Shown one piece after another: positions 1-32,236 of a DNA stretch of 32,236 nt. The stretch lies in the NCBI GenBank assembly GCA_019120455.1, contig DWVB01000052.1, positions 1-32,236 of the forward strand, in the 5' to 3' direction. How positions within the stretch are numbered: position 1 is the first letter of the stretch; each line of letters starts with the position of its first letter. The position numbers and the translations under genes are program-made. The stretch comes from Candidatus Avelusimicrobium excrementipullorum (GTDB lineage Bacteria > Elusimicrobiota > Elusimicrobia > Elusimicrobiales > Elusimicrobiaceae). The notes beneath the pieces were generated by a model. It had not been told where the DNA came from. It was given only the letters and a program-made list of their open reading frames with translations, and made no database searches.

Positions 1-356
1 CTGAAATTATAATAGGTGTTGCCGTTGCCGCCGCCGTACTGCTGATAAGCGCCGCCGAACGGATTGCCTCCGGCGTAAGAGCGGGTGCGGCCGCCGGAAG
101 CGCCGCCGCCGCGCGCGTAATTTTGGTAGCCTTCCTGGCCCACCTGGTCATAAATGGCGCGTTTTTGTTTGTCCGACAATACGGCGTAAGCCTCGTTTAC
201 ATCTTTAAATTTTTCGGTCATGGCCGCTTTTTCGCTTTCCGGATGCAAGTCCGGATGGTACTTGCGCGCGGCCGTTTTGAACGCTTTTTTTATTTCGGCG
301 TCCGTGGCGTTTTTGCTTACGCCCAAAATTTTGTAATAATCTTTATACTCTGCCAT
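1..356 (-). CDS. J-domain co-chaperone (DnaJ/CbpA-like), 3' end outside window
   Basis: DnaJ-type co-chaperone that would stimulate the ATPase of DnaK and deliver unfolded clients in the cytoplasm. The ATG at 356 is preceded by a purine-rich AAGGGGG Shine-Dalgarno. Residues about 5-70 form a J domain: a YYKILGV start, helix II rich in Lys/Arg, the diagnostic HPD tripeptide in [10 protein letters not shown], and the [14 protein letters not shown] helix III. A Gly/Ser/Tyr-rich linker with repeated GG, YGGG and NPFGG follows, as in the G/F region of DnaJ and CbpA. The reading frame leaves the window at base 1, so the zinc-finger and substrate-binding domains that would separate DnaJ from CbpA cannot be seen. 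It diverges from the MFS gene starting at 408. Confidence 0.9.
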
Positions 357-407
357 ACTTTCCCCCTTCTGTCCCCCCCATTTTATATAATTTCTCCAGG
401 AGAAACA

Positions 408-1736
408 ATGCTGCTTATATCACGACGCGCAGACAGCAAAACGCCGCTTCGGCTGCTTTGGACGGCCGAAGGGACTTCGTCTTTGGTCAACCAGTTCATG
501 CAGCTGCTGCTCCCGTGGTACGTTTTGAGTACCACCGGCAGTTTATTATGGACGGGGTTTATCGCGTTTTGCTCTTTGCTGCCCAATATTTTTTCTTCGC
601 TTTTCGGCGGGCAGATTATAGATAAACTGGGCCGCTCCAAAACCATGCTGGCCTGTGAATTGATTCAGTTTATCCTGCTGGGGCTGATTCCTATTTTGAT
701 TTGGCGGGGAATAGATTACCCCTGGCTGATCGGCCTGTTGATTTTTTTAAGTTCCTTTTTTGACGCGCCCGGCCAGCTGGCGCGCACCGCGCTGGCACCC
801 ACATTCTCCCGCTATGCCGAGGTGCCGCTTTCGCGCACGACGGGAGTGGTGGAAGCGCTGGACGGGTTTATGGCCGTATTCGGGCCGCTGCTGGGCGGCG
901 TTTTGATCGCGGCGGCGGGACTGTTCGCCTCCTGGCTGGCCGTGGCGGCGATGTGTTTGATGATTGTCCTGTTAAGCGTCCGAATTTACAGCCGCCGCAA
1001 TAAGCGCACGCAGCCGAACCCCACCACTTTCCGCCACGCCCGCGATTTGCTGCGCAAAGACGATATCCTGCGCCAAAGCATTTTATTTACCATGCCCTTC
1101 TTTATTTTGGGGCAGTCCTGGGAGTTGCTGCTTGTGCCCGGCTACATTTATCATTATGGATACGGTACGGTGTATCTGGGATTGTTGGGCGCCTCCTTCG
1201 GGCTGGGCGCTTTTCTGGGGGCAGTGCGTTTTGCCCGGGCCGCCCGAAAATTTAAATTTTTTACCTTGCTGACGGCCAACTACGCCGCTTATTTGCTGTC
1301 TGTTTTGGTACTGTACTTTAATTTGCCCAAGCCGTTGGTGCTGGCGGCCACAGTGTTGTGCGGCATGCCTTTCGGGGCGTTTTCCGCCATGATATCCACC
1401 CTGATTTTACTGCGCGCACCCGAAAATGTACGCGGCAAGATACTGGGGCTTTTTGGCACGGCATCCTACACGGTGGAAAGCGTCTGCGTACTGCTGATAG
1501 CCCTGCTGATGCACGCCGCAGGCCTGCACGTCACGCTGGCGTTTATCGCGCTGGTATTTGCGGGGCTGGTAATTTGGAGCATAACGCGGCGCAAAGACAA
1601 AGACTTTTGGGCCGCCACCTCCGGCAAAACACCGCTGCCTCCGGAAGAAAAAATCAAAAAGAAACAACAAGCTCTTTTGGAATACAAGGCGGGAACGCGG
1701 GTGCGGCGTACGGCGCACCTGCCGCAAACCAAATAA
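408..1736 (+). CDS. MFS transporter, EntS-like exporter type
   Basis: Predicted inner-membrane major facilitator of 442 residues, in the usual size range for 12-TM exporters. The start at 408 is chosen because AGGAG lies at 399-403 and the protein then opens with a short basic tail and the first TM helix; the frame is open further upstream but there it runs antisense through the J-domain gene. The loop between TM2 and TM3 carries the MFS motif A as [14 protein letters not shown], around residues 70-83. The central loop is basic (YSRRNKR) and the C-terminal cytoplasmic tail is Lys/Arg-rich. The overall pattern resembles the EntS/MFS_3 group of drug or siderophore exporters. The substrate cannot be told from sequence, and the flanking tRNA gene gives no hint. 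A TATAAT at 386-391 would leave a leader of only about 10 nt. Confidence 0.85.
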
Positions 1737-1760
1737 TTTTTCCGACGGAAAAATGAACTA

Positions 1761-1789
1761 TTTACAAAGTATTTTTTTTTAGGTAAAAT
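1761..1789 (+). promoter_or_regulatory. Promoter of tRNA-Asn
   Basis: TTTACA (1761-1766), a 17-bp spacer and TAAAAT (1784-1789) make a near-consensus sigma-70 promoter. Transcription would start near 1796, about 22 nt before the tRNA. Confidence 0.75.
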
Positions 1790-1817
1790 AAATAGGTCGG
1801 AAGTAAACACGATTTAT

Positions 1818-1889
1818 TCCCCGATAGCTCAATGGTGGAGCGACCGGCTGTTAACCGGTAGGTTGTAGGTTCGAGTCCTACTCGGGGAG
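1818..1889 (+). tRNA. tRNA-Asn (anticodon GUU)
   Basis: Complete cloverleaf: acceptor TCCCCGA pairs with TCGGGGA, D stem GCTC/GAGC, anticodon stem ACCGG/CCGGT with loop CTGTTAA (anticodon GTT), and T arm GTAGG-TTCGAGT-CCTAC. The discriminator is G and the 3' CCA is not encoded, so the terminal CCA must be added by the nucleotidyltransferase encoded just downstream on the other strand. As a GUN-anticodon tRNA it is a standard substrate of the queuosine pathway (tgt and queA lie in the same window). Confidence 0.95.
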
Positions 1890-1897
1890 CATTTGGA

Positions 1898-1921
1898 GGG
1901 CGCCTGACGGCGCCCTTTTTT
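1898..1921 (+). terminator. Intrinsic terminator of tRNA-Asn
   Basis: Perfect 7-bp stem GGGCGCC/GGCGCCC with a TGAC loop, followed by six T residues. Confidence 0.9.
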
Positions 1922-1946
1922 ACGCCCCAAAAAGCAATTTTTTCCG

Positions 1947-1984
1947 CAAAAAAACCTCCGGCTTGACTCACCGGAGGTTTTTTG
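1947..1984. terminator. Bidirectional intrinsic terminator
   Basis: Stem AACCTCCGG (1953-1961) / CCGGAGGTT (1971-1979) with a 9-nt loop, flanked by A residues on the left and T residues on the right. It can end the minus-strand nucleotidyltransferase operon and also backs up the tRNA-Asn terminator on the plus strand. Confidence 0.85.
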
Positions 1985-1996
1985 GAGTTTATCCAA

Positions 1997-3097
1997 TCAG
2001 CGTTCCAAATACTGCAGGGCCTGTTCACGGTTGGCAATACGCCCCTGCCATTGAAGTTTACAAAAACGCTCTATATTGCAGGATATTTTCCGCCCGCTTA
2101 AACCCATTTCCCGCAGTTCGCGCCCTTTGACAAAACACGGCTCCAGTGCCGTGCGTTTCAGCCCGGGGCATACGGCGCGTACCACCGCCGTTTGCAACGC
2201 GCTCATCGGCATGGTGGGCGACTTCTGCCCATCATACACTACCCACGCCCCCATCAGTTCATGCACCGTTTCTTTGGGCAGGTGCAAATGCAGCAAAAAC
2301 TCCTCACCGGCCGGCCCCAGCAGACACGCGCAAATGCCTATTTTAGCTTGCGTATCCTTACCTTTGGCAATGGCCGGATTCCACCTTAATCCCGGGTAAA
2401 CGAACTGGGTCAAGCCGTACTTTTCCAGCTGGGCAAATACTTCGCGCAATTTTTTTTCTTCCAGCACTTTGACAAATTCCTGCCGCACCCGCTCGCGCGA
2501 GAGCACCAGCGGATATTCTTCCCGCGCCGCGTCCTGCATCAGACGCGCGGTATTGCGCTCAATGCTCCAACCGAAACGCCCCGCAAAACGCGCCGCCCGG
2601 TACAGACGGGTGGGATCGTCGGAAAAACTTTTGTCGTGCAGAATTTTAATCATTCCCTTGTCTATGGCTTTTTGCGCGCCAAACGGATCGTAGGACTGGC
2701 CGAAGTTTTTGGGCAAAATGCTTAATGCCCAGGCATTGGCCGTAAAATCCCTTCGGAACAGGTCGTCCTTAATCGTAGACGGGGACACCTGCGGCAGGGC
2801 CCCGGGGCGCGCATAATATTCTTTGCGGGCTTGAACCAGGTCCAGCTTCAGGCCGTTATTTAATTTCACGCGGTAGGTGTTAAACTGGGAAAACCGTTTT
2901 TTTTCTCCCCCCCATTTTTTTATGCAAAATCCGGCCACCGCCTCCGGAGATCCCTCAAAAGTCAGGTCCAAATCCTGCGTGTCCTTGCCGCGGTAAAAAT
3001 CCCGCACGGCTCCCCCCACGACCCAGGCTTTTATCCCCAATTTGCCGGCATACTCCCCTATGCTGTGCAACAGTTCTTTATGTTTTCTCGGTATCAT
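1997..3097 (-). CDS. CCA tRNA nucleotidyltransferase / poly(A) polymerase family
   Basis: Class II nucleotidyltransferase of 366 residues that adds CCA, or part of it, to tRNA 3' ends. The N-terminal head domain shows the G-G-x-V-R-D signature in WVVGGAVRDFYRG (about residues 26-38), the metal-binding D-x-D in QDLDLTFEG, then RRDFTANAWAL and the DPTRLYRAARFAGRFGW block that contacts nucleotide and primer. Its ATG overlaps the stop of the CpXC-domain gene by ATGA (3094-3097), so the two are translationally coupled. The tRNA genes here lacking an encoded CCA make a CCA-adding role natural. The sequence alone does not separate CCA-adding from A-adding or poly(A) polymerase activity. No HD domain is obvious in the C-terminal half. 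Confidence 0.88.
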   Translation of the reverse strand: MIPRKHKELLHSIGEYAGKLGIKAWVVGGAVRDFYRGKDTQDLDLTFEGSPEAVAGFCIKKWGGEKKRFSQFNTYRVKLNNGLKLDLVQARKEYYARPGALPQVSPSTIKDDLFRRDFTANAWALSILPKNFGQSYDPFGAQKAIDKGMIKILHDKSFSDDPTRLYRAARFAGRFGWSIERNTARLMQDAAREEYPLVLSRERVRQEFVKVLEEKKLREVFAQLEKYGLTQFVYPGLRWNPAIAKGKDTQAKIGICACLLGPAGEEFLLHLHLPKETVHELMGAWVVYDGQKSPTMPMSALQTAVVRAVCPGLKRTALEPCFVKGRELREMGLSGRKISCNIERFCKLQWQGRIANREQALQYLER

Positions 3098-3732
3098 AAT
3101 ATATCGGGTGCTTTCACCCTTCCCCCCTCCATCAGTTTGGCAAAATGCTCCAGCAGCGGGCTTTTCAGCCCCCCTTCCAGCACTTTCCGCGCCGCAACGG
3201 CAAAAGCCTGTGCCGTACCGTCCGTCCCCGCAGGCACATATAGCGGGCTCTCATGTTCCCGCGCCCACTGCGGGTGCAGACGCGCCACTTTCAGTCCCAG
3301 CGCGGCCGAGGCCGCCGCTACGGCTTCGGACTCATCTGTACGCTGCTGCTCCTTTTGCACCACATCTTTCAGTTCCTCCAGCCCAAATACGCACAACGGG
3401 CCGACATCCAGCTTCAACTGCTTCAACAAATTGTCTTTGAGCAGGGAATAATCATGCTGCATCTTTTCCAGCAGCTCTTTTTGGTTTTGACGGTTTATAT
3501 CCGAGAAAACAAATACCAACAGGCCCGCCTGTTCGTCCAAATAAATCAAATCCGTATCCCCGTGGAAAAAACTGCTGCACTGGGGACAGCAAAACAAATT
3601 CAGTTCCCCGCCGAGTACGGCGTCTCTGAGTTCGGGGTTTTGGGTTACGTTTACAAACGACCAGCGGTCCGCTTCAAACGGTTCGCAGCCGTTGGGGCAA
3701 GTCACAGTTTCGGAAAATTTAAGGGATCTCAT
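3094..3732 (-). CDS. CpXC-domain protein of unknown function
   Basis: Predicted 212-residue protein. The N-terminal part has two cysteine pairs, CPNGC (about residues 11-15) and CCPQC (about 53-57), spaced as in the CpXC family, probably a zinc-binding fold; CpXC proteins have no established biochemical role. The rest is Ala/Leu/Glu-rich and helical. The start at 3732 is chosen over one 54 nt upstream because the conserved sequence begins there and a TGC-TATAAA promoter element ends 6 nt before it, with GACA 17 bp further upstream. No Shine-Dalgarno is visible, so the mRNA is probably leaderless. It is the first gene of an operon with the tRNA nucleotidyltransferase (ATGA overlap). Confidence 0.65.
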   Translation of the reverse strand: MRSLKFSETVTCPNGCEPFEADRWSFVNVTQNPELRDAVLGGELNLFCCPQCSSFFHGDTDLIYLDEQAGLLVFVFSDINRQNQKELLEKMQHDYSLLKDNLLKQLKLDVGPLCVFGLEELKDVVQKEQQRTDESEAVAAASAALGLKVARLHPQWAREHESPLYVPAGTDGTAQAFAVAARKVLEGGLKSPLLEHFAKLMEGGRVKAPDIL

Positions 3733-3738
3733 AGTTTC

Positions 3739-3747
3739 TTTATAGCA
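3739..3747 (-). promoter_or_regulatory. Extended -10 abutting the CpXC gene start (leaderless)
   Basis: Read on the minus strand, TGC-TATAAA is followed by GAAACT and then the ATG at 3732. The expected transcription start falls on or next to the A of the ATG. A GACA-ending -35 lies 17 bp upstream. Confidence 0.55.
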
Positions 3748-3828
3748 TATACGGAAGGGATTGTCGCAAAAAAATTGACAAAACACGAAAAATAATAGTT
3801 TTGGTATAAAAGAAGCACGTATGGAAAA

Positions 3829-3837
3829 TGCTAAAAT
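3829..3837 (+). promoter_or_regulatory. Extended -10 of tRNA-Arg(UCG)
   Basis: TGC-TAAAAT lies 10 nt before the mature tRNA 5' end. No good -35 is seen at 17 bp; the TG extension may compensate. Confidence 0.55.
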
Positions 3838-3847
3838 AAAGAAAACC

Positions 3848-3920
3848 GCCCCGTTAGCTCAACTGGATAGAGTACCGGTCTTCGGAACCGGTGGTTCGGG
3901 TTCGAATCCCGCACGGGGCA
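3848..3920 (+). tRNA. tRNA-Arg (anticodon UCG)
   Basis: Acceptor GCCCCGT/ACGGGGC, discriminator A, anticodon stem CCGGT/ACCGG with loop CTTCGGA (anticodon TCG, purine G37), T loop TTCGAAT. The outermost T-stem pair is mismatched (T-C), a mild oddity. CCA is not encoded. Confidence 0.92.
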
Positions 3921-4099
3921 GGTTTATAAGGTAAAACCTGACACGCAAGCGGCCAAACGGCTTTGCCCGCGTTGGGGCTTAAATACCGGAGCGACGTTTT
4001 TGTTTGGGCGGCACACCGCCGCGAAAGGCAAAACCACGAGAGCCTCTTCTATTACCCCAAATTTTGAAAATTCCCAAAACCGGCCGACCGTACGGGGCC
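3921..4099. other. Intergenic stretch, no gene or clear terminator seen
   Basis: Between tRNA-Arg and the end of the AlkD-like gene there is a small stem GGTTT/AAACC near 3921-3939 without a T tract. Open frames on both strands lack a start context and recognisable protein features. I find nothing convincing here. Confidence 0.5.
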
Positions 4100-4810
4100 T
4101 CATTTGCCCATATACTTTTTCTTGTGCGCCAAAGATAACCGCTCCACACTGTAGCGCAGCATGGTGCGCGGCATATGCGCCGCATGCCTGTCCAAAAACG
4201 CACACAGGACGGCTTTGTCTTTTTTGCCCACTTCGCGCAGCAGCCAGCCGCAGGCTTTATGCATTAAATCATGCGGGTGCGTGCAAAATTTTTCCGCCAG
4301 TTCCAGGGTCAGCCCAAAATCCCCGCGCTTAACCATATACATCGTGCTGACGACGGCGGCCCGCTGCTGCCATAAGTCCGCCGAGCACGCCAGCCGGCGC
4401 AGCAGCGAGCGGTCCTTTTTATTATATAGGTAAGCGCCGATAATTTTATAGCAGGATAAATCTATTAAATCCCAGTTATTGCAGCAGACTAAATGCGCCG
4501 TATAAAAATCAAAAATCCGTTTGCGCGCAGATTCATCGGGGGCCTTTTCAAACTGTTCCACCAAAATCAATACACCCAGCAGGCGCGCTTCATGCCAGGG
4601 GCTTTTCAGCAAGCGTTCCACGTCCGCCGGCTCAGCCTGCGCGGCAAAGTGTTTGGCCAGGGCACGCGTCTGCGGCACGGTAACGCCCAAAAATTTATCG
4701 CCTTCCCCATATTGGCCCGGGCCCGTTTTAAAAAAGCGTTTTTGGCCTTCGGCCCGCACGGGATCGGAGGCGTCCCGCAAAGCCTGAAACATCGCGGAAA
4801 AATTAGCCAT
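4100..4810 (-). CDS. DNA alkylation repair protein, AlkD-like
   Basis: Predicted 236-residue all-helical HEAT-like repeat protein of the AlkD family, which excises bulky or cationic N3/N7-alkylated purines without base flipping. The family signature FFKTGPGQYGEGDKFLGVTV sits near residues 26-45, followed by helices including HEARLLGVLILVEQF, LVCCNNWDLIDLSCYKIIGAYL and the C-terminal HPHDLMHKACGWLLREVGKKD. Length matches the family (220-240). The start at 4810 rather than 15 nt upstream is favoured because the second ATG starts the conserved sequence and TACAAT ends exactly 6 nt before it. No Shine-Dalgarno is present, which fits a leaderless mRNA. It is divergent from yebC across about 100 bp. 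Confidence 0.88.
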   Translation of the reverse strand: MANFSAMFQALRDASDPVRAEGQKRFFKTGPGQYGEGDKFLGVTVPQTRALAKHFAAQAEPADVERLLKSPWHEARLLGVLILVEQFEKAPDESARKRIFDFYTAHLVCCNNWDLIDLSCYKIIGAYLYNKKDRSLLRRLACSADLWQQRAAVVSTMYMVKRGDFGLTLELAEKFCTHPHDLMHKACGWLLREVGKKDKAVLCAFLDRHAAHMPRTMLRYSVERLSLAHKKKYMGK

Positions 4811-4816
4811 ACAGCT

Positions 4817-4822
4817 ATTGTA
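4817..4822 (-). promoter_or_regulatory. -10 element abutting the AlkD-like gene start (leaderless)
   Basis: Minus-strand TACAAT is followed by the 6-nt spacer AGCTGT and the ATG at 4810. No purine-rich ribosome binding site fits between them. No good -35 is visible upstream. Confidence 0.5.
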
Positions 4823-4866
4823 CATAATCGGCCGGCCGGACGCGCTTAACCGGCAGGCAGAAAATT

Positions 4867-4903
4867 TGCTAGAATGAAGTATCTAATCTTGCAGTTCAAG
4901 GAG
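4867..4903 (+). promoter_or_regulatory. yebC promoter and ribosome binding site
   Basis: Extended -10 TGC-TAGAAT (4867-4875), then a leader of roughly 29 nt with AAGGAG at 4898-4903, 7 nt before the ATG. This conventional arrangement contrasts with the leaderless-type starts of its neighbours. Confidence 0.65.
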
Positions 4904-4910
4904 TAAACCC

Positions 4911-5666
4911 ATGGGTGGACATTCGCACTGGGCCGGTATTAAACACAAAAAGGCCCTCGTTGACGCCAAAAAAGGCAAAGTATTTACCAAAATTTTAAGA
5001 GAAATCACCATCGCCGCCAAAATGAGCGGCGGCAACCCCGATCAGAACCCCCGCCTGCGCAAAGCCATGGACGACGCGCGCGCGGCCAACATGCCTTCCG
5101 ATAACGTCAAACGCGCCATCATGAAAGGCACCGGCCAGCTGCCCGGCGTATCTTACGAAGAAATCACGTACGAAGGCTACGGCCCGGGTTCCACGGCGGT
5201 CATTGTGGAATGCACCACGGACAACAAAAACCGCACCTTTGCGGAAATCCGCAAAATTTTCACCAGCCGCGGCGGCTCCATCGGCACGTCCGGCTGCGTG
5301 TCTTACATGTTTAAAAGCAAAGGGCTGATTGTGGTCAACAAAGACGCCATCAGCGAAGACGACCTGATGAACGTGGCGCTGGAAGCCGGAGCCGAAGACG
5401 TGCGCACGGAAGGCGATGCTTATGAAGTCATCACCGCGCCGGACGCCACCTTTGAAGCCGTCAAAAAAGCCATTGAAGCCAAAGGCGTTACGCCCGAATC
5501 GGCCGAGTTGACCATGCTGCCCGATACGGAAGTAAACATTACCGACGAGCACGTGGCCGAATCGCTGCTGAAAATGATGGAAGATTTGGACGATCACGAC
5601 GATACCAAAAACGTCTATTCCAACTATAATATCCCCGACGATATTATGGCCAAGCTGGACAAATAA
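4911..5666 (+). CDS. yebC: YebC/PmpR family protein (TACO1-like)
   Basis: Full-length 251-residue member of the YebC/TACO1 family. These were long annotated as transcriptional regulators; more recent work links them to relief of ribosome stalling on difficult peptide sequences. The N-terminus MGGHSHWAGIKHKKALVDAK is the family hallmark (usually MAGHSKWANIKHRK), followed by KGKVFTKILREI, the NPRLRKAMDDARAANMPSDNVKRAI block and YEGYGPGSTAVIVECTTDNKNRT. The acidic domain 3 ends in MEDLDDHDDTKNVYSNYNIP, also canonical. A strong Shine-Dalgarno (4898-4903) fixes the start, and a strong terminator follows directly, so it appears to be monocistronic. Confidence 0.97.
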   Translation: MGGHSHWAGIKHKKALVDAKKGKVFTKILREITIAAKMSGGNPDQNPRLRKAMDDARAANMPSDNVKRAIMKGTGQLPGVSYEEITYEGYGPGSTAVIVECTTDNKNRTFAEIRKIFTSRGGSIGTSGCVSYMFKSKGLIVVNKDAISEDDLMNVALEAGAEDVRTEGDAYEVITAPDATFEAVKKAIEAKGVTPESAELTMLPDTEVNITDEHVAESLLKMMEDLDDHDDTKNVYSNYNIPDDIMAKLDK

Positions 5667-5680
5667 TTTTCCTTCACCCA

Positions 5681-5716
5681 AAACGCCCGCCTTTACCTCA
5701 GGCGGGCGTTTTTTTT
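5681..5716 (+). terminator. Intrinsic terminator of yebC
   Basis: A 12-bp stem AAACGCCCGCCT (5681-5692) / AGGCGGGCGTTT (5700-5711), 7-nt loop, then a T run to 5716. Its 3' end abuts the -10 element of ruvC, so terminator and promoter are packed back to back. Confidence 0.95.
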
Positions 5717-5721
5717 ACAAT
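5716..5721 (+). promoter_or_regulatory. -10 element abutting the ruvC start (leaderless)
   Basis: TACAAT, then AATTGT (6 nt), then ATG at 5728. A TTTACC at 5692-5697, 18 bp upstream and inside the yebC terminator loop region, could act as -35. No Shine-Dalgarno is present. Confidence 0.55.
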
Positions 5722-5727
5722 AATTGT

Positions 5728-6300
5728 ATGACTGCTGAAAATTCCACCGTGTTGGGCATAGACCCGGGCCTGGACCGCACCGGCTGGGCCGTGGTGCGCC
5801 GCGGGCAAAGCGGGGCGCTGTCGCTGGTGGCGTGCGGGCTGATCCACACCGCCGCCGGGCAGGATTTGCCCAAACGCCTGGATTATATTTACCAACAGAT
5901 GCACAAAATCCTGGCCGAGTACCGCCCCGCGCAGGTGGCCATGGAGCAAAACTTTTTCCTAAAGCGCGCCATCACCATGGCCAATACCGTCATGACGCGC
6001 GGCGTGATTATTTTGACCTGCGAGCAGGCGGGCAAACCCATTTTCTTTTATCCGCCCAAACGCGTGAAAATGATTTTGTGCGGCACGGGCGCGGCGGACA
6101 AAAAACAGGTGCAGCGCATGGTGCAACTGACGCTGAACCTGGACAAAAAACCGGAGCCAGACGACGTGGCCGACGCCGTAGCCATAGGCATTTGCCACCA
6201 GAAAACCGCCCCGCTGAACCAAAAACTTTCCGTCCAGGCAGCCTTCCTGGAAAAAATAAAGGCGGCCAAAGCCGCCCAGTTAAAAAAATTTGGAAAATAA
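5728..6300 (+). CDS. ruvC: RuvC Holliday junction resolvase
   Basis: Predicted 190-residue homodimeric endonuclease that resolves Holliday junctions together with RuvAB. The acidic catalytic set is visible: Asp in LGIDPGLDRTGWAVV (residues 9-23), Glu in VAMEQNFFLKRAI (about 70-82), and the Asp pair plus third Asp in PEPDDVADAVAIGICH. Family length is usually about 160-180; the extra residues are a Lys/Ala-rich C-terminal tail. The start follows TACAAT by 6 nt with no ribosome binding site. The stop codon is one base from the stop codon of the convergent pilin gene, and a minus-strand terminator for that pilin is embedded in the 3' coding end (6261-6276). Confidence 0.97.
   Translation: MTAENSTVLGIDPGLDRTGWAVVRRGQSGALSLVACGLIHTAAGQDLPKRLDYIYQQMHKILAEYRPAQVAMEQNFFLKRAITMANTVMTRGVIILTCEQAGKPIFFYPPKRVKMILCGTGAADKKQVQRMVQLTLNLDKKPEPDDVADAVAIGICHQKTAPLNQKLSVQAAFLEKIKAAKAAQLKKFGK
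6261..6276 (-). terminator. Pilin terminator inside the ruvC coding end
   Basis: GGCGGC-CAAA-GCCGCC forms a 6-bp GC stem. On the minus strand it is followed by TTTATTTTTT, the layout of an intrinsic terminator for the convergent pilin gene. In the plus frame the same bases encode the Lys/Ala tail of RuvC. Confidence 0.65.
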
Positions 6301-6313
6301 ATTATTTTTCAAA
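6289..6313. repeat. Inverted repeat centred on the two convergent stop codons
   Basis: TTTGGAAAATAA (6289-6300), one base, then TTATTTTTCAAA (6302-6313); 11 of 12 positions are complementary. It contains the TAA stops of both ruvC and the pilin gene. Confidence 0.6.
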
Positions 6314-6838
6314 CATCAGTCCGTTTCTGTTTCCGCTGATCCCCTGACAGAGGGCCGATGCTTCTGCGGACGAATTAAAATCAGACCAACCCGATTGGCC
6401 GAAACCGTAATTGGGTTCATAATTATCCGTACACCAAACCGTCATTTTTGCCTGCGGAGGAGTAGTCAACGTCATCAGAATGGCAAACTGTTTATTGGTA
6501 TAGGTAGCATTTAACGGATAGGCCTTGCCTTGTAATTTAGTAATACCGCCTTCCACATAAAACTGCATATATTTGCCTTTAAAATTATTATATCCGTATC
6601 CTATGTTTCCGCCCATATTGGGCAGCTGAATATCCAAATTATCCAAAGAGCGGTTATAATGCCCGTTGGCCAGGTAATACCGCTGCTCCGCGTCGGCCAA
6701 ACTGCGGAACAGCGTCACTGCTTCGGCGGCTTTGGCTTTGGCCACCGCTTTTTGATACTGCGGCAACGCTACCGCGGCCAATATACCGATAATCAACACT
6801 ACCACCAAGAGCTCTATCAGCGTAAAACCTTTTTTCAT
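6302..6838 (-). CDS. Type IV pilin (PilE-like prepilin)
   Basis: Predicted 178-residue prepilin. The start at 6838 gives the shortest leader, MKKG, before the prepilin peptidase site G|F; it has GGAGAG about 5 nt upstream, and a longer start 48 nt upstream would give an atypical leader. The mature N-terminus FTLIELLVVVLIIGILAAVA carries Glu at position 5 and the hydrophobic alpha-1 helix, followed by the typical ALPQYQKAVAKAKAAEAVT stretch. The globular domain has Cys-130 and Cys-160 near the C-terminus, a likely disulfide-bonded D-region. It acts outside the cell after assembly by the type IV pilus or type II secretion machinery; no assembly genes are in this window. It stands alone, convergent with ruvC. 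Confidence 0.93.
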   Translation of the reverse strand: MKKGFTLIELLVVVLIIGILAAVALPQYQKAVAKAKAAEAVTLFRSLADAEQRYYLANGHYNRSLDNLDIQLPNMGGNIGYGYNNFKGKYMQFYVEGGITKLQGKAYPLNATYTNKQFAILMTLTTPPQAKMTVWCTDNYEPNYGFGQSGWSDFNSSAEASALCQGISGNRNGLMFEK

Positions 6839-7110
6839 TTTTCTCTCCACCATCCCGTTTAAACAAAGAAAAATACGACGTAACAACTTTTTATTTTTAT
6901 CACGTATAGGGTATCAAAAAAAAAAAACGGCGCAAGGGGTAGGCTGTTTTCAATCAAAAACACCCCCGGGCAAACGCCCCCGCGCTGCAGCATATAAATT
7001 GGGCGCAGCATGGGATTTGGACATAAAAAGACAAAAAGGAAAACATCACAAAAACGCCGGCGCTTTTTTGCCGGCGGCAAACACAACGGCCAAAGAAGCC
7101 GCTATTTATT
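6839..7110. other. Intergenic region between pilin and ruvA
   Basis: About 270 bp with A/T-rich runs, including a run of 12 A residues near 6918-6929. A stem GCCGGC/GCCGGC near 7053-7072 is followed by TTTTTG only when read on the minus strand. No protein-coding gene is supported. The pilin promoter should be in the left part, but no clear -35/-10 pair is visible to me. Confidence 0.45.
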
Positions 7111-7119
7111 TGCTAAAAT
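7111..7119 (+). promoter_or_regulatory. Extended -10 abutting the ruvA start (leaderless)
   Basis: TGC-TAAAAT, then AACTTT (6 nt), then ATG at 7126. No purine-rich Shine-Dalgarno exists upstream, and the predicted transcription start is at the ATG. Confidence 0.6.
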
Positions 7120-7125
7120 AACTTT

Positions 7126-7737
7126 ATGATTGCATACCTCCAAGGCCAAATCCTGGAAACGCGCGAAGAATCCGTCATCATCGTGTGCGGCGGCGTGGGT
7201 TATGAAGTAAACATGACCAAAAGCAGCGCCGCCGAGCTGGAAGCCGGACGAGAGGCCGCGCTGTATATTGCCGAGTCCATTTCTCCGTATGACGGTACGG
7301 TGCTGTACGGGTTTTTGTCCAAAGAGGATAAAGAATTGTGGACGCTGTTTAAGACCGCCATTCCGAATACGGGGGCCAAAAAAGCGCTGGAATTTTTAAA
7401 CAAGGCTCTGCGCTCGGTGGCGGATTTCCATGCGGCTATTATCAAACGCGACCCGAAAATTTTGACGGGCATTTTCGGTTTTACGTCCAAAACGGCCGAA
7501 AAGCTCATCGCCTCGCTTAAAGACAAAATGGACACCGTCACCGTACAGGGCACCGGCAAAATTAAAGTTTTGGACGACGCGCCGTATATGAGCGGCGTGC
7601 TGGAAGCGCTGACTGCGCTGGGCTATTCCGCACCGGAAAGCCGCCGCGCCATAGAACAGCTGTATCACGAAGGGATAAACCCCAACGATAAAATTGAAAA
7701 TATTATTAAAGAAGCTTTGCGGGTGCTGAAAAAATGA
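7126..7737 (+). CDS. ruvA: RuvA Holliday junction-binding subunit
   Basis: Predicted 203-residue DNA-binding subunit that tetramerises on Holliday junctions and loads the RuvB motor. Domain I begins [20 protein letters not shown] and [12 protein letters not shown], matching the OB fold of RuvA. The tandem helix-hairpin-helix part spans about residues 70-140 ([36 protein letters not shown]). The C-terminal RuvB-interacting domain is seen in [20 protein letters not shown]. It begins an operon and overlaps ruvB by ATGA (7734-7737). Confidence 0.96.
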
Positions 7738-8756
7738 ACAACCAAAACGAAGTCCTGGATGTCAACCAGCTGGCCGAAGAATCCAACGGCCTGGAAGCGG
7801 CTTTGCGCCCGGGCACATTGGACGAATTTGTCGGCCAGGATAAACTCAAAGAAAACCTGCGCATTTTTATTGAGGCCGCACGCACCCGCGGCGAAGCGCT
7901 GGACCACTGTCTGTTTTACTCTCCCCCGGGCCTGGGCAAAACCACGCTGGCCAATATTTTAGCCAAAGAAATGGGCGTAAACATTAAAACCACTTCCGGC
8001 CCCGTACTGGCGCGCCCCGGAGATTTGGCCGCCATGCTGACGACGGAACTTGCCGACGGGGATATCCTGTTTGTGGACGAAATACACCGCCTCAACCCCG
8101 CCGTGGAGGAAGCCCTGTATCCGGCCATGGAAGATTTCACGTTTTTTATCAACACCGGCAAAGGCGCCGGATCCACCACGCTGAAACTGGCCGTGCCGAA
8201 ATTTACGCTCGTGGGCGCCACCACCCGCTCTGGCCTGCTGACGGGCCCGCTGCGCGACCGCTTCGGCATTGTATTTAATTTAGGTTTTTACGAAATAAAA
8301 GAAATTACCGATATTCTGGCCCGCTCGGCCCGCCTGCTTAACATCGCCGCCGACCGCGAGGGCCTGACGGAGCTGGCCAAACGCTCCCGCGGTACGCCGC
8401 GCATCGCCAACCGGCTTTTGCGCCGCGCGCGGGATTTTGCGCAGGTCAAAGGCGACGGCGTCATCACGCGCGACATCGCCGTAACGGCCATGAACTCTTT
8501 GGACATTGACGCCGAAGGCCTGGACAGCGTGGACAAGCGCATTTTGGAAGCGCTGATAGACCGTTTCGGCGGCGGACCGGTAGGCGTGGAAAACCTGGCT
8601 ATTGCCGTGTCCGAAGCCGTAGACACGCTGACCGACGCCATAGAGCCTTACCTCATCAAAGCCGGTTTTATCGCCCGCACGCCGCGCGGCCGCGTAGCCA
8701 CCAAAAAAGCCTATGACCACCTGGGCAAGAAACGCGGCGAAGGACTGCTTTTTTAA
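7734..8756 (+). CDS. ruvB: RuvB Holliday junction branch-migration ATPase
   Basis: Predicted 340-residue AAA+ hexameric motor of the RuvABC system. It has the N-terminal [19 protein letters not shown], Walker A in [16 protein letters not shown] (about residues 62-77), Walker B in [10 protein letters not shown], sensor 1 in [20 protein letters not shown] with the arginine finger, and the C-terminal winged helix with [17 protein letters not shown]. Full length and no missing catalytic residue. The start overlaps the ruvA stop (ATGA), so translation is coupled. The next gene begins right after its stop codon. Confidence 0.98.
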
Positions 8757-9875
8757 ATGAAAAAATTCCTGCTTGCTTTTTTTCTGGCTTGTTTTGCGCT
8801 GCCCGTCTGCGCCGAACAGGCTGTGCGCGTACTGCTGGCCGACGGCCTGAAAAGCGCACAGATACAAAACTCCGGCCTGGTGTATGTATACGCCAAAAAC
8901 AGCAAGAAAAAATATAAAGTCAGCAAGCCCGAAACCATCACCGTGCAGGCGCTGGGGGACGGCGAGCTGCGCATCGGCGCGCTAAAATATCAGGGGACTT
9001 TAGTCATTGAACCCTCCAAAAACGTCACGCTGACTTTTCAAAAAAACACCTATACGGGCAAACTCTACGCCGTGCCGAACGGCAAGACCTTTAAAATCAT
9101 AGAATACGCCGATATGGAAAATTACCTGCTGGGCGTATTGCCCTATGAAATGAGCCCTTCCTGGCCGCTGGAAGCCTTAAAGGCGCAGGCTGTGGCCGCG
9201 CGCACCTATACATTGATGGAAGTACAGCGGCGCAAAAACGCCGAATTTGACTTATATAATGATGTGCGCAGCCAAATGTATAAAGGCTCCGGCAAAGTGT
9301 ATGACAGCGTACGCCAGGCCGTCACCGCCACCGAAGGCCAAATTTTAACCTATAAAGGCAAGCCGTTTTACACCTATTACCACGCCAATTGCGGCGGCGG
9401 GACCGATGACGCCAAAAGCTGGACCGGCTCCAAAGAGGCCACGATAAAACCGCTGCAGGGGGCCTCCTGCTCCGCCGACAGCCACAGCAAAAGCTATTCC
9501 TGGACGCGCAAGGTGCCGCAAAAATCCATCAATAATTTTGTAAACAGAAACGGCCTGAAAGGTTCCGTCAAAAAAATAAAAGTAGCCAAAAAGAGCCGCA
9601 CCAAACGCGCCGAAACGCTGGAATTTACCACCTCCAGCGGCAAAAAAGAACTTTCCTGCCCCAAATTTCGCCTCTCCGTAGGCAGCAGCGTACTGCGCAG
9701 CTGCAAAATCACGGATATAGAGAAAACTTCGGGCGGGTTTACCTTCTCCGGCCGCGGATACGGGCACGGCGTGGGTCTGTGCCAGGACGGAGCCAAAGGC
9801 ATGGCCGAAGACGGCAAAAATTACAAAAAGATTTTGGCCAATTATTTTCCTTCTTCAGATATTACCAAACAATAA
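8757..9875 (+). CDS. Secreted SpoIID/LytB-domain peptidoglycan protein
   Basis: Predicted 372-residue exported protein. A signal peptide covers roughly residues 1-19 (MKKFLLAFFLACFALPVCA, cleavage after CA). The SpoIID/LytB domain follows, with the conserved YLLGVLPYEMSPSWPLEALK and AQAVAARTYTL; the Glu in PYEM corresponds to the catalytic Glu of SpoIID, a lytic transglycosylase acting on denuded glycan. Later conserved pieces are YHANCGGGTDDAKSWTG and the C-terminal GRGYGHGVGLCQDGAKGMAE. Family members also occur in non-sporulating bacteria, where they act in wall remodelling, so this is not evidence for spores. The ATG directly follows the ruvB TAA, and queA follows 2 nt after its stop, so it sits inside the ruv-queA operon. 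Confidence 0.9.
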   Translation: MKKFLLAFFLACFALPVCAEQAVRVLLADGLKSAQIQNSGLVYVYAKNSKKKYKVSKPETITVQALGDGELRIGALKYQGTLVIEPSKNVTLTFQKNTYTGKLYAVPNGKTFKIIEYADMENYLLGVLPYEMSPSWPLEALKAQAVAARTYTLMEVQRRKNAEFDLYNDVRSQMYKGSGKVYDSVRQAVTATEGQILTYKGKPFYTYYHANCGGGTDDAKSWTGSKEATIKPLQGASCSADSHSKSYSWTRKVPQKSINNFVNRNGLKGSVKKIKVAKKSRTKRAETLEFTTSSGKKELSCPKFRLSVGSSVLRSCKITDIEKTSGGFTFSGRGYGHGVGLCQDGAKGMAEDGKNYKKILANYFPSSDITKQ

Positions 9876-9877
9876 AT

Positions 9878-10912
9878 ATGGCATTTGAACGATTTAAAAA
9901 ATTTAACATTGATCCTCTCATCGCCAAGCAGCCCGCCACGCCGCGCGACAGCGCGCGCCTGATGGTTTTGCACCGCGACACGCAAACCATAGAACACCGC
10001 ATTTTCCGCGACATACATGAATATTTTAATGCCGGTGATGTGCTGGTGCTCAACAATACCAAAGTTTTCCCTGCCAAGCTGTTTGCACACAAAAAAACGG
10101 GCGGTAAAGTGGAAATTTTGCTCGTGCGCCCGCAAAAAGACCCGCATGTGTGGATGGTGCTGACGCGCGACTATAAAGAAAACGCGGAACTGGATTTCGG
10201 CGGCGGGTTAAGCGGCAAAATGCTGGGCAAAACCGAAAACAACGAAGTGCTGGTGCAGTTTAATCAGGAAGACATTTTGCCCTTCTGTCACGCGCACGGT
10301 TTGATGCCGCTGCCCGTATATATTGAAAAAGCGCGCAAGCACGAGGGCATGTCCCCCAGTCTGGCCGGTGATAAAGAACGCTACCAAACCGTGTACGCCA
10401 AATACGAGGGCTCCATCGCCGCACCGACGGCGGGATTTCATTTTACCGAAGAACTTTTACAGAAACTCAAAGACAAGGGAGTGCAAATCGCCTATATTAC
10501 CCTGCATGTGGGCTGGGGCACCTTTAAACCCCTGCGCGGAGAGCCGCAGCAGCACCATATGCTGGCCGAACTGGCCGAAGTGCCACCCGAAACGGCCGCG
10601 GCCGTCAATGCGGCGCGCGCGGCGGGAAAACGCGTTTTTTCCGTCGGCACCACCAGCACGCGCACGCTGGAAAGTTTCACCGAAAACGGCCTCACTTCCG
10701 CCGGAAAAAAATGGACGGACCTGTTTATTTACCCGGGATATCAATTTAAAGCCATAGACTGTTTTATTACCAATTTTCACTTTCCGGACTCCACCCCGCT
10801 GTGCATGGTAACAGCGTTTGCTTCGGAGGATTTTATATACCGCGCCTACAGCGAAGCGGTAGAAAAGAAATACCGTTTTTACTCGTTCGGCGACAGCATG
10901 TTGCTGTTGTAA
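9878..10912 (+). CDS. queA: QueA, tRNA preQ1 ribosyltransferase-isomerase
   Basis: S-adenosylmethionine:tRNA ribosyltransferase-isomerase, 344 residues, which transfers and isomerises the ribosyl moiety of AdoMet onto preQ1-modified tRNA to give epoxyqueuosine. The start at 9878 matches the family N-terminus; the frame is open further upstream but only by overlapping the preceding gene. Motifs seen: DVLVLNNTKVFPAKLFAHK, GKVEILLVRP, YAKYEGSIAAPTAGFHFTEELL, YITLHVGWGTFKPL and GTTSTRTLES, plus the C-terminal ITNFHFPDSTPLCMVTAFA. Its presence in an operon with ruvAB is common in bacteria. The partner gene tgt is about 1.3 kb downstream in a separate transcription unit. Confidence 0.97.
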   Translation: MAFERFKKFNIDPLIAKQPATPRDSARLMVLHRDTQTIEHRIFRDIHEYFNAGDVLVLNNTKVFPAKLFAHKKTGGKVEILLVRPQKDPHVWMVLTRDYKENAELDFGGGLSGKMLGKTENNEVLVQFNQEDILPFCHAHGLMPLPVYIEKARKHEGMSPSLAGDKERYQTVYAKYEGSIAAPTAGFHFTEELLQKLKDKGVQIAYITLHVGWGTFKPLRGEPQQHHMLAELAEVPPETAAAVNAARAAGKRVFSVGTTSTRTLESFTENGLTSAGKKWTDLFIYPGYQFKAIDCFITNFHFPDSTPLCMVTAFASEDFIYRAYSEAVEKKYRFYSFGDSMLLL

Positions 10913-10936
10913 GTCTGTCGGCCGAAATTTTATAAA
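10907..10936 (+). promoter_or_regulatory. Candidate promoter of the structured RNA
   Basis: TTGTAA (10907-10912, overlapping the queA stop), an 18-bp spacer and TATAAA (10931-10936). The start would fall near 10943, at the 5' edge of the long-range helix described for the downstream RNA. Confidence 0.5.
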
Positions 10937-10943
10937 ATAAGTT

Positions 10944-11184
10944 AGCTTTTTAAACAGGAGTTACAGTAAAGCTTAAACCAAGCTGAACCGACAATTTCAC
11001 TGTTTTTGGGACCGGACGCAAGTCCGGAGAGCTTCCGCCAGGAGGCATTCTTAACGTCCAAAAACAGTCGTTTGAGGCATAAGATTTCCGAGCTGATCCC
11101 TCGGAGGTTTTATGCCAAGTGTTTCCGTGCATAAGTTTATGCCCGGAGGCCACGGCTGTTATCTTTGGGTTACGTTAAGAAGCT
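10944..11184 (+). ncRNA. Large multibranched structured RNA or 5' leader, unassigned
   Basis: The 338-nt gap between queA and the yrbL-like gene folds by eye into a closed multibranch structure. The 5' end AGCTTTTTAA (10944-10953) pairs with TTAAGAAGCT (11175-11184), 10 bp with one G-U. Inside: hairpin AGCTT/AAGCT (10970-10984); an 11-bp helix ACTGTTTTTGG (10999-11009) / CCAAAAACAGT (11058-11068) enclosing CCGGAC-GCAA-GTCCGG (11012-11027) and GCTTCC-GCCA-GGAGGC (11031-11046); helix GGCATAA/TTATGCC (11076-11082/11110-11116) enclosing CCGAG/CTCGG; and a TCCG/CGGA-capped hairpin at 11124-11147. It does not look like RNase P, tmRNA, SRP or 6S RNA, nor any riboswitch I know. It could be a free ncRNA or a regulatory leader of the downstream gene. 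Confidence 0.65.
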
Positions 11185-11195
11185 CAGATTTAACG

Positions 11196-11213
11196 GCCGT
11201 TTTTAACGGCTTT
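11196..11213 (+). terminator. Weak terminator-like hairpin after the structured RNA
   Basis: GCCGTT (11196-11201)-TTT-AACGGC (11205-11210) followed by only three T residues. It could partly terminate the RNA or act as the expression platform before the gene at 11251. Confidence 0.4.
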
Positions 11214-11250
11214 CTCCCAAACGGTGCCTTGCCGGTCAAGGAGAACGCCC

Positions 11251-11883
11251 ATGTCAACTAATCCGCCTCCCATCTATCTGTCCCCCGGCGATTTTATCGC
11301 CAAAGGCAGCCACAAAAAATGTTTCCAGCATCCGCAGGATCCGGCCCGCTGCATTAAAATCCCCTACAACGCCCCCGGGGAAACCGATTTGCACCGCGAA
11401 GTGCATTATTTGACACGCGTGCTCAAACAGCGCGCCGCCCAAAGCGGCATTTTGCCCAAATACCACGGCAAAGTGCAAACCAACCTGGGAGAAGGACATG
11501 TATTTGATTTAATTCGTGATTTTGACGGAGAAATATCCCGCAGCCTGGCCCATGCGCTGGCCAGCGAAAGCCTGCTGCAAACGCGGTTTTACGGGCTGAA
11601 AAATGCGCTGGTGGCCCTGCGTGAAAGCATGTTCAAATACCAGATTATTTCCATGGCCATTTATCCGGAAAATATTTTGCTGCAAAGACTGAACCCGTAC
11701 GATTTCAAACTGATGTATATTAATGATATGGGCAGCGGGGCATTTCTTCCGCTGGAATATTATATCCCCGCCGCGGCGCACGCCAAAGTCAAGCGCCGCT
11801 GGAACCGCTTTATCCGCTCCCTGCTGCGCCAGTATGAACACCCCGCGGCGGCCGAACTGATGCGGGACATAAGTTTTATGTAA
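11251..11883 (+). CDS. YrbL-like (PhoP-regulated) kinase-fold protein
   Basis: Predicted 210-residue cytoplasmic protein resembling the YrbL family, named for a PhoP-regulated Escherichia coli gene of unknown biochemical role, with a distant protein-kinase-like fold. Seen here: a glycine-containing nucleotide-loop-like start GDFIAKGSHKKCFQHP with a following Lys in CIKIPYN, then REVHYLTRVLKQR, HVFDLIRDFDG, and a catalytic-loop-like region IYPENILLQRLNPYDFKLMYINDMGSG where the N/D pair is retained. The start is fixed by AAGGAG at 11238-11243; an in-frame ATG 27 nt upstream lacks one. It follows the structured RNA (10944-11184), which may be its leader. The molecular function is unknown. Confidence 0.75.
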   Translation: MSTNPPPIYLSPGDFIAKGSHKKCFQHPQDPARCIKIPYNAPGETDLHREVHYLTRVLKQRAAQSGILPKYHGKVQTNLGEGHVFDLIRDFDGEISRSLAHALASESLLQTRFYGLKNALVALRESMFKYQIISMAIYPENILLQRLNPYDFKLMYINDMGSGAFLPLEYYIPAAAHAKVKRRWNRFIRSLLRQYEHPAAAELMRDISFM

Positions 11884-11934
11884 AACAAGGCCTCTCTCCA
11901 TGAAGCGGCTTAAAAATACGGCAAAACAAGCCGT

Positions 11935-11959
11935 AAAAAAATAATCTAATTATTTTTTT
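11935..11959. repeat. A/T-rich perfect inverted repeat
   Basis: AAAAAAATAAT (11935-11945), 3-nt loop, ATTATTTTTTT (11949-11959): 11 perfect base pairs just after the yrbL-like gene. It is probably a weak terminator and also leads into the -35 of the next promoter. Confidence 0.5.
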
Positions 11960-11963
11960 ATAC

Positions 11964-11992
11964 TTGATATATTTTAATTATCCTGCTATATA
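11964..11992 (+). promoter_or_regulatory. Promoter of a small RNA upstream of tgt
   Basis: TTGATA (11964-11969), exactly 17 bp, then TATATA (11987-11992) with a TG extension. This is the strongest-looking promoter of the region. The start is expected near 11999, though no gene begins until tgt at 12185. Confidence 0.7.
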
Positions 11993-11998
11993 TAAATA

Positions 11999-12096
11999 TA
12001 TACGCCGCTTTTCCGGGGGGAAAAGGGTGAGTTGCAGTAAAAGTAGGAGGGAACGTGATTGCCGTATAAATACGGAAATGACGTTCCCTTTGTTTT
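11999..12096 (+). ncRNA. Candidate small RNA or attenuated leader upstream of tgt
   Basis: A transcript starting near 11999 would contain a CTTTTCC/GGAAAAG hairpin, a single-stranded segment GAGTTGCAGTAAAAG (12029-12043), and a terminal long hairpin GGGAACGT (12049-12056) / ACGTTCCC (12081-12088). That hairpin encloses a symmetric internal loop GATTG/AAATG and an inner CCGTA/TACGG stem, and is followed by TTTGTTTT. The terminal hairpin has the form of an intrinsic terminator, giving a roughly 95-nt RNA. Because tgt has its own -10 next to its ATG, this unit may be an independent sRNA or a riboswitch-type attenuator. No known class is recognised. Confidence 0.5.
12049..12096 (+). terminator. 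Terminator hairpin of the small RNA
   Basis: 8-bp outer stem GGGAACGT/ACGTTCCC, internal loop, 5-bp inner stem CCGTA/TACGG with loop TAAA, then TTTGTTTT. Confidence 0.65.
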
Positions 12097-12169
12097 GGGC
12101 GACGGACGCCGCTCCGCCTTCGGGCAAACCGGCCCAACCGCAGCCCCCGGGACGGCCGCGCGGGGCATA

Positions 12170-12178
12170 TGATAAAAT
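12170..12178 (+). promoter_or_regulatory. Extended -10 abutting the tgt start (leaderless)
   Basis: TGA-TAAAAT, then ATATAA (6 nt), then ATG at 12185, with no Shine-Dalgarno. Confidence 0.55.
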
Positions 12179-12184
12179 ATATAA

Positions 12185-13345
12185 ATGATTTCCCCCTTTC
12201 ATATCCTCACCAAAGACCCTGCCAGCAAAGCACGCACGGGTATTTTATACACCAAACACGGCGCGGTGCATACGCCGGTGTTTATGCCGGTGGCCACGCA
12301 GGCCAGCGTCAAAGCCCTTACGTCGGCCGACCTGCGCGAAGTACATGCCGAGTGCTTGCTGTCCAACACCTATCATTTATATTTGCGCCCCGGGACAAAA
12401 ACCCTGCAGCAGCTGGGCGGCCTGCATAAGTTTATGAAATGGAACGGAAGTGTTTTAACCGATTCGGGCGGATTTCAGGTGTACAGCCTGTCACAGTTTC
12501 GCAAAATCAGCGAGGAAGGCGTGCTGTTCCGCTCCCACCATGACGGAAGCAAACATTTGTTCACGCCGGAAAACGTCATTGAATTTGAAAAAGAAATCGG
12601 CTCCGACATTTGGACCATGCTGGACGTATGCATTCACGCCAAAGACCCGTCCAAACATGAGGCGCGCCAAGCCCTGGAACAAACCAAACGATGGGCCGAA
12701 CGCGCGGCCAGGCAATACCAAAAAACCGTCCCCGAGCAGGATATTACCCAAAATGCGGACGGCTCCTACACGGTAGGCAATTCCCTGTTGTTTGGCATTA
12801 TACAGGGGGCCATTTTTCCGGATTTGCGCAAAGAAGCGGCCCTGCATATGGCTTCCCTGCCGACGCACGGCTATTGTATAGGCGGCCTGTCTTTGGGCGA
12901 AACGCAGCAGCAGATGAACGACTCCGTCCTGGCCGTCACGGACAACCTGCCCGAAGAAAAGCCCCGCTATTTTATGGGGCTGGGCACACCGGTGGAAATT
13001 TTAAACTGCGTGGAACGCGGCGTGGATATGTTTGACTGCGTCTGGCCCACGCGCGTGGCGCGCAACGGCCTGGTCATGACGGAAGAAGGCCGCCTGAACA
13101 TTAAAAACGCCTGCTTCCGCTTGGACGAACGGCCGCTGGACGAACACTGCGACTGCTTTGCCTGCCGCAACTATTCGCGCGCCTATTTATGCCACTTGTT
13201 CCGCAGCGGAGAGCTGACCAGCCACCGCCTGCTGTCCATGCACAATATCCGTTTTCTGACGCGTACCATGGAAAAAATACGCCAGGCCATAGAAAACGGC
13301 ACCTTCAAGCAATTTAAAGAGGCTTTTATCGCCAAATACCAATAA
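12185..13345 (+). CDS. tgt: Tgt, queuine/preQ1 tRNA-guanine transglycosylase
   Basis: Predicted 386-residue base-exchange enzyme that replaces G34 by preQ1 in tRNAs with GUN anticodons (Asn, Asp, His, Tyr). It is a TIM barrel with HTPVFMPVATQASVKALT at the N-terminus, the active-site DSGGFQVYSLSQFRKISEEGV (about residues 92-112), the GGLSLGE loop, the nucleophile Asp in RGVDMFDCVWPTRVARNG, and the zinc site C-x-C-x2-C...H in CDCFACRNYSRAYLCH plus the HNI histidine. Family length is about 375. The start follows TAAAAT by 6 nt. Together with QueA and tRNA-Asn(GUU) it indicates queuosine modification in this organism. Confidence 0.97.
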   Translation: MISPFHILTKDPASKARTGILYTKHGAVHTPVFMPVATQASVKALTSADLREVHAECLLSNTYHLYLRPGTKTLQQLGGLHKFMKWNGSVLTDSGGFQVYSLSQFRKISEEGVLFRSHHDGSKHLFTPENVIEFEKEIGSDIWTMLDVCIHAKDPSKHEARQALEQTKRWAERAARQYQKTVPEQDITQNADGSYTVGNSLLFGIIQGAIFPDLRKEAALHMASLPTHGYCIGGLSLGETQQQMNDSVLAVTDNLPEEKPRYFMGLGTPVEILNCVERGVDMFDCVWPTRVARNGLVMTEEGRLNIKNACFRLDERPLDEHCDCFACRNYSRAYLCHLFRSGELTSHRLLSMHNIRFLTRTMEKIRQAIENGTFKQFKEAFIAKYQ

Positions 13346-13383
13346 AACATCTCTGCACGATATCGTGCAGAGATGTTTTGTTT
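13344..13383. terminator. 36-bp perfect palindrome, bidirectional terminator
   Basis: AAAACATCTCTGCACGAT (13344-13361) is followed immediately by its exact reverse complement (13362-13379), starting inside the tgt stop codon. A/T flanks on both sides let it terminate both tgt and the convergent secreted-protein gene. As RNA it folds to a stem of about 16 bp with a short loop. Confidence 0.85.
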
Positions 13384-13422
13384 TGCCATATGCCCCGTTG
13401 GTATCCCCCCTTTTACTAAATA

Positions 13423-14373
13423 CTATTCCTCCGCCACACATACATATTTTGTCATATCAGCTATCTGCCAGTTACCGATGAGGCATTTTCCGCTGTTGCT
13501 GCCCAAGGACATACAGCTGTAGTCAAACAACGGCGAGTCCGAAGATACCACATAGCGAACATCTCCAATAGTACAGGAACCGGTAGGCACGGTATATGTG
13601 GCGTCCGGATCAAAAATCATATTGCAATTCTCGTCACAACGCCAGCCGCCCCCCACAAATACTTCCGTCGTCCATACGCCTTTTTCTACTTCACACTCAC
13701 AGGTGGAAGAATTTAACGTATATCCGCTGCTGCAGGTCTTTTCCACACAGGAACTGCCGTCCCAGGTTTCACACCCGCTGCAGCAACTTTCCTGATCCGG
13801 GTTTTCTTCGCAGCTCTGCACAACCTGCTCCCCCGTCCCGCACACCAAAAACACCGCACTTTCCCCGTTTATGGTCAGCGTCTGCCAGCTGATTTCATTG
13901 TCGTCGGCGTCACAGAGCGGGAATTCCTCCCCGAATAACGTCAGATTTTCCAAATAAGCCGTATTCTGGGCCTGGGCGGAAGCCAAGCTGTCCGAATCTA
14001 TGTCCGACACCGTCAAATCATGAGAAAATTCCAAAATCCCCGTTCCAGCCGTATCTTCTTCTCCCGCGATCAAACTTTCTCCCATTAATAAGGAATCATC
14101 AAGGGAAGAATCCAAATCCAACACTCCTTCCGTCGCAATCAAACTGCCTGTATTCAAGGCACGGTCATCATTTTCCCCCACAGATATATTTATTCCCTCG
14201 CCGGCATCCAAATAACAGTTTTCCAGCAGCCCCGTATCACAACTGCCTGTTACCCCCAAATCCACATAGGAAGCATAAGGCACAGGGAAATACGTAACCA
14301 TGCGTATATTATTTTCCGCCGCCAGCGGCCAGGCCGCCAAAAGCAGCATCCATAAGGAACAAATTTTTTTCAT
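13423..14373 (-). CDS. Secreted cysteine-rich protein, unknown function
   Basis: Predicted 316-residue exported protein I do not recognise. The start at 14373 has GGAGG in the correct place and is followed by a signal peptide (MKKICSLWMLLLAAWPLAAE, cleavage after LAA). Right after it comes MVTYFPVPYASYVDLGV, an aromatic-Pro motif, then an acidic Asp/Ser-rich stretch (about residues 60-130) that could be a beta-repeat or calcium-binding region. A Cys-rich knot holds about ten cysteines (SCEENPDQESCCSGCETW, CVEKTCSSGYTL, CECEV), and a C-terminal part has three further Cys pairs. Disulfide-rich and acidic, it is probably surface-exposed or extracellular; a role with pili or adhesion is only a guess. 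It diverges from ispE. Confidence 0.6.
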   Translation of the reverse strand: MKKICSLWMLLLAAWPLAAENNIRMVTYFPVPYASYVDLGVTGSCDTGLLENCYLDAGEGINISVGENDDRALNTGSLIATEGVLDLDSSLDDSLLMGESLIAGEEDTAGTGILEFSHDLTVSDIDSDSLASAQAQNTAYLENLTLFGEEFPLCDADDNEISWQTLTINGESAVFLVCGTGEQVVQSCEENPDQESCCSGCETWDGSSCVEKTCSSGYTLNSSTCECEVEKGVWTTEVFVGGGWRCDENCNMIFDPDATYTVPTGSCTIGDVRYVVSSDSPLFDYSCMSLGSNSGKCLIGNWQIADMTKYVCVAEE

Positions 14374-14457
14374 ACTCGGCCTCCGCCTTTTGAACTGACG
14401 TTTATAATACACCGTTTCGGATAAATTTATTGCATGAAAGAAACAAACTAAAAAAGT

Positions 14458-14463
14458 TACAAT
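14458..14463 (+). promoter_or_regulatory. -10 element abutting the ispE start (leaderless)
   Basis: TACAAT, then GTACAT (6 nt), then ATG at 14470. No Shine-Dalgarno lies upstream. Confidence 0.55.
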
Positions 14464-14469
14464 GTACAT

Positions 14470-15372
14470 ATGGCACGCATTTCCCTGCTGGCTCCGGCCA
14501 AAATTAATTTATTTTTGGAAGTCACCGGCAAACGGCCCGACGGATACCACGAGCTGGCCACCCTGTTTGCCAAGGTGTCTTTGGCCGACCGCATAGAATT
14601 GGACGCCGAGCCGGCGGAAAAGGAAAACCTGCGCCTAACCTTAAGCGGCCCGCTGGCCCAAGGACTCAGCGCCGGAGAAGATAACCTGGCCTTGCGCGCC
14701 GTACGCGTTTTTGAAGAACACTTCCGCCTGCCCCTGCGCGTCCATATCCGGCTGGAAAAACACATTCCTTTCGGGGCTGGGCTGGGAGGAGGCTCCTCCG
14801 ACGCGGGTACCGTACTGCTGGGGCTGTGCCGCCTGTTTGGCAAATCTCCGCTGGAACTGTTGCCTGCTGCGGCGCGGCTGGGAGCGGACGTCCCCCTGTT
14901 TTTATATCCGGACACTTTCTTAAAAGGGGAAGGCATCGGCGAAAAATTAACCCCCGTTCCCTCGCCGGCAGTCCTGCCCTGGGCCGTACTGGTTTATCCG
15001 GACACGGCCGTACCCACCAAAGGGGTGTTTGCCCGGTTGGCCCTGCCCGACAGCCCGTCTGTCTTGACAAGCCTTTCCAATTTAGATAAATTAATAATGT
15101 ATATACGTCAGGGTCTTTCTCCTGCACAATGGCAGCCTTTGTTGTTTAACAGGCTGGAAGAAGCGGTATTGCCGTACATTAGTTCTGTACGCAACGTAAA
15201 GGAATGCTTTTCTGCTCTGGGTGCAAGCCCGCTCATGTCCGGTTCCGGCTCCACCGTTTTTGCCGTAACCACCGACCGGAATCAGGCCGATGATTTGGCA
15301 GAGAAAGTGAAACAAAAGGGACGAAAAGTATTCACCGTACGTTTCGGAGGGAACAGGGATGAAAATAACTGA
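14470..15372 (+). CDS. ispE: IspE, CDP-methylerythritol kinase
   Basis: 4-diphosphocytidyl-2-C-methyl-D-erythritol kinase of the MEP isoprenoid pathway, 300 residues, GHMP kinase fold. Seen: LLAPAKINLFLEVTGKRPDGYHEL at the N-terminus with the substrate-binding Lys and His, the ATP loop IPFGAGLGGGSSDAGTVLLGL (about residues 98-118), GADVPLFLYPDTFLKGEGIGE with the catalytic Asp, and the C-terminal GASPLMSGSGSTVFAV. It implies that this organism makes isoprenoid precursors by the MEP route. It overlaps spoVG by 14 nt (15359-15372). The start follows TACAAT by 6 nt with no ribosome binding site. Confidence 0.97.
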   Translation: MARISLLAPAKINLFLEVTGKRPDGYHELATLFAKVSLADRIELDAEPAEKENLRLTLSGPLAQGLSAGEDNLALRAVRVFEEHFRLPLRVHIRLEKHIPFGAGLGGGSSDAGTVLLGLCRLFGKSPLELLPAAARLGADVPLFLYPDTFLKGEGIGEKLTPVPSPAVLPWAVLVYPDTAVPTKGVFARLALPDSPSVLTSLSNLDKLIMYIRQGLSPAQWQPLLFNRLEEAVLPYISSVRNVKECFSALGASPLMSGSGSTVFAVTTDRNQADDLAEKVKQKGRKVFTVRFGGNRDENN

Positions 15373-15667
15373 AATCCGCATTCATCTGATGGGGGAAGAT
15401 CGCCTTAAGGCGTTTGCCAGTGTCACGTTTGACGACGCGTTTGTAGTACGCAACATGAAAGTAGTGGAAGGAACCAAAGGGTTGTTTTTATGTATGCCTT
15501 CACGCAAGCTGCCCGACGGCACCCATAAAGATATGGTACATCCCATTAATCAGGAGTTCCGCCGCTATTTGGAAGAAAATGTGCTGAAAGCGTACGAAGA
15601 GGAACTGGCTAAGCACCCGACAGCGCCTTCGTCCGATGGACAACAGCCGTCGCAGGAAAAACCGTAA
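15359..15667 (+). CDS. spoVG: SpoVG family RNA/DNA-binding regulator
   Basis: Predicted 102-residue SpoVG protein. The family core is intact: MKITEIRIHLMGEDRLKAFA, SVTFDDAFVVRNMKVVEGTKGLFLCMPSRK and HPINQEFRRYLEENVLKAYE. SpoVG proteins bind nucleic acids and act as pleiotropic regulators in many non-spore-formers. The start has GGAGG at 15346-15350 inside the ispE coding end and overlaps ispE by 14 nt, so the two are co-transcribed; ispE-spoVG adjacency is a recurring bacterial arrangement. tRNA-Gln follows 19 nt after the stop and is probably in the same transcript. The last 15 residues are a Pro/Ser/Gln-rich tail. Confidence 0.95.
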   Translation: MKITEIRIHLMGEDRLKAFASVTFDDAFVVRNMKVVEGTKGLFLCMPSRKLPDGTHKDMVHPINQEFRRYLEENVLKAYEEELAKHPTAPSSDGQQPSQEKP

Positions 15668-15686
15668 ACACGGCTAAAGATTTTAA

Positions 15687-15760
15687 TTCCGGATGGTGAA
15701 ATGGTATCACTACTGGTTTTGGTCCAGTCATTCTAGGTTCGAGTCCTAGTCCGGAAACCA
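15687..15760 (+). tRNA. tRNA-Gln (anticodon UUG), CCA encoded
   Basis: Acceptor TTCCGGA/TCCGGAA, discriminator A, then an encoded CCA (15758-15760). Anticodon stem ACTGG/CCAGT with loop TTTTGGT (anticodon TTG); T arm CTAGG-TTCGAGT-CCTAG. It is the only one of the four tRNA genes in the window with an encoded 3' CCA. Confidence 0.95.
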
Positions 15761-15790
15761 TTTTTCACAACGCTTACGGTTTTATTTAGA

Positions 15791-15819
15791 AGAGGGTTTG
15801 GTAAAAACCCTCTTTTTTT
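15791..15819 (+). terminator. Terminator of ispE-spoVG-tRNA-Gln
   Basis: AGAGGGTTT (15791-15799) / AAACCCTCT (15805-15813) with a 5-nt loop and a run of T residues after it. Confidence 0.9.
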
Positions 15820-15844
15820 ATCGGCGTATAACCGCTTGCCGGAC

Positions 15845-15883
15845 TAGGCCAAAAGGCCCGACTGACAGATAGGCCCAAAGGCC
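15845..15883. repeat. Two copies of a TAGGCC-AAA-GGCC dyad upstream of the first family gene
   Basis: TAGGCCAAAAGGCC (15845-15858) and TAGGCCCAAAGGCC (15870-15883) are direct copies 25 bp apart, each an internal dyad GGCC/GGCC. They end 3 bp before the -35 of the following promoter, a position suited to regulator binding. Confidence 0.5.
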
Positions 15884-15885
15884 TC

Positions 15886-15945
15886 TTGTTTTGTTTCCGT
15901 CTTTACGTTTATAATAAAAGTTAAGGACAAATATGTCTTTGGAGG
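15886..15945 (+). promoter_or_regulatory. Promoter and ribosome binding site of the first secreted family gene
   Basis: TTGTTT (15886-15891), 18 bp, TATAAT (15910-15915), and GGAGG at 15941-15945 before the ATG at 15950. Confidence 0.65.
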
Positions 15946-15949
15946 TCTT

Positions 15950-16921
15950 ATGAACACAGCCGTACGCGTCGTTTCCTGTCTGATGGCCATCTGTTTCTGT
16001 ACGTCTTCTTTCGCCCAAACCGCTCCTTCTTTGGCACAGCTGCAGGAGAAAGCCAAACAGCAGGTAGAGCAAACCCCCTGGATAAAACGTCACGCCGTAC
16101 CGCTGGCTGCCGTAGTGGCTGCAGGCGGAGCGCTGACCATCAACCAGCTGCGCCTGGCCCACCGCAACAAAGTTTTGCGCGCTCAAGTCAAAGAGCTGGA
16201 GCAAGGCCTGCAAGATTACAGGTATGAAGTTTCCCGCCTGCGGGAAAACAACGATTTTCTTTCCTGGAAAGCGGAGCAAGCAGAAAGCCGCGCCGCTTTT
16301 GCCGAAAAAATCTCCGAAAAAAACCATACCCCGAAATTCTCTGTGCAACCGACGCCAAAACCTGCACCTTCCACTTCGGAAAGCCTCCTTTCGCTGGCCA
16401 AAACGGATTTATCCAAACGGCTGGTGCAGGAACAGTCTTATTTATTAAAAACCATGCCTGAAGCCGAGGCCAAATACCTGTTGCAGAATGTAGATCTGCT
16501 GGCTAAACAGGATCCTACCCGGGCGATGTATACATTGCAGCGCATGATGAACAAATCCTCCGGCAATATCGCCCGCATACAGGCCCTTATTGCGGTGGAA
16601 AAATACATCAAATTCGGCGTGGTGACCGCCTTGCTGGCCATATTTATTGACACACCGGACGTTCAGGCGCAAACCCAGCTGATGCGCCTGCAGCAAAATC
16701 CGGCCCTGTTTTTAGAAGCCACGCCGCAGCAGCTGGCCGCCTGGGAACAAAACCCTCAGGCAAACGCTCTGTGCCGGCGCACGGCCGAAGCGATAGACCG
16801 TGCCGCTTCGCTGGACCTGTCCGATCAGGAGGCCCAGGCTTTGACGCGCCAGGCGGCGGAAGAAGTAGCCGCCCAAAAGGCAGAATTAAGCTCGCATCTG
16901 CGCAAACAACTGGCCCGTTAA
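15950..16921 (+). CDS. Secreted coiled-coil protein, local family member A
   Basis: Predicted 323-residue exported protein of no family I recognise; it shares an architecture with the next two genes. A signal peptide covers residues 1-22 (cleavage SFA|Q). A short helix QLQEKAKQQVEQTPWI is followed by a hydrophobic segment (about 49-65), a coiled-coil region (about 70-130), a Pro-rich linker, a helical part, a second hydrophobic segment FGVVTALLAIFI (222-233) with a VQAQ motif after it, and a conserved C-terminal domain: NPALFLEAT (250-258), QQLAAWE, one CRR (Cys-275), and the end QLAR. It has its own promoter, a GGAGG site at 15941-15945 and its own terminator. Envelope or periplasmic location is inferred; function is unknown. 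Confidence 0.6.
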   Translation: MNTAVRVVSCLMAICFCTSSFAQTAPSLAQLQEKAKQQVEQTPWIKRHAVPLAAVVAAGGALTINQLRLAHRNKVLRAQVKELEQGLQDYRYEVSRLRENNDFLSWKAEQAESRAAFAEKISEKNHTPKFSVQPTPKPAPSTSESLLSLAKTDLSKRLVQEQSYLLKTMPEAEAKYLLQNVDLLAKQDPTRAMYTLQRMMNKSSGNIARIQALIAVEKYIKFGVVTALLAIFIDTPDVQAQTQLMRLQQNPALFLEATPQQLAAWEQNPQANALCRRTAEAIDRAASLDLSDQEAQALTRQAAEEVAAQKAELSSHLRKQLAR

Positions 16922-16939
16922 TCATTACCCATCATATGC

Positions 16940-16966
16940 CCCCCGCTCTCCATAGCGGGGGTTTTT
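16940..16966 (+). terminator. Terminator of family gene A
   Basis: CCCCCGCT (16940-16947) / AGCGGGGG (16954-16961), 6-nt loop, followed by TTTTT. Confidence 0.92.
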
Positions 16967-17006
16967 GTATTCAAAAGGCCCAGGCGGATTACAGGTCCAA
17001 AAACCC

Positions 17007-17035
17007 TTGCGCTGCCGTTTGCGTTTACTTACAAT
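17007..17035 (+). promoter_or_regulatory. Promoter abutting family gene B (leaderless)
   Basis: TTGCGC (17007-17012), 17 bp, TACAAT (17030-17035), then AAAATT (6 nt) and ATG at 17042. No Shine-Dalgarno is present. It is the clearest -35/-10 pair among the leaderless-type starts. Confidence 0.6.
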
Positions 17036-17041
17036 AAAATT

Positions 17042-18046
17042 ATGAAACACTTCCATTCTTTTTTTTGTATGACTTTAAGCCTTTGTTTGGCTCTCTCTTC
17101 TTTTTCGCCTGTATACGGCGCCCAGCGGCAGAATGCCGCCGAACTGTACCGGCTGCGTGACCGGGCCCGCGCCGCACTGGCCATAAATCCGGATCAGGCC
17201 GATTATATACGTCAGCTGCTTACTTTAACGGCCGGTGTGGTCACTCTGGAAGCGCTGGCTGCGGCCGCAAGCGCCCGCACGGCAGAAGCCATAGCCGGCA
17301 CCCGTCAAAACGCTCGCTTTTCCTCTCCGCGGCAGGCTGACGTTTCCGGCGCCAAACGCCACCTGTTTGCCAAACGGCGGACCTCCGTGGAACTGACCGG
17401 CAGTCTGTTTGACCAGCCGGAGGCCTCCGCTCCGGCGGCAAAACCGACGGCGGATAAAGATTTGTCCTGGCTGGACGAACCCCGCAAACCCGTAGCCCCC
17501 AAACCCAAAGAACCGACTTTATTTGGTGAGCCCGCCGCGGAAATAAAACCGAAAACCCAGTTAAGCCAGCGTATTATGAAAAATTATCAGCCGCGCATCA
17601 GCCGCCTGCCTCTTTCCGAACAGCAGGGCCTCATAGAGGCTTTGGACGAAGCCGTTATGCGCAAAAGAACCGCCGGCAGACAGAACGCCATTAAATTTTT
17701 GGAACAAAAAGCGTTCCAGTCCTCTACCACCTCGCTGTACTTCATCATAGCCAAACGCATGCTGCTGCTGGCCGGCGTGCTGGCCGCCGCAGATCTATTT
17801 ATCCAAAGTTCCTCCCAGGAAAAAATGTTAGCCCGTCTGACCCAAAACCCTGTTTTGTTTTTAGACGCCACGGACCAACAACTGGAAGAACTGGCCCGAA
17901 ATCCGCAGGCCTCCGCTTACTGCCGGCGCATTACGGAAGTGGTAGAACGGCTGGCGTATACCCCGCTGACTGCGCAGGAACAGGCATTTTTGTCAGAGCA
18001 GCTGCCGCAACAGCCGACCTTATCTCCCTCCTTACTGGCCAGATAG
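17042..18046 (+). CDS. Secreted protein, local family member B
   Basis: Predicted 334-residue exported protein, unrecognised. Signal peptide residues 1-26 (MKHFHSFFCMTLSLCLALSS..., cleavage VYG|A), a helical region with an Ala-rich hydrophobic stretch TAGVVTLEALAAAASA (about 63-78), and a long Pro/Lys/Ala-rich low-complexity middle (about 90-180). A second hydrophobic segment LYFIIAKRMLLLAGVLAAADL (232-252) is followed by the same C-terminal domain as its neighbours: NPVLFLDAT (269-277), QQLEELARNP, CRR (Cys-294), and the end LLAR. Compared with A and C it has no clear coiled coil. It is probably leaderless (TACAAT 6 nt before the ATG). Confidence 0.58.
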   Translation: MKHFHSFFCMTLSLCLALSSFSPVYGAQRQNAAELYRLRDRARAALAINPDQADYIRQLLTLTAGVVTLEALAAAASARTAEAIAGTRQNARFSSPRQADVSGAKRHLFAKRRTSVELTGSLFDQPEASAPAAKPTADKDLSWLDEPRKPVAPKPKEPTLFGEPAAEIKPKTQLSQRIMKNYQPRISRLPLSEQQGLIEALDEAVMRKRTAGRQNAIKFLEQKAFQSSTTSLYFIIAKRMLLLAGVLAAADLFIQSSSQEKMLARLTQNPVLFLDATDQQLEELARNPQASAYCRRITEVVERLAYTPLTAQEQAFLSEQLPQQPTLSPSLLAR

Positions 18047-18053
18047 CGAAAAA

Positions 18054-18074
18054 GGCCCAGAGTGGCTCTGGGCC
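18054..18074. terminator. GC-rich hairpin after family gene B
   Basis: GGCCCAGAG (18054-18062)-TGG-CTCTGGGCC (18066-18074). There is no T run on the plus strand but five A residues precede it, so as an intrinsic terminator it would work better on the minus strand. It may instead stabilise the 3' end of the gene B mRNA. Confidence 0.5.
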
Positions 18075-18167
18075 CTAGGACCCTTGTTGAGGATATAATC
18101 TATCTTTTAGAATAAAAACAGACAACAACTTGTCCGTTACAATATTCAACAAGAGGTACTTACTATC
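18075..18167 (+). promoter_or_regulatory. Upstream region of family gene C
   Basis: Contains TATAAT (18095-18100) and TACAAT (18139-18144) as possible -10 elements and AGAGG at 18152-18156, 11 nt before the ATG at 18168, a longer spacing than usual. I cannot choose between the two promoters. Confidence 0.4.
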
Positions 18168-19430
18168 ATGCTACGCAAAAGTTTTGCTTTGTTTCTTTGT
18201 ATGTCCCTGTTGGGACAAAACGCCTTGTTTGCCACTCCCGCAGCGGAAGCCCAGCCCCAAACTTTAGCCCAATATCAACAACGCGCTAAAGAAGACTTAC
18301 AGCGTGCGCCGTGGATTTCCAACGAAGGAATTGCCCTATTGAGTTTAGGCGGCACTGCGGTGGGTTTGGGCATTGTACAGCATATCATACACAAAAGACA
18401 AATCAAAGAATTAACGGAAAATTTTGAAAACCAGTTACATAACGCCCGGGTTATGACCAGAAAATATCAGCAAATCGCCAAACAGGAACATCAACACCAA
18501 TATTCCCTGGTTCATCAATTAGAAGAACAAAACCGGGCTTTGCAGGAACAGCTGGGCATTTCCAACTCCAGAGCCTCCAAATGGAAAAAGCAGTACAACA
18601 GCCTGGCCAACTCCGACAGAGGCTGGCAGCAGGCTCGTATTGCCCAACTGGAAAAAGAAATCGCCTCTTTGACCCAACAGCTCCAAAAAGTCAGTTCCAT
18701 TTCCGCAAACAAATCCCAAACCATTCGCGCCATGCATAACAGAATCGTGGAACTAAAAAAAGATTTGCAGCAGTTGCAGGCCCGCTTCAATCAGAAAAAA
18801 GGACATTATACCGCTATGTTTAGCTATTCCTATGACTGGGAAAAAGAATTGAATGTCTACGAAAAACTGTTCGATAAAAATCTGCCGGCTTCCCAGCGGG
18901 CCGCCTTGCGTGCCCAGTTGTTAAAAGAGCCTTGGCTGCAGGCCGTTACGGAAGCACAACGCAAAGAATTTATGCATTTTATTGATGAGGGCATGTCCGT
19001 TTCCATCGGAGGAGGTAAAATCACCGCCAGCGAATATATGCGCTATATGTTGCGTTGGTGTGTAGACAAAAATCTGCCCCTCTTTGAACGCATGGTCGCC
19101 ATTTGCCGTCATATTTTCCATTCCAAAAATCTGCCTGCAATAGCCTTATTGGTGGTTTTAGGTGCCTCGGCCCACAACGCACATGCGCAGAAACAGGCCG
19201 ATCGTATAAACACCAACTTCCGCCTGTTCCTCAATGCCACGCCGAAACAGCTGGCTGCCATGGAAAAAGACGAGGAACTGCGCAAGATTTGCATCCAGGG
19301 CGCGGAAGCGCTGCATCAGATGAGTTTGATGTCCCCTTCTGAAGCGTCTTTCTTAAAATCTGGCCTGAAAGGAATTATGACCGCGGCTCCGAAAGCCGGG
19401 GCAAGGGGAACTATTAATCTGGCCAGATAA
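18168..19430 (+). CDS. Secreted coiled-coil protein, local family member C
   Basis: Predicted 420-residue exported protein, the longest of the three-gene family. Signal peptide residues 1-22 (cleavage LFA|T), then YQQRAKEDLQRAPWI, which aligns with the same helix in gene A, a hydrophobic segment (about 46-63), and a long coiled coil (about 70-210) rich in Gln/Glu/Lys heptads. A Tyr/Trp-containing middle domain (FSYSYDWEKELNVYEKLF) follows, then a second hydrophobic segment PAIALLVVLGASA (323-335) with an AHA|Q motif (338-341) resembling a signal peptidase site, then NFRLFLNAT (350-358), KQLAAME, Cys-375, and the end NLAR. Terminator at 19450. Function unknown; envelope-associated by inference. 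Confidence 0.6.
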   Translation: MLRKSFALFLCMSLLGQNALFATPAAEAQPQTLAQYQQRAKEDLQRAPWISNEGIALLSLGGTAVGLGIVQHIIHKRQIKELTENFENQLHNARVMTRKYQQIAKQEHQHQYSLVHQLEEQNRALQEQLGISNSRASKWKKQYNSLANSDRGWQQARIAQLEKEIASLTQQLQKVSSISANKSQTIRAMHNRIVELKKDLQQLQARFNQKKGHYTAMFSYSYDWEKELNVYEKLFDKNLPASQRAALRAQLLKEPWLQAVTEAQRKEFMHFIDEGMSVSIGGGKITASEYMRYMLRWCVDKNLPLFERMVAICRHIFHSKNLPAIALLVVLGASAHNAHAQKQADRINTNFRLFLNATPKQLAAMEKDEELRKICIQGAEALHQMSLMSPSEASFLKSGLKGIMTAAPKAGARGTINLAR

Positions 19431-19449
19431 AAGGATTCGTTACCCATAT

Positions 19450-19477
19450 AAAAACCCCGCTTTAGAGCGGGGTTTTT
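19450..19477. terminator. Bidirectional terminator between gene C and the nitroreductase
   Basis: 12-bp stem with A run, CCCCGCT/AGCGGGG core, loop TTAG, T run. Its 28-nt sequence differs by one base from the terminator at 20326-20353. Confidence 0.93.
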
Positions 19478-19484
19478 ATGTTTC

Positions 19485-20078
19485 TTATTTCTCTATACGA
19501 AACCGCCGTTCCAGCGGTATAAATGTTTTGTCCGCCGCTGCCCCCTGCGGCAGCCCAAAAGGCATTTGCGCCACCAGCTGCCAGGAAGCCGGCACCTCAA
19601 ACGCCCGGGCCGCACGCGCATCTATCAGCGGGTTGTAATGTTGCAAAGACGCCCCCACCCCCGCTTCGGCCAGAGCCGTCCATACGGCAAACTGCAACAT
19701 ACCGTTGGCCTGCTGGGCCCATACGGGGAAATTATCTTTATATATCGGAAACTGCTCCTGCATTTGCCGCACCGTATCCATATCGTTATAATACAGCAGC
19801 GTACCGCAGGCGGCGGAAAAAGAAGCGAGTTTCTTTTCCGTCGGGGCAAACTTGTCCGCAGGCACTATTTCCCGCAGGCATTCTTCCGTCAGCTTCCACA
19901 ACTGTTTGTGTTTTTCCCCCAACAGCAACACAACGCGGGCCGGCTGGGAATTAAACGCCGACGGAGTGTGCAAAATGCACTGCCCGATGATTTCGGTAAG
20001 TTTTTCTTCGGATATGGGCAGCCTGTCTGTCAGTTCGTAGCGCGAACGGCGCAGCTTGATTATATCGGTAAAAGACAT
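19485..20078 (-). CDS. Nitroreductase family flavoprotein
   Basis: Predicted 197-residue FMN-dependent NAD(P)H oxidoreductase. The start at 20078 has AGGAGG in the right place; the longer frame upstream lacks support. The N-terminal FTDIIKLRRSRYELTDRLPIS with the R-R-S-R-Y FMN-phosphate contact, the HTPSAFNSQPARVVLLLG block, the central KDNFPVWAQQANGMLQFAVWTALAEAGVGASLQHYNP and the C-terminal VAQMPFGLPQG are all standard. The layout matches the short YdgI/Frm2-like group rather than NfsA. The physiological acceptor is unknown; such enzymes often deal with electrophile or redox stress. A promoter with a dyad over its -35 lies upstream. Confidence 0.92.
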   Translation of the reverse strand: MSFTDIIKLRRSRYELTDRLPISEEKLTEIIGQCILHTPSAFNSQPARVVLLLGEKHKQLWKLTEECLREIVPADKFAPTEKKLASFSAACGTLLYYNDMDTVRQMQEQFPIYKDNFPVWAQQANGMLQFAVWTALAEAGVGASLQHYNPLIDARAARAFEVPASWQLVAQMPFGLPQGAAADKTFIPLERRFRIEK

Positions 20079-20099
20079 ACACACCTCCTGTTTGTTTGT

Positions 20100-20129
20100 A
20101 TTATAAATAAGGCCGCGGTGCGCGGACAA
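20100..20129 (-). promoter_or_regulatory. Nitroreductase promoter
   Basis: On the minus strand, TTGTCC (20129-20124), 18 bp, TATAAT (20105-20100); start near 20093, leaving a leader of about 15 nt with AGGAGG. Confidence 0.6.
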
Positions 20130-20135
20130 GTCCGC
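20122..20135. promoter_or_regulatory. Candidate operator dyad over the nitroreductase -35
   Basis: GCGGAC-AA-GTCCGC, perfect 6-bp arms with a 2-bp centre, overlapping the -35 hexamer 20124-20129. The position suits a repressor; the regulator is unknown. Confidence 0.4.
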
Positions 20136-20150
20136 TTTGCATTAGAAGGT

Positions 20151-20181
20151 TTGGACGATGGACGGACAAACTTGCTAAAAT
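20151..20181 (+). promoter_or_regulatory. Promoter of tRNA-Arg(CCU)
   Basis: TTGGAC (20151-20156), 19 bp, TGC-extended TAAAAT (20176-20181), 12 nt before the tRNA. Confidence 0.6.
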
Positions 20182-20192
20182 AAAACGGTAAC

Positions 20193-20266
20193 GCCCCCGT
20201 AACTCAATTGGATAGAGTAGCTCCGTCCTAAGGAGAAAGTTGCGAGTTCGACTCCCGCCGGGGGCA
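20193..20266 (+). tRNA. tRNA-Arg (anticodon CCU)
   Basis: Acceptor GCCCCCG/CGGGGGC, discriminator A, anticodon loop GTCCTAA (anticodon CCT, A37), T loop TTCGACT. The anticodon stem has a G-A mismatch at its outer end and the T stem one A-C mismatch, so it is slightly weaker than the other tRNAs but still a full cloverleaf. CCA is not encoded. Confidence 0.9.
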
Positions 20267-20325
20267 TATTTTCCCCTATACAAATCTGATTTAGTGAGCG
20301 TTTTCAGGTGCTTTTTAAGGCACGC

Positions 20326-20353
20326 AAAAACCCCGCTTTACAGCGGGGTTTTT
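20326..20353. terminator. Bidirectional terminator between tRNA-Arg and the sigma factor gene
   Basis: 12-bp stem with CCCCGCT/AGCGGGG core, loop TTAC, A and T runs on either side; near-identical to 19450-19477. Confidence 0.93.
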
Positions 20354-20364
20354 CCTTTGAAAAC

Positions 20365-21474
20365 TTATTTCTTTTTACTTTTTTTCGTTTTTGCGGAAAC
20401 GGTTTTCTTTTTCACGGAAACCGTCTTTTTGTGCACCGCTTTTTTGGCCGGCTTTTTAGACGCGGTCTTCTTTTTGGCTTTTTGCGCTTTTTGGCGGGCG
20501 GCCTCCTGCTCGGCGGCACGGCGGCGCAGCAAACGCGCCAGCGGGCTGCGGTCCACCACTTCGCCCAGCACATTGGTCTTTTGTTTTACGGACATTCCTG
20601 CATGCAAATTACGCGTGCGGTAGTCCACCGGCACATTTTCCAGCAGACCGGCCTTGCGGGCCGCTTTGCGCATTTCACTCACGGCGCGTTCTTCAATCTG
20701 GCGCACGCGCTCACGCGAAAGCCCCAGCTGTTCGGCCACTTCACCCAATGTTTTGGGTTCATTATCGGCCAAACCAAAACGCAGCGTCAAAATATGCCGG
20801 TCGCGGTCATTTAATTTTTGCAGGCTTTCCCGCAGCACACCCATATTTTCAGAATGCAAAAACACATCGTGCGGATTGCCTTTGCCGTCATCGCTGAGCA
20901 TATCTTCCAGCGTCAGTTCGTCCTCTTCCCCTACGACGGACGCCAGCGAATCCACCCCCGTGGCGGCGTTAAGCGTGTCCATAATGGCTTTTACCTGGCG
21001 CGCGCTTAAATCCAGCTCGGCGGCCATTTCGCTCAAAGACGGGTCCCGTCCGTTGGCCTCTTTTAAATTGTTCCAGGCCTTGAACCACCGTTTGAGGTTG
21101 CCCCAGGCATGGGACGGAATTTTAATGGAACCGGACTGCTCTTCAATATATTTGCGGATATACTGTTCTATCCAGTAAACAGCATAGGTGGAAAAACGGT
21201 ACCCTTTTTCCGGCTGGAATTTGTCTATGGCCTGCAACAGGCCCAAATTGCCTTCTTCTATTAAATCCATCAGTTCCATGCCGGGCCGGTGGAAACGTTT
21301 GGCCGTCGGAATAACCAGGCGCAAATTCATTTCCATCATTTTATTTTTGGCGGCTTTGTCGCCTTTTTTTACTTTTTTCCACAACGCCGACATTTCCTCA
21401 CGGTTCACGTCGCGCGTGATTTGCCCGAGGTGTTTAAAATATTCGTTGACGCTGTCCAAAGATTGGTTATCCAT
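20365..21474 (-). CDS. RNA polymerase sigma-70 family factor with Lys-rich tail
   Basis: Predicted 369-residue sigma factor of group 1/2 type. Region 1.2 begins NEYFKHLGQI, region 2 has NLRLVIPTAKRF and LIEEGNLGLLQAIDKFQPEKGYRFSTYAVYWIEQYIRKYI, region 3 follows with SIKIPSHAW, and region 4 holds LNDRDRHILTLRFGL and the helix-turn-helix TLGEVAEQLGLSRERVRQIE (around residues 213-275). The long region 1.1 of a primary RpoD is missing. About 100 residues follow region 4, the last 45 or so almost only Lys, Ala, Thr, Ser, as in histone-H1-like tails. The gene starts 6 nt after a TGA-TAAGAT element with no Shine-Dalgarno. It may be the housekeeping factor or an alternative one; I cannot decide. Confidence 0.9.
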   Translation of the reverse strand: MDNQSLDSVNEYFKHLGQITRDVNREEMSALWKKVKKGDKAAKNKMMEMNLRLVIPTAKRFHRPGMELMDLIEEGNLGLLQAIDKFQPEKGYRFSTYAVYWIEQYIRKYIEEQSGSIKIPSHAWGNLKRWFKAWNNLKEANGRDPSLSEMAAELDLSARQVKAIMDTLNAATGVDSLASVVGEEDELTLEDMLSDDGKGNPHDVFLHSENMGVLRESLQKLNDRDRHILTLRFGLADNEPKTLGEVAEQLGLSRERVRQIEERAVSEMRKAARKAGLLENVPVDYRTRNLHAGMSVKQKTNVLGEVVDRSPLARLLRRRAAEQEAARQKAQKAKKKTASKKPAKKAVHKKTVSVKKKTVSAKTKKSKKK

Positions 21475-21480
21475 AGTTAA

Positions 21481-21489
21481 ATCTTATCA
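21481..21489 (-). promoter_or_regulatory. Extended -10 abutting the sigma factor start (leaderless)
   Basis: Minus-strand TGA-TAAGAT, then TTAACT (6 nt), then ATG at 21474. The hexamer matches the consensus at 4 of 6 positions. Confidence 0.42.
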
Positions 21490-21512
21490 AAAAAAACCGT
21501 CTTTTGGCAGGG

Positions 21513-21926
21513 CTAAAAAATCATCAAAAGCGCTCCTGCCGTAATCAGCAGGCCGCCGGCCGCCACCTTAAACGTAACGGCTTCATGCAAAATGAAAAAA
21601 GAAAGCAAAATCGTAATGGCTACGCTGAGCTTGTCCACCGGCACCACGCGGGAAGCCTCGCCCATTTGCAGGGCTTTGTAAAAAAACAGCCAGGACGCGC
21701 CCGTCGCCAGGCCGGACAGAATCAGAAACAGCCAGCTTTTGCGGCTCACATCGCCTATCTGGTGGTGCACACCCGTAGCGAATACAATTCCCCACGCCAG
21801 CACGACTACCACCAGCGTGCGGACGGCGGTAGCCAGGTTGGAGTTAATTCCTTCAATGCCTATCTTGGCAAAAATAGACGTCAGCGCGGCAAACACCGCA
21901 GACAACAGCGCAAACACGGCCCACAT
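21513..21926 (-). CDS. EamA/DMT-family small membrane transporter
   Basis: Predicted 137-residue protein with five hydrophobic segments, a single EamA unit (half the size of ten-TM drug/metabolite exporters). It begins MWAVFALLSAVFAALTSIFAK, which is typical, and contains GASWLFFYKALQMGEASRVVPVDKLSVAIT, the signature of one-domain EamA proteins that probably work as dimers. AAGGAGG at 21931-21937 fixes the start. The substrate is unknown. It lies between the sigma factor gene (same strand, 38 nt away) and the divergent sugar transporter. Confidence 0.88.
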   Translation of the reverse strand: MWAVFALLSAVFAALTSIFAKIGIEGINSNLATAVRTLVVVVLAWGIVFATGVHHQIGDVSRKSWLFLILSGLATGASWLFFYKALQMGEASRVVPVDKLSVAITILLSFFILHEAVTFKVAAGGLLITAGALLMIF

Positions 21927-21999
21927 AATGCCTCCTTAATGTCCTCATATATCATAGCAATTCTGGCTTTAGGCAGAATGCACCGAAGCAAAAAAATCT

Positions 22000-22034
22000 T
22001 GTTATAATGGAAGTATCGGCAGTTATACGGAGGA
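22000..22034 (+). promoter_or_regulatory. Promoter and ribosome binding site of the sugar transporter operon
   Basis: Extended -10 TGT-TATAAT (22000-22008), then a leader of about 25 nt with CGGAGGA (22029-22035) before the ATG at 22039. No clear -35. Confidence 0.6.
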
Positions 22035-22038
22035 TAGC

Positions 22039-23367
22039 ATGGACGGACTACACGAACAAAAAAGTTTCAAACAGATTATGCTGATGTGCCTGGGATTTTT
22101 CGGCATACAGTTTGGCTGGGCCCTGCAAATGGGCAATATGAGCGCCATTTATTCGCGCCTGGGCGCGCGGGAAGACCAAATCCCGCTGCTGTGGCTGGCC
22201 GCCCCCGTAACGGGGCTGTTGGTGCAGCCGCTGGTCGGTTATTTCAGTGACCGCACCTGGTGCAAACTCGGCCGCCGCCGCCCGTATTTTTTAGGCGGAG
22301 CTATTTTCTCCGCTGTCGCGCTTATCTTAATGCCGCAGGCTTCGGCCATCTGGATGGCGGTCATTGCTCTGTGGATTTTGGACACCTCCGTCAATGTCAG
22401 CATGGAGCCCTTCCGCGCCTTTGTGGGAGATATTTTGCCGGAAAACCAGCGCAAAACCGGTTACGCCATGCAAAGCGTCATGATCGGCGCGGGCGCGGTA
22501 ATTGCTTCTTTCCTGCCGCAGATTTTAACCTCTCTGGGCGTCAGCACCGAAGCCCCGCTGGGACATATTCCCGCCACGGTAAGATATTCCTTTTACGCCG
22601 GTGCCGTCGTACTGCTAGCGGCCATTTTAATTACCATTAAAACCACGCCTGAATATCCGCCGCAGGATATGGAAGCGTTTAAAAAATTGCAGTCCCAAAC
22701 CTTCAGCCTTAAAAAAACCTTAACCGAAATGTGGCAGGCTTTTATTACCATGCCTTCCACCATGCGCCGCCTGGCCGTGGTGCAGTTTTTTACCTGGGCC
22801 GCGTTTATGATTATGTGGGTGTATTTCACGCCCGGCATCGCTTCGGCCGTGTTTGACGCCGTGCCCGGCACGCCGGCTTATGAAACGGCGGCCAACTGGG
22901 GCAGTTCCTGCTTCGGTATTTACAACGGCGTGGCATTTGTATTTGCGTTTGCGCTGTTATGGCTGACCACCAAATTTTCCGCCAAATACATTCACATCGT
23001 GTGCCTGACCATTGGGGCTGTCGGTTTGGGTTCGCTGGGACTGACGCTGTTTGGCCTGAAGTTTACGCAAATGGGGCTGATTTTCCCCATGGTATGCGTA
23101 GGCATCGCCTGGAGCAGTCTGCTGGCTATGCCGTATGCTTTGCTGGCCAACAGCCTGCCCGCCGAAAAAATGGGTTTTTACATGGGCGTGTTTAACTTTT
23201 TCATCGTAATTCCGCAAATCTGTGTAAACCTGTTCTTCGGTCCCGTTATGAAACACCTGCTGGGCGGCAGTGCCATCGCCGCCGTGGGTGTGGGCGGTAT
23301 CAGTTTACTGCTGGCGGCATTCTTTACCTTCTTTGTACAGGATAACGCCGCCCCTAAAAAAGCATAA
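22039..23367 (+). CDS. SLC45/GPH-type MFS sugar transporter
   Basis: Predicted 442-residue 12-TM permease in the inner membrane. The N-terminal FGIQFGWALQMGNMSAIYSRLGA and the loop after TM2 GYFSDRTWCKLGRRRPYFLGGAI (D-R-x5-G-R-R-R-P-Y) are the signature of SLC45-like sucrose/maltose:proton symporters. TM4-5 shows LDTSVNVSMEPFRAFVGDILPENQR, also typical. The following gene, 9 nt downstream, is a 4-alpha-glucanotransferase of the maltose/maltodextrin pathway, so maltose or a short maltooligosaccharide is the likely cargo (inference from context). GGAGG fixes the start. Confidence 0.9.
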   Translation: MDGLHEQKSFKQIMLMCLGFFGIQFGWALQMGNMSAIYSRLGAREDQIPLLWLAAPVTGLLVQPLVGYFSDRTWCKLGRRRPYFLGGAIFSAVALILMPQASAIWMAVIALWILDTSVNVSMEPFRAFVGDILPENQRKTGYAMQSVMIGAGAVIASFLPQILTSLGVSTEAPLGHIPATVRYSFYAGAVVLLAAILITIKTTPEYPPQDMEAFKKLQSQTFSLKKTLTEMWQAFITMPSTMRRLAVVQFFTWAAFMIMWVYFTPGIASAVFDAVPGTPAYETAANWGSSCFGIYNGVAFVFAFALLWLTTKFSAKYIHIVCLTIGAVGLGSLGLTLFGLKFTQMGLIFPMVCVGIAWSSLLAMPYALLANSLPAEKMGFYMGVFNFFIVIPQICVNLFFGPVMKHLLGGSAIAAVGVGGISLLLAAFFTFFVQDNAAPKKA

Positions 23368-23376
23368 GGACCGCAT

Positions 23377-26034
23377 ATGAAAATCCGTTTTCACATTCCT
23401 TACCGCGCCGCACAGGACGAAACGCTCTGCGCCGTCCTGCTGCTGCAAACGGGCCATGCGCTGCTGCGCCGGCGCGTACCGCTGCAATGCCTGGACGGGG
23501 AACACTGGTCCGGCACTACGGAAATCCTGCCCGCGCAGGACGCCGAAATGGCGTATTCCTACAAAGTCATGCGCGGCGAACACACCGTACGTAGGGAATG
23601 GAATGCGGTGGCGCGCTGTCTGTTTTTATCCGCCGCACGGGAAACATATGATTTATATGACTTATGGCGCGACTTGCCGGAAAAATCCTGGCTTTACAGC
23701 TCCGTGCTGGCGCAGGATATATACCCGCAGAAGCTCCCGGAATACCCGTCCACTATTGTATTGCGCGCGCAAATCCCGGGCCTGACGCAAGGGCAAAAAC
23801 CCCATCTTTGCGCCGCCGCGCCGCCGCTGGGCGGCTGGGACCCGCAAAACGCCGTGCCGCTCGTGCCCGTCGGTATTAATGAATGGGCCGTCAGCCTCAA
23901 CGCGGCGGAGCTGTCTTTCCCGCTGGCTTATAAATTTATTTTAAAAGAGGACAGCGGCCTAGTACAGTGGGAACTGGGCGACAACCGCCTGCTGCACGGG
24001 CCGGCCCCCGCAGACGGGGAAACGGTTATTTATTCCAATTTATATCCGCGCTTTTCCCTGCCGCAGCCGCGCGCGGCGGGCGTGGTGCTACCGGTCTTTT
24101 CCATTCGTACGGAAAATGACTGGGGCGCGGGCGATTTCGGCTCGCTGAAGAAACTGGCGGACTGGGCCGCTTTAACGGGGCAGAAAGTCATTCAGCTTCT
24201 GCCCGTCAACGATACCGTACAAACCGGCACCTGGACGGACTCTTATCCCTACAGCTGCGTCAGCGTGTATGCGTTCCACCCCATGTATGCCGATGTTTCC
24301 GCCCTGCCTAAACTTTCGGCGCGGGAAGAAAAATATTTCCAAACGCGCCGCGCCCGTTTAAACGCCGCCCCGCAAATGGATTATGAAGGCGTCTGCAAAC
24401 TTAAAAATGAACGTTTGCGCCTGGCTTATAAAAAACAAGGCCAGGAGGTGCTGGCATCGGAAGCGTTCAAAGAATTTTGGGACGCCAACAACAACTGGCT
24501 GGCACCGTATGCCATGTTCTGCGCCCTGCGTGACCGCTTCGGCACGGCAGACTGGCACAGCTGGCCGCGGCATGCCCACTTTTCCGAAAAAGAAATGAAA
24601 TCTTTCTTTTCCGTGGACAGCAAAGACCGCCAAAACGCCCACTTTTATTTCTATGTGCAGTTTTTGCTGCATACGCAGCTATTGGACGCTCACCGTTACG
24701 CGCGGGAAAAAGGCGTCGCGCTCAAAGGCGATATTCCCATCGGCGTGTCCCCCCACGGAGCCGACGCCTGGGCCGAACCCGCCCTGTTCCATTTGGACGC
24801 GCAGGCCGGAGCCCCGCCGGATGATTTTTCCGAAATCGGACAAAACTGGTGCCTGCCGACGTATAACTGGGAGGAAATGACCAAAGACGGCTACGGCTGG
24901 TGGCGGCGGCGTTTTCTGCATATGTCGCGTTATTTTGATGCCTACCGCATAGACCATGTACTCGGATTTTTCCGCATTTGGGAAATTCCCATGTACGCCG
25001 TGCAGGGAATTTTAGGCCAGTTTTCCCCCGCTTTGCCTTTAAGCGCGCGGGAAATTTCCTTTGCGGGGCTGCCGTTTGACCAAGCGTATTTGCGCCCGTA
25101 TATCTCCGACGGGCTGCTGCAGGAACTTTTCGGCGAATATGCGGAATTTGTCAAACAGCATTTTCTGCTCTCCACCGAAAACGGCCTGTATGCCCTGCGC
25201 CCGGAATATGACACACAGCGCAAAATCCACGCGGCTTTTTCCGGACAAACCGATGAGCGCGCCCAAAAAATACGTGACGGGCTGTATACGCTGGCGGCGG
25301 AAGTGCTGTTCCTGCCGGACCGGCGGGACCCGCAATTATACCACCCGCGCATCGGCGCGCTGAAAAGCGCGGCGTTCCGCGCGCTTTCCCGCCCGCAGCA
25401 ACAGGCATATGAACAGCTGTACAATGATTATTTTTACCGCCGCCAGGACGACTTTTGGAAACAGGAAGCGCTTAAAAAACTGCCCGCCGTAACCCAGGCC
25501 ACGCGCATGCTCTGCTGCGCCGAAGATCTGGGCATGATACCGCACTGCGTGCCGGAAGTGATGCATGCGCTGCAAATGTTAAGCCTGGAAATACAGCGCA
25601 TGCCCAAACGAATGGGAGAAACCTTCGCCAAAACGGAAAACTATCCGTATCTGTCCGTAGCTACGCCGGGCACGCATGATATGTCCGTATTACGCGCCTG
25701 GTGGCGGGAAAATCCCTCCCTGACGGAAAAATTCTGGCGGGAAGAACTGCACCGCCCCGGCACGCCTCCGGCGCAAATGCCCGCCGACGTATGCGAGCAA
25801 ATCCTGCAAATGCACCTGCAAAGCCCGTCCATGCTGTGCCTGATTTCCTTTCAGGACTGGACGGCCATGTATGAGACGCTGCGCGCGCCGGACCCGGAAA
25901 AAGAGCGCATTAACGTGCCCGCCGTTTCCCCGTTCTACTGGCGCTACCGTATGCATCTGCCCATGGAAGAGCTGATGAAACAGGAGCATTTTAACCGCAA
26001 GATACGCCAGATGATTTGGCAAAGCGGAAGATAA
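23377..26034 (+). CDS. malQ: 4-alpha-glucanotransferase (GH77), DPE2-like
   Basis: Predicted 885-residue amylomaltase that disproportionates maltose and maltodextrins, releasing glucose and longer glucans. Two starch-binding CBM20-like modules occupy about residues 1-220 (second one with PPLGGWDPQNAVPL and WELGDNRLL), the architecture of plant DPE2 and Bacteroidetes-type enzymes, much longer than MalQ of E. coli (about 694). The GH77 domain follows from about 230: VFSIRTENDWGAGDFGSLK, PVNDT, YPYSCVSVYAFHP; nucleophile Asp-526 in YRIDHVLGFFRIWEIP, acid/base Glu-716 in CCAEDLGMIP, and the third carboxylate Asp-768 in ATPGTHDMSVLR. AAGGA sits 6 nt before the ATG. It forms an operon with the transporter upstream and ends at a strong terminator. 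Confidence 0.95.
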   Translation: MKIRFHIPYRAAQDETLCAVLLLQTGHALLRRRVPLQCLDGEHWSGTTEILPAQDAEMAYSYKVMRGEHTVRREWNAVARCLFLSAARETYDLYDLWRDLPEKSWLYSSVLAQDIYPQKLPEYPSTIVLRAQIPGLTQGQKPHLCAAAPPLGGWDPQNAVPLVPVGINEWAVSLNAAELSFPLAYKFILKEDSGLVQWELGDNRLLHGPAPADGETVIYSNLYPRFSLPQPRAAGVVLPVFSIRTENDWGAGDFGSLKKLADWAALTGQKVIQLLPVNDTVQTGTWTDSYPYSCVSVYAFHPMYADVSALPKLSAREEKYFQTRRARLNAAPQMDYEGVCKLKNERLRLAYKKQGQEVLASEAFKEFWDANNNWLAPYAMFCALRDRFGTADWHSWPRHAHFSEKEMKSFFSVDSKDRQNAHFYFYVQFLLHTQLLDAHRYAREKGVALKGDIPIGVSPHGADAWAEPALFHLDAQAGAPPDDFSEIGQNWCLPTYNWEEMTKDGYGWWRRRFLHMSRYFDAYRIDHVLGFFRIWEIPMYAVQGILGQFSPALPLSAREISFAGLPFDQAYLRPYISDGLLQELFGEYAEFVKQHFLLSTENGLYALRPEYDTQRKIHAAFSGQTDERAQKIRDGLYTLAAEVLFLPDRRDPQLYHPRIGALKSAAFRALSRPQQQAYEQLYNDYFYRRQDDFWKQEALKKLPAVTQATRMLCCAEDLGMIPHCVPEVMHALQMLSLEIQRMPKRMGETFAKTENYPYLSVATPGTHDMSVLRAWWRENPSLTEKFWREELHRPGTPPAQMPADVCEQILQMHLQSPSMLCLISFQDWTAMYETLRAPDPEKERINVPAVSPFYWRYRMHLPMEELMKQEHFNRKIRQMIWQSGR

Positions 26035-26065
26035 ACCAGCCACCTCCGCCGTTTCTGTCTAAAAC

Positions 26066-26104
26066 AAAACCCCCGCGGCCAAACAAGCCGCGGGGGTTTT
26101 TGTT
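26066..26104. terminator. Bidirectional terminator between malQ and the carboxylase gene
   Basis: 14-bp stem AAAACCCCCGCGGC (26066-26079) / GCCGCGGGGGTTTT (26087-26100) with a 7-nt loop and T residues after it. Confidence 0.95.
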
Positions 26105-26116
26105 GTCAAACCAAAA

Positions 26117-27721
26117 CTACAGCGGGATATTGCCCGTGTTGGTGTGCTTACGCGGATCGCGTTTGTTTTTCAGAATACGCAGCGCGCTGATGATTTTGGC
26201 GCGCGCTTCGGAAGGCTCTATAATCTCGTCAATGGAGCCGTTCATGGCCGTCTGGTACGGCGAAGCGAATTTGTCGGAATATTCCTGCGTCAGTTTTTCC
26301 TTCATCGCTTCTTTTTTCTGCGGGTCTTCTTCTTTCTTTAAATCCTTGGAATACAGGATTTCCACCGCGCCGCGCGGGCCCATAACGGCAATTTCCGCGC
26401 TGGGGAAAGCAAAGTTGAAATCCCCGCGCAAATATTTGGATCCCATGGCGATATACGCCCCGCCGTAGGCTTTGCGCAGCACCAGGGTTACCTTCGGCAC
26501 GGTTGCTTCGGCATAGGCGTAGAGCAGCTTGGCTCCGTGGCGGATAATGCCGCCATGCTCCTGTTGCACCCCGGGCAGATAGCCGCCGATGTCCACCAGC
26601 GTTAAAATGGGGATATTAAACGCATTTAAAAAGCGGATAAAACGCGCGGCTTTGTCGCTGGCGTCGCAGTCCAGCGCGCCGCCCAAATGGGCCGGATTGT
26701 TGGCCACCACTCCCACCACTTCGCCGCCCATGCGGATAAAGCCCGTCACCACGTTTTTGGCAAAGTTCTGGTGTATTTCAAAAAATTCATAATTATCCGC
26801 CAGCCGCCAAATGACGTGATGAATGCGGAACGCCTTCTTGGGGTCCATTTCGCACACGCGTTCCAGCACATGCACGGGGCGGTCGGTAATATCGGTGGTG
26901 GTTTCCAGGGGAGGGTTTTCCTGATTGTTCTGCGGCAGGAAACTTAACAGTTCGCGCACCTGGCGGAAGCAGTCCTGCTCCGACTTGGCCACAAACTGGC
27001 ACACGCCGCTCTGTTCGCTGTGGGGCTTGCTGCCGCCGAGGGTGTCAAAATCCACCTCTTCGCCGGTGGCCGCTTTAACCACGCTGGGGCCCGTGACAAA
27101 CATATGGCTGATGCCTTCCACCATAAAAATGAAGTCCGTCAGCGCGGGCGAATACACCGCCCCGCCGGCGCAGGGACCCAAAATGACGGAAATCTGCGGA
27201 ATAACGCCGGAAGCCTTCACGTTGCGGTAAAAAATTTCCCCGTATCCGTCCAGGCTGCTTACGCCTTCCTGAATGCGCGCGCCGCCGCTGTCCAAAAGCC
27301 CGATGACGGGGATTTTGGCCTCCAGCGCTTTGTCCATAATATCGGCTATTTTTTTGGCGTGGGCCAGCCCCAAAGAGCCGCCCAGCTGCGTGAAATCCTG
27401 CGCGAAAATAGCCACGGGCCGGCCGTTAATGCGGCCGAAACCGGTAATGACGCCGTCGCCTTTGATGTGCTTGTCGGATACGCCGAAATCGTGGCAGTTG
27501 CTTTCCACCAGGCTTTTAATTTCAAAAAAGCTGTCTCGGTCCAGTAAATAAGAAAGACGTTCCCGGGCGGTAAATTTGCCCTTGGCTTTTTGGGCTTTGT
27601 TCTTTTCTTCCCCCGCGCCGGCCATGGCGTCCTGGTAAATCTGGCGGAATTTGACCAGGCTTTTGGGAGCCGGACGGTCGGATTTTTTATCCTCTCTGGG
27701 ATTGTCAAAAAGTTCTATCAT
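26117..27721 (-). CDS. Acyl-CoA carboxylase carboxyltransferase subunit (PccB/MmdA-like)
   Basis: Predicted 534-residue carboxyltransferase subunit of a biotin-dependent acyl-CoA carboxylase or methylmalonyl-CoA decarboxylase. Two crotonase-like halves are complete: KGKFTARERLSYLLD, GDGVITGFGRINGRPVAIFAQDFTQLGGSLG, the first oxyanion region LLDSGGARIQEGVSSLDGYG and GPCAGGAVYSPALTDF, and in the C-terminal half HLGGALDCDASDKAARF, LVDIGGYLPGVQQEHGGIIRHG and YGGAYIAMGSK. LVDIGGYLPG replaces the more usual VPGFLPG. GGGAGGG precedes the start. Lying downstream of the PPTase and polyketide synthase on the same strand, it could supply malonyl- or methylmalonyl-CoA; a role in propionate metabolism is equally possible. 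No biotin carboxylase or carrier gene is in the window. Confidence 0.92.
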   Translation of the reverse strand: MIELFDNPREDKKSDRPAPKSLVKFRQIYQDAMAGAGEEKNKAQKAKGKFTARERLSYLLDRDSFFEIKSLVESNCHDFGVSDKHIKGDGVITGFGRINGRPVAIFAQDFTQLGGSLGLAHAKKIADIMDKALEAKIPVIGLLDSGGARIQEGVSSLDGYGEIFYRNVKASGVIPQISVILGPCAGGAVYSPALTDFIFMVEGISHMFVTGPSVVKAATGEEVDFDTLGGSKPHSEQSGVCQFVAKSEQDCFRQVRELLSFLPQNNQENPPLETTTDITDRPVHVLERVCEMDPKKAFRIHHVIWRLADNYEFFEIHQNFAKNVVTGFIRMGGEVVGVVANNPAHLGGALDCDASDKAARFIRFLNAFNIPILTLVDIGGYLPGVQQEHGGIIRHGAKLLYAYAEATVPKVTLVLRKAYGGAYIAMGSKYLRGDFNFAFPSAEIAVMGPRGAVEILYSKDLKKEEDPQKKEAMKEKLTQEYSDKFASPYQTAMNGSIDEIIEPSEARAKIISALRILKNKRDPRKHTNTGNIPL

Positions 27722-27736
27722 TTGCCCTCCCTAAAG

Positions 27737-28456
27737 CTATATTTTACCAAACTTCGCGCCCGCGGCGGCGGGAGCAAAGGCTGCGGTAAACACAAAATCA
27801 TTGTCAAACGCGGCGGAGTTAAGTATAATTTGCGGCCGGCCCGCGCCCTGCCAGGCTTCCAGCGCGCGGCCCGTGAGTTTGAGGCCGCTTTCGGCCAGGA
27901 TAATTTCACGCGTGTTCAGCGACAGGCCCCGCCCCAGCAGTTTCACCACGGCTTCCTTCTGCGTCCATACTTTGGTTAAATGCGCCGGCGAGCCGTCCCC
28001 GCGTTCGCACGGGTCAAAAAATTCTTCCGCCCAGGCGCGGCTGCGCGGCTCCGTCTTTTCCAAATCAATGCCCAAAAAAGTATGCGGTGCAGACACCGCC
28101 GCGGCGGCCCAGCCGTGCGAATGGGTAATGCTGACGCTGCGCGCATCCGGCACCGCGCCGACAAACACCTGCGGCGCGCCGCTGGGCAGCTTCACAATAT
28201 CTATTTGTTTAAGTACATTCAACGCGGCGGCCGACATTTCCGGCGCGCCGTCCGGCCGCGCGGCGGGCAGACTGCATACGGGCAGCAGACCGCTTTCGCG
28301 CGCCAAAAGCGTCTTTAACGCGAACCGGCCCCCGAGCCAGTCCCCCTTCCGCTTTTCCGAGCGCAACGTCTGCAAATACGCGCTTTCGGAAGAGCTTAGA
28401 AAGGAGTCCGCCGGGGGCAGGTCCTTAATTTTAATAAACTGCGTTTGATACTGCAT
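27737..28456 (-). CDS. 4'-phosphopantetheinyl transferase, Sfp type
   Basis: Predicted 239-residue enzyme that attaches the CoA phosphopantetheine arm to carrier proteins. The start at 28456 (MQYQTQF) is chosen because it opens the conserved fold; the in-frame ATG 75 nt upstream would overlap the synthase gene, and neither has a good Shine-Dalgarno. Motifs seen: RFALKTLLARESG, the SITHSHGWAAAAVS block, the Mg-binding LGIDLEKTEPRSRAWAEEFF (D-x-E) and KVWTQKEAVVKLLGRGLSL (W-x-x-K-E-A-x-x-K). It starts 35 nt after the synthase stop codon, so the two are probably co-transcribed and it is the natural activator of the ACP repeats there. The carboxylase gene follows 15 nt after its stop. Confidence 0.9.
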   Translation of the reverse strand: MQYQTQFIKIKDLPPADSFLSSSESAYLQTLRSEKRKGDWLGGRFALKTLLARESGLLPVCSLPAARPDGAPEMSAAALNVLKQIDIVKLPSGAPQVFVGAVPDARSVSITHSHGWAAAAVSAPHTFLGIDLEKTEPRSRAWAEEFFDPCERGDGSPAHLTKVWTQKEAVVKLLGRGLSLNTREIILAESGLKLTGRALEAWQGAGRPQIILNSAAFDNDFVFTAAFAPAAAGAKFGKI

Positions 28457-28491
28457 GGCTTGCGCCGCGCCGCGCAAAAGCGCGCAGGCGC

Positions 28492-31400
28492 TTACTGGCC
28501 GATGGCCTGGTAGCCGTGGAATTCCACCCACACGTCGCCTTTTTCGTCAAACACATACGCGTCGTGCAGGGTTTTGCCGTCGGCGGTCAAACCTTTAAAA
28601 CGCCCGTAGAGGTACAGCTTCTGCGGAGGCGTCTGGCGTTTGAACACGGCCACTTCTTTAATGCCGTCGGGCAGGGTCATTTTGTTGTCAATGGCCATAT
28701 CGCGGAAACCGCAGCACTGGAAGGCCGCCTCAATAAGCATCGGGTTGGCCAGCAGCACTTTCTGCCCGTCTTTCCACTGCGGCTGCGGGGTGGTGTTGTA
28801 GACGGCCAAAGAGCTGTCTTTATCCGCGCGCAAAATGCCGCCGAGCACCTGGAAGCTGGGGCCGTGGAAATACTTTTTGTAGATTTCCTCTTTGGAAATC
28901 TGCGGGGCGGCGTTCACATCCAAATGAATTTGGTCTTTGACCTCATTCCAGGTGGACACGAAACCGCTCTGCAGGGCCTTGGCCGTAAAGTGGCGGCGGG
29001 TATTGCCCATTTTAACGCCTTTGCTGTTAATAAAGTCGGACTCTATTTCCATGGAAATATCCCCGCCGACTTCCGCGCCGATGACGCGCACGGCCTGGGG
29101 CCGGTTGCGCAGCAGTTTAATGGGCAGGTAAAAATGCACGTCTTTTAAGCCCTGCGGCACGGAGCCGGAAAGCGCCGTCGCCGTTTCCATAAACGTTTCA
29201 ATGCCCATCACGCCCGGCACATACGGCGTGCCTTCAATGGCGTGGTCGGCCAGGTACGGGTCGGACTGCAGGTTAAATTCTTTTTCGGCGTGGATTTCTT
29301 TGCCTTTTTCCAAAGAAGCCACTTTGCCTAAAAAGTGATTGGCCTGCGACGGGTCGGGCAGGGCCACGTCCACCGCGGCGGTTTTGGGGGCGGCGGAAGA
29401 AGAACCGCCTTTGCCGCCTTTATCGCCTCCCTTGGGCGCGTTTTGCGCGCCCCGGGGTACGATTTCATCCATTTCCAAATGGTGCTGGTGATCCCAGTCC
29501 AGGCGGCCCAGAGAGCCGGTCAGCACGATTTCGGGCACGTCGCCGTACACGATTTCGTCCAGGAATATCTGCATACCGTCTTCGGGGTCCACAAAGTCCA
29601 CGCCGTTGGATTTGAGGAAGGTTTCCACGCCGGCGCGCACGCCCATGCCCACATTCTTGTAGGCGCTCATGGCGATGGAGATGGCGCGGTAGCCCTGGTT
29701 GGTCAGCGAGAAGGCGGACTTGGCCAAATAGTCGTTGGCCGACGCGTAATCGCTCTGGCCCAGGTTGCCGTATTTGCCGGCAATGGACGAAGCGAAAGCG
29801 AAGAAGCCGTCGTCGCGCACGATATTGTTGGCCAGGAAGCTGGCAAAGCTCGTGGCTTTCACGTCAAAGATGCGGTAGTATTCCGCGGGGTCTTTGTCGT
29901 AAATGAGTTTGGAGCGTTCCAGTCCGGCAAAGTGGATCAGTCCGTCCACGCGGCCGTTTTTGGCTTTAATCTTCGTGCAGACTTCTTTAACCATGGAGCT
30001 GTTCATCACGTCGCAGTGGTAATATTCCACTTCGCTGCCCAGCTCGCGCAGTTTCTGCAGGTTGTTGTAAAGCGTAATAGAATCTTTCACGCGGCCGAAA
30101 GCGCGCTCCAACAGCACCGGGGTGGCCTTTTGGGTTTTGTCGGCCTTGAGGTCCTCCCAGATTTGCTTCTTCAGTGCGGCCAGTTCGGCCTCGTTCATGG
30201 ACGCCCACAGCGGGGTCTTTTCCTGGATTTCAATGATGTCCAGTACGATGATTTTGCTGTGGTACTGCGCGGCGATTTTCTGGCTGAGCATGGCGCCGAT
30301 GCCGCGGCCCGAACCGGTGAAGATAATGGTCTTGCCGGCCAGGTCAAAGCGTTTTTCGCTGCGGTCCAAACGCACGGGCACGGACAGAATGGTGCTGCGG
30401 CCGCCTTCACGCGCGCCGATCATCAGGCGCATATCGCCGTGGAGCACTTCGTCCATGGTGTAGCGGGCCATTTCGTCGGGCGTGGCCGTGGGCTCAAAAT
30501 CAATGAGCTTGGAAATGGCGCCGGTGCGTTCGTACACGTCTTTGCGGTAGCAGGTAACGCCGCCGGTCAGCGCGCCGGAGATGGGGTTAAACTCATCTTT
30601 GGTCGTGTAACCGAAGTTACCGTCAATCTTGGTGTTGACCGCAAAGAACGTGTCGGCGTCGGCACGGTTGGACAGACCTTTTTCAAATACGCGCAGCGCA
30701 ATAAACAGCGGCATGACGTATTTGGTCAGTTCATTGTGCGGGCTGACTTTCTTGTCAAATTTCTTGACCGTCGCACCCAGCAGGTACACGATACCCTGAA
30801 TGTTGGGGTCTTCGGCGGCGTATTCTTTCAGCGCGGCCTCGGTTTCTTCGTAAGATTCCCAGTTTACGATAGTCGTGTTTTTGCTGCGGGTTTTGAGCGT
30901 GGTGAACACATGCGTTTTGACGCCCAATTCCTTGAACTCTTCCTGATAGGCTTTAATGAGCTGGGAATTGTCGGCAAAGATCAGCACGGTGCGGTCCTTG
31001 GCCAGGCGGCGGTTTTCGCGCTCGGTCAGCGGGGCCTGCGCCACGACGGTTACACTGCGCAGTTTTTTCTCATGGCAGTGTTCGCCGGCGTACCCTTCGC
31101 GCTCGGGCCGTTCGGCCAAAGACTCATGCGGCTTAATCGGCGCGGTCGGGTTGGTGGTCAGCATTTCTTCAGAAGGCTTTTCCACTTTTCCGGCGGTCGG
31201 CACGGCATCCTGCACTTTGTCCACTTCAATGGTGGGCAGGGCAGGGGCGGCAGGTTCTTCCTGCACTTGCGCAGCCGCCGTTTGCACGGGGGCCGCGGCA
31301 GACGCGGGCTGGGCCGCAGGCGTTACGGGCGCGGCAGCCGGAGCTGGTGCGGCGGCAGGGGCCGCGGCGGCTTGGCCTTCGGTGCCGGCATTGGCCATAG

Positions 31401-32236
31401 CGTACTGAATAATGGAGCGGATCGTCGGATAGTCTTTGAGCTGGACGCCTTCCTGGCGCGCAATTTGGTATTTCTCACGCATCACGGCAAAGAGTTCGGC
31501 CTGTTTGACCGTATCAATGCCCAGGTCGGCTTCCATGTCCAAGTCCAGATCCAGCATATCTTCCGGATAGCCGGTTTTTTCAGCCACGATGGCTTTAATG
31601 TCCGCCGTAACGGAGGCTTCGTCCAAACTCGGCAGCGGGCCGGACGTTTTCGGCGCAGCCGCAGGAGCAACAGCCACGGGGGCCGCGGCAGGCGCGGGCT
31701 GGGCCGCAGGCGTTACGGGCGCCGCAGCCGGAGCAGGTGCGGCGGCAGGGGCCGCAGCAGTACCCGCTTCACTGCCCGCATTAGCCATAGCATATTTAAT
31801 AATGGAACGAATCGTCGGATAATCTTTAAGCTGGACGCCTTCCTGGCGCGCAATCTGATACTTTTCGCGCATGATGGCGAACAGTTCGGCCTGTTTGACC
31901 GTATCAATACCCAGGTCGGCTTCCATGTCCAAGTCCAGGTCCAGCATATCTTCGGGGTAACCCGTTTTCTCCGCTACGATGGACAGGATATCCTTGGTTA
32001 CACTGGCTTCGTCCAAGCTCGGCAGGGCCGCAGCAGGTTTAGCCGCAGGAGCCACCGTTTGCACGGGGGCCGCGGCAGGCGCGGGCTGGGCCGCAGACGT
32101 TACGGGCGCCGCAGCCGGAGCCGCGGCGGCCTGGCCTTCGGTGCCGGCATTGGCCATAGCATATTTAATAATGGAGCGAATGGTCGGATAGTCCTTAAGC
32201 TGGACGCCTTCCTGTCTGGCAATCTGATACTTTTCG
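28492..32236 (-). CDS. Polyketide/PUFA-type synthase, C-terminal part (ACPs-KR-DH), 5' end outside window
   Basis: The frame is open to the right edge, so the N-terminus (presumably ketosynthase and acyltransferase) lies outside; at least 1247 residues are visible. Order from the N side: the tail of one ACP (32158-32236), two full ACPs separated by Ala/Pro/Gln-rich linkers, an Ala/Pro linker, a PfaA-style ketoreductase with a structural half and a catalytic half (TGSGRGIGAM for NADPH; SSIAGKYGN and YASANDYLA for catalysis), a linker, and a hot-dog dehydratase with HAIEGTPYVPG (HxxxGxxxxP). In the second DH half NPMLIEAAFQ has Glu where Asp is usual. In both full ACPs the attachment motif is LGIDTVKQ, with Thr in place of Ser. 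The layout resembles PUFA synthases and related iterative lipid synthases; the product is unknown. A PPTase gene follows. Confidence 0.88.
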   Translation of the reverse strand, partial: EKYQIARQEGVQLKDYPTIRSIIKYAMANAGTEGQAAAAPAAAPVTSAAQPAPAAAPVQTVAPAAKPAAALPSLDEASVTKDILSIVAEKTGYPEDMLDLDLDMEADLGIDTVKQAELFAIMREKYQIARQEGVQLKDYPTIRSIIKYAMANAGSEAGTAAAPAAAPAPAAAPVTPAAQPAPAAAPVAVAPAAAPKTSGPLPSLDEASVTADIKAIVAEKTGYPEDMLDLDLDMEADLGIDTVKQAELFAVMREKYQIARQEGVQLKDYPTIRSIIQYAMANAGTEGQAAAAPAAAPAPAAAPVTPAAQPASAAAPVQTAAAQVQEEPAAPALPTIEVDKVQDAVPTAGKVEKPSEEMLTTNPTAPIKPHESLAERPEREGYAGEHCHEKKLRSVTVVAQAPLTERENRRLAKDRTVLIFADNSQLIKAYQEEFKELGVKTHVFTTLKTRSKNTTIVNWESYEETEAALKEYAAEDPNIQGIVYLLGATVKKFDKKVSPHNELTKYVMPLFIALRVFEKGLSNRADADTFFAVNTKIDGNFGYTTKDEFNPISGALTGGVTCYRKDVYERTGAISKLIDFEPTATPDEMARYTMDEVLHGDMRLMIGAREGGRSTILSVPVRLDRSEKRFDLAGKTIIFTGSGRGIGAMLSQKIAAQYHSKIIVLDIIEIQEKTPLWASMNEAELAALKKQIWEDLKADKTQKATPVLLERAFGRVKDSITLYNNLQKLRELGSEVEYYHCDVMNSSMVKEVCTKIKAKNGRVDGLIHFAGLERSKLIYDKDPAEYYRIFDVKATSFASFLANNIVRDDGFFAFASSIAGKYGNLGQSDYASANDYLAKSAFSLTNQGYRAISIAMSAYKNVGMGVRAGVETFLKSNGVDFVDPEDGMQIFLDEIVYGDVPEIVLTGSLGRLDWDHQHHLEMDEIVPRGAQNAPKGGDKGGKGGSSSAAPKTAAVDVALPDPSQANHFLGKVASLEKGKEIHAEKEFNLQSDPYLADHAIEGTPYVPGVMGIETFMETATALSGSVPQGLKDVHFYLPIKLLRNRPQAVRVIGAEVGGDISMEIESDFINSKGVKMGNTRRHFTAKALQSGFVSTWNEVKDQIHLDVNAAPQISKEEIYKKYFHGPSFQVLGGILRADKDSSLAVYNTTPQPQWKDGQKVLLANPMLIEAAFQCCGFRDMAIDNKMTLPDGIKEVAVFKRQTPPQKLYLYGRFKGLTADGKTLHDAYVFDEKGDVWVEFHGYQAIGQ
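31396..32236 (-). repeat. Tandem ACP repeats in the synthase gene
   Basis: Three copies of an ACP-plus-linker unit, the rightmost cut by the window edge. Spacing between equivalent Met codons is 369 bp (32157 to 31788) and 390 bp (31788 to 31398). The ACP parts are almost identical at DNA level; differences are mainly in the Ala/Pro linkers. The phosphopantetheine-site Thr codons are at 31900-31902 and 31510-31512. Confidence 0.9.

What the first reader, a model, noticed from the sequence alone, without database searches (positions are those of the whole stretch)
10944..11184. Large multibranched RNA of unknown class between queA and the yrbL-like gene
A 10-bp helix joins positions 10944-10953 to 11175-11184 and closes a domain with at least five internal helices, one of 11 perfect base pairs enclosing a GCAA-tetraloop hairpin and a second hairpin. 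A promoter-like pair begins right at the 5' edge. That degree of nested pairing in non-coding DNA is far beyond chance. I cannot match it to RNase P, tmRNA, SRP, 6S or a riboswitch class I know. It may be a new structured ncRNA or a ligand-sensing leader of the yrbL-like gene.
Basis: partly seen in the sequence, partly recalled or inferred. Interest (0 to 1): 0.7.

Follow-up and report, generated by a model that had tools for sequence, protein, structure and literature searches.

The report
New pilin-associated switch RNA family
The stretch before the yrbL-like gene is one copy of an undescribed family of about 200-base folded RNAs, found in gut and termite Elusimicrobiota in up to 127 copies per genome and mostly in front of pilin genes, which look built to stop or allow transcription of the next gene and may work in pairs.

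Summary
The conserved element is 11000-11204: a 10-bp P1 enclosing two hairpins, two more hairpins (P4, P5), and an intrinsic terminator (P6) whose loop pairs with a strand beside P1 (11048-11057 with 11172-11181). Rfam has no match. A covariance model finds it in 57 of 61 genomes of the genus, in sister genera and in another Elusimicrobiota family: 2 copies in the host genome, up to 127 elsewhere. In 101 further matches, 60 of 72 pairs show double-sided changes. In three high-copy genomes it lies about 38 nt before a same-strand gene, in 88 of 99 cases a type IV pilin gene, leaving little room for another promoter. Transcripts ending before the terminator's 3' strand fold into an antiterminator (P1 3' strand with P6 5' strand); full elements fold into P1 plus terminator. 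Best reading: a cis-acting transcription attenuator with unknown trigger. Unexpectedly, the P4 loop holds a palindrome in 31 of 36 distinct loop sequences, of many kinds, as in the HIV-1 dimerisation site, which predicts RNA homodimers. I found no published description in the library searched.

The parts
10907..10936 (+). promoter-like pair: TTGTAA (10907-10912), 18 nt, TATAAA (10931-10936); inferred start near 10942
   Evidence: sequence; an exact TATAAT lies within 110 nt upstream in 42 of 99 other copies against 19 in shuffles
10970..10984 (+). small 5' leader hairpin (AGCTT..AAGCT), variable among copies and absent in some
   Evidence: fold; sequences
11000..11067 (+). P1 domain: helix 11000-11009 with 11058-11067 enclosing hairpins P2 (11012-11027) and P3 (11031-11046)
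   Evidence: P1 99.7%, P2 89%, P3 94% of cells paired in further copies, P2 and P3 with double-sided changes
11048..11057 (+). PK strand TTCTTAACGT, pairs with the terminator loop 11172-11181
   Evidence: at least 8 bp with own loop in 96% of copies, 4% when permuted; 8 of 9 pairs with double-sided changes
11058..11070 (+). switch strand CCAAAAACAG+TCG: in P1, or (inferred) in the antiterminator with 11153-11169
   Evidence: alternative folds; the three bases outside P1 keep standard antiterminator pairs in 25, 25 and 23 of 25 copies
11076..11116 (+). P4 hairpin; apical loop CTGATCC (11093-11099) with palindrome GATC
11121..11150 (+). P5 hairpin, with a covarying basal R-Y pair in the family
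11153..11204 (+). P6 terminator: stem 11153-11171 with 11182-11199, loop 11172-11181 (PK partner), U-tract 11200-11204
11238..11243 (+). ribosome-binding site AAGGAG
   Evidence: sequence
11251..11883 (+). yrbL-like gene (PF10707), most likely start ATG 11251
   Evidence: Pfam; start from SD spacing

Best explanation
It is the 5' leader of the downstream gene and works as a cis-acting transcription attenuator. RNA polymerase starts near 10942 and makes P1 to P5. The strand made of PK, P1 3' and TCG can then pair with the emerging P6 5' strand and loop as one long antiterminator helix, so polymerase reads through; or P1 holds and P6 folds into a terminator, with the PK helix locking the terminator loop onto the P1 domain. 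The PK helix fits both states, so it acts as a pivot. Which state wins is presumably set by a signal acting on the P1 to P5 domain (ligand, protein or RNA partner; unknown). The palindromic P4 loop predicts that two leader RNAs kiss to form dimers, which may be part of the signal. Shown from sequence: the fold, the PK helix, the terminator, the position, the gene association, the palindromes. Inferred: transcription, switching, dimer formation, trigger.
For: Covariation over P1-P6 and PK. A terminator with U-tract ends the element, and the start codon follows at a median of 38 nt, too short for an ordinary separate promoter. All 99 copies examined in three genomes have a same-strand gene behind them. 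Transcripts ending before the terminator's 3' strand fold into the antiterminator in 110 of 152 copies, 145 if the P1 5' strand is blocked; full elements fold into P1 (144) plus P6 (142). The three bases after P1 that only the antiterminator uses keep standard pairs. Distant copies keep P1, PK, terminator and alternative pairing with different letters. The same gene types recur behind copies in different species: yrbL, zinc-ribbon protein, glycosyltransferase, pilins.
Against: No expression data. P1 3' and P6 5' are nearly invariant inside the family, so the antiterminator has almost no covariation of its own except in three distant copies, where the test is modest. In full-length folds the terminator is strongly favoured, so read-through needs a trigger that was not found. 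Most pilin genes in the genus lack the element.
Confidence: 0.7

Rival explanations
1. It is a stand-alone small RNA with its own promoter and terminator that acts in trans; its place before genes is incidental.
For: Promoter-like site and terminator frame a transcript of about 262 nt. Palindromic loops suggest RNA-RNA contacts.
Against: Fixed orientation and about 38 nt to the start codon in many unrelated genes, with little room for a second promoter; one copy per target gene rather than one per genome.
Confidence: 0.12
2. It acts mainly on translation or mRNA stability: read-through is constitutive and the fold, with strands near the ribosome-binding site, controls initiation or decay.
For: Copies of the P1 3' strand (CCAAARACAG) lie next to the ribosome-binding site, at most 1 mismatch in 17 of 99 copies against 0.6 expected, and could pair with a freed P1 5' strand.
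Against: The strong terminator hairpin with U-tract is conserved in nearly all copies, and the ribosome-binding-site copies are present in a minority only.
Confidence: 0.12
3. It is a mobile or repetitive DNA element (REP- or MITE-like) that carries a structured RNA by chance.
For: Copy number varies from 0 to 127 among species of one genus.
Against: Sampled copies within one genome are all different (39, 40 and 19 distinct PK strands of 39, 40 and 19) while the fold is kept; G-U far exceeds A-C (229 to 39), so selection acts on RNA of one strand; orientation and distance to the gene are constrained; no match in phage or plasmid collections.
Confidence: 0.05

Closest known systems
Terminator/antiterminator leader switches (riboswitches and attenuators in general)
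   Same: Large folded leader whose P1 3' strand can pair either with P1 5' or with the terminator 5' strand; terminator with U-tract before the ribosome-binding site.
   Different: No Rfam match; no ligand known; the terminator loop is tied to the P1 domain by a helix that also extends the antiterminator; up to 127 copies per genome.
c-di-GMP and cGAMP (GEMM) riboswitches before pilin genes, e.g. in Geobacter and Clostridioides
   Same: Leader RNAs in several copies, some before pilin genes (own knowledge; reviews found).
   Different: No sequence or structure match to any Rfam family; GGDEF genes occur in carriers and non-carriers alike.
T-box leaders
   Same: Large leader with terminator and antiterminator.
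   Different: No Rfam match; downstream genes are not aminoacyl-tRNA or amino-acid genes.
HIV-1 dimerisation initiation site (DIS) kissing loop (PMC4066764)
   Same: Hairpin loop with a central palindrome and a few flanking unpaired bases, e.g. AA-TTGCAA-G.
   Different: Bacterial leader, many different palindromes of 4 to 6 bp; dimer not demonstrated. Resemblance of working, not kinship.

Membership tests
Any Rfam 15 family | score above the curated threshold | tested here: not met
   best sub-threshold match 20.9 bits against a cut-off of 51.4
Transcription attenuator leader | intrinsic terminator between promoter and gene | tested here: met
   P6 plus U-tract conserved; median 38 nt to the start codon
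Transcription attenuator leader | mutually exclusive antiterminator | tested here: met
   predicted folds, pair counts; not tested experimentally
Transcription attenuator leader | regulated termination in the cell | not testable with these tools
   needs transcription data or assays
Riboswitch | binds a ligand directly | not testable with these tools
   no ligand candidate singled out; downstream genes are mixed
c-di-GMP / cGAMP riboswitch (GEMM) | match to the Rfam models | tested here: not met
   GGDEF presence does not discriminate
T-box leader | match to the Rfam T-box model | tested here: not met
Kissing-loop homodimer (DIS-like) | self-complementary apical loop kept through changes | tested here: met
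   31 of 36 distinct loops with a 4-mer and 22 with a 6-mer palindrome against 13.9 and 2.5 in shuffles
Kissing-loop homodimer (DIS-like) | dimer in solution or in cells | not testable with these tools
   needs native gels or probing
Mobile or REP-like repeat | near-identical copies independent of gene orientation | tested here: not met
   all sampled PK strands distinct within a genome; constrained orientation and distance

The most novel reading that the evidence does not exclude
A dimeric RNA switch: leader transcripts of many pilin genes pair with each other through self-complementary P4 loops, so that termination at each pilin gene depends on leader RNA dimers. A handful of palindrome types would make cross-talk groups among up to 127 leaders in one cell, while the private PK helix keeps each switch within its own molecule.
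Probability: 0.3. Interest if true: 0.92.

Novelty: new variant of a known kind. Interest (0 to 1): 0.8.

Why it matters
If right, this is among the most amplified leader RNA families per genome that I know of, attached to the large pilin repertoire of a little-studied gut phylum. It has two features that I know from no bacterial leader: a helix that serves both as pseudoknot lock on the terminator and as extension of the antiterminator, and a DIS-like palindromic loop kept through many different palindromes. It makes RNA dimerisation as a regulatory step in bacteria directly testable.

Tried and rejected
Outer helix 10944-10953/11175-11184: no support in other copies. Known Rfam class: none. 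Phage or plasmid origin: no match; viral-contig pattern hits gave only marginal partial matches, often on both strands, to P1-like inverted repeats. Avoidance of cross-pairing between PK strands within a genome: no difference from between genomes (2.57% against 2.53% with at least 8 bp). c-di-GMP as ligand: GGDEF proteins in carriers and non-carriers alike, undecided. Downstream strands complementary to the own terminator 3' side: significant but small on average (6.75 against 6.28 +/- 0.11), strong in a few copies. DNA-pattern matches in other phyla (Acinetobacter, Vibrio and others) did not score with the model. Literature searches found no description; most subscription papers and preprints are not covered.

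Full report
Observation. The 338 nt around the finding fold to -131.7 kcal/mol, 8.6 standard deviations below shuffles. Rfam 15 gives only tRNAs in the window, and nothing meaningful below threshold here. Neighbours are queA (9779-10912) and a YrbL-family gene (PF10707), followed by tgt.

Relatives. A DNA search found a second copy in the own genome, and 24 of 61 genomes searched (the own one and 60 relatives) had matches, nearly all in the same genus. Oriented, these share one architecture: CTGTTTTTGG...CCAAAAACAG (P1) around two hairpins; a strand just before the P1 3' side (PK); hairpins P4 and P5; and a terminator (P6) ending CCGTTTTT. Twenty-five copies were aligned and pairs counted for P1 to P6 plus PK: 91.8% standard pairs, 55 of 82 pairs with changes on both sides, no shuffle of 500 as good, slid versions near 40%. 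A model from this alignment (R1) applied to 101 matches fetched afterwards gave 93.5% paired and 60 of 72 pairs with double-sided changes; that alignment is fitted to the structure, so it leans towards it. G-U exceeds A-C 229 to 39, so the fold works as RNA of this strand.

Distribution. R1 finds the element in 57 of 61 genomes of the genus, in genus g15 and weakly in g12 of the same family, in one genome of family f2, and in a second family, f12, of the phylum. Other Elusimicrobiota families sampled gave no match at this sensitivity. Named records confirmed by R1 are Elusimicrobiota MAGs, many labelled rumen, colon, rectum or faeces, or unlabelled uncultured bacteria. Copy numbers: own genome 2, G064 50, G109 50, G084 127 in 1.7 Mb; some species of the genus have none.

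Genes. All 99 copies examined in three high-copy genomes have an ORF behind them on the same strand; the median distance from U-tract to start codon is 38 nt. Pilin-type N-termini follow in 40 of 40 (G084), 34 of 39 (G064) and 14 of 20 (G109). Elsewhere the same gene types recur: a 669-aa membrane protein, a zinc-ribbon membrane protein (also behind a distant copy in the closed genome G091), glycosyltransferases, lipoproteins. A yrbL homologue in G018, 36% identical to the window's protein, has its own copy 50 nt upstream. Pilin genes are abundant in the genus (22 to at least 150 per genome) and most lack the element; the own genome has 41 pilin matches and two elements, neither before a pilin.

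Alternative folds. The PK strand pairs with the own terminator loop (at least 8 bp) in 96% of copies against 4% for permuted partners, and within each genome sampled the PK sequences are all different. If a transcript ends before the terminator's 3' strand, the minimum-energy fold in 110 of 152 copies pairs [PK + P1 3' + TCG] with [P6 5' + loop] as one nested helix; with the P1 5' strand blocked this rises to 145. Complete elements return to P1 (144) plus P6 (142). The three bases after P1, which P1 does not use, keep their antiterminator pairs. In the distant copies L321 to L323 the letters differ but P1, PK, terminator and the alternative pairing remain; the own combination is best or nearly best in each, a modest test on three sequences. 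PK thus fits both states. I read this as a terminator/antiterminator switch with PK as pivot.

Dimer prediction. The P4 loop is palindromic: of 36 distinct loops 31 contain a 4-mer palindrome (13.9 +/- 2.7 in shuffled loops) and 22 a 6-mer (2.5 +/- 1.5); loops of P2, P3 and P5 hold no 6-mer, though they are shorter. At least ten palindromes occur (TAATTA, TTATAA, TCATGA, TTCGAA, TTGCAA, CTGCAG, CTCGAG, TCTAGA, GATC, AGCT). A palindrome requirement is what homodimeric kissing loops impose, as in HIV-1 DIS (PMC4066764); a review notes that functional RNA oligomers have rarely been observed in nature (PMC7357161). Distinct loops include neighbours that share a palindrome, so they are not all independent events. 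Whether dimers form, and what they do, is untested.

Other features. Behind the terminator, copies of the P1 3' strand sit beside the ribosome-binding site (at most 1 mismatch in 17 of 99; 0.6 expected), and some leaders carry a strand complementary to their own P6 3' side. In a read-through transcript these could capture the freed strands; this is inference.

Verdict. A new RNA family, cis-regulatory by position, probably an attenuator; trigger unknown. The window copy precedes a yrbL-like gene and is one of only two found in its genome.

Noticed in passing
11224-11251: The ORF list starts the yrbL-like gene at GTG 11224, but the ribosome-binding site AAGGAG (11238-11243) points to ATG 11251.
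   Followed up: partly
genus genomes, e.g. G003, G005, G010, G031, G084: Type IV pilin N-terminal domains (PF07963) are hugely expanded, 22 to at least 150 per 1.1-1.8 Mb genome, also in species with few or no RNA elements.
   Followed up: partly
L205, L206, L209, L211, L222, L229, L230 and others, 6-20 nt after the U-tract: A second copy of the P1 3' strand (CCAAARACAG) lies directly before the ribosome-binding site, far more often than expected.
   Followed up: partly
L322 (G091, closed 1.6-Mb genome of a sister genus) 1501-1670: A shortened distant form with a single hairpin between P1 and the terminator, whose loop also holds a palindrome (CTAG), before a zinc-ribbon gene; by size the genome may be Elusimicrobium minutum (inference), a cultured species.
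   Followed up: partly
L323 (G125, family f2) 1501-1662: A diverged copy with PK (CATGCTAG/CTAGCATG) and terminator in a family otherwise negative, suggesting that the class is wider than model R1 can see.
   Followed up: no
P5 base in all copies (window 11119-11152): A basal purine-pyrimidine pair of P5 with one bulged U covaries (G-C 82, A-U 43, G-U 9, A-C 2), with neighbouring bases nearly invariant.
   Followed up: partly

Follow-up and report, generated by a model that had tools for sequence, protein, structure and literature searches.

The C-terminal tail of an undescribed protein family, represented by three consecutive genes (A, B and C) in the window, that is, the whole 32,236-nucleotide stretch of Elusimicrobiaceae DNA analysed here, tracks the genome and not the subfamily. 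The ending -AY is found in four of the five copies of one genome, -AH in all three of another and -SNR in four of the seven of a third. This genome-wise agreement across subfamilies favours recognition of the tail by something else in the cell. The tail is therefore tentatively interpreted as a C-terminal recognition tag common to all copies and read by one putative partner per species, an interpretation to which we give nearly, but not quite, an even chance.

As the preliminary description had stated, A, B and C are consecutive paralogues of common architecture that all end in LAR, and the open reading frames, the hydropathy and a genome-wide search agree on this. In the whole-genome search, query A recovered B (E 1e-15) and C (E 1e-6), and the genome contains five family copies. 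Each of the three proteins has an N-terminal signal peptide, then a hydrophobic segment at about residues 48-75, a variable middle part (a long helix in the AF2 models of A and C, Pro/Lys-rich in B) and a second hydrophobic segment 95-105 residues ahead of the end. The C-terminal blocks NPALFLEATPQQL, NPVLFLDATDQQL and NFRLFLNATPKQL correspond to each other and are followed further on by a Cys, with LAR at the very end. The coordinates are given in Table 1.

Table 1. Features of genes A, B and C (window coordinates)
Feature	Position (strand)	Length	Details
A promoter-like element	15885..15915 (+)		CTTGTT ... TATAAT; conservation among relatives
Gene A	15950..16921 (+)	323 aa	Subfamily A; end QLAR
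A signal peptide	15950..16015 (+)		Residues 1-22; hydropathy, K/R start, FAQ c-region
A first hydrophobic segment	16091..16141 (+)		Positive stretch after it (cytoplasmic side); hydropathy, charge
A second hydrophobic segment	16604..16669 (+)		VQA end before Q, signal-peptidase-I-like
A predicted periplasmic helical C-domain	16670..16897 (+)		Invariant Arg R246 and Asn N250
A tail LRKQLAR	16898..16918 (+)		L -7, R -6, L -3, A -2, R -1
Terminator-like hairpin 3' of A	16940..16961 (+)		With T-run
B promoter-like element	17006..17035 (+)		CTTGCG ... TACAAT; stops six bases ahead of ATG
Gene B	17042..18046 (+)	334 aa	Subfamily B; end LLAR
B first hydrophobic segment	17216..17266 (+)		
B second hydrophobic segment	17759..17803 (+)		
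B terminal LAR	18035..18043 (+)		
C promoter-like element	18083..18113 (+)		CTTGTT ... TAGAAT; conservation among relatives
Gene C	18168..19430 (+)	420 aa	Subfamily C; end NLAR
C first hydrophobic segment	18327..18377 (+)		
C long helices	18378..18821 (+)		Probable coiled coil, cytoplasmic per charge bias
C second hydrophobic segment	19131..19187 (+)		AHA end before Q, signal-peptidase-I-like
C predicted periplasmic helical C-domain	19188..19382 (+)		
C terminal LAR	19419..19427 (+)		
Terminator-like hairpin 3' of C	19446..19481 (+)		With T-run

The family was found in 18 of 340 genomes of the phylum and in 17 of 66 in the genus of the window, with two to seven copies per positive genome. One Arg is invariant in all 75 intact members, and the identity of their C-domains to that of C is 13-59%. 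The Cys after the shared block, previously described as conserved, is present in A, B and C and in only 46 of the 75 members. The novelty assumed in the preliminary description is supported. Pfam gave no match over the cut-off for A, B or C, and the family appeared in no paper retrieved by literature searches, which covered mainly openly accessible papers. PHROGs yielded only weak matches, to C, covering the coiled-coil part, and matches to PDB sequences were short and weak (best E 0.002). A Foldseek search with models of family proteins returned nothing at E 0.001; the best Z of VIA-align 2 was 6.2, for A, a figure that is not meaningful with helical models. A phage origin was also considered and rejected: a pattern search of viral contigs gave 192 matches, and no relative is encoded at any of them.

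The extreme C-terminus had been regarded as conserved in its letters, and loss of LAR among relatives as evidence against this. The literal LAR end occurs in 16 of 75 intact members (0 of 298 controls, these being unrelated ORFs of at least 180 aa from the same loci) and the AR end in 26 (0 of 298), while the tail class [ASN][RYHKF] is found in 58 members and 21 control ORFs. Other relatives end in AY, AH, SY, SNR, LSR and more, and the consensus form of the tail is L-[RK]-x-x-[LVIM]-[AS]-[R/Y/H]. Among the 17 members without the tail class are both copies of the outlying genome G067. Thus, what is conserved is a residue class, a small residue followed by R, Y, H, K or F, and not the letters LAR; the letters are lost among relatives and the class is kept beyond the control level.

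The agreement within genomes was assessed with a subfamily tree built without the last four residues. The last residue is common to 68 of 114 same-genome, different-subfamily pairs (permuted mean 41.1, sd 4.5, 0/2000), and the last two residues to 42 of 114 (permuted 17.2, sd 3.4, 0/2000). Array and dispersed copies of the same genome agree in 37 of 69 pairs (22.7, sd 4.2, 1/5000). With genomes collapsed into clades and ties dropped, all 20 between-subfamily pairs agree (9.3 expected, sd 2.0, 0 of 10,000 permutations), in a test that keeps 24 of 28 cells and uses hand-made clade and subfamily lists. Removal of the R-tailed clades leaves six pairs, all in agreement, a result reached by 545 of 10,000 permutations.

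Such agreement could arise without any partner, from base composition combined with a weak tendency towards bulk at the last position, or from earlier gene conversion. A single base change suffices for R to H or for H to Y, and tails ending in Y or H occur more often where the genomic G+C is lower, so composition may contribute to them; exceptions to the trend are G040 (44%) with R, G024 (45%) with mostly R, and G042 and G052 (52%) with mostly H or K. However, R/(R+Y+H) over whole family proteins shifts only from 0.47 to 0.63 among genomes of the genus, whereas the tails range from no R to all R, and control ORFs of the same genomes do not have such tails. Gene conversion is unlikely, since copies with identical tails differ in synonymous codons; their 3' flanks are also mostly unrelated. 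On the whole, a partnerless origin of the agreement seems improbable.

The proposal of a sorting or recognition tag stood as to recognition, which the genome-wise agreement favours, and failed as to a general sorting tag. In the genome of the window, the (L/F)AR-stop pattern has 87 matches versus 83 for the reversed control pattern. The stretches examined there, mainly those of matches that end in a stop and not in TGG, contain 59 distinct in-frame stops, eight of them with ORFs of at least 80 aa. Besides A, B and C, five ORFs are among the eight; one of the five (L292, reverse strand) passes a crude signal-peptide test and, by eye, is taken for a shadow ORF. In these stretches no further protein with a convincing signal peptide and a LAR end was found, which makes LAR a tag of this family and not a general sorting tag. 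Similarly, among nine distinct in-frame (I)xNR stops of G024, four long ORFs end in ISNR, every one a family member, and one further long ORF ends in IWNR; in G005 and G035, V-x-A-[YH]-stop has 18 matches, and the ORFs longer than 100 aa are six family members only. A tmRNA (ssrA) tag was rejected as well: tmRNA tags end in VAWANA (8 genomes) or NWATA (G067) irrespective of the family tail. No tmRNA scored above the cut-off in G005 or in the genome of the window.

The proteins had been described as secreted. The charge before the second span exceeds that after it in 66 of 70 members, and the charge after the first span exceeds that before it in 51 of 70. Such a bias speaks for proteins that cross the membrane twice, with the middle in the cytoplasm and the C-domain in the periplasm, and they are better termed membrane-inserted with a periplasmic C-domain, which is possibly released. 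Judging from its sequence, the second hydrophobic segment has the appearance of a signal peptide placed internally. The motif [AV]xAQ follows it in 32 of 70 members, compared with 16 of 70 for the N-terminal signal peptide and none of 70 for the first span; the looser AxA pattern occurs in 54 of 70 second-span regions versus about 53% expected in shuffled regions. The sequence features of a predicted internal signal-peptidase I site (positive n-region, hydrophobic core, AxA before the cut) are seen in the majority of A-type, C-type and dispersed copies but seldom in B-type copies, where an AxA site is found in 3 of 12 members. The C-domain is all helical in the AF2 models of C and A, whose confidence is low to moderate (pTM 0.38 and 0.45, respectively). 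Among 20 aligned C-types, R346 and C375 are invariant and N350 is nearly so.

It is likely that each gene has its own control region, as had been proposed. Each of the three is preceded by a separate CTTG(T/C) ... TAnAAT element, which most of the aligned upstream regions (8 for A, 8 for B and 11 for C) retain. These sites are absent from the list of a consensus promoter scanner. The hairpin 3' of B has no T-run.

Under the interpretation of the tail as a tag read by one partner, A, B and C would be Sec-exported inner-membrane proteins of a genus-level family. The signal peptide would be followed by a short periplasmic stretch, the first span, the cytoplasmic coiled-coil or variable middle, a second span built like an internal signal peptide, a small periplasmic domain, all helical and with the invariant Arg, a linker and the tail. 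Signal peptidase I probably cleaves after the second span, releasing the C-domain in most A-type, C-type and dispersed copies, while B-type copies would remain anchored. The free carboxyl end may then serve as a docking tag for one common periplasmic or outer-membrane partner per species, with sorting, tethering or regulated processing as the possible outcome. Because all copies would have to fit one pocket, the last residue would shift in all of them when the pocket shifts.

A search of the gene neighbourhoods found no such partner, the neighbours of the family being mostly ordinary genes, and the common tail could instead be a contact among the family members themselves. The carboxyl end would dock on the C-domain of a neighbouring paralogue, giving mixed oligomers, with the invariant Arg after the second span as a candidate carboxylate ligand. 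Retention of this Arg despite the low C-domain identity, the multiple copies in all positive genomes and the lack of an outside partner among neighbours suit this explanation, which accounts for the genome-wise agreement as well as an outside reader does. On the other hand, no C-domain column strongly tracks the tail class (best z 3.9 among 109 columns, with phylogeny ignored), and nothing in the AF2 monomers points to a docked tail: the end of C has pLDDT below 50, and A is a plain helix throughout to its end. We consider assembly among paralogues rather unlikely.

One family neighbour deserves separate mention. A gene for a secreted trypsin-like protease (Pfam Trypsin, E 1.5e-7 in the genome of the window) lies directly downstream of one dispersed-copy group in all seven genomes that make up this neighbour cluster. 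S1 proteases classically take R, K, Y and F at P1, and the tail might bind a periplasmic trypsin-fold protease in the manner of a P1 ligand, with R, K, Y, F or H held in the S1 pocket as an inhibitor, tether or product mimic. Yet 83 of 90 genomes encode the protease, the majority of them without the family, and several positive genomes have no family copy beside it, so a single inherited insertion seems to account for the adjacency. Moreover, the residue six before the catalytic Ser, read by eye against trypsin numbering in a segment outside the alignment, is presumably Gly and not Asp. A role as protease ligand is very improbable.

The proposed tag can be compared with known systems. In Type IX secretion, a C-terminal domain that is a beta-sandwich is required for envelope recognition; the C-domains of A, B and C are all helical in the AF2 models, and no NCBIfam model of a C-terminal sorting tag or Type IX sorting domain matches any of 22 members at E 0.01. 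In the systems GlyGly-CTERM/rhombosortase and PEP-CTERM/exosortase (PMC3237569, PMC6219818), many proteins per genome have one C-terminal signal and one partner, the tags being a motif, a transmembrane helix and a basic end on unrelated proteins. In contrast, the present tag comprises the last 2-7 residues of a single homologous family, is not preceded by a membrane helix beyond the domain (by hydropathy, A, B and C lack a hydrophobic segment in their last 60 residues) and varies in its last residue between species. In the anti-sigma factors RsiV and RsiP (PMC4183432, PMC8844934), signal peptidase cuts an internal membrane segment, releasing the outer domain. The A- and C-type proteins resemble them in the internal membrane segment with a predicted signal-peptidase cut, but no sigma-binding domain was found in A, B or C, and a signal peptide and a further span precede the site.

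In its broadest form, the hypothesis would be that one clade of gut Elusimicrobiales has a C-terminal address code of its own. Two to seven paralogues in the envelope would bear a species-specific residue pair (AR, AY, AH, SY or NR) at the carboxyl end for one undescribed reader, either a receptor or a processing machine; the helical domain would be freed at the internal signal peptide, and receptor and code would switch together between species. This is possible, though on the unlikely side. Where paralogues that have diverged and are partly unlinked change their last residue in concert, they give a natural genetic signature of something hidden that reads the carboxyl end. If this is true, it would offer a route to C-terminal recognition systems without conserved letters, and an uncultured gut lineage would possess a switchable bacterial address tag.

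The window is one contig of a 1.41-Mb draft genome, and its neighbouring paralogous genes A, B and C encode proteins of 323, 334 and 420 aa. The array is bordered on one side by spoVG and tRNA-Gln and on the other by a nitroreductase gene, tRNA-Arg and a sigma-70-type gene. The three proteins, each ending in LAR, have in common an NP-x-LFL-x-AT-x-x-QL block, in which C has NF instead of NP. In the family-negative genome G023 the array is missing from this site, since the spoVG and nitroreductase matches are separated by only 288 bases. Elsewhere in the window, a gene near that of a carboxyl transferase encodes a 1221-aa megasynthase of polyketide or fatty-acid type, which carries phosphopantetheine, ketoreductase and dehydratase domains.

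The separate control regions ascribed to the three genes were supported by aligning the upstream regions of their orthologues (8 for A, 8 for B, 11 for C): most rows have a CTTG ... TAnAAT element, although the promoter scanner did not list these sites. The alignment supports a predicted promoter for each gene. The -10-like TACAAT of B ends six bases 5' of the ATG, a spacing kept in B orthologues, which suggests that the B transcript may be leaderless. The spacer from B to C contains a strong hairpin, GGCCCAGAG-TGG-CTCTGGGCC, just 5' of the C promoter-like element, and its pairing is apparently kept in part in C-type orthologues.

Coordinates of the features discussed
Feature	Location	Strand	Remark
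Gene A	window 15950-16921	+	
Gene B	window 17042-18046	+	
Gene C	window 18168-19430	+	
-10-like TACAAT to ATG of B	window 17030-17044		
B-C hairpin	window 18054-18075		
Family signal peptide, example	window 18168-18240		LLGQ(S/N)-like motif inside
Carboxyl transferase	window 26117-27721		
Megasynthase	window 28492-32157	-	
Own-genome family copy	contig 15		tail LAF
Own-genome family copy	contig 89		tail LSR
Secreted trypsin-fold protease	L169:5700-6701	-	own genome contig 89, directly downstream of family member
G015 family member	L089:5433-6578		
G007 family member	L090:4265-5410		

A profile built from 48 C-terminal domains and used to search genomes revealed five copies in the window's own genome, three in the window and two on other contigs. 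Of the 90 genomes searched at family rank, 18 were positive (17/66 in the genus, 1/24 outside it), and phylum-wide the family occurs in 18/340. When genomes were ordered by the sigma-factor gene, the ten nearest were all positive and, among the next ones, G022 and G012 were negative, which suggests mainly vertical descent with losses. As the preliminary description proposed, this is a real and undescribed family: no curated family in Pfam, NCBIfam, PHROGs or PDB sequences fits. The fetched loci contain 78 members, and the C-terminus is intact in 75 of these. The phylogenetic tree, computed without the last four residues, placed them in A, B, C and dispersed groups, though few columns were available and 25/71 inner branches stay open. 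The G015 and G007 members do not differ in the C-terminal domain and share their 3' flank, reflecting either a recent transfer or a cross-binned contig.

The net charge before the second hydrophobic span exceeds that after it in 66/70 members, and the charge after the first span exceeds that before it in 51/70 (7 ties). By the positive-inside rule, the variable middle would be cytoplasmic and the C-terminal domain periplasmic. The pattern [AV]xAQ was found at the end of the second span in 32/70 members, of the signal peptide in 16/70 and of the first span in 0/70; a looser pattern gave 54/70, 38/70 and 15/70, respectively, against 53% expected for the second span after shuffling. Its second-span distribution (A 7/8, C and dispersed copies 44/50, B 3/12) makes a predicted internal signal-peptidase site likely in A and C and unlikely in B. 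The C-terminal domain is all helical in predicted models, and no solved fold stood out in their structure comparison. An Arg shortly past the second span is present in 75/75 members and an Asn four columns further in 64. An LLGQ(S/N)-like motif occurs inside the signal peptide of 24/70 members, most clearly in the C-type.

Counted from the end in 75 members, the final residue is R in 39, Y in 15, H in 8, K in 4 and F in 3; position -2 is A in 43, S in 11 and N in 6, and L stands at -3 in 31 and at -7 in 35. In 298 unrelated control ORFs from the same loci, the commonest last residue is K, followed by L; neither AR nor LAR occurs (0/298 each), and the class [ASN][RYHKF] is found in 21. Literal LAR thus represents one variant of a wider tail. 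The proposed LAR tag holds in that the extreme C-terminus matters, but its letters vary by genome: QAY, three KAY and one RQI in G005; KAH, RAH and SAH in G035; LSY, VSY, LSY and LIR in G032; four SNR with SSY, GSY and MRR in G024; three LAR in G033; LAR, LAR, IAR, MAR and LPR in G050. No unrelated long ORF with such a tail was found in G005 or G035, and G024 gave a single one, ending IWNR. The search for other secreted LAR proteins in the own genome gave no convincing candidate among five other long (L/F)AR ORFs.

If the subfamilies evolved independently, the tail of one should not predict that of another. Nevertheless, same-genome pairs between subfamilies agree in the last residue in 68/114 cases (permuted 41.1, sd 4.5, 0 of 2000) and in the last two in 42/114 (17.2, sd 3.4, 0 of 2000). 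Array and dispersed copies agree in the last residue in 37/69 pairs (vs 22.7, sd 4.2, 1 of 5000) and in the last two in 22/69 (vs 9.0, sd 3.2, 2 of 5000). With genomes collapsed to clades and ties dropped, the agreement is 20/20 for the last residue (vs 9.3, sd 2.0, 0 of 10,000) and 11/15 for the last two (vs 4.6, sd 1.6, 10 of 10,000); after removal of R-tailed clades, 6/6 pairs agree, too few, a level reached by 545 of 10,000 permutations. Gene conversion is unlikely to be the cause, because the KAY codons in G005 differ (AAA GCA TAT, AAA GCT TAT, AAG GCG TAC) and the 3' flanks are unrelated. Base composition may contribute to the agreement, but in the genus's family proteins it takes R/(R+Y+H) no further than from 0.47 to 0.63.

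Beside one group of dispersed copies, the sole neighbour that recurs in several genomes and suggests a function is the gene for a secreted trypsin-like protease; in all 7 genomes of this neighbour cluster it directly follows the family copy on the downstream side. Such a protease is present in 83/90 genomes whether or not the family is, so the adjacency may reflect a single inherited insertion next to a gene already resident. Two related matches occur in most of the genus's genomes. In most of the family-negative loci L237-L246, the place upstream of the protease that the family member takes in positive genomes is occupied by a different ORF, some 370-490 aa long from stop to stop, with an end near SGFDA(C/G)(L/F)(V/I)FP.

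Diverged, partly unlinked paralogues share a tail consisting of a residue pair specific to the species. In the main rival to a shared reader, the paralogues would recognise one another; in the best explanation, the tails would be recognised by one shared putative reader.
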